DNA of 64,000 nucleotides, from positions 42,722 to 106,721 of the forward strand of contig NZ_AOIV01000003.1 in assembly GCF_000337095.1 (NCBI RefSeq). Reading direction: 5' to 3'. The stretch's first letter is position 1; the number at the start of each line of letters is the position of its first letter. Under the pieces are notes generated by a model. The model was given only the letters and a program-made list of their open reading frames with translations, was not told the origin of the DNA and searched no databases. This stretch comes from Halogeometricum pallidum JCM 14848 (GTDB taxonomy: Archaea > Halobacteriota > Halobacteria > Halobacteriales > Haloferacaceae). Below are positions 1-64,000 of this stretch, one piece after another. The translations under genes were made by a program, and so were the position numbers.

Positions 1-144
1 GGGCCGCGCCGCCGCGCGGTCCGAGAGTGCGACGCCGACGACGCCGCATTTCTCGGTGGGGCCCGAGTAGTCGGCGGCGGTCGGTTGCTGTCGGTCCGCG
101 TCGCGTCCGGGTGTGGGGATCTGAGCGTCCCGCCCGTCTGACAT
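1..144 (-). CDS. purF: Amidophosphoribosyltransferase, N-terminal fragment (gene runs off the window)
   Basis: This is the first 48 codons of a gene that continues past the left edge. PurF transfers the glutamine amide to PRPP in the first step of purine synthesis. The fragment has a polar lead of about 32 residues and then EKCGVVGV, the start of the N-terminal-nucleophile glutaminase domain; Cys33 would be the catalytic residue exposed after propeptide removal. The ATG at 144 lies 28 nt below an A-rich TATA-like stretch (168-176 on the plus strand). Only the N-terminus is visible, so the PRPP-binding domain cannot be checked. The other class II amidotransferases sharing this start (such as GlmS or GltB) are less likely given the neighbouring rpl37e and lsm, a pairing I recall for haloarchaeal purF. 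Confidence 0.8.
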   Translation of the reverse strand, partial: MSDGRDAQIPTPGRDADRQQPTAADYSGPTEKCGVVGVALSDRAAARP

Positions 145-167
145 ACACGAGAGTCCGGAGCCGAAGC

Positions 168-239
168 GTAAAAAACCCGTCCTTGTGCCCTCTTTCCCGT
201 TTCTAAGTCCGGATATATCCACAATCGTGCATTATCCGG
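168..239 (-). promoter_or_regulatory. Probable purF promoter with an upstream inverted repeat
   Basis: On the minus strand a T-rich TATA-like element (complement of GTAAAAAAC, 168-176) is placed for a near-leaderless purF transcript. Further upstream, CCGGATA (209-215) and TATCCGG (233-239) form a perfect 7-bp inverted repeat around a 17-nt spacer, and the self-complementary GGATATATCC (211-220) overlaps its left arm. An operator role is only a guess. The rest of 145-402 shows no gene. Confidence 0.35.
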
Positions 240-402
240 CGCGGGCGGGCGAATCGAGGGGTCGCTCTACGGGTCGGGGGAGAGCGCGAACGCGGGAGAC
301 GGACGCGCCGCTTGGTGACCGGTTCGACGAGTCGGGATAGTGCGGTCGCTCGGAAGAAGAAAGCGCGAAGAGACGAGAGAAGAGGTCCGAGAGGAGAGCG
401 CC

Positions 403-585
403 TCAGTTTCCGTTGTCGCCCGACTTCGACTGCCAGTCGTAGCCGCGGCGTTTGGCGGACTTACCGAACCCGCACGAGGAGCACTGCTTTTTCTTCACGT
501 GGTAGGACTTCTCTCCGCAGCGACGGCACTTCACGTGCGTCGTCTTGTTCTTCTTTCCTTGGCTCGGGGTTCCTGCTCCCGTCAT
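403..585 (-). CDS. rpl37e: 50S ribosomal protein L37e
   Basis: This 60-residue basic protein is the archaeal/eukaryotic large-subunit protein L37e. It has the family zinc ribbon in the form CxxC (VKCRRCGEK) and a second CxxC (QCSSCGFG), with a lysine/arginine-rich context that contacts 23S rRNA. Length matches archaeal L37e. It overlaps the upstream lsm gene by 4 bases (ATGA), so the two are almost certainly one transcript and translationally coupled. A lsm-rpl37e pair is a conserved archaeal arrangement. Confidence 0.96.
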
Positions 586-815
586 GCTTTGATCGTGACG
601 ACGTTATCGCCGCGTATAATGGTTGTGTCTTCCACCGGCGTCACCTCTATCTCGCCGAGGATGGCCTCCTCCTCGTCGGCCGGCGCCTCGAGGACAACGT
701 TCATGTGCTGGTCGTAGCCCGCCAGAGTTCCGTGGTAAGAGCTACCATCTTTCAGGTTGACGGTTACGGTCTCTTCCAGCGAAGCCTCGAGTACGTCGAG
801 GGGTCGTCCGCTCAT
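582..815 (-). CDS. lsm: Archaeal Sm-like (LSm) RNA-binding protein
   Basis: The 77-residue protein spans exactly one Sm domain. The Sm1 part includes [13 protein letters not shown] followed by YDQHMNVVL, where the D-x-H-M-N segment is the RNA-binding loop, and Sm2 ends with IIRGDNVV, the canonical RG-D-N. Archaeal LSm proteins form heptameric rings that bind U-rich RNA and small RNAs. It is the first gene of the lsm-rpl37e pair, and its stop overlaps the L37e start. Confidence 0.96.
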
Positions 816-869
816 GGCAACAACGCATCGGGTTTCGGTATTAAAGGTGCCGAACGCACGTTCGGTTTC

Positions 870-1922
870 TCATTCCTCGCTGACAGCTCCGCCCGAGGCG
901 ATGGGTACCGTCGCGGTCACGACGCTTCCCGACCCGTCCGCGGTGTCGCCGACGTCGAGGTCACCTCCAAGACGCCGGATGACCGTGCGGACCAGCCAGA
1001 ACCCCAGCCCGCTCCCGTGAACGAGCGACGTCTCCTCGCCGTCCCGCAGGACCGCGCGCTCGTGGTCGGGGATGCCGGGGCCGCGGTCGTTCACGGTCAA
1101 CTCGACCCACTCGCCTCGGCGCGTCGCGGTGACGGTGACCGTCGGACGCTCCCGTTCGGCGTGTTTGACGCCGTTCTCGCACAGTTCTTCGAGAGCGACG
1201 CCGAGGCGCGCCGAGACGGGGACGTCGCCGTCGGGCGGACGTTCCACCTGCACCGTCGCGGACGGCCACGCCAGTTCGACCGCCGTCTGCGTCTCCCGGA
1301 GCAGCGCCGACAGCGGCGTCGACCGGTCCGGGAACTCCTCGAAGACGCGTTCTATCTCCGCGGCTTTCTCCGCCAGCGACAACCAGTGTTCGACGGTGCG
1401 TCCGATCACCTGCGCCGCCGCCGCCACCGTTTCGTCCTCGTGTCGGGCGAGGGTCCTCGCGTGCCCGTGCAGGAGGTTCAGGTCGTTGCGGATGTTGTGG
1501 CGCAGCACGCGGTTGAGAACCTTCACCTGCTGTTCGCGCCACTTTCGTCTCGTCACGTCGACGTACACCGCGGCCACGCCGACCACCTCGCCGTCGACGC
1601 GGCGCGGCGTCGCGCGAACGACGGTTGAGACGACGTTGCCGTCAGCGGTGAGGAAGTCGCGCTCCTCGCGGCCGTACGTTCCCTCCCGGGCGCGTTCGTA
1701 CCCGCCGCTTCGGTGTCGCTCCGCGGAGTCGGCAGTATAGAACTCCGCGACGCGGCGACCGACCACCTCCTCGCGGACGTAGCCGAGTCGGTCGAGAAAT
1801 CGCTCGTTGCAGTCCTCCACGACGGGGTGGTCCGCCTCGTCGGGACGCGTCGCGAGCAGCATCACCGGCAGGTGTTCGAAAGGGTCGGACTCCACCTCCT
1901 CCGTGAGCCTGCTCGGATCCAT
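870..1922 (-). CDS. PAS-domain sensor histidine kinase (soluble)
   Basis: This is a cytoplasmic two-component kinase with no membrane segment. From the ATG at 1922, a PAS domain covers about residues 14-126. The phosphoacceptor region VLRHNIRNDLN has His142, and the HATPase has an N-box around Asn250 (LCENGVKH), a G1 box DRGPGIP (279-285) and a G2 box GSGLG (303-307). The extended frame begins with a GTG at 1943, but the ATG gives a cleaner start. No response regulator is adjacent, as is common for haloarchaeal orphan kinases. The signal sensed cannot be read from the sequence. Confidence 0.88.
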   Translation of the reverse strand: MDPSRLTEEVESDPFEHLPVMLLATRPDEADHPVVEDCNERFLDRLGYVREEVVGRRVAEFYTADSAERHRSGGYERAREGTYGREERDFLTADGNVVSTVVRATPRRVDGEVVGVAAVYVDVTRRKWREQQVKVLNRVLRHNIRNDLNLLHGHARTLARHEDETVAAAAQVIGRTVEHWLSLAEKAAEIERVFEEFPDRSTPLSALLRETQTAVELAWPSATVQVERPPDGDVPVSARLGVALEELCENGVKHAERERPTVTVTATRRGEWVELTVNDRGPGIPDHERAVLRDGEETSLVHGSGLGFWLVRTVIRRLGGDLDVGDTADGSGSVVTATVPIASGGAVSEE

Positions 1923-2268
1923 CACTTGTCCGGAACAAGACACCTTCGGTATTCAGTCTTTCCTATCGTCTGACGTTAGCGCCGAGCAGTGGGGCGAAAC
2001 CCGCCGAACGCGGCGAACGGACCGACGGAAGAAACAACCCACGTAGTTTTTAATACCCCAGTGTGTAGCCCCACTCACTGCTACACCCGCGGGTAAGTGT
2101 GACGGCGCCGGGCCGTCGCACGCGGGGCCGACGACCGACGTGCTGTAAGATGCCGGGGCCGTTCAGTCCCGTGACGCGGACGCGCCGATTCGCGGCGCGC
2201 CCGGGAACCGGCGGGGCGTTTGAGTGAGCACTCTCGCCACAGTTGTGGCTTTCAATGCTCGGAAAACC
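1923..2268 (+). promoter_or_regulatory. Intergenic region with RNase J promoter and hairpin-rich leader
   Basis: No convincing ORF lies in this 346-bp gap. A plus-strand TATA-like GTTTTTAATA sits at about 2046-2055, roughly 215 bases before the RNase J ATG, which is unusually far for a haloarchaeal gene. Three stems follow: GTGTAGC/GCTACAC (2063-2069 with 2080-2086), a 10-bp stem with one G-U (2097-2106 with 2112-2121), and CGCGCCG/CGGCGCG (2181-2187 with 2193-2199). This could be a long 5' leader or a separate small structured RNA. No known RNA family was recognised. Confidence 0.4.
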
Positions 2269-3621
2269 ATGGAAATCGAAATTGCAACCATAGGCGGATA
2301 CGAAGAAGTCGGTCGCCAGATGACGGCGGTACGCGCGGGCGACGACGTCGTCATCTTCGACATGGGCCTGAACCTGAGTCAGGTCCTCATCCACGACAAC
2401 GTGGAGACCGAAAAGATGCACAGCCTCGACCTGATAGACATGGGCGCCATCCCGGACGACCGGGTCATGTCCGACCTCGAAGGGGACGTGAAGGCCATCG
2501 TGCCGACGCACGGCCACCTCGACCACATCGGCGCCATCTCGAAACTCGCCCACCGCTACGACGCGCCCGTCGTGGCGTCCCCGTTCACCATCGAACTGGT
2601 GAAACAGCAGGTCGAAGGCGAGAACAAGTTCAACGTCGACAACGACCTGGTGAAGATGAGCGCCGGGGAGACGATGTCCATCGGGGACTCGGGCAACGTC
2701 GAGATGGAGTTCGTCCACGTCACACACTCCATCATCGACGCCATCAACCCCGTCATCCACACGCCGGAGGGCGCCATCGTCTACGGCCTCGACAAACGCA
2801 TGGACCACTCGCCGGTCCTCGAAGACCCCATCGACATGGAGCGCTTCCGAGAGATCGGTCGTGAGGGCAACGGCGTCCTCTGTTACATCGAGGACTGCAC
2901 GAACGCCGGCCGGAAGGGACGCACCCCCTCCGAGTCCGTCGCGCGCCGCCACCTGAAAGACGTGATGACGTCCGTCGAAGACTACGACGGCGGCATCGTG
3001 GCGACGACGTTCTCCTCGCACATCTCCCGTGTCTCCTCGCTCGTCGAGTTCGCCAAGGACATCGGCCGACAACCCGTCCTCCTCGGGCGGTCGATGGAGA
3101 AGTACTCCGGTACCGCAGAGCGACTCGGCTTCGTCGACATCCCCGACGACGTGGGGATGTACGGCCACCGCAAGTCCGTCGACCGGACGTTCAAGCGCAT
3201 CATGAAGGAGGGCAAGGAGAACTACCTCCCCATCGTCACCGGCCACCAGGGCGAACCGCGCGCGATGCTTACCCGGATGGGCCGCGGCGAGACGCCGTAC
3301 GAACTCGACAACGGTGACAAGGTCATCTTCTCGGCACGGGTCATCCCGGAGCCGACGAACGAGGGCCAGCGCTACCAGTCCGAACGCCTCCTGAAGATGC
3401 AGGGCGCGCGCATCTACGACGACATTCACGTGTCGGGCCACCTCCGCGAGGAGGGCCACTACCAGATGCTCGACGCCCTCCAACCGCAGCACGTCATCCC
3501 GGCCCACCAGGACCTCAAAGGCTTCGCGCCGTACGTGGACCTCTGTGAGTCTCAGGGGTACGCGCTGGGGCGCGACCTCCACGTGACGCGGAACGGCAAC
3601 ATGATCCAACTGGTGGAGTGA
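2269..3621 (+). CDS. rnj: Ribonuclease J-type metallo-beta-lactamase nuclease
   Basis: The 450-residue protein is an archaeal RNase J / beta-CASP nuclease, a family acting as a 5'-3' exoribonuclease in mRNA and rRNA turnover. Motif 2 of the metallo-beta-lactamase fold is visible as THGHLDH (80-86), which supplies the zinc-binding His and Asp residues, and a late PAHQD segment supplies a C-terminal His. The start chosen is the ATG at 2269 ([10 protein letters not shown], first beta strand of the fold); an in-frame GTG at 2224 would add 15 non-homologous-looking residues. The stop is 1 nt from the idsA start, so the two are co-transcribed. Confidence 0.93.
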
Positions 3622-3622
3622 G

Positions 3623-4669
3623 ATGAACTCGGAAGCGACGGAGGAGCGGGTGCTCGACGCCGTCCAGCAGCGTCGGCAGCTCGTCAACGACGCGCTCGAC
3701 GAGGACGTGCCGATGGCGGAGCCCGAACGGCTGTACGAGGCCACGCGGTACCTCCTGCAGGCGGGCGGCAAGCGGCTCCGCCCGACGGTGACGCTTCTCA
3801 CCGCCGAGGCGCTCGCGGACGTCGAACCGCTCTCGGAGGAGTACCGGTCGTTCCCGGGCGTCGACGGTACGACGGTCGACGTGATGGCCGCCGCCGTGAG
3901 CATCGAGGTCATCCAGTCGTTCACGCTCATCCACGACGACATCATGGACGACGACGACCTCCGTCGCGGCGTCCCCGCGGTGCACAAAGAGTACGACACC
4001 GAGACGGCCATCCTCGCCGGCGACACGCTGTACGCGAAGGCGTTCGAGCTGATGACCGACACCGGCGCGGACCCCGCCAACGGCCTCGAAGCCGTCCGAC
4101 TGCTCGCCACCACCTGCACCAAAATCTGCGAGGGGCAGGCGCTGGACGTGGAGTTCGAGCGCCGGACGGAGGTCGTCCCCGAGGAGTACCTCGACATGGT
4201 CGAACTGAAGACCGCGGTGCTGTACGGCGCCGCGACGGCGACGGCCGCGGTGCTGATGGGCGCCGACGACGAGACGGTCGATGCGCTCTACCGCTACGGC
4301 ATCGACTCGGGCTGCGCCTTCCAGATTCAGGACGACGTGCTCGATTTGACCGTTCCCTCCGAAAAGCTCGGCAAACAGCGCGGGTCGGACCTCATCGAGG
4401 ACAAGGAGACGCTCATCACCCTCCACGCGCGCCAGCAGGGCGTCGACGTGGACGGACTCGTCGGAGCCGACACCGTCGACGGCGTCACCGAAGCGGAGAT
4501 AGACGCCGCCGTCGCGGAACTGGACGAGGTCGGTTCCATCGACTACGCCCGCGAGACCGCACAGGAACTCACCGACCGGGCGAAGCGCCACCTCGAAGTC
4601 CTCCCGGACAACGAGGCGCACTCGCTTCTCGAAGACATCGCCGACTACCTCATCACCCGCGGCTACTGA
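3623..4669 (+). CDS. idsA: Geranylgeranyl/farnesyl diphosphate synthase
   Basis: This 348-residue trans-isoprenyl diphosphate synthase builds the C20 (or C15) precursor of archaeal ether lipids. It shows GGKRLRP (48-54), the first aspartate-rich motif HDDIMD (104-109) and the second DDVLD (237-241), all needed for Mg-diphosphate binding. The residue five before the first DDxxD is Phe100; an aromatic here is the chain-length stop known for archaeal type I GGPP synthases, which favours GGPP over longer products. It starts one base after rnj. Mevalonate kinase and isopentenyl phosphate kinase of the same pathway lie at 30.7-32.5 kb. Confidence 0.94.
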   Translation: MNSEATEERVLDAVQQRRQLVNDALDEDVPMAEPERLYEATRYLLQAGGKRLRPTVTLLTAEALADVEPLSEEYRSFPGVDGTTVDVMAAAVSIEVIQSFTLIHDDIMDDDDLRRGVPAVHKEYDTETAILAGDTLYAKAFELMTDTGADPANGLEAVRLLATTCTKICEGQALDVEFERRTEVVPEEYLDMVELKTAVLYGAATATAAVLMGADDETVDALYRYGIDSGCAFQIQDDVLDLTVPSEKLGKQRGSDLIEDKETLITLHARQQGVDVDGLVGADTVDGVTEAEIDAAVAELDEVGSIDYARETAQELTDRAKRHLEVLPDNEAHSLLEDIADYLITRGY

Positions 4670-4680
4670 CGCCCGGACGT

Positions 4681-4717
4681 GGCGCGGACGCCGCGCCGAC
4701 TTCTTCGAGGCGTTTTT
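4681..4717 (+). terminator. Hairpin plus T-run after idsA
   Basis: GGCGCGG and CCGCGCC (4681-4687, 4691-4697) form a perfect 7-bp stem with loop ACG, beginning 12 nt past the idsA stop. A T5 run follows at 4713-4717. The geometry suggests transcription termination. Confidence 0.5.
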
Positions 4718-4923
4718 AGAGTCGCTCTCGGGACGCGCAGTCTCGAAAGCGATATATGCTCCCCGTGCCAACAGTTAACGTACCCCTACCCGTGTGCCCG
4801 CGGGGCGGGTGCGGGTCGCGTCGTCACCGGTCGAACGAGGCCGTCCGACCGGAGCGAATGCGGGCGGCGCGCGCGTACCCTAATCCGGGCTTGTTTTTAG
4901 GCGGCGGGCGGAAGCGAACGGTA
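4718..4923 (+). promoter_or_regulatory. gltX upstream region with two TATA-like elements
   Basis: TTGTTTTTAG (4891-4900) is about 28 nt above the gltX ATG and fits a near-leaderless promoter. A second TATA-like GATATATG at about 4751-4758 would start a transcript some 150 nt earlier, through GC-rich sequence with no convincing ORF. That earlier element may serve a small RNA or an alternative leader. Confidence 0.4.
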
Positions 4924-6639
4924 ATGGACGACGAGTTACGAGAGCGCGTGGAGCGAGCGGCCGAGAAGCACGCCCTCCTCAACGCGGTCAAGTACGACAG
5001 CGACGCCGACGTGGGGGCGGTCATGGGGCCGCTGATGGGCGAGAATCCCGAGTTTCGACCCCACGGCGACGAGATTCCGGGCGTCGTCGGCGGCGTCGTC
5101 GGCCGCGTGAACGACCTCCCGCCCGAGGAGAAGCGCGCCCGATTGGAGGAGTTGGCCCCCGAGGAACTCGCGGCGATAGAGGCCGAGGACGAAGGGGACG
5201 ACCGGACGCTCCCGGACCTGCCGAACGCCGACGACTACGAGGAGGTGCGGATGCGCGCCGCGCCGAACCCGAACGGCCCGTGGCACATCGGCCACGCGCG
5301 AATGCCCGCCGTCATCGGCACCTACAAGGAGATATACGACGGGTCGTTCGTCGTCCGCTTCGACGACACCGACCCCGAGACGAAGCGGCCCGATTTGGAC
5401 GCCTACGACGCCATCTTGGAGGACATCGACTACCTCGGCTTCGAACCGGACGAGGTCATCCGCGCCTCCGACCGCGTGGAGACGTACTACGACCACGCCC
5501 GGGAGGTCATCGAGATGGGCGGGGCGTACACCTGCTCCTGTTCGGGCGAGGCGTTCTCCGAGTTGAAGAACGACGGCGAACCCTGCCCGCACCGCGACAA
5601 GGACGCCGAGACGACCCGCGAGGAGTTCGAGGCGATGGTCGACGGCGAGTACGCCTCCGGCGAGATGGTCCTGCGGGTGAAGACGGACATCGAACACAAG
5701 AACCCCGCCCTGCGCGACTGGGTGGCGTTCCGCATGATAGACACGCCGCACCCGCGCGAGGAGGCGTCCGATTACCGGTGCTGGCCGATGCTGGATTTCC
5801 AGTCCGGCGTCGACGACCACCTCACGGGCGTCACGCACATCATCCGCGGCATCGACCTGCAGGATTCGGCCAAACGGCAGCGGTTCCTCTACGACTACTT
5901 CGGCTGGGAGTACCCCGAAGTCGTCCACTGGGGGCACGTGCAGGTGGACGCCTACGACGTGAAGATGTCCACCTCTACCATCAAGGCGAAAATCGACGCG
6001 GGCGAACTCGACGGCTGGGACGACCCGCGCGCACCGACCATCAAGAGCCTCCGACGCCGGGGAATTCGGGGGTCGGCCATCGTGGACGCGATGCTCGAAC
6101 TCGGCACCTCCACCTCCGACGTGGACCTGTCGATGACGGCCATCTACTCGAACAACCGCGACATCGTCGACGACGAGGCGGCCCGCTACTTCCTCGTCCG
6201 CGAGGGAGAGCGATTCGCCGTCGAGGGCGGCCCCGAGGCGGGCCACCCGGCGATTCACCCCGACCACGAGGACCGGGGAGACCGGACCGTCCCGGCAGCA
6301 GACGGCGTCGTCGTCGAACCCGACGACGTCCCCGCAGAGGGCGAACGCGTCTGGCTGAAGGGGTTCGGTTGCGTCCGCCGCGAGGGCGACTCCCTCGTCC
6401 ACACCGACGACTCCATCGAAGCGGTCCGCTCGGGCGACGTGGACGTGATCCACTGGGCGCCCGCCGAGGACAACGTTTCGGTCAGAATGCGGACGATGGA
6501 GGGCGACGTGACGGGCGTCGCCGAACCCGACTTCGCCGACGCCGACGCCGACGAGGTGGTGCAGTTCGAGCGACTGGGGTTCGTCCGAGTTGACGGTCAG
6601 AACGGGGACGAGTCGGTCGTCTACTGGGCGCACAAGTAG
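4924..6639 (+). CDS. gltX: Glutamyl-tRNA synthetase (archaeal, non-discriminating type)
   Basis: This 571-residue class I synthetase charges tRNA-Glu, and in archaea usually also tRNA-Gln for later amidation. The Rossmann domain starts near residue 108 with PNPNGPWHIGH (HIGH at 121-124). The second signature is KMSTS (347-351), and a beta-barrel anticodon domain of the GlnRS-like archaeal kind follows. An N-terminal helical region of about 100 residues precedes catalysis, typical of archaeal GltX. The ATG at 4924 is supported by a TATA-like box 28 nt upstream; in-frame codons upstream code non-homologous residues. Confidence 0.95.
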   Translation: MDDELRERVERAAEKHALLNAVKYDSDADVGAVMGPLMGENPEFRPHGDEIPGVVGGVVGRVNDLPPEEKRARLEELAPEELAAIEAEDEGDDRTLPDLPNADDYEEVRMRAAPNPNGPWHIGHARMPAVIGTYKEIYDGSFVVRFDDTDPETKRPDLDAYDAILEDIDYLGFEPDEVIRASDRVETYYDHAREVIEMGGAYTCSCSGEAFSELKNDGEPCPHRDKDAETTREEFEAMVDGEYASGEMVLRVKTDIEHKNPALRDWVAFRMIDTPHPREEASDYRCWPMLDFQSGVDDHLTGVTHIIRGIDLQDSAKRQRFLYDYFGWEYPEVVHWGHVQVDAYDVKMSTSTIKAKIDAGELDGWDDPRAPTIKSLRRRGIRGSAIVDAMLELGTSTSDVDLSMTAIYSNNRDIVDDEAARYFLVREGERFAVEGGPEAGHPAIHPDHEDRGDRTVPAADGVVVEPDDVPAEGERVWLKGFGCVRREGDSLVHTDDSIEAVRSGDVDVIHWAPAEDNVSVRMRTMEGDVTGVAEPDFADADADEVVQFERLGFVRVDGQNGDESVVYWAHK

Positions 6640-6651
6640 CGAGGCGAACCG

Positions 6652-7311
6652 ATGGGAACCCGCCTCGTCGACCTCACGCGGCGCGTCGAGTCGGGGATGC
6701 CGACGTACCCCGGCGACCCGGACGTCGAGATAGCGCCGCACGCGACGCACGACGCGGACGGCTACCGCGTCTCCCGACTCGAACTCGGTACCCACGCGGG
6801 AACGCACGTCGACGCCCCGGCGCACACCGAACCAGACGGGGAGACGCTCGGGTCGTTCGACGTCGACCGGTTCCGCTTCGACGCGCGCCTCGTCGACTGT
6901 CGCGGCGTCGGCGCGAACGGAGCCGTCGGCCCCGACGCGGTGCCCGAAACGGACGCCGACGCGGGGCGCGAGATGCTCGTCTTTCGCACCGGGTGGGCCG
7001 ACGAGTGGGGCACCGACCGGATGACCGACCACCCGTATCTCGCCCCCGAGACGGCCGCGCGGTGCGCCGAACGGGGTTACCACGTCGGTACCGACGCGCT
7101 GAGCCCCGACCCGACGGGCGGCGGTGGCGGCGAGGGCGAGAGCGGAGACGACGGCGGCGTGCCGGCCCACCGCGCGCTCCTCGGGTCGGGACTGCTGATC
7201 GTCGAGAACCTTCGGAACCTCGGGTCGGTCCCCGAGCGCTTCGAGTTGCTGGCGCTTCCCCTGAACGTCGACGCCGACGGCGCGCCGGTCCGGGCCGTAG
7301 CCCGAGCATGA
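6652..7311 (+). CDS. Cyclase-family metal-dependent hydrolase (kynurenine-formamidase-like)
   Basis: This 219-residue protein belongs to the cyclase/arylformamidase family. The signature HAGTHVDAPAH (48-58) provides the metal-binding His and Asp residues. The N-terminus LTRRVESGMPTYPGDP is also characteristic. Family members hydrolyse formamides or related amide bonds, but the substrate here is not evident and no tryptophan-catabolism genes are nearby. An acidic/glycine-rich insertion around residues 150-168 is a haloarchaeal-style loop. It starts 12 nt after gltX and may be read through from it. Confidence 0.85.
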   Translation: MGTRLVDLTRRVESGMPTYPGDPDVEIAPHATHDADGYRVSRLELGTHAGTHVDAPAHTEPDGETLGSFDVDRFRFDARLVDCRGVGANGAVGPDAVPETDADAGREMLVFRTGWADEWGTDRMTDHPYLAPETAARCAERGYHVGTDALSPDPTGGGGGEGESGDDGGVPAHRALLGSGLLIVENLRNLGSVPERFELLALPLNVDADGAPVRAVARA

Positions 7312-7312
7312 T

Positions 7313-7474
7313 CTATCCGAGGTCCGAGACGACGGCGGCCGAGACGAACACGGGGAGCATCGCGACGACGCCGAACGCCGTCGAGACGCCCGCGAACCGG
7401 TAGGCCGTCGTCACCCACTCCGCGAGGAGGAACAGCAGTATGGCTGATAGGATCGAGTCGGTTCGATGCGACAC
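7313..7474 (-). CDS. Small hypothetical membrane protein (53 aa)
   Basis: A short open frame begins with GTG at 7474 and codes about 53 residues with two hydrophobic stretches (about 8-16 and 30-47) separated by a polar WVTTAYR segment, ending in SDLG. The G/C-rich third positions match real genes here. It is convergent with the cyclase gene, with one base between stops. I do not recognise a family. The GTG start and even the existence of the gene are uncertain, because no Shine-Dalgarno or clear TATA box is seen. Confidence 0.4.
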   Translation of the reverse strand: MSHRTDSILSAILLFLLAEWVTTAYRFAGVSTAFGVVAMLPVFVSAAVVSDLG

Positions 7475-7525
7475 GGAGGTGCGTATCTGATCTGTCCCGT
7501 AAGCTCTGTCGGACTCGTCCCGAGT

Positions 7526-8005
7526 TCAGAACAGCACCGCGAGGACGAGGACGACGAGCATGGCGCCCGTGAGGAGCACCTGCATCACCGTCGAGGCGAG
7601 GACGGCGGCGGTGGCGTAGAGGGCCGCGCGGGCGCTCTGTTCGGGGTCGTGGTTGCGGACGAACTCCACGATGAACACCGTCGCCGCGATGCCGAGGAGG
7701 AAGCCCACCGGCCCCGTGACGAGGAGGAGGACGAGGCCGACGACGACGGCGGCGGTGGTGGTGACCGACGACGCGCCGCCGGCGCGCGCGCCGATTGCGC
7801 CGCCGAAGTAGTCGATTATCACCGTGAAGAGACCGATGACGGTGAGCGTCACCAACACCGGGAGCGACGGGTCGGCGTACCCCGTCGACCACCAGTAGAG
7901 GTAGACGCCGGCCAGCGAGAGCAACGCGCCCGGAACGAGGGGGAGGACGACGCCGGCGACGCCGACGGCGGCGAGTGCGATGGCGAGGAGCGCGATAACG
8001 TCCAT
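7526..8005 (-). CDS. DUF456-type small membrane protein
   Basis: This 159-residue, very hydrophobic protein has four to five predicted transmembrane segments. It carries the glycine-rich repeated pattern of DUF456 (LPLVPGALLSLAGVYLYWW near the start, later DYFGGAIGARAGGAS and GFLLG). The biochemical role of DUF456 is unknown. It is divergent from the ferredoxin gene across about 100 bp. Confidence 0.8.
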   Translation of the reverse strand: MDVIALLAIALAAVGVAGVVLPLVPGALLSLAGVYLYWWSTGYADPSLPVLVTLTVIGLFTVIIDYFGGAIGARAGGASSVTTTAAVVVGLVLLLVTGPVGFLLGIAATVFIVEFVRNHDPEQSARAALYATAAVLASTVMQVLLTGAMLVVLVLAVLF

Positions 8006-8074
8006 ACCGGGCGTTCGACCGGCGGTCGGAAATAGGCGCTGGCGCCGCCCGTTCGACGGCGGTCGGTCGACGTA

Positions 8075-8082
8075 GGTTTATG
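8075..8082 (+). promoter_or_regulatory. TATA box of the ferredoxin gene
   Basis: GTTTATG lies about 26 nt above the ATG at 8106, the spacing expected for a leaderless haloarchaeal transcript. Confidence 0.55.
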
Positions 8083-8099
8083 CGCGCCGCCCCTCTTGA

Positions 8100-8435
<336 letters not shown>

Positions 8436-8466
8436 GTTCTCCGCTTCGCTCGCCTCTCCGCTCCGC

Positions 8467-10791
8467 TCACTTCTCCTCGAACCGCAGCCGCTCCGACGCC
8501 GCCGCGTCGACGTCCGCGCCGTACCGTTCGACGACCGAGCCGTAGGCGTCGCCGAGCGCCTTCATCGCGTTCCGCGGCGAGTGGTAGCCGAGTTCGTCGG
8601 CCACGTCGGGCCACGGACGACCCTGCAACACCTTCCGCACGAGCAGTCGCTCTTCACCGGGGGTACACGGCGGGTCGTCGTCGTTCAGGGCGCGGAGCGC
8701 CAGTCTCCGGAAGGCGTCGGGCGCGGTGACGTACATCCCCGGACCGAACGACGCGCCGACGACGATGCGCCACTCGCGGTCCGAGAGGTCGACGGGCGGG
8801 ACGGCGCCGCAGGCGCGCACCGCCGCCCGCACCACGTCCGGGTCGGCGTCTCGCAGGGGGTCCGCGAGGACGCCCGAGAGGCGGCCGAGGAACCACTCGG
8901 CGTGCCTGTCGCGGAGTTCGCGACCCGCGTCGGTCAGCGGGTCGAGCATCAGCGCGGAGTACTCCCCGCTGGTGTCGTTGCGGGTCGTCGAGAGGTGGAC
9001 CGTTCCGTACCCATTGTCGGCCCAGAAGTCGAGCAGTTCGGGCGTCGCGCCGTAGCCGACGCCGAGGTAGTCCACGCCCTCCGCGGCCGCCGCCTTCTCC
9101 GCGCGAATCGCGGCGAGCAGTTTCGAGCCGAGACCCGACGACCGGGCGGCGTGGTGCGTGGCGATGCGGACGACGCGGTAGCCGACGGGGACGGCGGCAT
9201 CCTCGTCCCGGAGTTGGCTCGTGAACACGTCCGGCAGCATGTTGCCCCGCACCCGCGCGCCCTCGTACATCGACCGGCGCGTCTCGGCGTCGAGGCCGCC
9301 CTCGCGCGCGAGGAGGGCGACGCTGACGACGTGGCCCTCGTGCGTCAACGCCCGCACGGAGAGGTTCGGCGCGTCCAGGAGGCGGGCCAAATCGTCGGGT
9401 TCCGTCCGGTAGTGTGCGAGCACGAGGAGGCCGAACGCCTCGTGCAGGAGGTGGTCGTCGCCCGCGAGTTCGTCCTTCGAGAGCGCGCGGTACTCCGTCG
9501 AGGCGGGCGTCGCGTCGGCGACGAGGGGGTCGACGGCGGGCCGGGCGTCCAACAGGAGCGCCCGAAACGACCACGACTCTACCGGGTCGCCGCGGGCGTA
9601 GCGGATGGGGTCGTCCATCCGGACGTCCGTCGCCGAGAGGTCGCTTTCGGCCAGTCGGTCGCGGAACCGCACGGAGAAGCCCCGGCCGGCGCCCTCGTAG
9701 CCGTGAACGGTCGTGAAGAATCCGACCGACGGCGCGTCGAGAAAGGACGAAAGGAGGCGGACCGGGAGCGCCGCCGCCTCGTCGACGAGGACGACGTCCG
9801 GGTCCTCGGGGAGCGTCGCCGCCGTCGGCGCGCCCGCGAAGCGCACCCGGCCGCTGTCGACGGCGCGGACGACGTGCGCCTCCTCGTCGTGCGACTCGAG
9901 CGACCCCGTCTCGGCCAGGAGCGCGGAAGACCGGACGAACGCCTCGCGCGCGTTGCCGTAGCCGGGGGCGGTCACCAGCACGTCCTTCCCCGCGGCGGCG
10001 AGGCTTCCGGCGGCGAGGCCGGCGGCGCTGGATTTCCCCCGCCCCCTGTCCGCCTCGACGACCACCGCTTCGCCGTCGCCGCGGAGGCGTTCGAGCGTCG
10101 AGAGCGCGCGCGACTGGTCGGCCGTGAGACAGGCCTCGTAGGCGGCACGAGGGAACGAGTGCGTCCGCGGCGGCGTCGGAGGGCGGCGGCCGTGCCCGCG
10201 ACCATCGGCGTCAGCGGTGTCGTCAGCGTCGTCGGTGTCGCCGATGGCGACGTCCTCGTCGCCGGCCGCCGCCCCGCCGTCTGCCCCGTCGCGTTCGACC
10301 GTTCCGGATTCGAGGTCCGCGACGGCGACGCCGGGGTGGGTCCGGAGCGTCTCGGCGAGTCGCGCGCGGAAGCGCCCGCCCACGTCGGCCCGGGAGAACG
10401 GCGGGACGGCCAGCGACTCCTCGAAGGAGCCGTCGGTCTCGGACCACGAATCGAGCGGCGGCGTCAGGAGGACGAACAGGCCGCCGCCGTCGACGACGCC
10501 CGCGAGGCGGCCGACGACGTTCGGCGAGAACTCCTCGTGGGCGTCGCAGACGACGACCGTTCGGGTGGTGCCGAGGAGGTTCCCGGCGTGCTTCGGGCGG
10601 ACGCGCTCGAATCGGAAGCCCTCGCGGGCGGTGACGAACGCCACCTCGTCGTCGGGCGCGTCCGCGCCCGCCACTGCGTCGAAGGCGGCGTCGAGGTCGG
10701 CGTCGCGGGGGCCGGCGAGGACGAGGAGTCGGCGCTGGTTCGTCCGCCGCGCCGCCGTCCGGAGGGTACGGGCGAGAGCCGCGATATCCAT
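8467..10791 (-). CDS. tmcA: tRNA(Met) cytidine acetyltransferase (TmcA/Nat10-like)
   Basis: This 774-residue enzyme makes N4-acetylcytidine in RNA using acetyl-CoA and ATP. It has an N-terminal Rossmann-like domain (about 1-160), an RNA-helicase-type P-loop ADRGRGKSS (247-255) with a DEAA Walker B, and a GNAT acetyltransferase region (GLGSKLLAAIR). An acidic linker at about 166-205 is low-complexity and haloarchaeal in character. The ATG at 10791 is chosen because homology-like sequence begins there (MDIAALARTL); the open frame extends much further upstream as non-homologous sequence. It is convergent with the ferredoxin gene. Confidence 0.92.
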   Translation of the reverse strand: MDIAALARTLRTAARRTNQRRLLVLAGPRDADLDAAFDAVAGADAPDDEVAFVTAREGFRFERVRPKHAGNLLGTTRTVVVCDAHEEFSPNVVGRLAGVVDGGGLFVLLTPPLDSWSETDGSFEESLAVPPFSRADVGGRFRARLAETLRTHPGVAVADLESGTVERDGADGGAAAGDEDVAIGDTDDADDTADADGRGHGRRPPTPPRTHSFPRAAYEACLTADQSRALSTLERLRGDGEAVVVEADRGRGKSSAAGLAAGSLAAAGKDVLVTAPGYGNAREAFVRSSALLAETGSLESHDEEAHVVRAVDSGRVRFAGAPTAATLPEDPDVVLVDEAAALPVRLLSSFLDAPSVGFFTTVHGYEGAGRGFSVRFRDRLAESDLSATDVRMDDPIRYARGDPVESWSFRALLLDARPAVDPLVADATPASTEYRALSKDELAGDDHLLHEAFGLLVLAHYRTEPDDLARLLDAPNLSVRALTHEGHVVSVALLAREGGLDAETRRSMYEGARVRGNMLPDVFTSQLRDEDAAVPVGYRVVRIATHHAARSSGLGSKLLAAIRAEKAAAAEGVDYLGVGYGATPELLDFWADNGYGTVHLSTTRNDTSGEYSALMLDPLTDAGRELRDRHAEWFLGRLSGVLADPLRDADPDVVRAAVRACGAVPPVDLSDREWRIVVGASFGPGMYVTAPDAFRRLALRALNDDDPPCTPGEERLLVRKVLQGRPWPDVADELGYHSPRNAMKALGDAYGSVVERYGADVDAAASERLRFEEK

Positions 10792-10920
10792 GCCCGCCGT
10801 TTCCGGAGGCGTCGTAAGGAATGTTCCGCTCGCGACCGGCGACCGGAGAACGTTCGAACGCCGTGAATGTGCCGATAACGGCCGTGCGGACGGGTGACAC
10901 GCCAGGGGAGCATTGAAAGC

Positions 10921-11061
10921 GTTTTTATGGGGTCCTGAGCTAACTGACTGTACAGCCTGCCCGGGGTTGATGAACGCTCCTCGCCGAGAGGGAACGACCG
11001 CGACCAGCAGTGGTCCGCCGGCGAGGATGTCGAGCCCGCGAGCAGGAACCAGGTGAACAAC
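10921..11061 (+). promoter_or_regulatory. Promoter and ~110-nt leader of the rpl7ae operon
   Basis: GTTTTTATGG at 10921-10930 is a strong TATA-like element, yet the rpl7ae ATG is at 11062, so a leader of about 110 nt is predicted where most genes here are leaderless. The leader holds TTGATGA (box-C-like) and a possible small hairpin (CCTC-GCC-GAG region). Archaeal L7Ae is known to bind kink-turns in its own leader in other archaea, so autoregulation is plausible; a complete kink-turn was not demonstrated by eye. Confidence 0.45.
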
Positions 11062-11424
11062 ATGGCAGTATACGTAGAATTCGACGTCCCAGCCGACCTC
11101 GCAGAGGACGCCCTCGAGGCGCTCGAGGTCGCACGAGACACAGGCACGGTAAAGAAAGGTACGAACGAGACGACCAAGTCCGTCGAGCGCGGCAACGCCG
11201 AACTCGTCCTCGTCGCCGAGGACGTCTCGCCCGAAGAGATCGTGATGCACCTCCCCGAACTCGCCGAGGAGAAGGGCATCCCGTACATCTTCATCGAGAC
11301 GCAGGACGAAGTCGGCCACGCGGCCGGTCTCGAAGTCGGCTCCGCCGCCGCCGCCATCATCGACGCCGGCGAGGCGCAGGAGCAGGTCGAAGACATCGCC
11401 GCGAAGGTCGAGGAACTTCAGTAA
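11062..11424 (+). CDS. rpl7ae: 50S ribosomal protein L7Ae
   Basis: The 120-residue protein is a kink-turn-binding subunit of the large ribosomal subunit and of archaeal C/D and H/ACA RNPs and RNase P. Family motifs include [14 protein letters not shown], which recognises the sheared G-A pairs, and [13 protein letters not shown], then [15 protein letters not shown]. An upstream in-frame GTG (11053) would add only three residues; the ATG at 11062 gives the standard MAVYVEF start. It is the first gene of rpl7ae-rps28e-rpl24e-ndk. Confidence 0.97.
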
Positions 11425-11430
11425 TCGACC

Positions 11431-11655
11431 ATGAGCGCAGAAGAGACCGCCAGCGACTCGACGTCCGCGGAAGTCATCGAGATCGTTGGCAAGACCGGGA
11501 TGCACGGCGAGGCCATGCAGGTCAAGTGCCGCATCCGCGAGGGCTCCAACCAGGGCCGCATCATCACGCGGAACGTGCTGGGCCCCGTCCGCGAGGGCGA
11601 CATCCTCCAGTTACGTGAAACCCAGCGTGACGCGGACTCCATCGGAGGTCAGTAA
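11431..11655 (+). CDS. rps28e: 30S ribosomal protein S28e
   Basis: This is a 74-residue small-subunit protein with the S28e core [19 protein letters not shown] and the conserved end [17 protein letters not shown]. It is six nucleotides downstream of rpl7ae and three upstream of rpl24e, in the same operon. The first dozen residues are an acidic serine-rich lead typical of halophiles. Confidence 0.97.
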
Positions 11656-11658
11656 CCA

Positions 11659-11865
11659 ATGGTAGAGACGCGAACCTGCGATTACACGGGTGAACAGATC
11701 GAGCCCGGAACGGGCACGATGTACGTCCGAAACGACGGCACCATCCTCCACTTCAAGGACTCGAAGGCCGAGAAGAACTACTTCCTCGGCCGCGAAGCGC
11801 GTGACCTCGAGTGGACCGCCGAAGGACAGGCCGCCAGCGGTCCCACGGAGGGGAGCGACGAGTGA
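11659..11865 (+). CDS. rpl24e: 50S ribosomal protein L24e
   Basis: The 68-residue protein carries the L24e fold with [13 protein letters not shown] near the N-terminus and the conserved [14 protein letters not shown] segment. Only one of the zinc-ribbon cysteines of some L24e proteins is evident (Cys6), so this version probably does not bind zinc. Its stop overlaps the GTG start of ndk by 3 bases, implying translational coupling. Confidence 0.96.
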
Positions 11866-12341
11866 GCCACCACGACGAGCGCACGTTCGTGATGGTCAAG
11901 CCCGACGGCGTCCAGCGCGGACTCGTGGGCGACATCGTCTCCCGCTTCGAGGAGCGCGGGTTGAAACTGGTCGCCGGCAAGTTCATGCAGATCGACCGCG
12001 ACCTCGCCGAGGAGCACTACGGCGAGCACGAGGACAAGCCGTTCTTCGACGGCCTCGTCGAGTTCATCACGTCCGGCCCCGTCTTCGCGATGGTCTGGCA
12101 GGGCGCCGACGCGACTCGACAGGTCCGCGCGATGGTCGGCGAGACCGACCCCGCCGAGTCCGCGCCCGGCACCATCCGCGGCGACTACGGACTCGACCTC
12201 GGCCGCAACGTCATCCACGCCTCGGACCACGAGGACGAAGGCTCCAACGAACGCGAGATAGACCTCTTCTTCGACGACGACGAACTCGTCGACTACGACC
12301 GCGTCGACGAGACGTGGCTGTACGAAGAAGAAGACCACTGA
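11862..12341 (+). CDS. ndk: Nucleoside diphosphate kinase
   Basis: This roughly 159-residue enzyme balances NTP pools by phosphate transfer through a histidine. The core [16 protein letters not shown] is the family start, and the catalytic histidine lies in the NVIHASD segment. The GTG at 11862 is chosen because it gives the known haloarchaeal start ([15 protein letters not shown]) and overlaps the rpl24e stop; the frame upstream is a read of rpl24e in another phase. It is the last gene of the operon, followed by a terminator. Confidence 0.95.
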
Positions 12342-12359
12342 ACCGCTGAACGGGCCCGA

Positions 12360-12415
12360 CGAGCGCCGACGGCGCTCGAACGGACGATCGGCCGCACGCC
12401 GTCTTTTCGTTTTTC
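12360..12415 (+). terminator. Terminator of the rpl7ae-ndk operon
   Basis: CGAGCGCC and GGCGCTCG (12360-12367, 12371-12378) form a perfect 8-bp stem with a 3-nt loop. A T-rich tract (12402-12415) follows. It lies 19 nt past the ndk stop. Confidence 0.6.
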
Positions 12416-12490
12416 TCGCATTCGCCAGCGGCGCTGACAGTCCGTCCCACCGCGAGCAACCGCTATATCGACCGTGAGCCAACGACACGC

Positions 12491-13006
12491 ATGGATCTCG
12501 AACTCCTCCTGTGGCTCCTCGGGGCGTTCTTCCTCGCGGCGGCGGTGTTCGGCGTCGGCCTCCTCGCCGTGACGGCGTGGACCGCGACGCGCGTCGTCGA
12601 CCGCCTATTCGTCGCCGTCGCCCCCGTCCGCACCGGGACCCCGGCGTCGGTACGCGACGTGGAGACGCGAGTGGGTGCGCTCGCGGCCTCGCCGCACGTC
12701 GACTCGGGCGTCGTCCGCGCCGTCGTTCCCGAGTCCCGCCGCGGGCGCGGCCGACTGCACCGCCGCCTCCGACGGACGCCGGGCGTCCGCTTCGACGTGG
12801 CGCTCCCCTTGGAGGGCCGCGCGGCGACGTTGCCCGTCTGGACGCCGGTGCCGACGCGGCTGACCGGACGAACGGAGTTCGAGCGGGTCGCCGCCGCCTG
12901 CGGCGTCGCTCCGGAGCGAATCTCCGACGCGGTGGGCGAGGAGGTGGCGGTGCGCCGCGTCGGCGACGAATGGGCGGTCGGCCCCGCGCCGGCGACGGCG
13001 CAGTAA
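12491..13006 (+). CDS. Hypothetical membrane-anchored protein
   Basis: The 171-residue protein has one strong N-terminal transmembrane segment (about 4-31) and then a soluble, arginine- and valine-rich domain with no motif I recognise. A TATA-like CTATATC at about 12462-12468 is 26 nt above the ATG, supporting a leaderless start and a real gene. It sits between ndk and a DUF1232 gene on the same strand. Function unknown. Confidence 0.6.
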   Translation: MDLELLLWLLGAFFLAAAVFGVGLLAVTAWTATRVVDRLFVAVAPVRTGTPASVRDVETRVGALAASPHVDSGVVRAVVPESRRGRGRLHRRLRRTPGVRFDVALPLEGRAATLPVWTPVPTRLTGRTEFERVAAACGVAPERISDAVGEEVAVRRVGDEWAVGPAPATAQ

Positions 13007-13122
13007 CGGGCGTCGGAGCCGACCGTTCGCGCGTCCTCGACGCGGACCGGTTCTGACGCCGTCGCTTCCGGTCGACGTCGCCGCCGAAGCGCTCTCGTCC
13101 CCGGACGGACTATCCGGCGACG

Positions 13123-13500
13123 ATGTTCGACGCGTGGCGCGAACGCGCAGAGGAACTGGAGCGGGAGGTGTACGCTCTCGCCCTCGCCGCGCGGGACGAC
13201 CGGACGCCAGCGCGCGCGAAGGCAATCGTCGTCCTCGTCGTCGCCTACGCCCTGAGTCCGGTCGACCCGATTCCCGACTTCCTGCCCGTGGTCGGCTACC
13301 TCGACGAGTTGCTCGTCCTGCCGCTGGGCGTCGCGGCGGCGCTTCGATTGACGCCGAACGAGGTGGTGCGCGAGTGCCGGGCGCGCGCCGACGAGGACGT
13401 CGACGCCGGCCGGGCGAGGTGGGTGGTCGCCGCCGTCGTCCTCCTGACGTGGCTGGTCGGCGGCGCTCTCTTCCTGCGGGCGTTCGTCGGGTGGCCGTGA
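13123..13500 (+). CDS. DUF1232 (YkvA-like) membrane protein
   Basis: This 125-residue protein contains the DUF1232 signature ALSPVDPIPDFLPVVGYLDE (about residues 43-62) followed by a second hydrophobic segment, then a C-terminal transmembrane helix (about 103-121). DUF1232 proteins are small membrane proteins of unknown role. It stands alone, convergent with the dUTPase-like gene. Confidence 0.85.
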   Translation: MFDAWRERAEELEREVYALALAARDDRTPARAKAIVVLVVAYALSPVDPIPDFLPVVGYLDELLVLPLGVAAALRLTPNEVVRECRARADEDVDAGRARWVVAAVVLLTWLVGGALFLRAFVGWP

Positions 13501-13525
13501 CGCACCCCGGAACGCGGTGCGGCGG

Positions 13526-13948
13526 CTACGGCGGTTCGAGCAGCGTCGACACGCGCGCGTTCTCCTTCAGTCGGAGGCCGCCGGTCGGCACCGACAGCGG
13601 CACGGTCCCTACCGAGTCGGTGAACAGCGTCGGGTGCGAGCCGCCGCGTTCGCGCAGTTCGGTCCGCGGTTGGAGGACGAGGGGGTCGCCCTCGGTCAGC
13701 GTCTCGTTGTACGAGAGGAGGTACGTCCCTTCCTCTAAGTTCCACCAGCCGTAGTCGTCCTCGGAGTTCCGTTTCTCCGTCTCTACGGGCGAGGAGGCGG
13801 CGTCGGTCAGTTCGCCGCCGCCGAAGTCGATGCGGCCGGGTTCGTCGACGGAGCGAATCTCCGCGACGGTGAGGTCGACGCCGCGCTCTGCGACCTGCGT
13901 GTCCGCGTGGACGATGCCGTCGAGTCGGTCGGCGAGCGAATCGCTCAT
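13526..13948 (-). CDS. dCTP deaminase/dUTPase-fold protein
   Basis: The 140-residue protein matches the trimeric dUTPase/dCTP deaminase fold. The region EEGTYLLSYNETL and the segment LQPRTELRERGGSHPTLF resemble the substrate-binding strands and the R-x-S-type motif of that family. It is shorter and more divergent than canonical dCTP deaminase, so catalysis is uncertain and it may be a paralogue. The ATG at 13948 is 28 nt below a T-rich box on the minus strand, supporting the start. Confidence 0.65.
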   Translation of the reverse strand: MSDSLADRLDGIVHADTQVAERGVDLTVAEIRSVDEPGRIDFGGGELTDAASSPVETEKRNSEDDYGWWNLEEGTYLLSYNETLTEGDPLVLQPRTELRERGGSHPTLFTDSVGTVPLSVPTGGLRLKENARVSTLLEPP

Positions 13949-14015
13949 GGCGGGTGTTGAGTCGCAATCGCCGAAAAAGGTCCGGGCGGTCCTCGCGACT
14001 CCGCGGTTCCGCGAT

Positions 14016-15089
14016 TCAGTCCGCCTTCGGCGTCGGCGCGGTGACGTCTATCTCGCCGGCGTCGAGTTCGGCCTCGATTTCGCGGGCGGCCGTCACCATG
14101 TTCTCCATCTTCTGGTAGGCGACCTCTCGGGGCAGGAGTTTCACGCCGCAGTCCGGGGAGACGGTGAGTCGCTCCGGCGGAACGACCTTGAGTCCCTCCA
14201 GGATGTTCTCCTTTATCTCCTCGACGGACTCGACTTCGGCGGTGTGGACGTCGACGACGCCGAGCGCGAGGTCCGGTTCGAACTCGGGGTCGGTGAACAC
14301 GTCTATCTGCTCGTAGCCGCCGTTGCAGAGTTCCACGTCGAACTCGTCGATGGGGAACTCGTTTATCTCGGGGTAGATGCGCGAGTAGTCGCCGTAGCAG
14401 ACGTGCAGACCGATGCGCACGTCCTCGGGGATGCCGTCGACGATGCGTTCGAGACACTCGCCGACGATGGCGTGGTCGTCCGGCGTCGTGGCGAGGGCGG
14501 GTTCGTCTATCTGGACGTACTTCGCGCCCGCCTCGACCAACTTCTCGACCTCCTGATTGACGAGGTCCGCGAGGTCGTACGCGAGGTCCGCCTCCGTGTC
14601 GTAGGCCTCGTTGAACGACCAGCGGGCGAGCGTGTACGGTCCCGTGATGGGAACCTTCACGGGCCGTTCGGCGACGTCGGAGGTGAACTCGAACTCATCA
14701 ACCAACCAGGGTTCGTCGTACTCGACTTCGCTGGCGACGGAGGGCTTGTTGAAGTAGTTGTGCCCCCACACCTTGACCGGACCGTTGAACTCGTAGCCGG
14801 GGATGCGGTGGGCGAAGTACTCGACCATCTCCTCGCGGCGCATCTCGCCGTCGACGATGGTGTCGAGGCCGGCGTTCTCGTGTTCGTGCGTGATGACGCG
14901 GGCGGCGTCGTCGTACGCCTCCTCCAGGTCGTCGCCGTCGAACTTCGACTCGTCGTCCTCGGCGAGTTCCTTCGAGCGGTTGAGCCACTTCGGCTTCGGG
15001 TAACTCCCGACGACGGTGGTCAGGAGGAAGTGGTCGGTCTCCAGTCCGTTCGGGCGGAACTGCTCGCGGTTCTCGGCGTTCCGGGACAT
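14016..15089 (-). CDS. metE: Cobalamin-independent methionine synthase-like methyltransferase (downstream member)
   Basis: This 357-residue protein corresponds to the C-terminal catalytic barrel of MetE. It shows TTVVGSYPKPKWL at the start, ITGPYTLARWS, VQIDEPALA and LHVCYGD, the last carrying zinc-site His/Cys residues, with a further Cys in SPDCGVKLLPR. It would transfer a methyl group to homocysteine; archaeal enzymes of this type may use methylcobalamin or another donor rather than polyglutamyl folate. The ATG overlaps the TAA of the upstream partner, so the two are translationally coupled. Confidence 0.85.
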   Translation of the reverse strand: MSRNAENREQFRPNGLETDHFLLTTVVGSYPKPKWLNRSKELAEDDESKFDGDDLEEAYDDAARVITHEHENAGLDTIVDGEMRREEMVEYFAHRIPGYEFNGPVKVWGHNYFNKPSVASEVEYDEPWLVDEFEFTSDVAERPVKVPITGPYTLARWSFNEAYDTEADLAYDLADLVNQEVEKLVEAGAKYVQIDEPALATTPDDHAIVGECLERIVDGIPEDVRIGLHVCYGDYSRIYPEINEFPIDEFDVELCNGGYEQIDVFTDPEFEPDLALGVVDVHTAEVESVEEIKENILEGLKVVPPERLTVSPDCGVKLLPREVAYQKMENMVTAAREIEAELDAGEIDVTAPTPKAD

Positions 15090-16096
15090 TACGCCTCCAC
15101 CTCCGATTCGAGGTCGGCGGCCGCAGCCAACGCCTCGAGTTTCTCCTTGTGCTTGTTCACGGGCAGGTAGAACGGTTCGGTGTTGGTCGTCACGTAGGCG
15201 GTGTCGAACTCCGAGGCCTGAATCTGGCCGTTCACCCAGTCGACGCGTTCGCGGACGGTCTCTGGCTCTTCGACCAAGGTGTTCTGGCCGTCGGCGAGGC
15301 CGAGGGCCACGTCGTCTTTCGCGCCGTACTCGTTGAGGTTGTACAGCGTCTCCTCCCGGCCGCCGGCGACGAAGTCGAAGCCGATGGCCTCCACGTCGGC
15401 GTCCATCAGGTGCGCGTACGTCTTCTCGTCGATGGCGCCCCAGTAGGTGTGGACGACCACGTCGGCGTCCGTCGCGCCCGCGACGGCGTCGATGGTCTCG
15501 GGGACGAGTTCCGCGAGGTCCTCGTCCGGCGCGTCGGTCACGAGCGAGGGGTCGAGGAGGAACAGCGTCTCGTGTTCGGGGAACGCCTCCACCTCGCCGG
15601 CGAGGAAGTCGCCGACGGCCGAGAGGAACTCCGCCTCGTCGCCGTAGTGCTCGTCGCTCGCGAGTTCGGCCAGCGAGTACGGGCCGGGGAGGACGGCCTG
15701 TAGGGGCGTCTCGCCCGCGAGGTCGGCCGCCGCCTCCAGTTCCGCGGCCACGTCGCCGGAGAAGTCGAGTTCGCCGACGACGCGGGGGTCGCGGTAGAAG
15801 TTGTTGTTGTCGTAGTAGCGGACGATGCCGCCCGTCTCGACGTTGTCGTGGACGGTCAGCGGGTGCGCGAGCATGTCGTCCCAGCGGAGTTGCCCCTCGA
15901 CCACCCGGTCGAGGCCCGCGTCGAGTTGGTCCGAGACGACTTCCTCGCGCGCCTCCTCGTAGACGCTACCGATAGCGCCCGACTCGTCGCCGGAGATGAG
16001 GTCGTCCTTCTGGTGCCCTTTGAGGTCTGAGAGGTCCGACTTCGCCCAGTCCGGGAGAGGAAACAGCCCGGGCGAGGTCGCTACCAGTTCGGTCAT
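15089..16096 (-). CDS. MetE-like methyltransferase (upstream member of a pair)
   Basis: The 335-residue protein is a second UROD/MetE-type barrel: it has GQLRWDDMLAHPL, VLPGPYSLAEL and VVHTYWGAI, parallel to the downstream partner. Two half-size genes thus replace a single long bacterial MetE. In the downstream gene the zinc-type VCYGD is clear, while here the equivalent is HTYWG, lacking Cys, so this copy may be the substrate-binding or non-zinc partner. The start is the ATG at 16096 (a GTG at 16099 immediately precedes it). A TATA-like element lies at 16121-16130. Confidence 0.75.
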   Translation of the reverse strand: MTELVATSPGLFPLPDWAKSDLSDLKGHQKDDLISGDESGAIGSVYEEAREEVVSDQLDAGLDRVVEGQLRWDDMLAHPLTVHDNVETGGIVRYYDNNNFYRDPRVVGELDFSGDVAAELEAAADLAGETPLQAVLPGPYSLAELASDEHYGDEAEFLSAVGDFLAGEVEAFPEHETLFLLDPSLVTDAPDEDLAELVPETIDAVAGATDADVVVHTYWGAIDEKTYAHLMDADVEAIGFDFVAGGREETLYNLNEYGAKDDVALGLADGQNTLVEEPETVRERVDWVNGQIQASEFDTAYVTTNTEPFYLPVNKHKEKLEALAAAADLESEVEA

Positions 16097-16118
16097 CACG
16101 CACGGCTACGAAATGCCG

Positions 16119-16131
16119 ACGCTTAATATTT
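16119..16131 (-). promoter_or_regulatory. Promoter of the metE-like pair
   Basis: On the minus strand AATATTAAG (complement of 16121-16130) is placed about 30 nt before the ATG at 16096, giving a leader of a few bases. Confidence 0.5.
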
Positions 16132-16145
16132 GCTGATGCGTTCTA

Positions 16146-16763
16146 TTACTGCTGATTATGGGCCAGTTCGAGGATGGAGAGCACCTCGAACGGGTAGGAC
16201 TCCTGGACCACCGTCTCGTGGTCGAACCCGCGCAACTCGACGCGCGCGACGACTTCGTCGTAGCCGGTGAGCGAACTGACGAGGAGGAGGACGCGCCCGC
16301 CGCCGGCGAGGACGCGCCCCACGTCGTCGATGAACGGATTCAGGAGTTTCCGGCCGGTTTCGCCGCCCGAGAGCGCCTGTTCCATCCAGTCGTCCCACTC
16401 GTTGTCGGGGTCGGTCGGCAGATAGGGCGGGTTGAACGCCACCGTGTCGAAGGCGTCCGTGCGGAAGGGGTCGACGAGGCTTCCCCGCACCGCCTCGATG
16501 CCGAGGTTGCCCTCCGCTTCCGACCGCTCGCCGCGTTCGCGGGCACTCTCGCAGGCGTGCGGGTTCACGTCGCTGGCGACGACCCTCTCGACGTCCGCCT
16601 CGCGGGCCGCCCGTTCGGCGACCCACCCCGAACCGGTGCCGACTTCGAGAAACCGACCACTCGCCCGGTCGACGACGGCCTCCGCGAGGAGCGCGGAGTC
16701 CTCCGCCGGTTGGTAGACGTCCGTCTCCATCCCCCGACGCTCGGCGAGGTCCCGGCCCGTCAC
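16146..16763 (-). CDS. HemK2/Mtq2-type protein (release factor) methyltransferase
   Basis: This 205-residue SAM-dependent enzyme carries motif I EVGTGSGWV (40-48), motif SDVNPHA and the glutamine-methyltransferase signature NPPYLP (111-116). HemK2 homologues methylate the GGQ glutamine of aRF1/eRF1; some act on tRNA or lysine instead. The GTG start overlaps the stop of mscS upstream (GTGA), so it is part of the rsmA-mscS run. An internal ATG (residue 12, METDVYQP) is an alternative start. Confidence 0.85.
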   Translation of the reverse strand: MTGRDLAERRGMETDVYQPAEDSALLAEAVVDRASGRFLEVGTGSGWVAERAAREADVERVVASDVNPHACESARERGERSEAEGNLGIEAVRGSLVDPFRTDAFDTVAFNPPYLPTDPDNEWDDWMEQALSGGETGRKLLNPFIDDVGRVLAGGGRVLLLVSSLTGYDEVVARVELRGFDHETVVQESYPFEVLSILELAHNQQ

Positions 16764-17992
16764 GAGCCCTCACCGTCCGAAGAGTCGCCGTCGGCCGCGT
16801 CGTTCTCCTCGCGTCCGTCCCCGCCGTCGGTCGACGCCGTCGAGGGGTTCGGTTCTCGCGGGGCGGCCCCCCGGCCGTCGCCCGAGAGGACGAACCCGTT
16901 CTCCTCCGGTCTGGACATGAGTTCGCGTTGCGGGTACGGTATCTTGATACCCTCCGATTCGAACTCCTCCTTTATCGCGGAGATGACCGCCGTCTGCGTC
17001 CGCCACTTGCGGCGCGCGCTGGGGCGGTCGATCCAGACGCGGACGCCGAGCACGACGGCCGAGTCGGCGAACCGCTTGAGCACCACCTGCGGCGTCGGAA
17101 CGCCCAGCGGTTCGTCCAACCGCTCGACGGCTTCGAGCGCCACGTCGGCCGCCCGTTTCGGGTCCGCGTCGTAGTCGGCGCCCACGTCGACCTCGATTCG
17201 GAGGCGTCCCTTCCGACTGCGGTTGACGAGGCTCTCGGAGGAGACCACGTCGTTCGGCACCATCACGTACTCGCCGTCGAACGTCTGGATGCGCGTGTTG
17301 ACGATAGTGATGTCCGTGACGATGCCCTCGTGGTCGCCGACCTCCACCCAGTCTCCTATCTCGAACGGGCGGGAGAACATCAGGACGAACCCGGCCAACA
17401 GCGCCCCGAGCGTCTGTCTGGCGGCCATCCCGACGACGATGCCGAGGAAGCCCGCGCCGACGAGGATGCCGCCGAGGTCGACGTTCCAGAGGGCCAGCAC
17501 CATCGAGACGCCGACGACGTAGAGGAACACCTGCGCGATGCGGTAGGCTATCTCGCGTTGGTGCTGGCTCACCGCGGGCCGGGCCTCCGTCACCTCGTCG
17601 ACGAGGCGGCGGACGAGGCTCGTCATCGTGTACGCGCCGACGAGGATGAGAATCGAGAGACCGAGGTTGACGAACGACCGATAGCCGAAGTCGTACCCTT
17701 CGAACACCTCGGCGACCTGCGTCGCCTGCCCCCAGATGCCGACGATGGCGGCGGCGGCCCCGATGGTCACCGACATCGTCGTCAGCGTCACGAGCAGGCT
17801 CCACAGCGCCGCCGGGACGTGTTCGGGGTCGGAGTCGTGGACCCGGTCCCCGCGCGCCAGCAGCGCCGTCACGAGGAAGATGATGACTCCGGTGACCGCC
17901 ACCCGGCCCGCGAACGACGGCACGAGCGAGGCGAGTTCGTCCAGCGGGGAGACGCCGTTCTGCAACGGGGCGAGGAGGGGCACCGCGCTCAT
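16760..17992 (-). CDS. MscS-family mechanosensitive ion channel
   Basis: The 410-residue membrane protein has several N-terminal transmembrane helices, then the pore-lining, glycine/alanine-rich MscS helix (GFLGIVVGMAARQTLGALLAGF) and the cytoplasmic beta domain PFEIGDWVEVGDHEGIV. It would release osmolytes during hypo-osmotic shock, relevant for a halophile. A C-terminal tail of about 45 residues is acidic and low-complexity. It starts directly after the rsmA stop and its own stop overlaps the next gene. Confidence 0.92.
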   Translation of the reverse strand: MSAVPLLAPLQNGVSPLDELASLVPSFAGRVAVTGVIIFLVTALLARGDRVHDSDPEHVPAALWSLLVTLTTMSVTIGAAAAIVGIWGQATQVAEVFEGYDFGYRSFVNLGLSILILVGAYTMTSLVRRLVDEVTEARPAVSQHQREIAYRIAQVFLYVVGVSMVLALWNVDLGGILVGAGFLGIVVGMAARQTLGALLAGFVLMFSRPFEIGDWVEVGDHEGIVTDITIVNTRIQTFDGEYVMVPNDVVSSESLVNRSRKGRLRIEVDVGADYDADPKRAADVALEAVERLDEPLGVPTPQVVLKRFADSAVVLGVRVWIDRPSARRKWRTQTAVISAIKEEFESEGIKIPYPQRELMSRPEENGFVLSGDGRGAAPREPNPSTASTDGGDGREENDAADGDSSDGEGS

Positions 17993-18862
17993 CTATCGGC
18001 CGTGTTCGTCGGCGAGCGTCGCCAGCGCGGCGAACTCGCTCGGAGACATCTTCCCCGCGCGCTTCCGGAGCGTCGCCTCGTCGGCGGCGTCGACGACGGC
18101 CTCCGGGTCCGACAGCCCGGAGATGTGCGCCGTGTTGCGGATGCCGTTGCGGATAGTCTTCCGCCGCTGGGTGAAAAGCGCCTTCACGAAGTCGAGGAAG
18201 AACGACTCGTCGTCGACCTCGTAGTCGGGGTCGCGCGGCGTCACGCGGACGACGACGCTCTCGACGGCCGGCGCGGGCGAGAACGCCCCCTTGGGCACCG
18301 TCTCGACCACCTCCACGTCGCCGTAGTGCTGGGCGCTCACCGACAGGCGGCCGTACTCGCTCGTCCCCGACTCGGCGGCCATCCGCTCGCCGAACTCCTT
18401 TTGGAACATCAAGACGAGGGGGACGCCCCGCGGGAGCAATCGGAAGGTTATCTCCGAGGAGATGCCGTAGGGGAGATTCGAGACGCAGGCGGTGAACTCG
18501 GGGAGGTCGAGTTCCAGTGCGTCGCCCTCGAGGACGGTCAGCCGCCCGTTTTCGACCTCCGCAGCGAACTCCTCGCGGAGGAAGGCGGCGAGGCGGGAGT
18601 CGCGTTCGACCACGGTGACGCGGTCGGCGATACGAAGCAGGCGGTCGGTCAGCGCGCCCGTCCCGCCGCCGACTTCGAGCACGTGCGAGGTGTCGGCGTC
18701 CTCGGGTAGGTACTCGGGGATGCGCGCTAAGACGCGGTCGTCGACGAGAAAGTGCTGGTCCTGGTTGGGGTCGCCGCGCAGGCCCGCGCGTTCGATGAGT
18801 CGGTCCGGGTCGCGCGGCGCGCGCGCCGCGGCCTCGGGCGTGTCCGGCTGCGGCTCGGTCAT
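17993..18862 (-). CDS. rsmA: 16S rRNA dimethyladenosine transferase
   Basis: This 289-residue KsgA/Dim1 enzyme dimethylates two adjacent adenines in the 3' hairpin of 16S rRNA. It has QDQHFLVDDRVL at the start, SAM motif I VLEVGGGTGALT (61-72), and catalytic motif NLPY (129-132). Length is normal. It follows DUF655 on the same strand, an association I recall in many archaea (rpl21e-rpoF-DUF655-rsmA). Confidence 0.95.
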   Translation of the reverse strand: MTEPQPDTPEAAARAPRDPDRLIERAGLRGDPNQDQHFLVDDRVLARIPEYLPEDADTSHVLEVGGGTGALTDRLLRIADRVTVVERDSRLAAFLREEFAAEVENGRLTVLEGDALELDLPEFTACVSNLPYGISSEITFRLLPRGVPLVLMFQKEFGERMAAESGTSEYGRLSVSAQHYGDVEVVETVPKGAFSPAPAVESVVVRVTPRDPDYEVDDESFFLDFVKALFTQRRKTIRNGIRNTAHISGLSDPEAVVDAADEATLRKRAGKMSPSEFAALATLADEHGR

Positions 18863-18908
18863 CGGCCGAGGTTTCGTCCGCGCGGGTGTAAACGTCTCGG
18901 CTCGGATT

Positions 18909-19544
18909 TCAGTCGTCGCGGCCGACGAACGCCTTGTACTTCAGGTCGTCGTCGCGCAGTTCCTCCATGACGCGTTCGACTAACACGTCGTCGGCGTGGT
19001 GGAGTCCGGAGACCCGCTCTTCGACGTCCTCGAAGCTCTCGAACGGGCCGCGCTTCCGTTCGTCGAGGATGTTGTTCCGCAGTTTCTTGCCGATACCCGG
19101 CAGGAGGTTCAACTGGTGGAGGCGGAGCGTGATGGGCTGGGCGTCGTTGTAGAAGTCGACGAAGCGACGCTCGTTCTCGGTGACCAGGTCCTCGACGACG
19201 TACTCCAACTCCGAGTAGGCCGTGTTCGAGAGGTCGTCGTACTCTACCTCGCGGAGTTCTTCGACCGCCTCGCGCTTCTCTGCGGGGAACAACACCACCC
19301 TGTCGCCGATGGACGTATCGGAGTCGTCGGTCAGTCGAAGCTCGAAGAGGCGGAAGTTCCGCTCTCCGAGGGCGTACGCCAGCGGCGATTTCTTGTACCG
19401 GGGGCGGTCGTCGTCCGGCCGCCCGTGGGGGAGGTGGTCGAGGACGACGGCGTACTGGACCTCCTCCTCGGTCGCGTCGGCGCCGCTCTCGGTCTCGTCG
19501 ACCGGCGAATCGGGGTCGGCGTCTCCGCTCTCAGCGCTCGTCAT
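18909..19544 (-). CDS. DUF655 family protein (predicted RNA-binding, helix-hairpin-helix)
   Basis: The 211-residue protein has an acidic N-terminal tail (about 1-28), an OB-like region (VVLDHLPHGRPDDDRPRYKK) and a C-terminal helix-hairpin-helix QLNLLPGIGKKLRNNIL. DUF655 is conserved across archaea next to rpl21e, rpoF and rsmA, suggesting a part in rRNA processing or transcription, but no activity is established. A TTTAAATAC box on the minus strand, about 27 nt above the ATG, indicates its own promoter. Confidence 0.9.
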   Translation of the reverse strand: MTSAESGDADPDSPVDETESGADATEEEVQYAVVLDHLPHGRPDDDRPRYKKSPLAYALGERNFRLFELRLTDDSDTSIGDRVVLFPAEKREAVEELREVEYDDLSNTAYSELEYVVEDLVTENERRFVDFYNDAQPITLRLHQLNLLPGIGKKLRNNILDERKRGPFESFEDVEERVSGLHHADDVLVERVMEELRDDDLKYKAFVGRDD

Positions 19545-19565
19545 GTCATCCGATACGCCGAGGGC

Positions 19566-19575
19566 GTATTTAAAC
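19566..19575 (-). promoter_or_regulatory. TATA box of the DUF655 gene
   Basis: Complement of GTATTTAAAC, centred about 27 nt upstream of the ATG at 19544, giving a leaderless transcript. Confidence 0.6.
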
Positions 19576-19664
19576 GGTTGGCCGTTTCGGCGGACGGGCG
19601 ACGAACGGCGTCGCCCGCCCCCGGAAGCCGTCGTCCGAAAAGGAACCGATCGGTCGCCTCGAAG

Positions 19665-20021
19665 TCAGACGTACTTCGCGACGACGTTCAACACGTCGTC
19701 GAGTTCGTCGCCGCTCAGGGCGTACCGCTCTTGGGCGTAGACGGCGCGGAGTTCGTCCCGGCTCTGGGGCAGGAGGTCCGCGATTTTGAACGCGGTCTTC
19801 TCGTCCACCTTCTCCAGTTCGAGGAGTCCCTCGACGAGTTCGCGCGACTCCTCTGCGTCGAGGACGGCGAAGCGGTTGACGTGTTCGATGGCGCGGGCGA
19901 GTTCGTAGCGGAGTTCGCGCTCCTCGTCCGCGGCGCGTTCGGCCTCGACCTCTTCGAGGAGGTCTTTGACCTCGCTCGTGGTCTGGTACTCCTCGTGTAC
20001 CTTCTCTTTGAAGATGGTCAT
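19665..20021 (-). CDS. rpoF: RNA polymerase subunit F (Rpb4-like)
   Basis: The 118-residue Rpb4 homologue forms the polymerase stalk with RpoE'. It has the helical family pattern with LARAIEHVNRFAVLDAEESRELVEGL and the C-terminal HRDC-like segment QERYALSGDELDDVLNVV. It is 10 nt downstream of rpl21e in one transcript. Length agrees with archaeal RpoF. Confidence 0.94.
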   Translation of the reverse strand: MTIFKEKVHEEYQTTSEVKDLLEEVEAERAADEERELRYELARAIEHVNRFAVLDAEESRELVEGLLELEKVDEKTAFKIADLLPQSRDELRAVYAQERYALSGDELDDVLNVVAKYV

Positions 20022-20031
20022 CGCGAGTGGA

Positions 20032-20322
20032 TTACTGCTGGGCGCGCAGGTGGGCGGGGCGGACGACGAGTATCTTGTCCTTGCCGCCGTCGTTGATCTC
20101 GACTTTGAACGCGCGGCCCTGCTTGCCGACCACTTCGCCCGTGTGGCCGTTGAAGCGCGGGTGGAAGCGACCCTTGCGCACGCTGGGGTCTATCTTCAGG
20201 TGGACCTTCTGGCCGTCGTCGTACTCCTGAATCGCGCGCTGCGGCGGGGAGGTTCCTCGCTCGCGGGGGTTGTTCGAGAGCTTTCCTCGCGTCCCGTGAA
20301 GCGGACCGTTTGAACTCGGCAT
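20032..20322 (-). CDS. rpl21e: 50S ribosomal protein L21e
   Basis: This 96-residue protein carries the L21e core [22 protein letters not shown], then [20 protein letters not shown]. The start at 20322 ([17 protein letters not shown]) matches archaeal L21e; a long open frame upstream is spurious. It is the first gene of the rpl21e-rpoF transcript. Confidence 0.96.
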
Positions 20323-20350
20323 AGTCGTGCAGCAGTCTACTGGTGACGAA

Positions 20351-20360
20351 GTTATAAAAC
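20351..20360 (-). promoter_or_regulatory. Promoter of rpl21e-rpoF
   Basis: The minus strand reads GTTTTATAAC here, about 33 nt before the rpl21e ATG, predicting a leader of only a few bases. Confidence 0.6.
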
Positions 20361-20508
20361 GCACGTTCCTGTCCGGGCCGTGCGGAGGGCTCACGGGGCG
20401 ACGTGCGGGCGGCACGGGGACCGAGTGACCGCACCGGGCAGCCGGACGCACAGAAAGCACGGGGGGCGAAGGGGAAGAGTCACGCCCGTCGCCCGAGAGG
20501 GACTCGAC

Positions 20509-21672
20509 ATGGACGACAGCGACGACCAACGCATCGAGACGCGCGCGATTCACGCCGGGCAGGACCCCGACGAGGAGACGGGCGCGCTGATGACGCCCAT
20601 CTACGCCAACTCGACGTACGAACAGGACGGACCGGGCGACCACCGCGGTTACGAGTACTCGCGGACGGGCAACCCCACCAGGACGGACCTCGAATCGAAC
20701 CTCGCCTCCCTGGAGGGCGGGGCGCACGGCCGCGCGTTCTCCTCGGGGATGGGCTCTATCAACACCGTCTTGAACCTCCTCGAAGCGGGCGACCACGTCG
20801 TCACCGGCGACGACGTGTACGGCGGCACCCACCGAATCTTCACGCAGGTGTACGAGAAGTTCGACCTCTCGTTCGACTTCGTCGACACCACCGACCACGA
20901 CGCCGTCGCCGACGCGATGCGCGAGGAGACGGCCCTGCTGTGGGTCGAGACGCCGACGAACCCGCTGATGCGCGTCAACGACATCGGCGCCCTCGCGGAC
21001 CTCGCCCACGAGTACGACGCGCTCTGCGCCGTCGACAACACGTTCGCCACGCCCTACCTCCAGCGACCGCTCGACTTCGGCGCCGATATCGTGAGCCACT
21101 CGCTGACGAAGTACCTCGGCGGCCACTCGGACGTGGTCGGCGGCGCCCTCGTCACCGACGACGCGGACCTCGACGAGGAACTCGGCTTCTACCAGAACTC
21201 CGTCGGCGCGACGCCGTCGCCGTTCGACTGCTTTCTCGTCCTCAGGGGGACGAAGACGCTCTCGGTCCGTATGGACCGCCACTGCGAGAACGCCCACGAA
21301 CTCGCCTCGTGGCTCGAAGGTCACGAGCGCGTCGACAGGGTGTACTACCCCGGTCTGGAGTCGCACCCGCAACACGAACTCGCGGCCGAGCAGATGGACG
21401 ACTTCGGCGGGATGCTCTCCTTCGAGGTGGACGGGTCGCTGAGTCAGGCCTCCACCGTCGTCTCCGAGACGGAGGTGTTCACGCTCGCGGAGAGTCTCGG
21501 CGGCGTCGAGAGCCTCATCGAGCAGCCGGCGGCGATGACGCACGCGGCCATCCCGCGGGAGGAACGCGTCGCGGCCGGCCTCGCCGACGGCCTCGTCCGC
21601 GTCTCCGTCGGCATCGAACACGTCGACGACCTGAAGGCGGACCTCGACTCGGCGTTCGACGCCGCGTTCTGA
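20509..21672 (+). CDS. Cystathionine gamma-synthase/lyase-type PLP enzyme
   Basis: This 387-residue transsulfuration enzyme carries the PLP lysine Lys201 within [11 protein letters not shown] and the family start [18 protein letters not shown]. The [11 protein letters not shown] segment is typical of the Cys/Met metabolism PLP family. It could act as cystathionine gamma-synthase, gamma-lyase or O-acylhomoserine sulfhydrylase; the sequence does not decide. The ATG at 20509 starts the homologous region; the frame runs further upstream without homology. Confidence 0.9.
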
Positions 21673-21783
21673 GCGGCTCCGTCGCCCGCTCTCTCCTCAA
21701 CTGCGACGACTTCGGCGCATCGGAGTTCCCAGCCGACGAGAACGAGAGAAAACGCTACGCTCTTATCGAGCGTCTCTCCGAAC

Positions 21784-22071
21784 ATGGTTCAAGGAGTCAC
21801 CGCGGGGAACAGCAGACGTACCGCCGACGAACAGGCGACGCAGTACGACGTCGAACCCGTCGAGTCGCCGCGGTCCGACGGGGTGCCGAGCCACCTCGGC
21901 GAACGGTTCGGGACGGGTCTGTCAGCCGCCATCTTCCTCGGCGCCGTCGTCGGCGTCGCCGTCACGTGGGCCCTCGGAGCGAGCACGCTCCTGCCCCTGT
22001 TCGTCGCCCTCGGGCTGGGATTCGCCCTCTCGCCGGTGGCCGGCCTGCTGGCCGTGGAACTGAGCGACTGA
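21784..22071 (+). CDS. Small hypothetical membrane protein
   Basis: The 95-residue protein has a polar N-terminal half (about 1-44) and two adjacent transmembrane segments (about 46-64 and 68-90) rich in glycine, alanine and leucine. A TATA-like CTCTTATC is about 26 nt above the ATG, so the start is well supported. I recognise no family. It is convergent with the EF-1beta gene. Confidence 0.6.
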   Translation: MVQGVTAGNSRRTADEQATQYDVEPVESPRSDGVPSHLGERFGTGLSAAIFLGAVVGVAVTWALGASTLLPLFVALGLGFALSPVAGLLAVELSD

Positions 22072-22104
22072 AAAATAGGGTCAGAACGGCCGCGGATTGA
22101 CGCC

Positions 22105-22371
22105 TCAGATGCGGCCGACGTTCTCGACGGAGACGCTCTCGACGCCCTCGACGCCCGTGAACGCTTCTTCGACGGCCTCGGTGCCGCCGGCGTCGTCGGG
22201 GACGATGACCGTCGGGAGAAGCGCGACGAGGCCGAACGCCACGTCGTCGCGCTCGAAGCCGTTTATCTTCGCGCCCTCGGGGAGGGACTCTTCGAGACGC
22301 TCTTGAAGCTCGTCGAGGTCCATCTCGGGGCTGTTCGGCATGACCTTCATCTTGGCAGCTACCTTCCCCAT
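22105..22371 (-). CDS. ef1b: Translation elongation factor 1-beta
   Basis: The 88-residue protein is the archaeal GDP/GTP exchange factor for EF-1alpha. It starts [20 protein letters not shown] and includes the conserved [20 protein letters not shown], ending near [12 protein letters not shown]. It is preceded by the zinc micro-protein gene with a 2-nt gap, indicating one transcript. Confidence 0.95.
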
Positions 22372-22373
22372 CG

Positions 22374-22559
22374 TTACGGACCCATGAAGCCGCAGTCGGG
22401 ACACTCGTAGAGGTTGCTCTGCTTTCGGCACTTCGCGCAGCGCGAAATCTCGGTACCGCACTCCGGACAGCTGAACGTCGCGGCGCTCATGCCGGAGATG
22501 TTGATGCCGCAGGACACGCACTGTCTGGCGTGTCGCTGCTCGGAGTCGGACTGGCTCAT
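22374..22559 (-). CDS. Four-knuckle zinc micro-protein (HVO_2753-like)
   Basis: This 61-residue protein has four CxxC motifs at Cys14/17, 31/34, 41/44 and 53/56, enough for two zinc sites. It closely resembles the studied Haloferax volcanii zinc micro-protein HVO_2753, recalled from the literature as a two-zinc-finger protein affecting swarming and biofilm. It is co-transcribed with EF-1beta, hinting at a translation-related role. Its promoter shares 16 identical bases with that of rpl11. Confidence 0.88.
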
Positions 22560-22577
22560 ACGATTACCAACCCGTCG

Positions 22578-22593
22578 GCGACTTTTAACGGTT
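22578..22593 (-). promoter_or_regulatory. Core promoter of the zinc micro-protein/EF-1beta operon
   Basis: The 16-nt block GCGACTTTTAACGGTT (plus-strand reading) begins 19 nt above the ATG at 22559. The same block lies at exactly the same distance from the rpl11 start. On the coding strand it reads AACCGTTAAAAG, a BRE plus TATA. Confidence 0.65.
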
Positions 22594-22605
22594 GTCTTTT
22601 CCGAG

Positions 22606-23907
22606 CTATCCGAGCGATCCGAGCGCGACGGGTGCTATCAACACTCCCATGAGATGGACGCGTCGGATACCGAGACGGGGCGGTGCGAGGCCGACCAGCG
22701 CCGCGACGGCGAACGCGCACGCCCCGAGCAAGCCGGCGAACGCGGCCGCCAGCACCCACAGCAGGAGGAGGACGGCGAGCGAGAGCGGCCGATGCGGGAG
22801 TCGACGGACCAGCGCGAGGTAGCGGTCGCCGACGAGGGGGACGAGTGCCGTTCCGACCCCCGCCGCGAGGACGACGACGGCGAGCGCCGAGACGGACCCG
22901 AACGGCGACCCGCCGCCGGCGACGGCCGAGAGGGCGACGGCGACGCCGCTGCGTTCGTCGCCGAGGACGACCAGCGCGGCCGCCGCGAAGACGGCCGTCG
23001 CGGTGTCCGCGCCGCTGGTCGCCACGACGTACGCGCGGTCGGTTCGCGCTCGTTCGCCACTCGGGTCCGTTCCCGTCGCCCCGCCTCCCGACTCCCCGCC
23101 GACGCCGCCGAGCGCCAACACCGTCGCCACGCCCGCGGAGACGCCGGGCAGGTAGCCGACCAGCGCCCCGCCGCCGACGCCCGAGAGCGCGGCGCGGAGC
23201 GTCGCTCGGGGAGAGAGGGCGACTCCCCGCCCGACCTGCGGCGGTATCGCCCCGCGGCCGGAGAGCGCGTCCACGAGCACCGGCGCCCCAAACAGGCCGG
23301 CGAACAGCGGCGCGAGCATCGACGCCGCCGCCTCCGGCACGAGCGCGCCCGTCGTCCCCGCGTCGAGAACGAGCAAACCGAGCGCCGCCGCGAGACCGAA
23401 GCATCCCGCGCCGGCCAGTCGCTTGCGCCACGTCGGTTCGGCCGCGACGAGGAGGCAGACGACGACGGCGAGGAGGACGGGGAGCGCCGCGTCCAGTTCC
23501 TCGCGGCCGGCGGCGACGAGCGCCGACAGGGGGAGCGACAACGGCACCGCGACGGCGACGGCGGCGGCGCTCCCGACGGCCGAGAGCCGGAGCGCCTCGC
23601 GGCCCCGTCCGGCGAGAACGAGCCGATGGCCCGGCAGCGACCCGGCCGCCGTCGCCGCGTCCGGGACGCCGAGGACGAGGGCGGGGACGACGTCGAGGAA
23701 GGTGTGGACGACGCCCGCCGCGAGGACGGCCGCGCCCACCGCCGCCGGCGGCGCGGGCAGCGTCGGCGCGGCGGCCGCCAGGAGGAGGGCGAGGGCGTTG
23801 ACGTGCAGTCCGGGGACGAGGCCGCTCGCGGTGCCGAGGCAGATACCGCCTGCGACGAACCCGAGGGTCACGAGGGCGGCGTCGGCGGACGGGAGCGGTG
23901 CGGCCAT
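22606..23907 (-). CDS. TctA/DUF112-type integral membrane permease
   Basis: The 433-residue protein is almost entirely transmembrane. It shows the tandem glycine-rich loop motifs of the tripartite tricarboxylate transporter TctA family: [14 protein letters not shown] near residue 25 and [18 protein letters not shown] in the second half, two inverted-topology repeats. No TctB or TctC partner is nearby, which is usual for archaeal DUF112 proteins of unknown substrate. The ATG at 23907 lies 28 nt below TTTATATA on the minus strand. Confidence 0.8.
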
Positions 23908-23931
23908 CTGCGCGTGCTGGCCGCGCTCTCG

Positions 23932-23939
23932 TATATAAA
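23932..23939 (-). promoter_or_regulatory. TATA box of the TctA-like permease
   Basis: The minus strand reads TTTATATA, centred 28 nt above the ATG at 23907. Confidence 0.65.
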
Positions 23940-24137
23940 CGTGCGGCGGGACGAAGCCGTATCCGCACCGCGCACCTCGCGACGGCACGGAACGTCGTTC
24001 ACCCGGTGAAAATATTCACAGGATAACTACACTTTCTCCGGCGCCGTCGGTCAACGCGTCGAGGGGCGACCGCGGCGGACCGCCGGGGCGGAGGACCCGT
24101 CGCGACGCGGTCGGCCTCTCGGCGGAAGGTGAACGAG

Positions 24138-24533
24138 ATGAGGCAAGACAAGCGCGACATACCGGTCAGAGTCGACACGCCAGACGCTGTCGCTCGTCAG
24201 CAGACGGGCTTCGGTGACGCGAGCGAGTACGGAGAACTCAGCGGCGAGTACTTCACGTTCGCCGCCGAGACGGACATCACACCGCTGTTGAAAGGTCTCG
24301 AAGACGACCACTGTCAGTGTCCGCACTGGGGGTACGTCGTCGCGGGAACCCTCGGCGTCGGCTACTCCGACGGGAGCAGCGAGGTGACTCGGACCGGTGA
24401 ACTGTTCTACTGGCCGCCGGGGCACACCGTCCGTGCGCACGAGGACTCGGAGATCGTGATGTTCAGTCCGCAGACGGAACATTCGGCGGTCATCGACCAC
24501 ATACGGGCGAAAGTAGGTGAGAGCGCCGAGTGA
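24138..24533 (+). CDS. Cupin-domain protein
   Basis: The 131-residue protein has a single cupin barrel. Motif 1 is around CPHWGYVVAGTLGVGYSDG and motif 2 around GELFYWPPGHTVRAHEDSE, with histidines that could bind a metal. The ATG at 24138 follows a GAAGGTGA Shine-Dalgarno-like stretch, whereas the GTG at 24129 is the alternative. A TATA-like AAAATATT near 24008 would give a ~100-nt leader, unusual here. It stands 130 nt before a DNA-binding regulator on the same strand; the ligand is unknown. Confidence 0.7.
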   Translation: MRQDKRDIPVRVDTPDAVARQQTGFGDASEYGELSGEYFTFAAETDITPLLKGLEDDHCQCPHWGYVVAGTLGVGYSDGSSEVTRTGELFYWPPGHTVRAHEDSEIVMFSPQTEHSAVIDHIRAKVGESAE

Positions 24534-24634
24534 CGACCCCGCACGACCGAACCGAATCGAGAACGACACCGATGGAGGAGGACCGGACGGCGACGGCGCG
24601 CGCAGGTTCGGTCACCCTCCGACCCGACTGAAAC

Positions 24635-24642
24635 GTTTTATC
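24635..24642 (+). promoter_or_regulatory. TATA box that fixes the regulator start
   Basis: GTTTTATC is centred 26 nt above the ATG at 24664 but only about 11 nt above the ATG at 24649. The lower start is therefore the likely leaderless one. Confidence 0.6.
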
Positions 24643-24663
24643 CGTAGTATGAATAGTGCTAGC

Positions 24664-25506
24664 ATGGGAGACGCGATGCAAGCGATCGAGTTTCTGGCGC
24701 GATCGGAACACCGCGTCCCAGCGCTGGAAGCTCTCGCCGAAGAACGACGCGACCGGCGGGACCTGCGCGAGGCAACCGGCGCGTCCGACCCAACCGTCGG
24801 GCGCGTCCTCCGCGACCTCGAGGACCGTTCTTGGATCGCGCGCGACGGGCCGCGCTACGAACTCACGCCGCTGGGCGAGTTCGTGACCGAGCGGTTCGTC
24901 GAGTTGCGGTCGGGGATGGAGACGTGCGAGACGCTCCGCGAGGTCTGGCGGTGGCTCCCGAGGGAGATGGAGGGGTTCGACGTCGAGAGCTTCGACGACC
25001 TCGTGGTCTCGTATCCCGGGCCGAGCTATCCGTACACGCCCGTCGAACGGGTCAGTCACCTGCTCGAATCGACCGACTCCATCCGCGGACTCGGAACGAC
25101 GATATACAAATCGGGTAACCTCGAAGTGTTCTGTCGACGCGTGCTGGAGGGGATGGAGATGGAGTACATCTACTCGCTTCCCGTCCTCCGAGCGATCGTA
25201 GACTGGAACCCCGACCTGACCGCCCGAGCGCTCGAACGCGACAACTGCACCGTCTTCCTCCACGACGGCCTCCCGGATAGCGACCGATGCGGACTCAACA
25301 TCATGGACGACTGCGTCGGCATCTGCGGCCACGACCCCGAGACCGCGCAGCTCGAAGCCGTGATCGATACGAAGTCCCCCGAAGCCCGCGAGTGGGCGGA
25401 CGCCGTCTACGAGCGGCACCGACGGGAGGCGCGGCCGTTCGAGGTTCGAGAGCTCCTCACCGACGGCTCTCGGCGGGAGTCGCCACTTCGTGTCGAGCCG
25501 CGGTAG
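24664..25506 (+). CDS. Winged-helix transcriptional regulator (FilR1/HVO_A0163-like)
   Basis: This 280-residue regulator has an N-terminal winged helix (about 5-75, with LREATGASDPTVGRVLRDLED as the recognition part) and a C-terminal domain beginning near residue 125. That C-terminal domain resembles the FilR1-type ligand-binding domain found in many haloarchaeal regulators (RGLGTTIYKSGNLEVFCR, then LHDGLPDS). Translation from 24664 is favoured by promoter position. Its target may be the adjacent cupin gene, but this is a guess. Confidence 0.75.
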   Translation: MGDAMQAIEFLARSEHRVPALEALAEERRDRRDLREATGASDPTVGRVLRDLEDRSWIARDGPRYELTPLGEFVTERFVELRSGMETCETLREVWRWLPREMEGFDVESFDDLVVSYPGPSYPYTPVERVSHLLESTDSIRGLGTTIYKSGNLEVFCRRVLEGMEMEYIYSLPVLRAIVDWNPDLTARALERDNCTVFLHDGLPDSDRCGLNIMDDCVGICGHDPETAQLEAVIDTKSPEAREWADAVYERHRREARPFEVRELLTDGSRRESPLRVEPR

Positions 25507-25527
25507 CCACTGCGCGGCGGGGTCCAG

Positions 25528-25600
25528 AAAAATGCGGGATGTACTGACGATTCGAGGTGCGACGTCCGGACGGACGTGCGAGCTTCGGCGTTAGCCGAAG
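25528..25600 (-). terminator. Double-hairpin terminator of the L1-L10-L12 operon
   Basis: CTTCGGC/GCCGAAG (25583-25589, 25594-25600) overlaps the rpl12 stop codon, a second stem ACGTCC/GGACGT occupies 25562-25577, and the minus strand then reads a T5 run (25528-25533). The structure also separates the operon from the convergent regulator gene. Confidence 0.55.
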
Positions 25601-25932
25601 AGTTCGCCGAGGCCCTCGCCGGAGGACTCGTCTTCTTCCTCGTCGTCCTCGTCGGCGGCGGCGTCTTCGTCGCCACCCTCGTCGTCGTCGCTGTCGTCGT
25701 CGTCGGACGTCTCGACGTCGCCACCGGCGCTACCGCCCGCGGCGGGCGCGGGAGCGGCGGCGGCCGTGTCGACGGCCTCCTCGATGTCGACGTCCTCCAG
25801 CGCGGCGACGAGCGCCTTGACGCGGGATTCCTCGACGTCCACACCGGCGGCGTCGAGCACCGCGGTGACGTTGTCTTCGTTGATCTCTTCGCCCGATTCG
25901 TTCAGGATGAGAGCTGCGTAAACGTATTCCAT
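25591..25932 (-). CDS. rpl12: 50S ribosomal protein L12 (P1-type)
   Basis: The 113-residue stalk protein begins [20 protein letters not shown] and has the helical N-terminal dimerisation domain, an Ala/Pro-rich hinge (about 59-67), and a highly acidic Asp/Glu-rich tail ending GEGLGELFG. The tail recruits translation factors. It is the last gene of the L1-L10-L12 operon and ends in a hairpin. Confidence 0.95.
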
Positions 25933-25950
25933 TGTTGTGTTCCTCGTTGA

Positions 25951-26997
25951 TTATCCGAACATCGCGCCGAGTCCGTCGGCACCGTCGTCATCGTCGTCGT
26001 CGGTGTCGTCGGTGTCGTCGGCCTCGGTTTCCGTGTCTTCGTCAGTCGATTCGTCCTCGTCCGCCTCGTCGGCGGACTCGGCCGCAGGCTCGGGCGTCTC
26101 GACGCCGCGGAGCTCCTCGGGGAGGGCCTCCTCGTCGTCGATCTGCGCCGCGAGCGTGCGGAGCTGCGCGTCGGCCTTGGCGATGAGGTCCGGAACGAGT
26201 TCGGGGTCCTCGATGGCGGCGAACAGGCCGAGGGCCTTCGCCTCGCCGGCGGCTTTCGCCAGCATGGTGGGCGCGGTCTGCGCCGTCGGGTAGCCCGCGT
26301 TGATCGAGAGGTTGCGGGCGCCCGCCGCGGCGGACTGGATGTCCGTGCGGTACTCGTCCACGTCGATGGCGAGTTCGTCGGGCTCGAACAGGACGCCCTC
26401 GGAGTAGACGCCGCGGAGGTCGAGACCGACCTCTTTCGGCTCGATGCCGAGTTCCGCGAGGACGTTGGCGAGTTCCTCGGAGACGACCTCGCCCTCGTCG
26501 AGCACGTGGGAGTCCTCGGTGACCTTGATGGAGCCGTCCATGATGCGGGCCGAGGCCCCCACCTGCTGGAGTTCGCCGACGAACGGACCGGGGTCGACGC
26601 CGGTGTCACCCTCGGGGATGACGATGTCGTTCGGGGCGACCTCGCCCGCGTTGATGGGCGCGGGGGTCTTCGAGGCTTCGAGCTCCTTGTAGAGGCCGAA
26701 CGGGTTGTCGTTCGTCCCCACGAGCGCCACCTGTCCGTAGACGAACTCGGTCAGCTGTTCGAGGCCGTCGTTCACGTCCTCCAGCGCGCGCGTCAGGAGC
26801 GTGTTGCGGCTCATGCGGAGCGCGGCGCTCCCGTGAAGCTCCCGGCGCATGCTCTGCAGTTGGCGGCTCGGGATGCCGGTGACGCTGACGACGCCGACGG
26901 ACTCGTAGTTTTCGAGGAAGTCGACGAGTTCGTCGACTTCGATGCGCTTCCACTCGGGGATGGTCTCTGTCTTGCGGACGCTTTCGCTCTCGCTCAT
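25951..26997 (-). CDS. rpl10: 50S ribosomal protein L10 (P0-type)
   Basis: This 348-residue stalk base protein binds 23S rRNA through its N-terminal domain ([18 protein letters not shown] region) and carries helices that hold L12 dimers. Its end is acidic and closes with GLGAMFG, paralleling the L12 tail and typical of P0. The ATG overlaps the L1 stop (ATGA). Confidence 0.95.
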
Positions 26998-27632
26998 GCT
27001 TCGACCTCCACCGATGGGCCCATCGTCGTCTTCACGTAGACCCCGTCGATGTTGAGGGGGCCCTTCTCGAGCGTCGCTTCGAGGCGACGCACGATGACGT
27101 CGATGTTCTCCGCGATTTCGTCGGTGGACATGTCCTCGGCACCCACGCGGGTGTGGAACGTCCGGCGGTCACGACTGCGGAGTTGGACCGTGTTCTTCAT
27201 CCGATTCACAACTTCGACCACGTCGTCGTCCGGTTGGAGCGGCGTCGGCATCTTACCACGAGGACCGAGGACGGTCCCGAGGTAGCGGCCGATATCTTGC
27301 ATCATGTCGGCCTCGGCGACGAAGAAGTCCGTTTCGTCGGCGAGGTCCTTCGCGGCGTCCGAGTCGTCTCCAAGGTCTTCGAGGTCGTTACCGTCCATCA
27401 CTCGGTCGGCAACCTCCTCTGCTTGGAGCGCGGTCTCGCCGGTCGCGAAGACGACAATTTGCGTCTCCTGTCCGGTGCCGGCCGGGAGCACGATGCTCTC
27501 GTCGACACGCTTCGACGGGTCGTTTAGGTCAAGGTCGCGCAGGTTGATAGCGAGGTCGACCGTTTCGCGGAAATTCCGCTGCGGTGCCTCGTCAAGTGCG
27601 CGAGAGACTGCGTCAACTATCGTATCTGCCAT
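26994..27632 (-). CDS. rpl1: 50S ribosomal protein L1
   Basis: The 212-residue protein of the L1 stalk moves deacylated tRNA out of the E site and represses its own operon by binding the leader mRNA. It shows the conserved segments [30 protein letters not shown] and NDPSK-type RNA contacts. Its stop overlaps the L10 start. A Shine-Dalgarno GGAGGTGA precedes the ATG, unlike the leaderless genes around it. Confidence 0.96.
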
Positions 27633-27959
27633 TATTCACCTCCGTAGTACGCAGGATTGCTCCTACGGGTCAGTGAAACAGGCGTCTGCCTGCCTCGTCG
27701 GAGCAAATGGGAATGGCGCCCTTAAGTCCGTCGAAGGGATTTCCGGAGAAATACGGTATCCGCCCGCTACGCGGCGTTTCCGTGCCACCGACACACAAAC
27801 GCTGACGGGCGTCCGCCCTCGAACTGACGCCTCCGGACGAGGCGGAGATGATGATGACCCACCTACCGAACGCGTCCGACGGACGCGCGGCTCCCACGGA
27901 GGGAGTTGACGCGAAGTCGAAGAAGGGAACGCCGTCCCCGGAGCGGTCGGCGAGTCGGT
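27633..27959 (-). promoter_or_regulatory. L1 operon promoter and leader; remainder featureless
   Basis: This 327-bp gap between rpl11 and rpl1 has no convincing ORF. A CTTAAG TATA-like element at 27721-27726 predicts a start near 27697 and a leader of about 65 nt. The leader contains CAGGC/GCCTG (27680-27693), a perfect hairpin with a 4-nt loop, and a strong Shine-Dalgarno. A longer stem TTGCTCC/GGAGCAA (27657-27663, 27700-27706) spans most of it if transcription starts slightly further upstream. In other archaea L1 represses its own mRNA, so this may be the binding site. The part from 27730 to 27959 shows nothing recognisable. Confidence 0.45.
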
Positions 27960-28436
27960 CTACGCGGTGAGTTCGTCGTCGTACTCGCCGTCGTCGATGC
28001 GCTGTTTGAACTCGCGGGGGTTGTTCCCCTCGATGGTGACGCCGAGGGAGGTGCAGGTTCCGACGACCTCTTTGGCGGCGTTCTTCGTGTCGTACGCGAG
28101 CAGGTCCGAGGACTTCTGCTCGGCGATTTTCTTCACCTGGTCGAAGCTCAGGTCCGCGACGAAGTTCTCCTGGGGTTCGCCGGAACCGGTCTCGAACCCG
28201 GCCTCGTCCTTGATGAGTTCGGCCGTCGGCGGGACGCCGACCGAGATGGAGAACGAGCCGTCGTCGTCGTACTCGACCGTCACGGGCACTTCCATGCCGT
28301 CGAACGCGGCGGTCTGATCGTTTATCTCCTGCACGACGTCCTGCACGTTCACCGGCGTCGGGCCGAGTTCCGGTCCGAGCGGCGGACCGGGGTTGGCCTC
28401 CCCGCCGGGAACGAGCACTTCGATAGTTCCAGCCAT
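27960..28436 (-). CDS. rpl11: 50S ribosomal protein L11
   Basis: This is a 158-residue GTPase-centre protein. The N-terminal domain shows MAGTIEVLVPGGEANPGPPLGPELGP, and the C-terminal rRNA-binding domain is present. The ATG at 28436 is chosen over an earlier in-frame ATG because a TATA element sits at the right distance and homology begins there. It has its own promoter and is separate from the L1-L10-L12 transcript. Confidence 0.96.
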   Translation of the reverse strand: MAGTIEVLVPGGEANPGPPLGPELGPTPVNVQDVVQEINDQTAAFDGMEVPVTVEYDDDGSFSISVGVPPTAELIKDEAGFETGSGEPQENFVADLSFDQVKKIAEQKSSDLLAYDTKNAAKEVVGTCTSLGVTIEGNNPREFKQRIDDGEYDDELTA

Positions 28437-28454
28437 ACCCCAAATCACCCCGCC

Positions 28455-28470
28455 GCGACTTTTAACGGTT
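28455..28470 (-). promoter_or_regulatory. Core promoter of rpl11
   Basis: The block GCGACTTTTAACGGTT (plus-strand reading) is identical over 16 nt to that of the zinc micro-protein/EF-1beta operon, and begins 19 nt above the start codon in both. Confidence 0.65.
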
Positions 28471-28543
28471 TTCTTTCGCGTCAACGCCCGTGCGAGGGAG
28501 GGCCACGCGGACGGCTGTCGCGTCCGGATTCGCGCTCGGCGGG

Positions 28544-29608
28544 TCAGATATCGACGGCGAACGGCGCGGCGTCAGCGGCGCGTTCGGCCATCGCCCCGAG
28601 CAGCGTCGCCACGCCGTCTAAGTCCTCGGTGTCGACGACTTCCACCGGCGTGTGCATGTAGCGGTTCGGAATTCCCACGTTCAGCGAGGGGATGCCGCTT
28701 CTGGAGGTGTAGAACGCGTCGGCGTCGGTTCCGGTCCGGATACCCGCCGCCTGCAACTGCACGTCCACCGCGGCCTCGTCAGCGGCGTCGCGAGCGAGTT
28801 CGACGACGGCGGGGTGGTTCGTGCTCCCGCGCGTGACGACCGGCCCCCCGCCGAGTTCGACGGGGCCGCGGCGCTTGCCCGACACGTCGGGGTTGTCCGT
28901 CGCGTGCGTCACGTCGATGGCGACGGCGGCGTCGGGGTTCAGGTCGTAGCTGACCATCTTCGCGCCCTGCACGCCGAGTTCCTCCTGCACCGTGCTGACG
29001 GCGTACACCGTCGCGTCCACGTCCGCCTTGACGGCCCGACGAAGCGCCTCGGCCGCGGCCCACGTCCCGACGCGGTTGTCCATCCCGCGGGCGGCCATTC
29101 GGGTGCCGTGTAGGTCCCGGATTCGCGTCCGAACGGTGAGGGGGTCGCCCACTTCGACGAGTTCGCGCGCCTCCTCCTCGCTCGTCGCGCCCACGTCGAC
29201 GAACTGCTCGGTCAGGTCCTCGTGTTCCTCGTCCCCGGTCTCCCGCAGGTGGATGGCCGTCTGACCGACGACGCCCGGCACCTCCTCGTCCCCGGCGTAG
29301 ACGGTGACGTGCTGACCCTTCGAGACGGTGCGGTCCGCGCCGCCGATGGCTTCGATGCGGAGGAAGCCGTCGTCGGTCACGTCGCGGACGATGTAGCCGA
29401 TCTCATCGGCGTGCCCCGTGAACGCGATTTCGGCCGCGTCGTCGGCCCCCTCGTGAACCGCCACCGCGTTGCCGTAGGCGTCGATGCGCACCTCGTCGGC
29501 GAACTCCTCGACGTACGACACCCACACCCGCTGACCCGCCGTCTCGAATCCGGAGGGACTCGGCGCGCTCAGCAGGTCGGTCAGAAACGTCCGTCGCTGC
29601 TCGTCCAT
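28544..29608 (-). CDS. M42-family dinuclear-zinc aminopeptidase
   Basis: The 354-residue protein is a TET-type M42 peptidase. Metal ligands and catalytic residues are in TGHADEIGYIV, ARGMDNRVG and TVQEELGVQG, with a further ligand region in VAIDVTHATDNP. Family members form large cytosolic dodecamers that trim peptides. The ATG at 29608 (MDEQRRTFLTDLL) starts the homologous region; the long upstream open frame is not homologous. Confidence 0.92.
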   Translation of the reverse strand: MDEQRRTFLTDLLSAPSPSGFETAGQRVWVSYVEEFADEVRIDAYGNAVAVHEGADDAAEIAFTGHADEIGYIVRDVTDDGFLRIEAIGGADRTVSKGQHVTVYAGDEEVPGVVGQTAIHLRETGDEEHEDLTEQFVDVGATSEEEARELVEVGDPLTVRTRIRDLHGTRMAARGMDNRVGTWAAAEALRRAVKADVDATVYAVSTVQEELGVQGAKMVSYDLNPDAAVAIDVTHATDNPDVSGKRRGPVELGGGPVVTRGSTNHPAVVELARDAADEAAVDVQLQAAGIRTGTDADAFYTSRSGIPSLNVGIPNRYMHTPVEVVDTEDLDGVATLLGAMAERAADAAPFAVDI

Positions 29609-29740
29609 GGGGGAGGCGAGGGCCAGTTCGCACCTCAAAGCACCGATACCGGTGCCGTCGTCCGAGTTCCGACGGCACCGTCGTCGGAACGCGCTCCTCT
29701 GGACCCCGACATCCTCTCCCTTTTCTGACGTTCCGTCACC

Positions 29741-29750
29741 CGTTTTATTC
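29741..29750 (+). promoter_or_regulatory. TATA box of the duplicated acidic membrane protein gene
   Basis: CGTTTTATTC predicts a start near 29772 and a ~30-nt leader before the ATG at 29801. Confidence 0.5.
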
Positions 29751-29800
29751 CGGGCAACGGGCACAACGATTATTCCGCTCGTCGGCGTATTGAGAGTGCT

Positions 29801-30574
29801 ATGGGAGACAAATCGTTCACGCTTTTCGAGATAAATCTGCACGAGCCTAACTTCAGCGCGTCGAACTCGGCGCCGGGGTTCGTCAAGAAACTGGCCGAAG
29901 AGGCCACCGAGACCGACGAAGGCGACGAGGACGGGGGCGGCCTGTTCCAGTCTATCAGCGTCACCGACGGTGACGCCGAGGACTCCGTCGGCGACGACGA
30001 GGACGACACCGACGTCTCCGTCGACGACGAACTCGAGGACATCGAGACCGACGACGACACCGGGTCGTCGGGGCGCGGGAAGGGGAGCACCATCATCGGT
30101 CTCCTCCTCCTGGCCGGTTTCGCCGTCGCGAAGAAGCTGATGAGCGGCGACGACATCGACGAGTTGGCCGAACTCGACGACCTCACCGACATCTCCGTCG
30201 GCGACGTGACCGACACCGACGAAGCGGTCGAAGAGGCGGAGGACGCCGTCCTCGACGACGACGCCGACGAAGAGAGCCACGACGTCGACGCCGACGCCGA
30301 ATCGTCGGGTCGGAGCAAGAGCGGCATCCTCGTGGCGCTCGTCCTCCTGGGCGCCCTGCTCGTCGCGAAGAAGCTGATGAGCGGCGACGACGAATTCGAC
30401 GAACTCGACGACCTCTCGGACACCGACGACGAGAGCCACGACGCCGCTCTCAACACGGACGACAACGACGAGGCGGCGACGAGCATCGTCGACGACGAGG
30501 AGACCGACGCGGGCGACGACGACGACCACGACGCCGTCCTCGACGAGGACGACGAACACGACGACGAACAGTAA
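29801..30574 (+). CDS. Highly acidic protein with duplicated transmembrane modules
   Basis: The 257-residue protein is unlike any family I know. It has two short hydrophobic helices (about 100-113 and 173-189), each preceded by an S-G-R-x-K lead and followed by the near-identical VAKKLMSGDD. The rest is Asp/Glu-rich, so each repeat places a basic-hydrophobic helix within a strongly acidic segment. Internal duplication is clear in DNA too (GCGAAGAAGCTGATGAGCGG occurs twice). It could be a membrane-bound surface or scaffold protein; no signal peptide is visible. Confidence 0.65.
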   Translation: MGDKSFTLFEINLHEPNFSASNSAPGFVKKLAEEATETDEGDEDGGGLFQSISVTDGDAEDSVGDDEDDTDVSVDDELEDIETDDDTGSSGRGKGSTIIGLLLLAGFAVAKKLMSGDDIDELAELDDLTDISVGDVTDTDEAVEEAEDAVLDDDADEESHDVDADAESSGRSKSGILVALVLLGALLVAKKLMSGDDEFDELDDLSDTDDESHDAALNTDDNDEAATSIVDDEETDAGDDDDHDAVLDEDDEHDDEQ

Positions 30575-30690
30575 GCCGCGCCGTTTCGACGACCGCTCGA
30601 CTCCGCGACTCGACCCGCCTTTCTTTTCCATCCACTTATCGAGTGCCGACGGTCGGACAACCTTAAGCGCCGTCCGGGGAATCCTGGGAC

Positions 30691-31707
30691 ATGACCGTTT
30701 CGAGCGCCCCCGGGAAGGTGTACCTGTTCGGGGAGCACGCAGTCGTCTACGGCGAACCGGCGGTGCCCTGCGCCGTCGAGCGCCGAGCGACCGTCTCCGT
30801 CGACGCCCGCGAGGACGACCGGGTCCGCGTCACCGCGCCCGACCTGAGCCTCGACGGCTTCACCGTCGAGTACGGCGGCGAGGGCGACGACAGACCCGAC
30901 GTGAACGTCGCGCAGGGACTCGTCGAGGCCGGCATCGCCTACGTCGCCGCGGCCGTCGAACAGGCCCGAGACGCGGCCGACGCGCCGAGCGCCGGATTCG
31001 ACGTCACCGTCGAGAGCGACATCCCCCTCGGCGCCGGACTCGGTTCCTCGGCGGCCGTCGTCGTCGCCGGCATCGATGCCGCGACGCGCGAACTCGGCAC
31101 GCCGCTGGACCCCGAAGCGGTCGCCGAACGCGCCTACCGCGCGGAGTACGACGTGCAGGACGGACACGCTTCCCGCGCGGACACGTTCTGCTGCGCCGTC
31201 GGCGGCGCCGTCCGCGTGGAGGGCGACGACTGCCGGCGCATCGACGCGCCGAACCTCCCGTTCGTCGTCGGCTTCGACGGCGGCGCGGGCGACACTGGGG
31301 AACTCGTCGCCGGCGTCCGGTCGCTCCGCGAAGAGTACGGTTTCGCCGCCGACACCGTCGGGAGCATCGGCGACTTGGTCCGCCGCGGCGAGGCGGTCCT
31401 CGCGGAGGCCGACCCGACGGACGACCCGCCCGAGTCGGTGCTCGCCGAACTCGGCCGCCTGATGAACTTCGACCACGGCCTCTTGGAGGCGCTCGGCGTC
31501 TCCTCGCGCTCTTTGGACAACATGGTCTGGTCGGCCCGCGAGGCGGGCGCGCACGGCGCGAAACTCACCGGCGCGGGCGGCGGCGGTTGCGTCGTCGCCC
31601 TCGACCGAACCGAGGAGACGGAGACGGCCCTCCGGTTCACGCCGGAGTGCGAGGACGCGTTCCGCGCCGAACTCGCGCGCGGCGGGGTCCGGGTGGAGGA
31701 GGAATGA
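30691..31707 (+). CDS. mvk: Mevalonate kinase
   Basis: This 338-residue GHMP kinase phosphorylates mevalonate in isoprenoid synthesis. It has the N-terminal APGKVYLFGEHAVVYG, the ATP loop PLGAGLGSSAA (112-122), and the third GHMP motif LTGAGGGGCVV near the C-terminus. A CTTAAG box (30662-30667) is 26 nt above the ATG, so the message is leaderless. It overlaps the isopentenyl phosphate kinase gene by 4 bases. Confidence 0.95.
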   Translation: MTVSSAPGKVYLFGEHAVVYGEPAVPCAVERRATVSVDAREDDRVRVTAPDLSLDGFTVEYGGEGDDRPDVNVAQGLVEAGIAYVAAAVEQARDAADAPSAGFDVTVESDIPLGAGLGSSAAVVVAGIDAATRELGTPLDPEAVAERAYRAEYDVQDGHASRADTFCCAVGGAVRVEGDDCRRIDAPNLPFVVGFDGGAGDTGELVAGVRSLREEYGFAADTVGSIGDLVRRGEAVLAEADPTDDPPESVLAELGRLMNFDHGLLEALGVSSRSLDNMVWSAREAGAHGAKLTGAGGGGCVVALDRTEETETALRFTPECEDAFRAELARGGVRVEEE

Positions 31708-32459
31708 CGACCACCACCGTCCTCAAACTCGGCGGGAGCGTCCTCACCGACAAGTCAGCCCCCGAGACCGTCGACGGCGACGCCCTCGACGGCGCCGTCG
31801 GGGCGGTGGCCGAGGCGTTGGACGCGGACGACGCCCCGCGCCTCGTCCTCGTCCACGGCGGCGGGAGCTTCGGCCACCACCACGCCGCGAAGCACGGCGT
31901 CAGCGACGCCGACGGCACGCGCGACGCCGAGGCGGCCTTCGCCGTCCACGACGCGATGCGCCGGCTGAACGACGCCGTGGTGACGCGGCTTCACGGGGCG
32001 GGCGTCGACGCCCTCCCGGTCCACCCGCTCTCGGCGGCGACGCGGGACTCGGCGGCCCGCCTCTCGCTTCCCCTCGACCCGGCGGCGACCATGCTGGAGG
32101 AGGGGTTCGTCCCGGTCGTGCAGGCCGATATGGTCGCGCACGCCGGCGCGGGCGCGACGGTGCTGAGCGGCGACGAACTCGTGACGACGCTCGCGCGCGG
32201 CCTCGACGCCGACCGCGTGGGACTGTGTTCGACGGTTCCGGGCGTCCTCGACGACGACGGGGCGGTGATTCCCGAGATAACGGCGTTCGAGGACGTCCGC
32301 GACGTGTTGGGCGGCAGCGACGCGACCGACGTGACCGGCGGGATGGCCGCGAAAGTGCGCGCCCTGCTCGAACTCGGCGCGCCGGCGCGCGTCTTCGGTC
32401 CCGACGCCCTCGCGGCCTTCCTCGCCGGGGAGGACGCGGGGACCGTAATTCGCGGTTGA
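31704..32459 (+). CDS. ipk: Isopentenyl phosphate kinase
   Basis: The 251-residue amino-acid-kinase-fold enzyme makes isopentenyl diphosphate from isopentenyl phosphate in the archaeal mevalonate pathway. It starts TTTTVLKLGGSVLTDK and shows HGGGSFGHHHA with His60, the position of the catalytic histidine known for this family. The ATG at 31704 overlaps the mvk stop; longer upstream reading is an artefact of the mvk frame. Confidence 0.94.
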   Translation: MTTTTVLKLGGSVLTDKSAPETVDGDALDGAVGAVAEALDADDAPRLVLVHGGGSFGHHHAAKHGVSDADGTRDAEAAFAVHDAMRRLNDAVVTRLHGAGVDALPVHPLSAATRDSAARLSLPLDPAATMLEEGFVPVVQADMVAHAGAGATVLSGDELVTTLARGLDADRVGLCSTVPGVLDDDGAVIPEITAFEDVRDVLGGSDATDVTGGMAAKVRALLELGAPARVFGPDALAAFLAGEDAGTVIRG

Positions 32460-32475
32460 GCGCCGAACTGGCCGG

Positions 32476-33225
32476 TCAGATATCGATTCGGAGGCCGTCG
32501 CGCGCGAAGCGCACGTCGCCGTCGTACCCTCTCGCGATCGACTCCAACATCTCCTCGTGTCGCCCCTCGGTGTGGGGATACAGATGCGTCAGATAGACGC
32601 GGCCGATGTCGCGGCCGGAGAGGGCGGCGCCCAACTTCGAGGGCGTCGGGTGGCCCGATACGTCCACGTCCTCGGGGAACGAGCAGTCGTGCGCGAGGAC
32701 GGCCGCGCCGTCCGCGAAGTTGGCGAGTCCCTCGAACGCCTCCGAGTCGCCGGAGAACACGAAGTCGCCGTCGTTGTCGCCGTCGCCCGCGAACCGGTAG
32801 GCGAGACAGTCCACGGAGTGGCGCACCTCCATCGCCTCCACCGCGAACCCCCCGACGTCGAACGACCCGGCGGGGACCTCTCTGATCTGCAGGTCGACCC
32901 GGTTCTGCATGTACTCGTACACGTCGAGGAGGTCGTCGAGGTGTCGTTTCGTGCCCACCGGGCCGACGACTTCGAGGTGCGTCTCCCCCGCCAGCCACCG
33001 CGCCTTCAACAGGGGGAGGAGGTCCGAGACGTGGTCGAGGTGATGGTGGGTGAGCAGGACGGTGCCGACGCCCTCGTAGCCCGTCTCGGTGCCTGCGAGA
33101 CGTGAGAGGACGCCGCTGCCGCAGTCGACCAAGAGCGAGCGGTCGCCGGACTCCACGAGGAGGCCCGTCTGCGCCCGGTCGTGGGCGGGCATCGCGCTTC
33201 CGGTACCGAGAAAGGTGACGCGCAT
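32476..33225 (-). CDS. RNase Z-like metallo-beta-lactamase hydrolase
   Basis: The 249-residue protein is a metallo-beta-lactamase-fold enzyme of the RNase Z/ElaC-like group. The THHHLDH motif (59-65) supplies zinc ligands, with further ligands in SGDSEAF and THLYPH. It lacks the long flexible exosite arm of tRNase Z, so tRNA 3' processing is not assured and a phosphodiesterase or other hydrolase is possible. A CTTATAT box on the minus strand, 27 nt above, fixes the leaderless ATG at 33225. It is convergent with ipk. Confidence 0.8.
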   Translation of the reverse strand: MRVTFLGTGSAMPAHDRAQTGLLVESGDRSLLVDCGSGVLSRLAGTETGYEGVGTVLLTHHHLDHVSDLLPLLKARWLAGETHLEVVGPVGTKRHLDDLLDVYEYMQNRVDLQIREVPAGSFDVGGFAVEAMEVRHSVDCLAYRFAGDGDNDGDFVFSGDSEAFEGLANFADGAAVLAHDCSFPEDVDVSGHPTPSKLGAALSGRDIGRVYLTHLYPHTEGRHEEMLESIARGYDGDVRFARDGLRIDI

Positions 33226-33248
33226 AGTCGTCGTACGCGGCGGCACGG

Positions 33249-33255
33249 ATATAAG
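33249..33255 (-). promoter_or_regulatory. TATA box of the RNase Z-like gene
   Basis: The minus strand reads CTTATAT, about 27 nt upstream of the ATG at 33225. Confidence 0.6.
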
Positions 33256-33349
33256 CTGGCGGAGTCCGCCGTCGGCGGCGGGTCGCACTCGTCCCCGAGT
33301 CGCGCGCGCGGACGCAACCCACTTACAGGCGCGCCCCCGACAGAGAGCA

Positions 33350-36130
33350 ATGAGTGGCGGTGGCCGACGCCTCCTCCGCGAGACGGCCTCGCGGACGGCC
33401 GAGGAAGACTCGTTCGAGTTCGACCCCGAAACCGTACCGCTGGCCGACGAGGACGTGCTGGCGCGACTGGAACCGGCGGTCAGGGAGTGGTGGGTCGACC
33501 AGTTCGGACGCTACGTCGGCGGCAACGGCGGCTTCTTCACGCCGCCCCAGCGGGAGGGTATCCCCCTCATCGACGAGGGGGAGAACGCCCTCGTCTGCGC
33601 GCCCACGGGGTCCGGCAAGACGCTCGCCTCCTTTACGGCCATCCTCAACGACCTCTTCCGGAGGGACCGAGAGCGCGAGGAGGGGTTGGAGAACTCCGTC
33701 TACTGTCTGTACGTCTCGCCGCTGAAGTCGCTGGCCAACGACATCCACCGGAACCTCACCGAACCGCTCGAAGGCATCACCGAACGGATGGCCGAACGCG
33801 GCGAGGAGGTGCGGGTCCGGCACGCCATCCGGCACGGCGACACCGAGAGTTCGGAGCGCCAGAAGATGCTGGAGACGACGCCGCACATCCTCAACACGAC
33901 GCCGGAGACGCTGGCGATTCTGCTCAACTCGCCGAAGTTCAAAGAGAAGCTCCGGACCGTCGAGTACGTCGTCGTCGACGAGATTCACAGCCTCGCGGAG
34001 AACAAGCGCGGGACGCACCTGTCGGTGTCGCTCGAACGACTGGAGGACCTCTGTCCGTCCGCCCCCACGAGAATCGGCTGTTCGGCGACGGTCGAACCGC
34101 TGTCGACGATGGCGGAGTTTCTGGTGGGGCGCGACGACGACGGCGAGGCGCGCGACTACGAGATAGTCGACACGCGGTTCGTCCGCGACTTCGACGTGCG
34201 GTTGGAGTGCCCGACGGACGACCTCATCGACACGCCGCGGGGCGTCGTACAGGAGGGGTTCTACGACCGACTGGACGAACTCGTGCGGTCGCACACGAAC
34301 ACGCTGGTGTTCACGAACACCCGGTCGGGCGCCGAACGCGTCCTGCACAACCTGCGAGAGGAGTACGACGGCTACGACGAGACGAACTCGGGGTGTCACC
34401 ACGGGAGCCTCTCGAAGGAGCGCAGGGGGGAGATAGAGTCGCGGTTGAAGGCGGGCGAGTTGGACGTGGTGACCACGTCCACGAGCCTCGAACTGGGTAT
34501 CGACATGCCGCACATCGACCTCGTGGTGCAGGTAGGGTCGCCGAAGTCCGTCGCGTCGCTCCTCCAACGAGTCGGGCGCGCGGGCCACCGACTCGGCCAG
34601 ACCGTCGAAGGGAGGGTGATAGCTCTCGACAGGGACGAGTTGGTCGAGTGCGCGGTGATGCTGAAGAAGGCCGAGGAGGGGTTCGTCGACCGGGTGTTCG
34701 TCCCCGAGAACGCCCAGGACGTGGCCGCACAGCACGTCTACGGCATGGCCATCAACGCGGTGCGGCGCGAGGAGGACGTGCTGGCGACGCTCCGGCGGGC
34801 GTACCCCTACCGCAACTTCTCGGACGCCGAGTGGGAGCGGCTGTTGGCCTATCTGACGGCCGACTACGAGGGGTTAGAGGACAAGAACGTCTACGCGAAG
34901 GTGTGGCGCGACACGAACGACGCGCCCGACGGCGAGCACCACTACCCCGAGTACGAGGTGGGCGAGCACCTCCTCGGCAAGCGCGGGCGGATGGCGCGCG
35001 TCATCTACATGACGAACATCGGCACCATCCCCGACTCCTTTACCTGCGACGTGGTGACGCGGCAGGGCGACGAGTGGGTCGGACAACTGGACGAGAACTA
35101 CCTCGACACCTTAGAGGAGGGCGACGTGTTCGTCCTCGGCGGCGACCGCTTCGCCTACCGCTACCGGCGCGGGTCGAAGGTGCACGTCGACCGGACGAGC
35201 GACCGCCCGACGGTGCCGTCGTGGTTCTCCGAGCGCCTGCCGCTCTCCTACGACCTCGGCCGCGAGATAGCGGCGTTCCAGGGGGACCTGCTCGACCGAC
35301 TGGAGGCGGGCGGCGCGCCCGGCGTACGGACGTGGCTCCGGGAGTTCCCGATGGACGAAAACAGCGTCCGGGCGGTCACCCGGATGTTCGACGAGCAGGT
35401 GCGTTACGCCGGCGCCGAGAGCGTCGCCACCGACGACCGACTCGTCGTGGAGGTGCAGTTGGACCGCGCGGCCTACCGCCGGCACTTCTACGTCCACTCG
35501 AACTACGGGCGGCGGTTCAACGACGGCCTCTCGCGCCTCGTCGCCTATCGCTGCGCCCAGCGGTCGAGCGCGAACGTGCAGGTGGCCGTCGCGGACAACG
35601 GCTTCACCGTCTCCATGCCGCTGAACCGGAAGGTGGACGTGGAGGCCGTCCTCCGCGACATCGACCCGGAGGACGTGGACGCGGACCTGCGCGCGGCCGT
35701 CGACGGCACCGACCTGCTGAAGCGGTACTTCCGCATCAACGCCGCGCGCTCTCTGATGATACTGAAGCGGTACAAGGGGTACGAGAAGACCGCGGCCCAA
35801 CAGCAGGTCTCTTCCGAAATGCTGCTGTCGTTCGCGCAGGGCCTCGACTCCTTCGCCGTGATGGAGGAGACCTACCGGGAGATTCTGGAGGACAAGCTGA
35901 ACGTCGCCGCCGTGAAGGACGTGCTGGGCGACGTTCGAGCGGGCGAAATCGACGTCGTCGCCCGCGAGGTGGACTCCCCGACGCCGCGCGCGTTCGGCCT
36001 CGCCACGCTCACGGCCAGCGACGTGGTGCTCGCGGAGGACGAGAGCGAGGTGTTACAGGAGTTCCACGCCCGCGTGCTCGACGAGATAGGCGACGAGGAC
36101 GCGGTGGTCGCCGGCGAGGACCGACCTTAG
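33350..36130 (+). CDS. Lhr-type ATP-dependent superfamily 2 helicase
   Basis: This 926-residue protein has the Lhr-Core layout: Walker A CAPTGSGK (83-90), DEIH Walker B (210-213), and helicase motifs VFTNTRSGAERV and QRVGRAGHR. A long C-terminal winged-helix and beta-barrel region with KRYKGYEKTAAQQQVS follows. Lhr-Core helicases act on RNA:DNA hybrids and damaged DNA. The ATG at 33350 starts MSGGGRRLLRETA; the frame extends upstream without homology. It is divergent from the RNase Z-like gene. Confidence 0.92.
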   Translation: MSGGGRRLLRETASRTAEEDSFEFDPETVPLADEDVLARLEPAVREWWVDQFGRYVGGNGGFFTPPQREGIPLIDEGENALVCAPTGSGKTLASFTAILNDLFRRDREREEGLENSVYCLYVSPLKSLANDIHRNLTEPLEGITERMAERGEEVRVRHAIRHGDTESSERQKMLETTPHILNTTPETLAILLNSPKFKEKLRTVEYVVVDEIHSLAENKRGTHLSVSLERLEDLCPSAPTRIGCSATVEPLSTMAEFLVGRDDDGEARDYEIVDTRFVRDFDVRLECPTDDLIDTPRGVVQEGFYDRLDELVRSHTNTLVFTNTRSGAERVLHNLREEYDGYDETNSGCHHGSLSKERRGEIESRLKAGELDVVTTSTSLELGIDMPHIDLVVQVGSPKSVASLLQRVGRAGHRLGQTVEGRVIALDRDELVECAVMLKKAEEGFVDRVFVPENAQDVAAQHVYGMAINAVRREEDVLATLRRAYPYRNFSDAEWERLLAYLTADYEGLEDKNVYAKVWRDTNDAPDGEHHYPEYEVGEHLLGKRGRMARVIYMTNIGTIPDSFTCDVVTRQGDEWVGQLDENYLDTLEEGDVFVLGGDRFAYRYRRGSKVHVDRTSDRPTVPSWFSERLPLSYDLGREIAAFQGDLLDRLEAGGAPGVRTWLREFPMDENSVRAVTRMFDEQVRYAGAESVATDDRLVVEVQLDRAAYRRHFYVHSNYGRRFNDGLSRLVAYRCAQRSSANVQVAVADNGFTVSMPLNRKVDVEAVLRDIDPEDVDADLRAAVDGTDLLKRYFRINAARSLMILKRYKGYEKTAAQQQVSSEMLLSFAQGLDSFAVMEETYREILEDKLNVAAVKDVLGDVRAGEIDVVAREVDSPTPRAFGLATLTASDVVLAEDESEVLQEFHARVLDEIGDEDAVVAGEDRP

Positions 36131-36312
36131 TTCACCAGCAACCAGAGGGCGACGAACGTGACGCACCCGATGAAGGCGGCGACGAGGTAGTCGCCGGGCG
36201 TCGACGCGCCGAGGAACGTGAGCACCACGCCGGCGAGGCCGCCGGAGACGGCGCCGAGGACGCCGCGCCTGAACGCGTCGGACTCGTCGAACCGCTCTCG
36301 CAGCGAGGTCAT
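36127..36312 (-). CDS. Small hypothetical two-helix membrane protein
   Basis: The 61-residue protein has two glycine-rich transmembrane segments (about 17-36 and 42-59) after a charged N-terminus (MTSLRERFDESDAFRRG). Its stop overlaps the lhr stop on the opposite strand by four bases. No family recognised. The codon use and hydrophobic layout suggest a real gene. Confidence 0.6.
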   Translation of the reverse strand: MTSLRERFDESDAFRRGVLGAVSGGLAGVVLTFLGASTPGDYLVAAFIGCVTFVALWLLVN

Positions 36313-36405
36313 ACCGGTGTCGGTTGGTCACCGGGGGGCAAGAACGCTCCGACGCGCGTCCGATATCCGTATAAATTTTGTTGGAACAACCGTGAGAGTC
36401 ACTCG

Positions 36406-36651
36406 ATGGCCGCCACCTCGTCCGTCGACGTCGCGGACCTCACCCCGCGCGCGTGGCGACTGCTCCGCGTCGCCGCCGGATACGACCAGCGAACGGTCGA
36501 ACGCGAAATCGACGACGTCCTCCAAGCCCACGTGTCGATGCTCGAATCGGGGGAGCGCGCGCTGTCGCGGTCCCGCCGAAAGGAACTGCTCGACCTGTAC
36601 GCCTCCGAACTCGACGCCGAACAGATCGAAGCGCTCGCGGAGCACTTTTAG
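36406..36651 (+). CDS. Small XRE-like helix-turn-helix protein
   Basis: The 81-residue protein is almost wholly one helix-turn-helix domain, with LRVAAGYDQRTVEREI as the scaffold and VLQAHVSMLESGERALSRSRR as turn and recognition helix, resembling Cro/XRE folds. A GTATAAATTTT box at about 36369 is close upstream. It is likely a DNA-binding repressor with no sensory domain, 84 nt ahead of the SLC13 carrier gene that it could control. Confidence 0.6.
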   Translation: MAATSSVDVADLTPRAWRLLRVAAGYDQRTVEREIDDVLQAHVSMLESGERALSRSRRKELLDLYASELDAEQIEALAEHF

Positions 36652-36735
36652 TCACAGAAGGGATGTGATACGATAACTATCCCGTCCCGTCTCCGAAAGT
36701 ATTAATCGTGGAGTTTCGTAATCGAACGTGTATCA

Positions 36736-38364
36736 ATGATACAGCTCGGTAGATCGCGTACGCAGGGGCGGCTGATACTGTTTGCCATCGCGGTGGTCGG
36801 AACCTTACTCATCGCCTTCGGCCCCTCGGCGGAGGGGCTGTCGGTGAAGGGACAGTACGCGATGGCGACGATGTTCTTCGCCGGGTTTCTCTGGGTGACC
36901 GGGGCGCTCCCGTTGGCCGTGACGGCGCTGTCGATACCGTTCGTACTCACCGCGTTCGGGGTGTACCCCGACCTCGACACGGCGCTGGTCGGCTTCGCGG
37001 ACCACCTCATCTTCCTGTTCATCGCCGGCTTCATGCTGGCGAACGCGCTGCAGAAGTACGGCATCGACCGGCGAATCGCGCTGTGGATCATGTCGAAGAT
37101 GGGGTCGTCGCCGCGGCGACTCATCGCGGCGGTGATGCTCGCCACGGCGTTCCTCTCGATGTGGGTGTCGAACACGGCGACGACGGCGATGATGACGCCC
37201 ATCGCCCTCGGCGTCCTCACGCAGGTGCTCGGGCGCGACGAGGTGGCCGCGGCCGACGACGACCCGAACGCCGACTTCGACTCCGAGATGGCCACCGACG
37301 GCGCGGGAATGGGCGCGTCCGCGGAGGGCGACTCCTTCACGAACATCCAGATTTCGATGCTGCTCGGAACCGCCTACGCCGCCAGCGTCGGCGGCGTCGG
37401 CACGCTCATCGGCACGCCGCCGAACGCCATCCTCGCGGCGCAGCTCAACCAGATTCTCGGCTACGAAATCGGCTTCGCCCGGTGGCTCCTCATCGGGATT
37501 CCCATCGTCATCGTCACGCTCCCTCTGGTCTGGTACATCCTCACGTATCACATCTACCCGCCGCAGATCGACAACGTCGAATCGGCGCGCGAGGAGGCCG
37601 CGCGCTACCTCGAAGAGGAGGGGGCGCTGAGCACGCGCGGCAAGCGCGTCGCGTACATCTTCACCGCGACGGCGGGACTGTGGGTGCTCGGCGGCCTCGG
37701 TGACCTGCTGGGCGGCTACCTCCCCGCCGCGTGGGCGACGACGATATTCGGCGGCGACGGCGCGACGGTGTTCGGCGTCGAGGGCCACCAGGGAATCCTC
37801 TACTACGTGATGGTCGGTCTCGCCGCGATTCCGGCACTCGTCCTCGCGGACACGATGGAGTGGGACGAACTCGTCGACATCGACTGGGGCACCATCCTGC
37901 TGTTCGGCGGCGGTATCGCCCTCGCGGACGCCCTCGCCGCGACGGCCGCGACCGACTGGATAGCCAACTCGGTGTTCAGTTCGCTGACCGGCGCGCCCAT
38001 CGTCCTCGTCGTCGCCACCGTCGTCCTCCTCGTCATCTTCCTCACGGAGATGACCTCCAACACCGCGACGGCGACCATCATCGTCCCCATCCTCATCGGT
38101 ATCGGCAGCGTCTTCGCCTCGACGCTCGGTCTCGCGGAGGTGTCGGCGGCCGTCTTCCTCTCGGTCTCCGGCGCGGTGGCGGCGAGTTTCGCCTTCGCGC
38201 TCCCGGTGGCGACGCCGCCGAACGCCATCGTGTTCGGGTCGGGCTACATCGAACAGGAGCACATGATGCGCGCCGGCGTCATCCTCAACGTCGTGATGAC
38301 CGCCGTGCTGACGGGACTCATCTGGTTCATGTTCCAGTTCGTCTGGCCCCTCGTCCTCTGGTAG
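36736..38364 (+). CDS. SLC13/DASS-family anion carrier
   Basis: This 542-residue membrane protein is a sodium-coupled carboxylate (or sulfate) transporter. The duplicated signature appears as SNT at 145-147 (MWVSNTATTAMM) and again at 441-443 (EMTSNTATATII), together with GTPPNAI and ATPPNAI loops that form the substrate and sodium sites. A hydrophilic acidic insertion near residues 170-205 is haloarchaeal. About a dozen transmembrane segments are predicted. The exact substrate is not readable. Confidence 0.92.
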   Translation: MIQLGRSRTQGRLILFAIAVVGTLLIAFGPSAEGLSVKGQYAMATMFFAGFLWVTGALPLAVTALSIPFVLTAFGVYPDLDTALVGFADHLIFLFIAGFMLANALQKYGIDRRIALWIMSKMGSSPRRLIAAVMLATAFLSMWVSNTATTAMMTPIALGVLTQVLGRDEVAAADDDPNADFDSEMATDGAGMGASAEGDSFTNIQISMLLGTAYAASVGGVGTLIGTPPNAILAAQLNQILGYEIGFARWLLIGIPIVIVTLPLVWYILTYHIYPPQIDNVESAREEAARYLEEEGALSTRGKRVAYIFTATAGLWVLGGLGDLLGGYLPAAWATTIFGGDGATVFGVEGHQGILYYVMVGLAAIPALVLADTMEWDELVDIDWGTILLFGGGIALADALAATAATDWIANSVFSSLTGAPIVLVVATVVLLVIFLTEMTSNTATATIIVPILIGIGSVFASTLGLAEVSAAVFLSVSGAVAASFAFALPVATPPNAIVFGSGYIEQEHMMRAGVILNVVMTAVLTGLIWFMFQFVWPLVLW

Positions 38365-38392
38365 TCGACCGGCGCATCGCTTTTCTTTCCGT

Positions 38393-38782
38393 TCACCCGC
38401 TCTCCTCTTCGGACTCGGACCACTCCCCGCCCACCCGGTCGACGCCCATCAACTCCTCGCCCGCGTGCTCGGTGAACGACACCTTCAGGTTCGCCTCGGG
38501 TATCGAGAACCGCTCGGCGGCCAGGTCCATCGCCGTCAGGGCGAACGACCGCTTGCGCTCGAACGACCGCCCCTCGCGAACGTCGGCGCTCAGGAAGCAC
38601 AGCGGGCCCTCCTCGGCGCGACCCAACGAGAGGTTCGCCGGGGGATGCTCGCGTATCACCACCGCGACGTGCCCCGTCGTCGTCGCCATCTCCGCCGCGT
38701 ACGCCTCCGTCACCTCGTCCGTGAACGCCTCCTTCTCCTCGGTGCTCACCTCGGCCGTGGTGTCGAACTGGAGCAGCGGCAT
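38393..38782 (-). CDS. Tautomerase-family (MIF-like) protein
   Basis: The 129-residue protein starts MPLLQFDTTAEVSTEEKEAF, with Pro2 exposed as the catalytic base of 4-oxalocrotonate tautomerase/MIF enzymes once Met is removed. The pattern of beta-alpha-beta elements fits a MIF-size subunit. The substrate is unknown. It is downstream of a small membrane protein gene by 2 bases on the same strand. Confidence 0.75.
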   Translation of the reverse strand: MPLLQFDTTAEVSTEEKEAFTDEVTEAYAAEMATTTGHVAVVIREHPPANLSLGRAEEGPLCFLSADVREGRSFERKRSFALTAMDLAAERFSIPEANLKVSFTEHAGEELMGVDRVGGEWSESEEESG

Positions 38783-38784
38783 CG

Positions 38785-39273
38785 TTAGACGTCGTAGACC
38801 GGGATGGTCGCGTAGCGGCCGTAGACGGTCCCGAGGACGTACCCGTAGCCGACGTGCGCGGCGAGCGTCAACAGGAGATACAGCGCCAGCGTGACCCCCG
38901 TCTGCTCGGACCAGAAGGCGACGGCGAATCCGGTCCAGACGATGGCGTTGAAGACGGCGCCCTTCGCTCCCATGCTCTCGCCCGGCATGAACACCGCCAG
39001 CGAGGCGAACAGGAGCGGAATCGTGGTCATCCCGCCGCCGACGAAGATTATCGCGCCGAGCAGGAAGCTATCGCCCAACCCGACGATGCTCGCGAGACCG
39101 GCGACGGCGGAGAGTTCGAACGCTCCGACCAGCCACGCGACCCCGAGAATCGGGACCATCACCGCCATCCCCGCGAGTCCGGCCGCCGCCCCCAGCGCCG
39201 CCTGTCTGACGCCGAGCAGTTGCCCCTCCGAGTCGGCCTCCGGTCGGGACATCGGCGTCTGTTTCCGCGACAT
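38785..39273 (-). CDS. Four-helix membrane protein (DUF6789-like)
   Basis: The 162-residue protein has four transmembrane segments, with the glycine-rich LGDSFLLGAIIFVGGGMTTIP and FMPGESMGAKGAVFNAIVW between them. This resembles haloarchaeal DUF6789 membrane proteins as I remember them. The ATG at 39273 lies about 28 nt below a T-rich minus-strand box. A second ATG seven codons in is an alternative. It is probably co-transcribed with the tautomerase. Confidence 0.6.
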   Translation of the reverse strand: MSRKQTPMSRPEADSEGQLLGVRQAALGAAAGLAGMAVMVPILGVAWLVGAFELSAVAGLASIVGLGDSFLLGAIIFVGGGMTTIPLLFASLAVFMPGESMGAKGAVFNAIVWTGFAVAFWSEQTGVTLALYLLLTLAAHVGYGYVLGTVYGRYATIPVYDV

Positions 39274-39390
39274 ATGCGACGGTTTCGCACCCCACGAGCA
39301 AAAACGTTCTCGCGCGACGGGCGACCGACCGACGACGCCCTCACCGCCGTCGGACGGTGGCCCGACGAGGCTCGCGCGTCTCCGACGCCC

Positions 39391-42117
39391 TCACCGCCGC
39401 GCCCAGTGGAGCATCCGCGCGTAGAAGGGGTCCGACCCGAGGGCGTCGGCGTCGCCGACGAGAACGAGCGCCTTCTTCGCCCGCGTGAGGGCGACGTTGA
39501 CGCGTCGGTGGTCCTCGAAGATGGGGCCGTCCAGCGCCCCGGTGGCGACGAAGGAGACGAGGACGACCTCCTTCGAGGAGCCCTGAAAGCGGTCGACGGT
39601 GTCGACGGTGACGTCCGTCCGTTTGCTTATCTCCGCGACCTGCGCGCGGAACGGGGCGATGACGCCGACGTCGTCGGGGTCGACGCCGGCGGCGACGTAA
39701 GCGTCGACGATTTCGGCCACGCGGTCGGCCTCCGTCGGGTTGGTGTTGCCGACGCGCGACCCGTCGGGGTCGACGAACGCCACGGGGTCGCGGAGTTCCT
39801 CGGGCAGTGCGGACTCCGCGACGCCGAGGTCCGAGAGTCGCTGCGCGGCCACCGCGCCGTCGGCGGGTCTGAGCGCGCCGTCGTAGAACTCCGCCGAGGA
39901 GAACGCCTGGATGCGCTGGCTCATGCGATACTGGCGGTCCAACATTACCGACGCCTCCGGGTACCGGTCGATGAGTCGCTCGAACAGCGACTCCTGCAGG
40001 TCGTTCTCCGCGCGAACGACCGGCGGCAACTGCTGGTGGTCGCCGACGAGGACGAACCGCTCGGCGAGGTTGACGGCCGCGAGCGTTCCGGGTTCGGTCA
40101 ACTGCGACGCCTCGTCGACGAGGGCCACGTCGAACGACTGCTCGCGCATCATCCGCGACCCACAAGAGGAGGTGGTGGCGGCGACGACGGGCGCGTCGTT
40201 CAACTCCGCCGCGCGGTCGTTCGGGTCGCCCGCCGTCTCCAAGTGGAGGTCGAGCATGTCCTCGCGGATGCCGTTCTCAGTGCCGACGCGAATCGCGTCC
40301 TCGAACCCCTGCTCGCGGAGGGCCTCCAAGGCGTTGTCGACGGCGCGGTTGGTGAACGCCGACAGGAGGACCCGCTGACCCTCGTCGACGAGGGCGCGGA
40401 CGGTGCGCGCGATGGTGTACGTCTTGCCCGTCCCCGGCGGCCCGTGGACGAGTGCGGCGTCGTCGGCGTCCACCGCGAGCCTCACCGCGCGGTTCTGCGC
40501 CTCGTTGTTGTCGATGTACGTCTCCGCGCTCCGGTCGGCGAACGCGGGGTCGCGCCGACCGAACAGCACGTCCTTGCGGTCCTCCGACCCCTTCAGCAGG
40601 GCGTCGTGGAGGGCGGTGAGCATCCGCGAGACCGATATCTCGGAGGGGTAGACGTCGAGGCGGCGGAGTTCGACCGGTTCGTCCGCGGTGACGACCACCT
40701 CCTCGCCGAGTTCGCGGATGCGGCAGAGTTCGGCGTGTCCGCCCACCGGGTCGCCGTCGCTGGCGAGGCAGACGTCGCCCTCGCGGAGTTTCGACACCGC
40801 GCCGTCCGGTTTCCGCGCGCGGAGTTCCCAGCGCTCGCCCGCTATCTCGCGCCGGTCGAGGTAGTCGAGGTTTATCAGCGCCCGGTCGTCGTCGGCGCGC
40901 TCCTCGGCTGACTGCTCCCACAGTTTGCGGTACTCCCGGTGCGTCTCGCGTCGCTCCTCCTCGATGGCGCGGTAGAGGTGGTCGAAGTACTCGCGTTCGT
41001 CCTCGGGGAGCGGCGTGCCTATCTGCCCCGCCTTCGACTCCTGGTCCAGTCGACCGGAGACGACCATGCAGGTGTCCTGCTCGAAGCAGTACTCGCACCG
41101 GGCGTCGGCCTCGAACCCCGTCGGCACCGAGAAGTCGAACTCCATCGCGGCTATCTCGTTGCGCTTGCGGACGACGAAATCCAGGAGGCCCTTGCCCACC
41201 GAGAACTCCTTGGCGGGCGAGAGGTCGCCGGACTCCTCGTTGCGGTCCAAGGCCGTGTTCTTCGTGTAGAGGAGCGTCGCCGTGTCGGCCGGGACGCCGC
41301 GTTCGGCGAGGACGAGGGCGTACGCCGCGGCCTGAATCTTGTCCTGAAACCGCGGGTCGCGCTTGAGGTTCTTGCCCGTCTTCAACTCGACGGGCATCCC
41401 GCGCCGGAGGGCGTCCGCACGCCCCTTGATTCCGAACGTCGGCGAGATGAGCGTGTACTCCGAGCGCCACTCGTCCTCCGAGGGACCGCCGTCCCACTCC
41501 GACGAGGCGGCGTCGGCCGCCTCGCCCGTTAGGGTGCCCTGCGCCAACCAGCCCTCGATGGCGGCCGCGTTCCGCCGCACCTCGTCTCGCACCTCCCCCG
41601 CGTCGTAGCCGAGGAGGCCGAGTTGCAGGCCCGCCTCGGCGACGCGTTCGTCGATGGAATCTTCGAGGTCCCGCCCCCGCAACAGGTCCCCGAACACCTC
41701 GTGGACGACGGTCCCCTTCACCACGGGGTAGTTCAGCGGGATGCCCGAGAGTTTGTTCAGGTAGTACATCCGGGGGCACTGCACCCACGAGCGCACGTCG
41801 GTCACGTCGACGAGGAAGTCGGGTTCGAGCACGACGTACGACTCCTTCGACGTGGCGTAGGTGGTCTCGCCCCGGTACTCGGACTCCTCGGCCTCGGTGA
41901 CGAGGAGGTCCATGCCGGGGTCGGCGAGGTCCGCGGTGTGGGTCCACTTCCCCCAGAGCGTCACCCGGACCGTCGCGTCGCCGTCCGCGGCGTCCGTGGC
42001 GTCGGCGCTGCCGACACCGTCGGGGCGAATCGTCATCTCCGCGAGCGACCGCTGTCCGTACTGCGTCTCCACTTCGCGTTCCTCGCCCACCTCGACGAGA
42101 CGGCCGCGGAGGTTCAC
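39391..42117 (-). CDS. Dna2-like Fe-S nuclease/superfamily 1 helicase fusion
   Basis: This 908-residue protein joins an N-terminal OB-like region, a PD-(D/E)xK nuclease and a C-terminal SF1B helicase. Nuclease residues include Glu140 (GTVVHE), Asp235 (GRADAL) and Glu244/Lys246 (VELKTGK). Cys114, 341, 344 and 350 frame the nuclease as in Cas4/AddB/Dna2 iron-sulfur enzymes. Helicase Walker A is GPPGTGKT (559-566) and Walker B DEAS (668-671). It likely processes replication or repair flaps. The GTG at 42117 sits exactly 26 nt below a T-rich TATA box, so a leaderless GTG start is preferred. Confidence 0.88.
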   Translation of the reverse strand: MNLRGRLVEVGEEREVETQYGQRSLAEMTIRPDGVGSADATDAADGDATVRVTLWGKWTHTADLADPGMDLLVTEAEESEYRGETTYATSKESYVVLEPDFLVDVTDVRSWVQCPRMYYLNKLSGIPLNYPVVKGTVVHEVFGDLLRGRDLEDSIDERVAEAGLQLGLLGYDAGEVRDEVRRNAAAIEGWLAQGTLTGEAADAASSEWDGGPSEDEWRSEYTLISPTFGIKGRADALRRGMPVELKTGKNLKRDPRFQDKIQAAAYALVLAERGVPADTATLLYTKNTALDRNEESGDLSPAKEFSVGKGLLDFVVRKRNEIAAMEFDFSVPTGFEADARCEYCFEQDTCMVVSGRLDQESKAGQIGTPLPEDEREYFDHLYRAIEEERRETHREYRKLWEQSAEERADDDRALINLDYLDRREIAGERWELRARKPDGAVSKLREGDVCLASDGDPVGGHAELCRIRELGEEVVVTADEPVELRRLDVYPSEISVSRMLTALHDALLKGSEDRKDVLFGRRDPAFADRSAETYIDNNEAQNRAVRLAVDADDAALVHGPPGTGKTYTIARTVRALVDEGQRVLLSAFTNRAVDNALEALREQGFEDAIRVGTENGIREDMLDLHLETAGDPNDRAAELNDAPVVAATTSSCGSRMMREQSFDVALVDEASQLTEPGTLAAVNLAERFVLVGDHQQLPPVVRAENDLQESLFERLIDRYPEASVMLDRQYRMSQRIQAFSSAEFYDGALRPADGAVAAQRLSDLGVAESALPEELRDPVAFVDPDGSRVGNTNPTEADRVAEIVDAYVAAGVDPDDVGVIAPFRAQVAEISKRTDVTVDTVDRFQGSSKEVVLVSFVATGALDGPIFEDHRRVNVALTRAKKALVLVGDADALGSDPFYARMLHWARR

Positions 42118-42140
42118 ACGGAGTGGTCCGCGCCGGCGCG

Positions 42141-42147
42141 AAAAACG
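42141..42147 (-). promoter_or_regulatory. TATA-like box supporting the GTG start of the Dna2-like gene
   Basis: The minus strand reads CGTTTTT, centred 26 nt from the GTG at 42117. Confidence 0.5.
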
Positions 42148-42269
42148 CTGTCGGTTGCGGGGACCGATGGGGGTAGTCGAACCGCTCACTCGCGGGTCGC
42201 GACTTCGTCTCACCAGTATCCGCCGCCGGAACCGGCACGCTCATCCGACACGCCGTGGTACGCCTCGGC

Positions 42270-42830
42270 ATGCACGTCAGGGACTGGAAGGACGTACTCT
42301 CGGACGTCACCGAGTCGGGCGCGGACCCCGACGGCTGGCGAGCCGTCGCCGGCCACCGGAAGAAGGGCCTCGGCGAGGAACTGTTCATCGGGCACCCCGA
42401 CGCCGGCGTCTACGAACTGAAGACGTACGCGAAGAACCCGCTCGAAGTCCGCGGCGTCGGTTCGCGCGTCGCCCGCCGCATCGACGACGACATCGAACCG
42501 CTCCTCCCGCGCCGCGGCGACGGTGACGACGGCGGCCGCTTCGCCGTGCAGTCGCCGCCGTCGGACGAAGAACACGCGAAGTCGATGGCGACCCGACTCG
42601 AAGAGACCGTGAAGGTCCACGCCGAGGCACCGACGACCCCCGAGGACTTCTTCACCGACCTGATGGACGCGGTGGACAGTCCGGCGTTCGGCCCGATGGA
42701 GTACGAGTTCGACGGCCGCCCCGACCGACTGGACGAGTTGACCGAGGAGTTCGCCGACGCCGACGACCTGTTGAGCGAGGATTTGGAGGAACTCATCGAC
42801 GAGGACGAGGTCGGCCGCGGTTTCCAGTAG
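42270..42830 (+). CDS. Conserved-looking hypothetical protein
   Basis: The 186-residue protein is acidic, with no transmembrane segment and no motif I recognise. The N-terminal part contains a W-x-A-V-A-G-H-R-K-K-G region and a segment YELKTYAKNPLEVRGVGSRVARRID, while the C-terminal part is rich in Asp/Glu. The ATG at 42270 (MHVRDWKDVL) was chosen over a GTG five codons upstream. It stands between the Dna2-like gene (divergent) and an NTF2-like gene. Confidence 0.5.
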   Translation: MHVRDWKDVLSDVTESGADPDGWRAVAGHRKKGLGEELFIGHPDAGVYELKTYAKNPLEVRGVGSRVARRIDDDIEPLLPRRGDGDDGGRFAVQSPPSDEEHAKSMATRLEETVKVHAEAPTTPEDFFTDLMDAVDSPAFGPMEYEFDGRPDRLDELTEEFADADDLLSEDLEELIDEDEVGRGFQ

Positions 42831-42899
42831 CGGCGTCGGGCGGGAGTCCTCGAACCGCGGAACCGTGTTTTCAAATCCCCTCGCGCCGACGTATCGAAC

Positions 42900-43334
42900 A
42901 TGAGCGCACGGGCGACCGTCGAAGACTACTACGAGGCCCTCCGTCGCGGAGAGCCGCTGTACCCCTACTTCGCGGAATCCGGGGAGGTAACGAAGTTCGG
43001 GGTGGGCGAGACGCTCGTCGGCTACGACGCGGTCGCCGAGGGACTCCGCGAACAGACCCGAACGACGACGGACTGGACGGTGGAGAGCGGCGATTTGCGC
43101 GTCGTCGAACGCGACGACCACGCCGCCTTCGCCGACGACGTCCGGATGGCGTGGACCGACGTTGAGGCGGGCGAGGACCGCGCGTTCGACACGCGGTGGA
43201 GCGGAACGCTCGAACGGCGGTCCGCGGACGGCGGCGCGAGCGACGGGGACGACGAGAACGGCCGGGGCGAGACGGACGAGTGGGTGTTCCTCGGGATGCA
43301 CGTGAGCGTCGCGCACGACCCGGAGGACGGCTGA
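42900..43334 (+). CDS. NTF2-like/SnoaL-fold protein
   Basis: The 144-residue protein begins ATVEDYYEALRRGEPLYPYFAE, the alpha-helical cone of the NTF2/SnoaL (ketosteroid isomerase-like) fold, with later strands DWTVESGDLRVVERDDHAAFADDVRM and WSGTLERR. A Gly/Asp-rich loop (about 105-126) interrupts the barrel. Activity is unknown. A TTTTCAAAT box lies about 26 nt above the ATG. It directly precedes a small membrane protein gene with no gap. Confidence 0.65.
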   Translation: MSARATVEDYYEALRRGEPLYPYFAESGEVTKFGVGETLVGYDAVAEGLREQTRTTTDWTVESGDLRVVERDDHAAFADDVRMAWTDVEAGEDRAFDTRWSGTLERRSADGGASDGDDENGRGETDEWVFLGMHVSVAHDPEDG

Positions 43335-43574
43335 ATGGTCGGACCGAGCATGAGCGACGAGGAACGCGCCGCCGCGAGCACCCATCTGAAGGTCGGGTTC
43401 GTCCTCCTCGTCGCCGTCTCCGGCGCGCTGGTGGCGTTCCAGTCCGGCGGGACGCCCACTCTCGTCGGCGGCGCGTTCCTCGTCGGTCTGTTCGTCGGCC
43501 TCCTCCTCATCTTCTTTCTCGTCCGTTGGTGGGCCGACTTCGTGGCGACGACGAACCGCGGTCGCAGTCGATGA
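43335..43574 (+). CDS. Small hypothetical membrane protein
   Basis: The 79-residue protein has two transmembrane segments (about 19-37 and 45-65) and a short basic tail (TTNRGRSR). It starts immediately after the NTF2-like stop; an internal ATG at 43350 (MSDEERAAAST) is an alternative start. No family recognised. Confidence 0.55.
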   Translation: MVGPSMSDEERAAASTHLKVGFVLLVAVSGALVAFQSGGTPTLVGGAFLVGLFVGLLLIFFLVRWWADFVATTNRGRSR

Positions 43575-43848
43575 GTGCGGGGCGCCATCGACCGGCGGGA
43601 GCGGCCCGCGATAACTCCTCGGAGACGAACGTTTATCCGACAGCATCCGGAAACGCCGTGGGACGAACGCGCGGGCCGACCGTCTCGCCGCCGGGCGGGA
43701 ACCGGGTCGCTCCGTCTTTCGATTCTGCCTCAACCGGGCTCTTCGACCCGTCTCGACACCGAACTCACCAACCCATGACAACGAACCGATGCGGTCGGAC
43801 CGCCGCGCCCGAGGACGCTGCGGGACCGACCTCCGAGAGGACCGGCAG

Positions 43849-46248
43849 ATGACCGAATTTGCGGGCGTCTCGCCGTCGTCAACCGACCGGATTCGCGTCC
43901 TCCACGTCGACGACGCGCCGGACCTCGGCGAACTGGTCGCGGCGTTTCTCGAACGGGCGGACGACCGACTCGTGGTCGAGACGGCGACGAGCGTGGACGA
44001 GGGCCTCGACCGACTGTCCGAGGAGGAGTTCGACTGCGTCGTCTCCGACTACGAGATGTCCGAAGAGACCGGCATCGACTTCCTCGAAACCATCCGCGCG
44101 ACCCGACCGAACCTCCCGTTCATCCTCTACACCGGGCGGGGGTCCGAGGAGGTAGCCAGCGAGGCCATCACGGCCGGCGCGACGGACTACCTCCAGAAGG
44201 AGTCCGGAACCGACCACTACGCCGTGCTGGCGAACCGAATCGCGAACGCGGTCGAACGCGAGCGAACGCGGACCTCGATGGACGAGATACAGCACCTGTT
44301 CTCCGAACTGGTCGACCGCACCGACGACGTGCTCTGGTTGTTCTCCAGCGATTGGAGCGAAACGGTGTTCGTGACGGCATCCTACGAGGACGTCTACGGG
44401 CAACCGCTGTCGGCCCTCCGAGCGGACCCCCGAGCGTTCCTCGACGCGGTGCACCCCGAGGACCGAGACCGGGTCGAACGGGCGATGGAGGCCCTCTCGG
44501 ACGGGCGGTCGATCGACATCGAGTACCGGGTCAACGAGACGGAGAGCTACCACCGCTACGTCTGGGTCAAGGGGGAACCGATAACCGGCCCCGACGGGCG
44601 GGTGACGCACGTCGGTGGGTCGACCCGCGACATCACCCGCCGCCGGGCCCGCGAGGAAGAACTCGCCCGCACGGAGCGCCAGTACGAGGCGGTGTTCGAG
44701 GACCCGAACGTCCTCGTGGGGGTGCTCACCCCCGACGGGACGGTCCTCGACGTCAACCGGACCGCGATGGACTACATCGACGCCGACCGCGAGGCGATAC
44801 TCGGCGCGCCGTTCCGCGAGACGCCCTGGTGGGGCGACGACGACTCCCTCCGGGACGACGTCCAGCGGTGGGTCGACCGCGCGGCGTCGGGGGAGTACGT
44901 CCCGTTCGAGGCCGAGATAGTCGGCTCCGACGGGCGTCGCGTCATCAACGGCGTGCTCAGACCGGTGACGAACGACGACGGGGCGGTGACAGAGATAATC
45001 GTCTCCGACCGGGACATCACCGACCGGCGGACGCGCGAACGCGTCCTCCGGGAGATGTACGAGACAACCGCCGACCCCGAGCTATCTTTCGACGAACGGG
45101 TCCGGGAACTCCTCGCACTCGGCCGCGCGCAGTTGGGGGTCGACTACGGGACGCTATCGCGGATTCGCGGCGACGACTACTACTTCGAGGTCGTCGACGC
45201 GGCCGACGACGGCATCCGCGAGGGCGACGTCGTGCCGGTGTCGGCGACCAACTGCGAAATCGCCGCGGCGACCCAGGAAACCCTCGTCATCGAGGACGTC
45301 GAACGCGACGCGCCGGACGAAACCGACCGAGCCGGTTTTACCGAGTGGGGCATCTCCTGCTACCTCGGAACCCCGGTGTTCGTCGACGACGGCGTCTACG
45401 GGACGTTCTGCTTCTACGATACGGAACCCCGGAACGAGCCGTTCTCCGAGTGGGAGGTCACGCTCGTCGACCTGATGAGCCGCTGGGTGAGTTCGGAGCT
45501 TCAGCGACAGCAGGCGAACGAGCGGTTGCAGCGGCAGAACGAGCGACTGGACCGATTCGCCTCCATCGTCTCGCACGACCTGCGGAACCCGCTGAGCGTG
45601 GCGATGGGGTCGGTCGAACTAGCCGAACAGACCGAGGACCTATCCCATCTCGCGCCCGCGCAGCGCTCGCTCAGACGGATGAGCAGGCTCATCGACGACC
45701 TGCTCGTGCTTGCCCGGTCGGGGGACGTCATCGACGCCGTCTCGGTCGTCAACCTCGGACCGGTCGCAGAGCGTGCCTGGGAGAACGTCCCGACGGACGA
45801 CGCGACCCTCCGGGTCGAGACCGAGCGGACAGTCCGCGCGGACGAGACGCGACTGCGGCAACTGTTCGAGAACCTCGTCCGCAACGCTGTCGAACATGGT
45901 TCGACAGGCCACCGGACCATGTCCGGTGACGCCGTGGAGCACGGCTCCACGGGCAGTCAGGCTTCGCCTGACGACGCCGTCGAACACGGTGACGGGACGG
46001 TGACCGTCTCGGTCGGCAACCTGACCGACGGCTTCTACGTGGCGGACGACGGGCCGGGAATCTCCGCCGAGGACCGCGACAAGGTGTTCGAGCACGGGTA
46101 CTCGACGGAGCGCGACGGGACCGGGTACGGACTCGCCATCGTCAGGGAGATAGCCGACGCTCACGGCTGGGAAGTTCGCGTGACCGAGAGCGCCGACGGC
46201 GGCGCGCGGTTCGAGGTCACCGGCGTCGACGTCGTCGACGGCGACTGA
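43849..46248 (+). CDS. Receiver-PAS-PAS-GAF hybrid histidine kinase
   Basis: This 799-residue soluble protein starts with a receiver domain (Asp21/22, phosphoacceptor Asp67 in VVSDYEM). Two PAS domains follow (about 145-270 and 275-400), then a GAF domain (about 410-560), the H-box IVSHDLRNPL with His576 and an HATPase with DGPGIS and GTGYGL. The N-box (NLVRNAVEHG) contains a 15-residue tandem repeat insertion. The ATG at 43849 has a GAGAGG Shine-Dalgarno; an ATG at 43789 would add 20 residues of low-similarity sequence. The 274 bp before 43849 contain a TATA-like GTTTATCC (43631-43638) but no other gene. Confidence 0.9.
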   Translation: MTEFAGVSPSSTDRIRVLHVDDAPDLGELVAAFLERADDRLVVETATSVDEGLDRLSEEEFDCVVSDYEMSEETGIDFLETIRATRPNLPFILYTGRGSEEVASEAITAGATDYLQKESGTDHYAVLANRIANAVERERTRTSMDEIQHLFSELVDRTDDVLWLFSSDWSETVFVTASYEDVYGQPLSALRADPRAFLDAVHPEDRDRVERAMEALSDGRSIDIEYRVNETESYHRYVWVKGEPITGPDGRVTHVGGSTRDITRRRAREEELARTERQYEAVFEDPNVLVGVLTPDGTVLDVNRTAMDYIDADREAILGAPFRETPWWGDDDSLRDDVQRWVDRAASGEYVPFEAEIVGSDGRRVINGVLRPVTNDDGAVTEIIVSDRDITDRRTRERVLREMYETTADPELSFDERVRELLALGRAQLGVDYGTLSRIRGDDYYFEVVDAADDGIREGDVVPVSATNCEIAAATQETLVIEDVERDAPDETDRAGFTEWGISCYLGTPVFVDDGVYGTFCFYDTEPRNEPFSEWEVTLVDLMSRWVSSELQRQQANERLQRQNERLDRFASIVSHDLRNPLSVAMGSVELAEQTEDLSHLAPAQRSLRRMSRLIDDLLVLARSGDVIDAVSVVNLGPVAERAWENVPTDDATLRVETERTVRADETRLRQLFENLVRNAVEHGSTGHRTMSGDAVEHGSTGSQASPDDAVEHGDGTVTVSVGNLTDGFYVADDGPGISAEDRDKVFEHGYSTERDGTGYGLAIVREIADAHGWEVRVTESADGGARFEVTGVDVVDGD
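45886..45990 (+). repeat. 45-bp tandem repeat composed of hairpins in the kinase N-box
   Basis: The reading frame repeats a 15-codon unit AVEHGSTG.. two and a half times: at residues 680-694, 695-709 and 710 on. The DNA is four perfect inverted repeats with 3-nt loops: GTCGAAC/GTTCGAC (45889-45905), CACCGGAC/GTCCGGTG (45910-45928), GTGGAGC/GCTCCAC (45934-45950) and GTCAGGC/GCCTGAC (45956-45972). Periodicity is exactly 45 nt at 45889, 45934 and 45979. Confidence 0.85.
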
Positions 46249-46251
46249 GCG

Positions 46252-47232
46252 TTACAGCCGCGAGTCGGGATTCACCCGGGCAATCCACTTCCAGGGGTTC
46301 TCCAGTTCCTCCTCGGTCGGGAGGTTCTCCGGACGCTCCCACACCGCCGAGGCGGCGGCGACGCCACGTTCGTCGGCCACCGTCTCGAAGAACTGCGCGC
46401 CGCGTTCGTACTGGCGGCGCTTCATCCCGAGGCCGAGGAGGCGACGGGCGAGGCGAGCGACGGGACCGCCGCCCTTGCGCCGCGCGTCGAGTTTCTCGCG
46501 GAGGTCCTCGTACTCCTCGTCGAACGCCCGGTCCATCAGCAGTTCCGCGTAGCCCTCGACGGCCGTCATCGCGGTGTCGAGGTCCGAGAACGCCTCGCGG
46601 TCGAACTGCCCGTCCGCGAGGGCGTCGAGTCCGTCCTGCATCCGGGTTTCGAGGTGGTCGGATAGCCACGGGGCCGCGCCGAACTCGGCGGCGTGAGACA
46701 CCTCGTGGAAGGCGATCCAGCGTCGAAAGCGGGGGAAGTCGACGTCGAGAGACTCGGCGGCGTCGACGATGTTCGGGTGGATGAAGTAGAGTCCGTGCTC
46801 CTCGTCGCCCTCCGCGAGGAGGAGGGGGTCGTACTGCCCGAGGACGTTCTTGCCGAGGAACGACAGCATGAACGCCATCGTTCCGGTGTTGACGACGCGG
46901 GTCACGCCGGGGAGGGTGACGCGGCCGCGCTCTTCGATGGGTCGCATCACGCGCTCGAACGTCCGGATGTTCGCGTCGATCCAGTGGTGACGACTCTGCA
47001 CCTCGATACTGTCGGGGAGGTCGAACTCGACGTCACCCACGTCGCGGAGGCGGCGGCGGGCGTCTCGAACGTCCGTCGCGTACCCCTGACGGTCGGCCTC
47101 GGAGAGCGTGAGGTCGCCGGGGTCGGTCACGTTCTTCGCGGCGTCGGCGACGGCGATCCAGTCGATGGCGCCGGTGCCGGTGCCGTCGCCCGAAGCGGTC
47201 GCGACCGCGTGGACGCTACGGAGGATATCCAT
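46252..47232 (-). CDS. Zinc-dependent metalloprotease-like protein (DUF2342/zincin type)
   Basis: The 326-residue protein carries HEVSH (176-180), the HExxH zinc motif, in the segment IAFHEVSHAAEFG, and belongs to the family annotated as zincin-like or coenzyme-F420-biosynthesis-associated (DUF2342). Proteolysis has not been shown for most members. It is close to and convergent with the kinase gene. A downstream KRRQYERGAQFF segment is typical of the family. Confidence 0.82.
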   Translation of the reverse strand: MDILRSVHAVATASGDGTGTGAIDWIAVADAAKNVTDPGDLTLSEADRQGYATDVRDARRRLRDVGDVEFDLPDSIEVQSRHHWIDANIRTFERVMRPIEERGRVTLPGVTRVVNTGTMAFMLSFLGKNVLGQYDPLLLAEGDEEHGLYFIHPNIVDAAESLDVDFPRFRRWIAFHEVSHAAEFGAAPWLSDHLETRMQDGLDALADGQFDREAFSDLDTAMTAVEGYAELLMDRAFDEEYEDLREKLDARRKGGGPVARLARRLLGLGMKRRQYERGAQFFETVADERGVAAASAVWERPENLPTEEELENPWKWIARVNPDSRL

Positions 47233-47312
47233 ACACGGTGGTAGTGGTCGGGAGACAAAACCCTTGTTCCGTCCGCTCGCCGTACGCGTATCGGTCGGAC
47301 CGCCGTCCCCCC

Positions 47313-47319
47313 ATTTATG
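47313..47319 (+). promoter_or_regulatory. TATA box of the VOC-family gene
   Basis: ATTTATG centred 27 nt above the GTG at 47343, pointing to a leaderless GTG start. Confidence 0.55.
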
Positions 47320-47342
47320 CGCGCTCGCGCCGAGAGACAGGC

Positions 47343-48185
47343 GTGCTCGCCATCGACCACGTCGCCTTCGGCGGCAGCGACTTAGACGACCTGCGCGCGG
47401 TCGCGGAGACCGTCGGACTCCCCACAGAGTACGGCGGCCCGCACGGAACCGGAACGACGCACATGGCCGTCGTCGGCCTCCCCGACGGCGCCTACCTCGA
47501 ACTCGTCGCCCCGACGGAGGACACCGACCCCGCCGACGCCGGGTTCTGGCCCGCCCACCTCGCCGCGGACGCCGGACCCGCGGGGTGGTGTCTCGACGTG
47601 CCCGACGTGGCCGCGGCGGCGAAATCGGCCATCGACCGCGGCGTCCGCGTGGACGGCCCGCACGAGGCCTCGCGCGTCCGTCCGGACGGGACGCGCGTCG
47701 AGTGGGACATGTGCTTCGAGGGCCCCGACGGGGACGAACGCCTCCCGTTTCTCATCGCCGACCGAACGCCCCGGTCGTACCGGACGACGCCGGACTCCGG
47801 TCTCGTCGACTCCCCGCTAGTCGGTCTCGCCGCCGTCGTCCTCGCCGTCGACGACATCGGGACGTCGGCCGACCTGCTGACCCGACGCCACCGCCTGCCG
47901 ACGCCCGTCGACGCCGCCGGCCCGTTCGACCGCCTGCGCGTCTGTCCGGGTTCTCCGGTCGCCCTCGCGGAGGCCGGCGACGGCGGTCCGCTCCGGGAGC
48001 GGATCGAGGCGGTCGGCGAGGGACCGTGCGCGTACCTCCTCGGCGTCGACGACTTCGCGGCGGCCCGCGAGCGCTTCTCGCTCGGCGACCCGTTCGCGTT
48101 CGGGCGCGACGGCGACCGGCGGGCGGCGTGGTTCGACCACGAGCGGTTCGGTGGTCGACTCGGCGTCGCGGAACGGGGGGACTGA
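47343..48185 (+). CDS. VOC-superfamily (glyoxalase-like) protein
   Basis: The 280-residue protein has two vicinal-oxygen-chelate-like halves. The first has LAIDHVAFGGSDLDDLRA and YLELVAP, and the second begins near residue 160 with LAAVVLAVDDI. His in IDHVAF and Glu in YLELVAP are candidate metal ligands. The start at GTG 47343 is supported by TATA placement. The substrate is unknown. It is divergent from the zincin gene. Confidence 0.72.
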   Translation: MLAIDHVAFGGSDLDDLRAVAETVGLPTEYGGPHGTGTTHMAVVGLPDGAYLELVAPTEDTDPADAGFWPAHLAADAGPAGWCLDVPDVAAAAKSAIDRGVRVDGPHEASRVRPDGTRVEWDMCFEGPDGDERLPFLIADRTPRSYRTTPDSGLVDSPLVGLAAVVLAVDDIGTSADLLTRRHRLPTPVDAAGPFDRLRVCPGSPVALAEAGDGGPLRERIEAVGEGPCAYLLGVDDFAAARERFSLGDPFAFGRDGDRRAAWFDHERFGGRLGVAERGD

Positions 48186-48240
48186 GCGGTCGCTCGGCGG
48201 TCGAGAGAAAGGAAAACCGTCGTCGGTCGAAGCGTCGGAG

Positions 48241-49071
48241 TTAGACTTCGGCTTCGAAGTCTTCCAGTTCGTAGACCTGGTCGGTGCCGCGGCGGTCGAG
48301 CGTCTCGTTGGCGAGGAGCCAGTAGACGACCGACAGGGCGCGTCGACCCTTGTTGTTCGTCGGGACGACGAGGTCGACGTTCGAGGTCTGGTTGTTCGAG
48401 TCGCACATGGCGATGACGGGGATGCCGACCGTGATGGCCTCCTTGACCGCCTGCGCGTCGCCGATGGGGTCGGTGACGACGACCACGTCGGGTTCGATGT
48501 AGCCGGCGTAGTCGGGGTTCGTCAGCGTGCCCGGGATGAACCGTCCCGTGCGGGCGCGGGCGCCGACGGCGTCGGCGAACTTCTTCGCCGGGAATCGACC
48601 GTACTGGCGCGAACTCGTGACGAGAATCTGCTCGGGGTCGTAGTTCCCGAGGAAGTCCGCGGCGGTGCGGATGCGCGAGTCCGTCTGGCTCACGTCGAGG
48701 ACGTACAGACCGTCGTCGCGGACGCGGTGGATGAACCGCTCCATGTCCTTCGTTTTCTGCTGGGTCCCGATGTGGACCCCGGCGGCGAGGTAGTCCTCGA
48801 CCGGGATGAGGAGGTCGGCCTCCTCGTCCGGCATGACGTCCTCGTCGAAGGCCGGTCCGGCCTCCTCTTTTTCTTCGGTTGCTTCGGCCTCGGCCTCGTC
48901 CTCGGCCGGAGCCTCCTCGGTGTCGGCTCCGGCGTCGGCCGTCTCGGCCTCGGCGACTTCTTCTTCTGTCGTCTCGGCCTCCGTCGTCTCGGCGGCGTCG
49001 GCGTCGGCGTCTTCGGCCTCCGCGACGTCCTCGTCGACGACTTCGACCGCTTCGTTGTCGTTGTCTGTCAT
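48241..49071 (-). CDS. rpsB: 30S ribosomal protein S2
   Basis: This is a 276-residue S2 with an N-terminal acidic, low-complexity extension of about 75 residues ([16 protein letters not shown] region) before the conserved core [20 protein letters not shown] core of roughly 200 residues holds the rRNA/S1-binding surface, with [16 protein letters not shown] and [12 protein letters not shown]. Acidic tails like this are common in halophile S2. It ends the long minus-strand block; its ATG overlaps the enolase stop. Confidence 0.95.
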
Positions 49072-50273
49072 ACTGCGTCGTCCGCGATGCGGATGAGTTC
49101 GTTCAGTTTGGCGGTTCGCTCGCCCTGCACCGCCCCCGTCTTGATGAAGGCGGCGTCGGTGGCGACGGCGAGGTGTGCGATAGTGGTGTCCTCCGTCTCT
49201 CCGGAACGGTGGGAGATGACCGCGTCGTAGTTGTTCCGGACGGCGAGTTCGACGGCGTCGAAGGCGTCCGAGAGGGTGCCGATCTGGTTCGGCTTGATGA
49301 GAATCGAGTTCGCGGCGCCCACGTCGATGCCGTCCTGCAGGCGTTCGACGTTCGTGACGAACAGGTCGTCACCGCAGACGAGCGTCTGGTCGCCCACGCG
49401 CTCGGTCAACTCCGCGAAGCCTTCGTAGTCGTTCTCGTCGAGGGGGTCCTCGACGTAGACGAGGTCGTACTCCGCAACCATCTCGGCGACGTAGTCGACC
49501 ATCTCGTCGGTCGACTTCACCTCGTCGCCGAAAACGTAGCCGCCCTCGTCCTCGTCGTACAGTTCGGCCGCAGCGATGTCGAGGCCGAATCCGATCTCGA
49601 AGCCGAGGTCGTCTTCCACGTCGGAGACGGCCTCGTCGACCACCTCGAACGCTTCCGCGTCCGAGATGGGCGGCGCCCACGCGCCCTCGTCGCCCTTCGC
49701 GGCGGGGATATCGCGGTCGTCGAGTATCTCGGAGATGCGGTCGTGGACCGCGGCGTTGGCGAAGACGGCCTCCGAGACGCTCGGCGCGCCGACCGGCGCG
49801 GAGAGGAACTCCTGGATGTGGGTGGCCTCCTTCGCGTGTTCGCCGCCGCCGACGACGTTACCGAGCGGCGTCGGGAAGTTCTCACCACGGAACGCGCCAC
49901 CGAGATGCTGGTACAGGGGCGCACCGAGCACGTCGGCGCCGGCTTTCGCGGCCGCCATCGAGATGGCGACGGCGCTGTTGGCGCCGACCTCCGAGAAGTT
50001 GTCCGTCCCGTCCGCCGCGCGAAGTGCTCCGTCGACCTCGCGCTGGTTCCCGGCGTACACCTCGTCGACGAGGCGCGGGATGGCGTGGCGTCGGGCGGCC
50101 GCGATGGCCTCCGACGGCGGGAGTTCGATAGCCTCGTACTCGCCGGTGCTCGCGCCGCTTGGCGCGGCCGCGCGACCGAAGCCGCCCGACTCGGTGAGTA
50201 CGTCCGCCTCGACGGTCGGGTTGCCCCGGGAGTCGAGGACGCGTCGGAGTCGTACGTCTGTGATGAGTGTCAT
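49068..50273 (-). CDS. eno: Enolase
   Basis: The 401-residue glycolytic enzyme interconverts 2-phosphoglycerate and phosphoenolpyruvate. Hallmarks include [13 protein letters not shown] near the start, the metal-binding [12 protein letters not shown], and the loop [10 protein letters not shown]. The ATG at 50273 follows the rpoK stop by 2 nt; an in-frame GTG two codons earlier is an unlikely alternative. Placement between rpoK and rpsB is a conserved archaeal arrangement coupling metabolism with translation genes. Confidence 0.96.
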
Positions 50274-50275
50274 GT

Positions 50276-50452
50276 TCACTTACCCTCTCGTCTGACCGTG
50301 AACGGCAGCACGCCGGCGTCGTACTCCTCGGCCGCGATGAGGATGGGTTCGCTCTGGTCCGTGTCGAGCAGGACCGGCGCTCCGTACGACACCTGCAGCG
50401 CTCGCGCGCCGAGGATGCGTGCCTTCTCGTATCGGTTGTAACGCTGGTGCAT
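50276..50452 (-). CDS. rpoK: RNA polymerase subunit K (Rpb6-like)
   Basis: This is a short gene of 58 residues: it starts [20 protein letters not shown] and contains VSYGAPVLL and [14 protein letters not shown], the conserved Rpb6/omega core with the ALQVSYGAP helix. RpoK clamps subunit assembly. Its ATG overlaps the rpoN stop (TAATG), and its stop lies 2 nt before enolase. Confidence 0.95.
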
Positions 50453-50646
50453 TATTGGTACGGTGCCACCACGTCCACGAGGTCTTTGTGTGAGACCATC
50501 ATGCGTCGACAGCAGTGACGCTCGACGCCGAGGTCATCGAGGACTTCGGCGGGGTCTTCGTCGCCCTCGCGGGCGCGGGCCTTAAACTCGTCCCAGTGTT
50601 CGCCGACGACGTTGCCGCACGTGAAACACCGGACGGGGATCATCAT
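50452..50646 (-). CDS. rpoN: RNA polymerase subunit N (Rpb10-like)
   Basis: The 64-residue zinc protein starts [20 protein letters not shown] and carries the Rpb10 zinc site: Cys7, Cys10 and the CC pair in RHCCRRMM. RpoN joins RpoL, RpoD and RpoP in the assembly platform. An ATG three bases later is equally possible. It lies between rps9 and rpoK. Confidence 0.96.
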
Positions 50647-50658
50647 AGCTGAATCACC

Positions 50659-51057
50659 TCAGCGGTAGGACTTCTGGTAGCGCGCTCGGGCGCCCGGTCC
50701 GCCCCACTTTTTCGACTCGGACTGGCGGACGTCGTTCACCAGCAGCGAGCGGTCGAAGTCCATGTAGGCGTCGCGGAGTTCGGCGTCGTTGAGATGCTGC
50801 ACCAGACCGCGCGCGATAGCCGTGCGCGTCGCGTCGGCCTGTCCGGCGAAGCCGCCGCCGGAGACCGTAACGTCGATGTCGACCTGCGACCGGAGCTCCT
50901 CGCCGGCGATGCGGAACGGCTCCAACATCTTCAGGCGGGCCATCTCCGGTTCGCTCAGTTCGACCGGTCGGGAGTTGATACGGACGCGGCCTTCCCCGTC
51001 GCTCACGGTGGCGCGGGCGATGGCCGTCTTCTTCTTTCCTGACGTGTTCGTTACCAT
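50659..51057 (-). CDS. rps9: 30S ribosomal protein S9
   Basis: The 132-residue protein has the S9 start [14 protein letters not shown] and the conserved C-terminus [16 protein letters not shown] that reaches the P site. Its start overlaps the rpl13 stop by 7 bases. Confidence 0.97.
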
Positions 51058-51488
51058 GTGACGTTAGCACCCAGTTTCTCGGAGACCTCTCCGAGCGAGA
51101 TGAACTTGATGTTCGAGAGGCGGTCCAGCGAAGTGCCGTCGACGACGTCGCCGTCCTCGTCGAACGGGTTGCCGACGTAGACGCGGACGTTCGAGAGCGC
51201 CTCACGGCCGTCGTCGTTCTTGTACGGGACCATCCCGCGGACGGCGCGCTTGAAGATGCGGTCCGGCCGCTTGGGGTAGTACGGACCCTGGTCGGAGCCG
51301 ACTTCCACGCGCTTGCGGTAGCGTCCCATCACGTCGTCCTCGGACCCGGTGATGACCGTGTCCTCGGCGTTGACGATGGCGACCTTCTCGCCGGCGAGGG
51401 CCTTCTGGGCCACCTCGCTGGCGACGCGGCCCATGATGCAGTTCCGCGCGTCGACGACCACGTCGGCGTCGAACTCTGCGAGACTCAT
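51051..51488 (-). CDS. rpl13: 50S ribosomal protein L13
   Basis: The 145-residue protein shows [19 protein letters not shown] near the N-terminus and [12 protein letters not shown] in the middle, both L13 hallmarks. Its ATG at 51488 overlaps the rpl18e stop (ATGA). The upstream open frame belongs to the L18e region in another phase. Confidence 0.96.
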
Positions 51489-51835
51489 CGGATCACCCGC
51501 ACGTCTGATCCCTCGGGGTTCTGTTCTGCGATCTGTTCGAGCGTCACCGTCGCACCGACCTGCTCGATCTTCTTGCGGGCCGACGACGAAAAGTCGACAG
51601 CCGCGACGGTGACGTTCTTCTCCAGCACACCGCTGCCCAGCACTTTGCCGGGGACGATGACCGTCTCGTCTTCCTTGGCGTACCGTTCGATACGACCGAG
51701 GTTGACCTCTGCGTGGGTGCGCCGGGGTTTCTCCAGACGGTCCGCGACGTCCTGCCACACGTTGGCTCCGGAGTCGCGCGAGGCCGCCTTTAGCTCGGCG
51801 ATGAGACTGTTGAGTCTCGGGTTAGTCTTACTCAT
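51485..51835 (-). CDS. rpl18e: 50S ribosomal protein L18e
   Basis: The 116-residue protein is the archaeal/eukaryotic L18e with the conserved [21 protein letters not shown] and [14 protein letters not shown] segments, and [21 protein letters not shown]. It follows tRNA-Leu by about 26 nt on the minus strand. Confidence 0.96.
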
Positions 51836-51861
51836 TGTCTATCTGTTGAGAGAAAACGGAG

Positions 51862-51946
51862 TGCAGGGAGCAGGATTCGAACCTGCGGACCCCTATGGGA
51901 CGGCGCCCTGAACGCCGCGCCGTTGACCAGACTTGGCTATCCCTGC
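51862..51946 (-). tRNA. tRNA-Leu (anticodon CAG)
   Basis: An 85-nt class II tRNA: the acceptor pairs GCAGGGA (51940-51946) with TCCCTGC (51863-51869), discriminator A at 51862. The anticodon loop TTCAGGG sits on a CGGCG/CGCCG stem, anticodon CAG. A long variable arm and the T-loop GGTTCGAATCC are present. It lies in the ribosomal block between rpoD and rpl18e. Confidence 0.95.
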
Positions 51947-52122
51947 GCGCACTCCGACGTACTGCGTGCCCCTTCAAACCAGTTTCGGTCCGACGGTTCC
52001 CTGTGAGCCGTTGGCTCGACTCGGCGGCCGTCAGGGCGGCCGTTCGGGCGACTCGCACGCCGGACGCGTTCGCTCCTGCGCTCGCGGCGTGTCGTCGGGT
52101 AGTGTGAGGGGCAGTCATGGTT
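51947..52122 (-). other. Spacer between rpoD and tRNA-Leu
   Basis: This 176-bp spacer has no ORF of interest. Near its left end, toward the tRNA, the minus strand reads AAACTGGTTTGAAG (around 51973), a weak TATA-like stretch at about the right distance for an independent tRNA-Leu start. It may otherwise simply be an intra-operon spacer. Confidence 0.4.
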
Positions 52123-52905
52123 CTATATCGCGATTTTCTCTTCGAGTTCGGCCGCGCGGTCGGAGATGCTCTCCACGGCGCGGCGAACGAGTTCCTCGAC
52201 GGTGAACGACCCGTCCGTCTCCACGTGGAAGACGAACGCGCCGGGGACGTCGTGGACTTCGACCTCCTTTCCGGGATACCGCTTCGCGAGGTCGTTGTCG
52301 AACGCCTCGGTGGGGACGAGGTCGCCGTTCTGCGCGCCCTCGTCGGCGGCGTGTTCGGCCGCCTGCTCTTCGATGACGCCGCGCAGGATGTTCGGTTCCT
52401 GCTCGTCGAACTCGTTGGCGTCGCCGACGACCTCCACGCGGTGGAGATGTCGGTAGCCGACGGCCACGCCGCCTTGGTGTTTGGCGTGTTCCTTCCCGCG
52501 CCCGAGGACGGCGTCGGCCTCCAGTTCGAGGCGTTGACCCTCCTTCAGTTCGATGATGGGCACGTTCTGGTCGGCCGGTTGGACGAGTCCGTCGGACGTC
52601 TCGATATCGCCCGAGTAGGCCGTCGCCGGTCCCTCGACGTCGAGTGCGAGAGTGACGACGTCACCCTCCTCGAAGTCGCCCAGGTCGGTCGTCAGCGGAA
52701 CGAGGCCGAGACGCAGACCGATCATCTCGTCGAACATGACCGAGGAGTTCTCGACGAACCGGACGGTGTCGACGCTGAACGTCGGCACGTCCGCGATCAT
52801 CGCCCGGCGGATGCCGTTTGCAACCGCCGGCGTCATCCCGCGAACGAGAAAGCGGGCTTTCCGGTCGTCGCGTTCGATGAACTCGACCTCGAAATCTTCT
52901 GCCAT
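52123..52905 (-). CDS. rpoD: RNA polymerase subunit D (Rpb3-like)
   Basis: The 260-residue subunit shows the alpha-like start [23 protein letters not shown] and a [11 protein letters not shown] dimerisation stretch. A region often holding an iron-sulfur cluster in other archaea lacks the cysteine set here: no CxxC is present, so this is the cluster-free form. It follows rps11 by 9 nt in the ribosomal block. Confidence 0.95.
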
Positions 52906-52914
52906 GGTTCTGGG

Positions 52915-53310
52915 TTAGAGTCGGCTGTTTTTCGGCGCGCGAGTCCCGTCGTGCGGGATGGGCGTGACGTCCTCGATACGGCCGATTTCGAGGCCGGCGC
53001 GAGCAAGCGCGCGGATGGTCGCCTGCGCGCCGGGTCCGGGGCTCTTGTTGAGGTTACCGCCGGGCCCGCGCACGCGAACGTGCAGGGCGTCGATGCCGGC
53101 CGCTTTGATCTCCTCTGCGACCGAACCGGCCATCTGCATGGCCGCGTACGGCGACGCCTCGTCGCGGTTCTGCTTCACCACGGCGCCACCGGACGACTTC
53201 GCGACCGTCTCGGCGCCGGTCTGGTCGGTGACGGTGATGAGGGTGTTGTTGAACGATGCGTACACGTGGGCGATGCCCCACGTCGTGCCGGTGTTTTCGG
53301 ATTCGCTCAT
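52915..53310 (-). CDS. rps11: 30S ribosomal protein S11
   Basis: The 131-residue protein shows [21 protein letters not shown], the conserved core that binds 16S rRNA at the platform, and the GPG-rich [18 protein letters not shown] segment. It starts three nucleotides after the rps4 stop. Length and sequence are typical. Confidence 0.97.
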
Positions 53311-53313
53311 TGG

Positions 53314-53841
53314 TTACTCCTGTCCCTCGGCGCGTTCGGGGTGCAGTTCGTCCGAGAGGGGACTGCCCTCGTCGAACGCGACGAGGTCCTCCTCGGAGGC
53401 TTCGACCTTCTTCGAGGGGCGCGTGATGCGGCCCTCGCCGACGACGACGTGGCCGTGGATGATGAACTGCCGCGACTGCTTCGGCGTGTGACCGATGCCC
53501 TTCCGGTAGGCGACGGTCTGCAGGCGGCGTTCGAGGATGTCGGTCACGTCGAGACCGAGCACTTCGCTGATGTCGGCGTCCTGCGAGAGGATGCCGTAGC
53601 GGCGAAGTCGGTCGAGGAACTCCTCGCCGAGTTCCTCGGCGGCTTCCATGTCACCCTGCGCCTCGCCGATGAGGCGTCGGGCCTCGCGGCGGTAATCGCG
53701 CAGTTCTGACTGGGCGCGCCAGAGTTCCTCTTTGTTCTTCAGCCCGTAGCGCCCGAGGAGGTCGGCCTCCTGCGCGATACGTTCGCCTTGGAACGGGTGG
53801 TTCGGCGTCTCGTAGAACTTGGTGTTCTTGCCGGTCGCCAT
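53314..53841 (-). CDS. rps4: 30S ribosomal protein S4
   Basis: The 175-residue protein has the S4 RNA-binding domain: LLGRYGLKNKEELWRAQSEL and RRLQTVAYRKG, and the S4 fold region RQFIIHGHVVVGEGRIT. Its ATG overlaps the S13 stop (TAATG). It also nucleates 30S assembly. Confidence 0.97.
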   Translation of the reverse strand: MATGKNTKFYETPNHPFQGERIAQEADLLGRYGLKNKEELWRAQSELRDYRREARRLIGEAQGDMEAAEELGEEFLDRLRRYGILSQDADISEVLGLDVTDILERRLQTVAYRKGIGHTPKQSRQFIIHGHVVVGEGRITRPSKKVEASEEDLVAFDEGSPLSDELHPERAEGQE

Positions 53842-54365
53842 TACTCGTCACCCTCCGCCGCCTCTTCGGCGGCCTGTTCTTCCTTGATCGCTTCGACGTT
53901 CACGCCGATGGTCCCCTCGGTACGTCCCGTGGACTTCGTGCGCTGTCCGCGCACCTTCTGTCCGCGCTTGTGTCGGACGCCCTTGTAGGAGCTGATCATC
54001 TTCATGCGATTGATGTCGTGGCGGCGCTTCTCTTCGAGATCCGAGCCGGTCTTGTGGGTGGTCTCGCCGCTGTAGAAGTCGTCGCGGCGGTTGATCATCC
54101 ACTCGGGGGCGTGGTCGGTAAAGTTCTCGACGACGTCGACAACCGAGTCGATTTCGTCTTCGTCGAGAAGCCCGAACGTTGCCGTTCGGTCCACACCCGC
54201 GGCGTCGGTAACGATGCGCGCCGTGCGCTTGCCGATACCTTTCATGTCGGAGAGACTCCGCTCTACCGACTTCGTGCCGTCCAGGTCGGTCTGACCGATT
54301 CGGACGAAGTATCGGAGGTTTTCCTCCTCCTCGGGAGCGTCGTCTTGTGGTTCTTCTGCACTCAT
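53841..54365 (-). CDS. rps13: 30S ribosomal protein S13
   Basis: The 174-residue protein has an acidic N-terminal tail, the core RYFVRIGQTDLDGTKSVER, KGIGKRTARIV, and the basic KHxRGQKVRGQRTKSTGR tail in the form RHKRGQKVRGQRTKS. The ATG at 54365 gives MSAEEPQDDAPEEEENLRY; upstream in-frame codons cross the tRNA gene. Its 5' end is about 20 nt after tRNA-Ser. Confidence 0.96.
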   Translation of the reverse strand: MSAEEPQDDAPEEEENLRYFVRIGQTDLDGTKSVERSLSDMKGIGKRTARIVTDAAGVDRTATFGLLDEDEIDSVVDVVENFTDHAPEWMINRRDDFYSGETTHKTGSDLEEKRRHDINRMKMISSYKGVRHKRGQKVRGQRTKSTGRTEGTIGVNVEAIKEEQAAEEAAEGDE

Positions 54366-54385
54366 GGCTGGAAAGTCGGGGCGAG

Positions 54386-54470
54386 CGTTGCGGCGGGGAT
54401 TCGAACCCCGGAGGCGATATGCCACAGAGTTAGCAACCCTGCGCCTTGGGCCAGGCTTGGCTACCGCAAC
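54386..54470 (-). tRNA. tRNA-Ser (anticodon GCT)
   Basis: An 85-nt class II tRNA: acceptor arms GTTGCGG (54464-54470 on the minus strand) and CCGCAAC (54387-54393), discriminator G. The anticodon loop TTGCTAA gives GCT (serine AGC/AGU codons). It opens the long minus-strand transcription/translation block, right before rps13. Confidence 0.95.
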
Positions 54471-54548
54471 ATATGCTCTGGTACTGTCGCCCTCTCGGAC
54501 TCGGGACCCTTGCCCCTACAGCGTATTGCAGTCGCAACAAAACGTGGG

Positions 54549-54560
54549 CCCTACTTAAGC
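54549..54560 (-). promoter_or_regulatory. Probable promoter of the tRNA-Ser/ribosomal block
   Basis: The minus strand reads TGCTTAAGTAG (complement around 54552-54557 CTTAAG), predicting a start near 54528 and a ~58-nt leader to the tRNA. The same CTTAAG element precedes mvk and rpl1 in this window. Confidence 0.45.
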
Positions 54561-54728
54561 ATCACGATAGGGCGCTCGAGTGAGAACGCGCCACACGCGC
54601 CAGAGCGTCCCTGAACCCCGCCGTTTCCCGGCGTTCGACAGACCACGGTTCGCGGTACCACGCGGCGGGCGTGCGCCGGGGCGGACGAACCGCCGAACGG
54701 CTATCCCCCGGAGGGACGAATACGACGT

Positions 54729-55115
54729 ATGAGCGCGAACTCACCCGCGACCGGAGCGCCGAACCGACCCGTCACCGTGGAATCGGAGGCCGAACTCGAC
54801 GAACTCGTCGCCGCGAACGACCTCGTCCTCGTCGACTTCTACACGAAGGGCTGCACGCTGTGTCAGAGCATCGAACCCGTCCTCGGAAACGTCGCCCGCG
54901 CGCACGAGGATTTGACGGTCGCCCTCTGCAACCCGCGCGACGACGTCGGCCTCGTGGACCGCTTCGACATCAGGAGCGTTCCCACCCTCGTCCTGTTCGA
55001 GGACGGCGAGCGCATCGGAACCCTCGCCGAGGGTTTCCAGGGCGGCGCGGCCATCGACGAGTTCATCGCCGGGACGCGGTCGCAGTCGGACGACGATAGT
55101 AGCGTCCGCAACTGA
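54729..55115 (+). CDS. Thioredoxin-like protein
   Basis: The 128-residue thioredoxin-fold protein carries the redox motif CTLC at Cys42/Cys45 in VDFYTKGCTLCQSIEP, which differs from the canonical CGPC, and the cis-proline stretch SVPTLVLFEDG. An N-terminal extension precedes the fold. It could act as a disulfide reductase or as an isomerase-like variant. Its 3' end is folded into a long inverted repeat shared with the convergent usp gene. Confidence 0.85.
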   Translation: MSANSPATGAPNRPVTVESEAELDELVAANDLVLVDFYTKGCTLCQSIEPVLGNVARAHEDLTVALCNPRDDVGLVDRFDIRSVPTLVLFEDGERIGTLAEGFQGGAAIDEFIAGTRSQSDDDSSVRN

Positions 55116-55176
55116 GTACTCATCCGACCGTACGGCATCGTGCGGTCGAGTGAGTGAAGACGTGCGGACGCTACTA
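55097..55176. terminator. 80-nt cruciform between convergent trx and usp genes
   Basis: TAGTAGCGTCCGCA (55097-55110) and TGCGGACGCTACTA (55163-55176) are perfect 14-bp inverted repeats. Inside, ACTCA/TGAGT (55118-55122, 55151-55155) and a 10-bp stem (55125-55134 with 55139-55148, one G-U) around a GCAT loop continue the structure. It covers both gene ends and could terminate transcription from both sides. Confidence 0.65.
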
Positions 55177-56118
55177 GCTCTTTCTCCGGTTCTCGCCGCG
55201 GACGACCAACACCGGCACCCGACTCCGACGGACGACGCGCCGGGCGACGCTCCCGAGGGGGACGGCGTCGAGTCCGCGACGCCCCCGCCCGCCGACCACC
55301 ACGAGGTCGACGCCGTCCTCGGCGGCGTCGAGGACGCGCGTCGCCGGGACGCCCGTCTCGACGACGGTGTCGACGGAGACGCCTCGCTCCGCCGCGTCGA
55401 CGGCGACGGCCCTGACGGACTCGCGCGCCGCGGATTCGAGCGACGTTCGGAGCGCCGAGGGTCGGGCGAACCGCTCGTCGACGACCGAGAGCGCCGTCAC
55501 TTCGGCGTCGTAGGCGGCCGCCAGCGACACCGCGGCGTCGGCCGCGCGGTCCGCGCTCCCGTCGCTGCCGACGGCGAGAAGGTGGCGGCGGTAGTCGGGC
55601 GTCGGGTCCGGACCCTCGACGGTCGGCACCGCGAGCACCGCGGCGTCGACGGCGTCCACGACGGCTTCGGCGACGCTCCCGAGGAGGAAGCGGTCGAGTC
55701 CGGTGCGGCCGTGCGTGCCGACGACGACGACGTCGACGCCCACCTCGGCGGCGTAGTCCGCGATGACGGACGCCGGTCGTCCCTCCTCGACGGCGGTGAG
55801 GGCGTGGACGCCCGCCGCCGTCGCCCGCCGCGCCGCGGTGGCGGTGGCCTCCTCGCCCTCCATCGCGGCGCGCGTTCGCTCCCGCCGGCGCATCTGCTCG
55901 GTCGAAAAGGAGTCGGCGTGCCTGTCGTCGACGACGGCGAGAACGTGGAGCGTCGCGTCGGTCCGCGCGGCGAGTGCGACGGCGTGCGCGGCGGCCGCCT
56001 CGGCGCCGGGACTCCCGTCGGTGGCGAGGAGGATGTGGGAGACGGAGAACGAGTCGGCAGCGACATCGGCACCGGCGCCCGAACCGGGCGCCGACCCGCC
56101 GTCGGGAGAGGGTGTCAT
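55174..56118 (-). CDS. Universal stress protein with two UspA domains
   Basis: The 314-residue protein contains two tandem UspA domains: first SHILLATDGSPGAEAAA ... VVVVGTHGRTGLDRFLLGS, second HLLAVGSDGSADRAAD ... VVVGGRGRRGLDAVPLGS. Both carry the G-2x-G-9x-G(S/T) nucleotide-binding pattern. A low-complexity N-terminal stretch of about 24 residues precedes the first domain. Such proteins bind ATP and are linked to stress survival; the client is unknown. It is convergent with the thioredoxin gene, and its stop codon lies in the cruciform. Confidence 0.93.
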   Translation of the reverse strand: MTPSPDGGSAPGSGAGADVAADSFSVSHILLATDGSPGAEAAAAHAVALAARTDATLHVLAVVDDRHADSFSTEQMRRRERTRAAMEGEEATATAARRATAAGVHALTAVEEGRPASVIADYAAEVGVDVVVVGTHGRTGLDRFLLGSVAEAVVDAVDAAVLAVPTVEGPDPTPDYRRHLLAVGSDGSADRAADAAVSLAAAYDAEVTALSVVDERFARPSALRTSLESAARESVRAVAVDAAERGVSVDTVVETGVPATRVLDAAEDGVDLVVVGGRGRRGLDAVPLGSVARRVVRRSRVPVLVVRGENRRKS

Positions 56119-56181
56119 GCGACTGATACGCCGCGCGGACGGATATACTGTCGGTCAGGGGAAAGAGGGGGACCTGACGAC

Positions 56182-57174
56182 TCAGGCGCCGATGTACTTC
56201 TCGTTGACGACCCACTGGTCGTCGTCGTCCTGCACGAGGTACTCGCCGTAGTAGGGCACCCGGTTCTCGACCGTCTCACGGTAGGTCTCGCGAATCTCCT
56301 CGCGGGTCATCTCGCCCATCGTCCGCAGGTCGTCGTTGCGGTTGAGACAGCCCTTGAGGTAGCCCTCGTGGGTGACGCGGACCCGGTGGCAGTTCGCGCA
56401 GAACTCCTCGTTCTCGACGGGGTCGACTATCTCGACCATCCCGCCGCCGTCGCCGCCGTCCGCGTCGGGGTCGGTCCCTCCGACCCAGTAGCGCTTCCGG
56501 TCGTGCATCTCGCGGTGCTCGACGCGATGGGATATCTCCGCAAGCCAGTCGTGGACGCGTTGGATGTCGATGTTCCACTCGGGGTGGCCGGTCAACTCCG
56601 GCATGTACTCGATGAGTTGGAGTTGGAGGCCGGGGTTCTCAGCGACGTGGTCGACCATCTCGTCGACGTAACCGGCGGTGTGCTCGAAGACGACCATGTT
56701 GAGCTTTACCGGCGAGAGGCCGGCGTCGACGGCGGCCTGCACCCCCTCCATCACCTTGTCGTAGGCGCCGGACTGGGTTATCTCGGCGAACTCCTGGGGG
56801 TCCAACGCGTCCTGCGAGACGTTCACCCGCGAGAGACCCGCCTCCTTCAGGTCCTCGGCGCGCCCCGGGAGGAACGTCCCGTTCGTCGTCAGCGACGTCT
56901 CCATCGAGTCGGGGGCGCGTTCGAGAATCTCCTCTAAGTCCTGCCGGAGCATCGGTTCCCCGCCGGTGAATTTCACCTTCTCGACGCCGAACTCCTCGAC
57001 CACTTCGAGAAAGCGGACCACGTCGTCGGCCGACATCTCGTCGTCGTCGGGGTCCATCGGGCCGCGCGTGTCGCCCAACCCCTCGTTGTGACAGTAGACG
57101 CAGTCGAAGTTACACCGGTCGGTGAGAGAGACGCGGACGCCGGTGACCTCGCGTCCGAAATCGTCCTCGAGCAT
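56182..57174 (-). CDS. moaA: GTP 3',8-cyclase (molybdenum cofactor)
   Basis: This 330-residue radical-SAM enzyme starts molybdopterin synthesis. The radical-SAM cluster cysteines are C21, C25 and C28 ([12 protein letters not shown]), and a second C-terminal cluster is indicated by CANCHR and KGCLN. The sequence FTGGEPMLR is the GGEP-type motif. It is divergent from the ApbC ATPase gene over a 171-bp gap that holds promoters for both. Confidence 0.94.
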
Positions 57175-57345
57175 GTCTCGAAACAGGGGGCGAACGGTGA
57201 TAAATTCGCGGCCCGTCCGACCCGAATAGTAACGACGAACGGTTACGCGAACGGGCGGACGTGTCGTCGTCGAGTTACGGCGGTCGGCGCCCGCGGCGGC
57301 CCCCCTTCAAAACCCTTATTCGGCGCACGGACCCATTCTCGCGGC

Positions 57346-58392
57346 ATGAACGACGAAGCGGTACGCGACCGGCTCCGGGCGGTCGAGGATCCGGACCTCG
57401 GCGACGACATCGTCTCGCTGGGCCTCGTCAACGCCGTCGAGGTCGACGAGGACGCGGGCGTCGTCCGAATCTCCATCGCCCTCGGCGCACCGTACTCGCC
57501 GCACGAGACGGACATCGGCGCGCGCGTCAGAGAGGTGTTCGCGGACACCGACTACGAGGTGGACCTCTCCGCGTCGATTCCGGGCGGTCTCTCGGCCGAC
57601 GAGGACGTCCTCCCCGGCGTGAAGAACGTCATCGCCGTCGCCTCCGGGAAGGGGGGCGTCGGCAAGTCGACCGTCGCGGTGAACCTCGCGGCGGGCCTCT
57701 CGAAACTCGGCGCGCGCGTCGGCCTGTTCGACGCCGACGTGTACGGACCGAACGTCCCCCGCATGGTCGCCGCCGACGAGGCGCCGCAGGCGACGGGCGA
57801 ACAGCAGATAATCCCGCCCGAGAAGTACGGACTGAAACTGATGTCGATGGCGTTTCTCGTCGGCGAGGAGGACCCCGTTATCTGGCGCGGCCCGATGGTC
57901 CACCAACTCCTGACCCAACTGGTCGAGGACGTCGAGTGGGGCGAACTCGACTACATGATTCTGGACCTGCCGCCGGGCACGGGAGACACCCAACTCACGG
58001 TCCTCCAGACGCTCCCACTCACGGGCGCGGTCATCGTGACGACGCCGCAGGACGTGGCCATCGACGACGCCCGGAAGGGCCTGCAGATGTTCGGCAAGCA
58101 CGACACGAACGTGCTCGGCATCGTCGAGAACATGTCGTCGTTCCGGTGTCCCGACTGCGGGTCCTCCCACGACATCTTCGGGACGGGTGGCGGCGAGGCG
58201 TTCGCCGCCGAGAACGGGCTTCCCTTCCTCGGCGGGATTCCGCTTGACCCCGCCGTGCGGACGGGCGGCGACGGCGGCCGACCCGTCGTCTTAGAGGAGG
58301 ACAGCGAGACGGCCGAGGCCTTCCGCCGACTGACCGAGAACGTCGCGGACATGGCGGGCGTCGTCCGGCGGCGAGAGGCCTCGGGGCGATGA
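57346..58392 (+). CDS. apbC: Mrp/NBP35-type Fe-S cluster carrier ATPase
   Basis: The 348-residue P-loop ATPase assembles and transfers iron-sulfur clusters. It has an N-terminal MIP18/DUF59-like domain (about 1-85), the deviant Walker A GKGGVGKST (101-109), and the CPDC pair in SFRCPDCGSS used for a bridging cluster. A TATA-like CCTTATT is about 28 nt above the ATG. It is followed with a 4-nt overlap by an uncharacterised gene. Confidence 0.9.
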   Translation: MNDEAVRDRLRAVEDPDLGDDIVSLGLVNAVEVDEDAGVVRISIALGAPYSPHETDIGARVREVFADTDYEVDLSASIPGGLSADEDVLPGVKNVIAVASGKGGVGKSTVAVNLAAGLSKLGARVGLFDADVYGPNVPRMVAADEAPQATGEQQIIPPEKYGLKLMSMAFLVGEEDPVIWRGPMVHQLLTQLVEDVEWGELDYMILDLPPGTGDTQLTVLQTLPLTGAVIVTTPQDVAIDDARKGLQMFGKHDTNVLGIVENMSSFRCPDCGSSHDIFGTGGGEAFAAENGLPFLGGIPLDPAVRTGGDGGRPVVLEEDSETAEAFRRLTENVADMAGVVRRREASGR

Positions 58393-58718
58393 CCGAGGAG
58401 GGCGAGTCGCCGGAGCGAAACGGCGGGTCGGGGCGGGACGCCATGCCCGAGGGACTCCGCTCGGAGTCCGACGCGGGCGAGGGCGCGGACGGCGGCGCCG
58501 GCGACCGATTCGAGTCGGACGCCGACCGCCGGGAACTGCTCCGCGAGGTGGCCGAGGACGTGTACGGGGAGAGTTCGGAGAGCCGACAGCTCTCGGCCGT
58601 CCTCTACCGGGTGAGCGACCTGTACGACCCCGCCGAGGACACCTCCCCCGAGGAGATATACCTGAACGTGCGGCACATCATGGACATCAAGGAGCGAGGC
58701 GGCCTCCGAACCGAGTAA
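58389..58718 (+). CDS. Uncharacterised small acidic protein
   Basis: The 109-residue protein overlaps the apbC stop (ATGA), indicating translational coupling. The N-terminal 40 residues are acidic/glycine-rich; the rest is likely helical (RRELLREVAEDVYGESSESRQLSAVLYRVSDLYD). No known family. A link with Fe-S cluster carriage is suggested only by position. Confidence 0.6.
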   Translation: MTEEGESPERNGGSGRDAMPEGLRSESDAGEGADGGAGDRFESDADRRELLREVAEDVYGESSESRQLSAVLYRVSDLYDPAEDTSPEEIYLNVRHIMDIKERGGLRTE

Positions 58719-58896
58719 CCGGGTTTTCACTTCCGCTCCCAGCGATACCATCGTTCTTCCCCGGTCCGGCCCCGAGCAACCGTGTGCCGCCGCGTCCCCG
58801 AACGTTCACTTTCACCGCGCGCTCACGCGGTCCGGCCGACCGGTCTGCGCCCACTGACCGCATCCCGGGGAGGGAACCGACGAGCCGAGAGCGACC

Positions 58897-58905
58897 ACTT
58901 TTCAC
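58897..58905 (+). promoter_or_regulatory. TATA-like box of the uracil-DNA glycosylase gene
   Basis: ACTTTTCAC centred 26 nt above the GTG at 58927, pointing to a leaderless GTG start. Confidence 0.5.
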
Positions 58906-58926
58906 CGTCGCGGCCGAGGGGCGAAC

Positions 58927-59559
58927 GTGGACGCCGAACAAGACACGTTCGAGAACCCGTTCAACATGGACCCCGACTGCACGAACTGCCCGGGCCTCTG
59001 CGACGTCCGCGAGAACGTCGCGCACGGGTACGGGGACGTGGGCGCGGAGTTCCTGTTCATCGGGGAACGCCCAAGCGAGGGCGCCGACCGGAACGGGATT
59101 CCGTTCACCGGCGAGTCGGACGAACGCCTCCAGCGCATCCTCGGCGACCTCGGCTTCTCGCGGTCGCCGGCGGACAGCGACCGACCGGACCTCCAGAACG
59201 CCTTTCTCACCTACCTCACGCGCTGTCGCCATCCCGACCGGCGACCGACCGACGAGGAGGTGCTCACCTGCGAACCATACCTCAACGCCGAGGTGCGCAT
59301 GATAAACCCCGAGATACTCGTTCCCATCGGCCAGCGGACGCTGGAGGAGTTGGCCATCGACTACACGACGCGCGCGCCGGACAGTTTCGACGTCGAAGCC
59401 GAACACGCGACGACGATTCGCGGCCGCGGCTTCGAACTCGTTCCGATGCTGTCGCTCGACGAACAGACCGACGAGGACACCGACGAGTTCGTCGACCACG
59501 TCCTCGAATCGGTGTTCTCGCGCGACTACCGGCAGACGAAGGGCCGCCGCGGTCGCTGA
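58927..59559 (+). CDS. Uracil-DNA glycosylase (family 4/5-like, Fe-S)
   Basis: This 210-residue enzyme removes uracil from DNA. Cysteines at 18, 21, 100 and 115 suit the 4Fe-4S cluster of family 4/5 glycosylases, and motif 1 is GERPSEGADRNGIPFTG. The later PIGQRTLEELAIDY is the region around the second catalytic motif. A GTG start is favoured by promoter position. The choice between families 4 and 5 is not certain. Confidence 0.82.
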   Translation: MDAEQDTFENPFNMDPDCTNCPGLCDVRENVAHGYGDVGAEFLFIGERPSEGADRNGIPFTGESDERLQRILGDLGFSRSPADSDRPDLQNAFLTYLTRCRHPDRRPTDEEVLTCEPYLNAEVRMINPEILVPIGQRTLEELAIDYTTRAPDSFDVEAEHATTIRGRGFELVPMLSLDEQTDEDTDEFVDHVLESVFSRDYRQTKGRRGR

Positions 59560-59573
59560 CTCGCTCGGGGCAT

Positions 59574-59852
59574 TCAGGTCCGCCAGTACGGCGTCGCCGT
59601 CTTCTTCGCCCGCCGCGCGCCGGACAGAATCGCCCCGACGACGGCGACGAGGAGTGACGCGCCGACGAGGAGCGCCCACGCCTCCGCGGCGAACAACCAG
59701 TACAGGCCGGCGACGACGCCGAGGAGGACCACGAGGGCGGCTCCGAGATACGAGAACGCGCGCGTGAGTCCCGAGGCGGCCGGTCCATCGGTCGGTCCGT
59801 TGGTTCGTCCGTCCGGCGTTCGAGAGTCACCTCTCTGAGCGTCCGAGGGCAT
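59574..59852 (-). CDS. Small membrane protein of unknown function
   Basis: The 92-residue protein has two transmembrane segments (about 36-52 and 55-76) after a Pro/Gly-rich polar N-terminus and a basic tail (ARRAKKTATPYWRT). A TTCAAGTG stretch on the minus strand is about 26 nt above the ATG at 59852. No family recognised. It is convergent with the glycosylase gene. Confidence 0.6.
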   Translation of the reverse strand: MPSDAQRGDSRTPDGRTNGPTDGPAASGLTRAFSYLGAALVVLLGVVAGLYWLFAAEAWALLVGASLLVAVVGAILSGARRAKKTATPYWRT

Positions 59853-59924
59853 ACCCTCCCTTCGGTCGGGGGGCACTTGAACCGAAACGGCGAGTTGAAG
59901 GGTCGCCCTCCCGGAGGTGGGGAC

Positions 59925-60686
59925 ATGACCGTCGTCGTTCTCCTGGTCGACCCACCGCGCCCCGGACTCGCCCTCTCGGAACTCGCCGCGACGAGTCCGC
60001 TGTCGGAGGCGGAGGCCGCCGACCTGCACGCCGCGATGCTGAAAGACACCATGGTCGCCGTCTCGCGGTCCGGCGGCGACCTGCTCGTGAACTACCCCGC
60101 CGAGGAGCACCTCCCCGAGGCCTCTAGGAAAGAAGAGGGAACGGCCGAGGCGGAACTGCGCGCCCTGGCCGTCGACGCCTTGGAGGACCCCGACGAAGCC
60201 CGTTTCGAGGTGCAGGTCGGGTCGTCGTTCGGAGCGCGCGCGGGAAACACGTTACAACACCTCCTCCGCGACGAGGACGTCGCCTCCGCGACCCTCCTCC
60301 GCGGCGACGCCCCGTTCTTCACCCGCGCGAAGATGGACTCGATGTCGATGAAACTCCGAACGACCGACGTCGTCCTCGGCCCGTCAACCGGGGGGCGGTG
60401 CTACGTCGCCGGCTTCTGCGAATCCGTCGACTTCGCGGACGCCTTCGAGACGCCGGAACTGCAGACGCTCACCGACCGGGCGACGGACACCGGACACGAC
60501 GTGGCGTTCGCGGAGTTCCAACCGACCGTCCGGACCGGCGCCGACCTGCTGACGCTCGTTCCGACGATTCGGGCGCGTTGGCAGGCGAGCAAAATCGTGC
60601 CCGGCCACACGGCCGAGTTCGTCGTCGAGGAGGGCCTCCACGTCGTCGAGGGCGGGGGCGAACCGACGCTGGTCCGCGAGGATTGA
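59925..60686 (+). CDS. DUF2064 family GT-A-fold protein
   Basis: The 253-residue protein resembles the DUF2064 glycosyltransferase-A-fold group, with ATLLRGDAPFFTRAKMDSM as the core nucleotide-binding region and TTDVVLGPSTGGRCYVAGF as the substrate strand. The ATG at 59925 has a clear Shine-Dalgarno GGAGGTG six bases upstream, so leadered translation is likely. Function is uncertain, possibly a nucleotidyl- or glycosyltransferase. Confidence 0.75.
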   Translation: MTVVVLLVDPPRPGLALSELAATSPLSEAEAADLHAAMLKDTMVAVSRSGGDLLVNYPAEEHLPEASRKEEGTAEAELRALAVDALEDPDEARFEVQVGSSFGARAGNTLQHLLRDEDVASATLLRGDAPFFTRAKMDSMSMKLRTTDVVLGPSTGGRCYVAGFCESVDFADAFETPELQTLTDRATDTGHDVAFAEFQPTVRTGADLLTLVPTIRARWQASKIVPGHTAEFVVEEGLHVVEGGGEPTLVRED

Positions 60687-60727
60687 CCGACAAGCCTTAG
60701 AACGACCCCCGAGAATCACGGGTCGCT

Positions 60728-60810
60728 GGTGGGATGGCAGAGTGGACTATTGCGCCGGTCTTGAAAACCGGTGGCCTTCGGCCTCCTGGGTTCGAATCCC
60801 AGTCCCACCG
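60728..60810 (+). tRNA. tRNA-Ser (anticodon TGA)
   Basis: An 83-nt class II tRNA: acceptor GGTGGGA (60728-60734) pairs with TCCCACC (60803-60809), discriminator G. The anticodon stem-loop is CCGGT-CTTGAAA-ACCGG, anticodon TGA (UCA codon). The variable arm is GGCCTTCGGCC-like. A diverged partial copy of its 3' end lies about 130 bases downstream. Confidence 0.95.
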
Positions 60811-60825
60811 CGTTCTGACGTACAC
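60790..60825 (+). repeat. tRNA-Ser 3'-end repeat, copy 1 (candidate attachment site, intact side)
   Basis: GTTCGAATCCCAGTCCCACC plus GCGTTCTGACGTACAC covers the T-arm, acceptor end and 15 nt beyond. It is matched by copy 2 at 60921-60957 with one deleted T and one substitution in the first 32 bases. Confidence 0.7.
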
Positions 60826-60843
60826 GCCGTGAGTACCACGTAA

Positions 60844-60910
60844 CGTTCGCACTCCCCGTGAGCATCGAATCGGATACGCCGCGGATTCGAATCAGGGAGT
60901 GAAGCGAACG
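60844..60910. repeat. 67-nt long inverted repeat between the tRNA repeats
   Basis: CGTTCGC/GCGAACG (60844-60850, 60904-60910), ACTCCC/GGGAGT (60851-60856, 60895-60900) and TCGAATC/GATTCGA (60865-60871, 60884-60890) pair in nested order, with a 3-nt bulge GAA. It could be a structured RNA or a relic element end. Beyond it, 60958-61136 shows no gene. Confidence 0.6.
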
Positions 60911-60920
60911 AAACGAATGA

Positions 60921-60957
60921 GTTCGAACCCAGTCCCACTGCGTTCTGACGTTAACAC
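60921..60957 (+). repeat. tRNA-Ser 3'-end repeat, copy 2 (degraded)
   Basis: GTTCGAACCCAGTCCCACTG plus CGTTCTGACGTTAACAC is a diverged copy of the tRNA 3' end and flank. Without the rest of the cloverleaf it is not a tRNA gene. Such copies mark the inner end of elements that integrate into tRNA genes. Confidence 0.65.
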
Positions 60958-61136
60958 TGTGAACACCGCGAGCACGGCGTCTCGGTGTTGACGACGGATC
61001 GGCGCCGGTCCGGACGCGTCGTCGCGCGCGGACGGCGGTGGCGTCACGGGCCGACTTCGGCCGCCGGCGACAAAGCCCTGCCGTCGGCGTCCCCGAGATG
61101 CGTAACGGCTATGGGTCGCCCTCCCAACACCGAATC
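60958..61136. other. Spacer after the degraded tRNA copy
   Basis: Only GC-rich sequence without an ORF of its own is seen. A weak TATA-like GGCTATG near 61106-61113 could serve the DUF5785 gene. Confidence 0.4.
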
Positions 61137-61460
61137 ATGGACTGGCCACACGACCCCGACGGCGAAGAAGGGAGTGAGGGGATGCGGAAGTACGGGCAGG
61201 CGATCATCGCGAAGAAAATAAACGAAGACGAGGACTTCCCTCTCTCGCGCGACGAGTTCGTCGAAGCGCACGGCGACGAACCGATCCGAATCGACTACCA
61301 GACGGTCGTCCCTCTGCGCGACATCTTCGAGAACGTCGAGCAAGAGGAGTTCGACGCGTTCGTTCCGTTCCACAAGGCGGTCGGACGGGCGATGCGCGAG
61401 TCGGGCTACTGGTTCTACGAGGGCGTCGACCAGTTCGTCAGCGGCAAGAAGAGCACCTGA
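61137..61460 (+). CDS. DUF5785 family protein
   Basis: The 107-residue haloarchaeal protein starts MDWPHDPDGEEGSEGMRKYG and contains IIAKKINEDEDFPLSRDEFV and FVPFHKAVGRAMRESGYW. I recognise this pattern as DUF5785, which has no known function. The ATG at 61137 is chosen over upstream frame extensions. It is convergent with udk. Confidence 0.8.
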   Translation: MDWPHDPDGEEGSEGMRKYGQAIIAKKINEDEDFPLSRDEFVEAHGDEPIRIDYQTVVPLRDIFENVEQEEFDAFVPFHKAVGRAMRESGYWFYEGVDQFVSGKKST

Positions 61461-61464
61461 ACGG

Positions 61465-62136
61465 TCACCGTCGGTCCCGCCGCGTCTCCGGCGACGGACG
61501 CTCCCAGTCGCGCACCGCGTCGCCGTGAACCTCCGCCATCACCTTCTCCTCTAAGAGGTTCACCGCGACGCTGTTGGCGCCTTCGGGGATGATGAGGTCG
61601 GCGTGCTTTTTCGTCGGTTCGATGAACTGGTCGTGCATCGGCTTCACCGTCGAGAGATACTGGTCGATGACGCCCTCCAGGTCGCGCCCGCGGTCGATAA
61701 CGTCGCGCTGGATGCGCCGGAGGATGCGCACGTCGGCGTCCGTCTCGACGTAGAGGCGCAGGTCGAGCATCTCGTTTACCTTCTCGTCGTACAGCGCGAG
61801 GATACCCTCGACGATGATGACGTCGGTCGGTTCGACCGTCGTCGGTTCGTTTTTTCGGTTGTGTATCTCGAAGTCGTACACCGGCATCTCGATGGGTCGC
61901 CCCTCCAACAGCGTCGAAAGCTGTTCCCGCAGGAGCTCCCACTCGAACGCCGAGGGGTGGTCGTAGTTGACCGCCTCGCGTTCGGAGAGGTCGAGGTGGC
62001 TCAGATCCTCGTAGTAGTTGTCGATAGGGATGCGCGTGACGGACTCGCCGACGTTCTCCGTAATGAGTCGCGCGACGGTGGTCTTGCCCGCGCCGGTCCC
62101 GCCAGCGATGCCGACGACGAACGACGGGATAGTCAT
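61465..62136 (-). CDS. udk: Uridine kinase
   Basis: The 223-residue P-loop kinase phosphorylates uridine/cytidine in salvage. Walker A is GGTGAGKTT (12-20). Family features include IDNYYEDLSHLDL, YDHPSAFEWELL, DVIIVEGILALYDE and RRIQRDVIDRGR. The ATG at 62136 is the homologous start; an upstream extension is unsupported. Confidence 0.94.
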   Translation of the reverse strand: MTIPSFVVGIAGGTGAGKTTVARLITENVGESVTRIPIDNYYEDLSHLDLSEREAVNYDHPSAFEWELLREQLSTLLEGRPIEMPVYDFEIHNRKNEPTTVEPTDVIIVEGILALYDEKVNEMLDLRLYVETDADVRILRRIQRDVIDRGRDLEGVIDQYLSTVKPMHDQFIEPTKKHADLIIPEGANSVAVNLLEEKVMAEVHGDAVRDWERPSPETRRDRR

Positions 62137-62286
62137 CGATGGAGAACGCGCCCGATTCGGTTTGAGCGTGGCGGTTCGCCCCGGTGGTCGTTCCCGCCGC
62201 CGAAACCGCGTGTCAGTAACTATCACTAGCGTCTCACGGGGGTCAAACGCGCGAAATCGAGGTCTACTGACGGGTCGAAAGGTAGA

Positions 62287-62294
62287 TTTATAAA
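62287..62294 (+). promoter_or_regulatory. TATA box of the substrate-binding lipoprotein gene
   Basis: TTTATAAA is centred 26-27 nt above the ATG at 62318, so the transcript is essentially leaderless. Confidence 0.65.
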
Positions 62295-62317
62295 GCGTAA
62301 CTGCCTTTGCGTGTCAT

Positions 62318-63730
62318 ATGGCACGTGATATCGTACGGCGTGACTTTCTGAAAAGAGCGGGTGCGGCCGGGGCAGTCGGCGTGGTGGGGCTGTCGGGATG
62401 CATCGGGAGCCCGGACGACGGGGAAACCGAGACGCAGGGTGAGACCGAAACCGACGCCGGGTCGGGGACCGACGGAGGTACCGGAACCGACTCCGGCAAC
62501 GGCGGCGGCAGCGGCGGCGGCAGTCCCGACGGACTGGTCGTCATCGGCTACCCCGAGAGCGGGATTCAGCTGTTCCGCGACTACTACAGCCAGTCCGAGG
62601 GGTCCGAGGCCATCCTCATCCCCGACGGTCTGCGCGACGGCGCGCTCCCGGCGCAGGTCGGCAACGACATGAACAATGTGACGGGGACGGCGCCGGCGGC
62701 CGGCGGGCCGAACCAGGATGCGTTCGTCTCGCTCTTCGAGGAGGAGTACGGCTCCGCACCCGGCGTGTTCACCTCCCAGTCGTTCGACTCGGCGGCCATC
62801 GGCATCTTGGCGAACGCCGCGGCGGGCGAGAACGGCGGCCCCGCAATCAAAGAGCAGATGCGGCGCATCGCCAACCCGGAGGGGATGGAGGTCGGTCCCG
62901 ACAACTTCGTCGAGGGCGTCGAGGCCGCCGCCAACGGCGAGGACGTCAACTACCAGGGGGCCTCCTCCTCGACCAACTTCGACCAGAACGGCGACCCCGC
63001 TTCCGCGGCGTACGCCATCTGGGAGTTCGACGGCGTCGACTCGCAGTCGACCTCGACCCTCGAGACGCAGTCGTTCGAGGGGCAGAACCCGAACGGCGCC
63101 GGTCCCGCCGCGGACAGCGGACCCGGCGGCAGCGACCGCGAGATATCGCTCGGAATCCTCCTGCCGGAGACCGGCGACCTCGCTTCGACCGGTCAGCCGA
63201 TGATTCAGGCCGCCCAGATTCCGGGCATGCTGGTCAACGACGCGAACCCGGCGGGCCTCTCGGTCAACCAGCAGATAGAGGACACCCAGACCTCGCCGAG
63301 CGCCGGCGTCTCGGCGGCGCAGTCGCTCGCCAGCGCGGGCGTCCCCTTCGTCTGCGGGACGGCCTCTTCGGGCGTCAACGTCCCGGTCTCTCAGCAGGTG
63401 TTCATCCCCAACGAGATGATCGGTTGCTCGCCGTCGTCGACGGCGCTGTCGGTGTCGAACCTGGAGGACAACGACTTCATCTTCCGGACGGCGCCGTCGG
63501 ACCGCCTGCAGGGCCGCGTGATGGCGCAGGTGATGTCCGAACGGCTGAACGCCTCCACGGTGTCGACGCTGTACGTCAACAACGACTACGGCCAGCAACT
63601 TTCGGAGCGCTTCACCAGCGTCTTCGAGAACAGTTTCGACGGGGAGGTGCTCACGCAGGTGGCGTTCAACATCGGCGAGTCCTCGTACTCCTCGGTCATC
63701 GAGTCGGCGCTGTCCGGTTCGAGCAACTGA
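62318..63730 (+). CDS. Branched-chain amino-acid-type binding lipoprotein with permuted domain order
   Basis: The 470-residue protein opens with a Tat signal (RRDFLKRAGAAGAVG) and lipobox Cys28 (GLSGC), then an acidic-glycine linker to about residue 69. Next comes what is normally the C-terminal half of a type-1 periplasmic-binding protein (70-256, starting DGLVVIGYPESGIQLFRDYY). A short Gly/Pro linker (257-272) follows, and then the normal N-terminal half (273-466, starting DREISLGILLPETGDLASTG). The halves therefore appear in reverse order. Both show family features, and the residues at the normal junction are split between the N-side of the first half and the C-terminus. No frame shift or stop is seen. 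It should still bind amino acids or related ligands at the surface. Confidence 0.82.
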   Translation: MARDIVRRDFLKRAGAAGAVGVVGLSGCIGSPDDGETETQGETETDAGSGTDGGTGTDSGNGGGSGGGSPDGLVVIGYPESGIQLFRDYYSQSEGSEAILIPDGLRDGALPAQVGNDMNNVTGTAPAAGGPNQDAFVSLFEEEYGSAPGVFTSQSFDSAAIGILANAAAGENGGPAIKEQMRRIANPEGMEVGPDNFVEGVEAAANGEDVNYQGASSSTNFDQNGDPASAAYAIWEFDGVDSQSTSTLETQSFEGQNPNGAGPAADSGPGGSDREISLGILLPETGDLASTGQPMIQAAQIPGMLVNDANPAGLSVNQQIEDTQTSPSAGVSAAQSLASAGVPFVCGTASSGVNVPVSQQVFIPNEMIGCSPSSTALSVSNLEDNDFIFRTAPSDRLQGRVMAQVMSERLNASTVSTLYVNNDYGQQLSERFTSVFENSFDGEVLTQVAFNIGESSYSSVIESALSGSSN

Positions 63731-63844
63731 GTCGACGACCCCGAATCCGCTTTCTTTCGATGCCGCGTCCCGAGCGACGGCGTCGCGTCGGCACAGCGTC
63801 TCCGTCAGAAAGAGTCCCGAGTCTGAGTCCGAATCCGCGCCGGG

Positions 63845-64000
63845 CTACCCGCCGAGGAAGTCCCGGCGGACCTGCTCGTCCTCTAAGAGCGCCCGCCCGG
63901 AGTCGACGTAGCGGTTCTCGCCGTTGGCGAGGACGTAGCCGCGGTCGCAGCGTCTGAGCGCCTCCTTGGCGTTCTGTTCGACCATCAGCACCGCGGTGCC
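63845..64000 (-). CDS. livF: ABC transporter ATP-binding protein, C-terminal fragment (LivF-like)
   Basis: The last 51 residues of a gene that enters from the right edge: GTAVLMVEQNAKEALRRCDR then GYVLANGENRYVDSG and a final RDFLGG. This is the end of the LivF-type ATPase of branched-chain amino acid ABC importers (H-loop region VEQNA). It is convergent with the permuted binding protein gene rather than in the same operon. Confidence 0.85.
   Translation of the reverse strand, partial: GTAVLMVEQNAKEALRRCDRGYVLANGENRYVDSGRALLEDEQVRRDFLGG

Follow-up and report, generated by a model that had tools for sequence, protein, structure and literature searches.

The window, by which we mean the whole stretch of 64,000 nucleotides analysed, ends with a gene for a substrate-binding protein (SBP) placed tail to tail with the first gene of a livF-livG-livM-livH set (Table 1). 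The set extends past the window end, reaching about position 6319 in L008. The sources that name the protein call it simply a substrate-binding protein. The putative TATA-like element upstream of the gene would fit a leaderless haloarchaeal transcript. The divergent uridine-kinase-like neighbour is retained in many Haloferacaceae loci and is absent from that place in most others. A single N in livF, with an exact 89-bp direct duplication on both sides (G000:C3:106722; L008:2134-2312), marks an assembly joint, which adds a false repeat to livF and at which the window stops exactly (position 64000).

Table 1. Features of the SBP gene and its surroundings (positions in the window; residues of the window protein).
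Feature	Position	Strand	Remarks
Uridine-kinase-like gene	61465-62226	-	Divergent, upstream; named by eye
TATA-like TTTATAAA	62287..62294	+	~27 bases 5' of the ATG; by eye
Circularly permuted type I substrate-binding lipoprotein, 470 aa	62318..63730	+	P1 order: leader - tether - C half - linker - N half
Leader, residues 1-28	62318..62401	+	RR motif, hydrophobic stretch, lipobox-like LSGC; by eye, conserved in alignment of relatives
Acidic, Gly/Ser/Thr-rich tether, residues 29-69	62402..62524	+	Length varies among relatives
C-terminal half of canonical proteins, residues 70-256	62525..63085	+	Contains Tyr78 and Asp103
Linker NPNGAGPAADSGPGGS, residues 257-272	63086..63133	+	Joins the old C and N termini
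N-terminal half of canonical proteins, residues 273-466	63134..63715	+	PF13458 1-187; contains Ser351, Ser373 and Thr375
Tail GSSN and stop	63716..63730	+	New C terminus, at a loop unbroken in canonical relatives (...SALSGNPDTLIVVGYPESG...)
Gap between the two convergent genes	63731..63844		114 bases
3' part of livF	63845..64000	-	First of convergent livF-livG-livM-livH; liv names from sequence resemblance

The gene encodes a LivJ-like (PF13458) substrate-binding lipoprotein in circularly permuted form. The protein matched PF13458 with 81.3 bits (curated cut-off 31.7), and the best stretch, residues 275-464, corresponded to profile positions 1-186 of 343. In a profile search of its own genome (45 contigs, 4.38 Mb), the DNA encoding the C half (C3:105246-105593) matched positions 191-312, and the match to positions 1-187 followed it; this was the only protein of the genome with the profile in two reversed stretches, the five others having one stretch each. 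A canonical relative was matched over positions 2-312 as a single stretch. With segments 1-187 and 191-312 swapped, canonical relatives in which the halves adjoin, and no single in-order stretch of its own, the window protein is a naturally permuted member of the family and not a canonical one. In a rotation scan against a profile built from 121 canonical SBPs of haloarchaea, the best-domain score was 72.8 bits for the native order and 108.5 bits for the best rotations, which cut at residues 265-273, in or beside the linker, within a plateau of ~106-108 bits for cuts from ~229 to 369. Residues 275-459 aligned by sequence with residues 10-192 of PDB 4n0q. The predicted structure had a pLDDT of 81.6 and a pTM of 0.78, residues 1-66 being under 50 in pLDDT, and the matches listed by sequential structure searches mostly spanned one half of the protein. 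The original prediction, which had read the order leader, acidic tether, residues 70-256, linker and residues 273-466 from the sequence, is thus borne out by the profile matches, the rotation scan, the homologues and the structural data, including the separate comparison of the two halves with the LivJ-like family, both of which match PF13458 in reversed order. The leader is putatively of the Tat/lipobox type that it proposed: the RR motif and the lipobox cysteine of LSGC were seen by eye, the match of the TAT_signal model to the leader (E 0.029) lying below the cut-off of that model.

The permuted order was shared by relatives. A protein search returned 1292 matches, and the query and the 120 matches listed, one of which is the window's own protein, all displayed the permuted order (121/121); the linker had 16 residues in the window protein and the same length in the relatives displayed. 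The nearest named relative among the matches listed came from Halogeometricum and shared 95% identity. When named genomes were scanned, 126 loci were obtained; the best 80 of them came from genera including Haloferax, Halobellus, Halorubrum, Natrialba and Haladaptatus, their best segments had 47-83% identity, and some of the records were complete genomes. Homologues with the same order thus form a broad haloarchaeal family, and the window protein is not a one-off. These data bear on misassembly, or a misjoined repeat at the linker, as the source of the order. An assembly joint does lie 3 kb away in the contig, one base past the window end, but the order and the linker are common to all 120 matches listed (of 1292) and to the named genomes, some of them complete, so that this explanation is extremely improbable for the window gene, in agreement with the original prediction that the order was not a sequencing artefact. 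For the family as a whole, misassembly is refuted by the shared order and linker.

Three orders of the same parts were distinguished, n1 designating the strand and helix that open the N half: canonical (n1-N2-C), P1 (C-n1-N2), which is that of the window protein, and P2 (N2-C-n1). Canonical-order relatives of the window protein occur in other haloarchaea, the best being 57% identical. Across 391 genomes sampled from the class (86 genera), a permuted profile matched 171 genomes and 34 genera at E <= 1e-95, a count that includes three genomes with P2 order and one partial gene (G065). A canonical profile matched 183 genomes and 57 genera at E <= 1e-90, a count that may include P2 genes because P2 agrees with this profile along most of its length. 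Matches at E <= 1e-30 were present in 307 of the 391 genomes, many of which had two separate weaker matches rather than one; when 15 of the 307 were re-searched, the best place had the halves adjoining in canonical order in 15/15. A sample of 374 genomes from the phylum yielded 14 matching genomes outside the order at E <= 1e-30: the eight with both halves listed were canonical, and the other six displayed one half. Canonical order was treated as ancestral because the outside-order genomes with both halves listed are canonical.

For comparison of the loci, 96 stretches of 9-18 kb were retrieved and combined with the stretch of the window gene and the 80 named loci. The resulting 177 loci contained 185 SBP open reading frames (ORFs), of which 125 were P1, 56 canonical and 4 P2; four sequences were repeated (L052/L053, L082/L187, L070/L183 and L159/L287), leaving 181 distinct sequences (122, 55 and 4, respectively). 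No fused tandem gene was found among the 185 ORFs. Tandem P1-P1 pairs on one strand were present at seven loci (L071, L073, L074, L075, L076, L182 and L185), the five named ones belonging to Haladaptatus, and such pairs are possible raw material for further permutation. One permuted gene of the C1 type described below, L290 (G065:C2:2081075-2082154), has an early stop and a 368-aa open frame and is possibly decayed or frameshifted. A divergent canonical SBP clade (L169, L171, L268, L284 and L285) had no liv genes in the stretches examined, and several of the genomes concerned hold other family members too.

At both P1 and canonical loci, the SBP gene lies tail to tail with livF-livG-livM-livH. 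All four liv genes were convergent with the SBP gene within 9 kb for 116/125 P1, 43/56 canonical and 4/4 P2 ORFs. The stretch examined had no convergent full set for 9/125 P1 and 13/56 canonical ORFs; two of these 22 ORFs were on contigs under 4.2 kb, two had liv genes elsewhere or in the other orientation, in one only part of the set was recognised, and the rest had none. Three permuted SBP genes of Haloquadratum walsbyi (L025, L031 and L036) had no liv match in their ~6-kb flanks. The positions that we take to be ligand contacts of LivJ (Ser79, Thr102, Tyr202 and Glu226) are kept across the canonical, P1 and P2 orders: among the 185 ORFs, Ser was found in 183, Thr in 183 (2 gaps), Tyr or Phe in 184 and Asp, replacing Glu, in 184. 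The window SBP is likely to deliver amino acids or amides to the adjoining LivHMGF importer. It might instead be an orphan binding or sensing lipoprotein that does not feed this importer: the SBP gene and the liv genes converge and therefore share no common transcript, and the Haloquadratum copies stand without liv genes in the flanks covered. This alternative is unlikely, however, in view of the liv pairing retained by most ORFs of each order and of the three permuted lineages, which are placed alike on the SBP and liv trees presented below.

Since close canonical relatives occupy the equivalent locus, the permutation can be mapped onto a tree. For this purpose, the halves were put in one order and the linkers omitted. 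Dropping same-order rows >80% identical reduced the 185 ORFs to 88, and omission of a distant long row (L051_CAN) left 87, including 40 permuted rows. The counts of order changes given here are independent of the root. The 87-row tree, built by a careful method, required four changes between canonical and permuted order (5-95% range of bootstrap trees, 4-4), three of them forced by starred branches, and a single change was sufficient in 0% of 200 bootstrap trees. The permuted rows fell into a main clade, two further lineages, C1 and C2, and the single gene L179. In AU tests, placing all 40 permuted rows in one clade cost 95.8 log units and was rejected (p-AU 4.4e-6). For pairs of clades, which were chosen after inspection of the tree, grouping was rejected for main with C1 (55.8 log units, p 0.0024), main with C2 (42.9 log units, p 0.012) and C1 with C2 (55.8 log units, p 0.010), and was not rejected for main with L179 (14.4 log units, p 0.16). 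Four changes were also required by the tree of the N half alone, with three forced by starred branches, and by that of the C half alone, with only one forced. A tree of the livHMGF genes, built by a quick method from the 74 of the 87 rows with a convergent set (1317 columns), again gave four changes, three of them forced, and grouped C2, L179 and the canonical L156.

Sequence identities and linkers agreed with this picture. In identity lists comprising 7 C1 and 5 C2 rows, main, C1 and C2 each had a higher identity with some canonical protein (62-65%) than with one another (56-59%). Their linkers are unlike: NPxGxGPSADSGPGGS-like in main, NELSDEDxNATAADPVGVDS-like in C1 and xxxIPQPEPSGSGSDA-like in C2, the last kind being found also in L293, which is absent from the reduced tree. 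The cut is identical in all three, the tails stopping shortly after the helix equivalent to SVIESAL and the heads starting just before the PD of the next strand. Because the lineages were rejected pairwise as single clades, because the half and livHMGF trees need four changes, and because the linkers differ, P1 is likely to have arisen at least three separate times, in main, C1 and C2. Three is the cautious count: a fourth origin, in L179, is not secure, since its grouping with main was not rejected, its linker GSDGGGGSDSIPGSSS resembles main-clade linkers such as GPSADSIPGG, and it joins C2 and L156 on the liv tree.

Two other histories could give the same distribution. A single ancient permutation might have left both orders as paralogues, with gene conversion or exchange with the local canonical copy producing false repeated origins. 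Both orders do coexist in some genomes (G151 and G264, with L178/L284 and L181/L285; G126, G056 and G350), and the support from the C half taken alone is weak. Against this, the same nesting is seen for each half and for the separate livHMGF genes, and a conversion that exchanged the operon and the two halves would have needed to leave untouched the linker, which is unlike in main, C1 and C2; we regard this history as improbable. Alternatively, P1 might be of old standing, with several canonical genes having returned to the ancestral arrangement; the counts, being root-independent, would allow this, and in P2 an old junction has indeed closed again with 2-3 residues. Such reversion would require traceless removal of the linker, the canonical ORFs having a gap of 2-4 residues and no linker at the N-C junction, and it is at odds with the matches in the 14 outside-order genomes, canonical in the eight with both halves listed. 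It is accordingly a rather improbable history, and repeated origin of P1 from canonical genes remains our preferred reading.

P2 represents a second permutation. In L095, from a metagenome scaffold, the protein starts near N-half residue 41; its N and C halves join closely, a main-type linker follows, and the first strand and helix come last. The cut thus falls within the half matching residues 273-466, near residue 311 of the window protein. P2 order was also found in G310, G378 and G386. Of 95 further proteins, 18 had it as well; two of these carry the name Halosolutus and correspond to the G386 and G378 genes, whose contigs measure 5.06 and 3.91 Mb. P2 is nested in the P1 clade and retains the P1 linker, with the cut in the other lobe. 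Since canonical genes are without linker, P2 descends from a linker-bearing form. A 66-row tree including 10 P2 rows required four changes between P1 and P2, a single change being found in 0% of 200 bootstrap trees, and P2 as one clade was rejected (152 log units, 66 rows). One of the four changes may be a return to P1 (L068), so that the number of switches from P1 to P2 is put at three or more, which is likely. In P2 the old junction is closed to a gap of 2-3 residues, and this nearly residue-free rejoining of the old ends is not explained by simple duplication alone.

We infer that the protein folds into an ordinary two-lobed clamp, because a linker of 14-22 residues spans the old termini and both cuts are in helix-to-strand loops. 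In such lobes these loops would face away from the cleft, and the lipid tether would exit from the C lobe in P1 and from the N lobe in the canonical and P2 proteins. The change of order would most likely have proceeded via tandem duplication, fusion and trimming of the ends, and we infer a tandem-duplicate origin for the permutant, as the original prediction had suggested. The first cut (canonical to P1) would likely have been made at least three times, and the second (P1 to P2) at least three times. The account as a whole, namely a permuted LivJ-like feeder of the adjoining LivHMGF importer whose order changed repeatedly, likely at least three times at each of two cuts, is in our judgment probable. 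Its most specific form, in which the same C-lobe permutant arose at least three times from canonical genes, with its own linker each time, and the N-lobe permutant at least three times from P1, keeping the old linker as a fossil, is offered tentatively.

Natural circular permutants are usually met long after the event. The haloarchaeal proteins enable direct tests of which cuts a two-lobed clamp tolerates, of the side of the tether relative to docking on the ABC importer, and of the rate of recurrence at one site, and they also bear on annotation. Among the open-licence texts listed, we found no description of permuted haloarchaeal LivJ-like proteins. The original prediction knew of no described permuted member of the family; among those texts this holds for this subfamily and this cut and does not hold for type I binding proteins at large. 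The nearest precedent, TpMglB-2 (Tp0684) of the bacterium Treponema pallidum, is a lipidated, circularly permuted type I binding protein that binds ligand and closes, and it has been proposed as the founder of 'Type Ic / Cluster Bc' ligand-binding proteins (PMC4990184). It is a homologue of the sugar-binding protein MglB with the first three N-lobe strands at the C terminus, and its authors also weigh tethering as a cause (PMC4990184). The window protein resembles TpMglB-2 in its permuted topology and would do so in its type I fold and lipidation. TpMglB-2 is cut after the third N-lobe strand, whereas P1 proteins are cut in the C lobe and P2 proteins after the first N-lobe helix; the haloarchaeal proteins are LivJ-like, with close canonical relatives at the same locus. 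The window protein falls outside 'Type Ic', its cut being at PF13458 187/191 and its PDB matches being LivJ types and receptors of that fold, with no MglB among them.

The window protein is like LivJ/LivK-type proteins (PF13458; PDB 3td9, 4n0q, 3ipc and 1z15) in that both halves match by sequence, the N half also by predicted fold, and in retaining the presumed amino-acid contact positions; it is unlike them in the order of the halves, the Gly/acidic lipid tether and the internal linker between the old termini. With the canonical haloarchaeal SBPs (L155-L172 and others) it shares the locus and the convergent livHMGF genes, these proteins being at most 65% identical to a permuted lineage, and P1 differs from them in the permuted order and the internal linker. 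Repeated permutation within one fold family is known for DNA methyltransferases and saposin-like proteins, where it is thought to pass through duplication. Unlike those families, the haloarchaeal SBPs display three orders, canonical, permuted and twice permuted, at one conserved locus in one archaeal class and at roughly 55-78% identity, with the importer genes as an independent witness.
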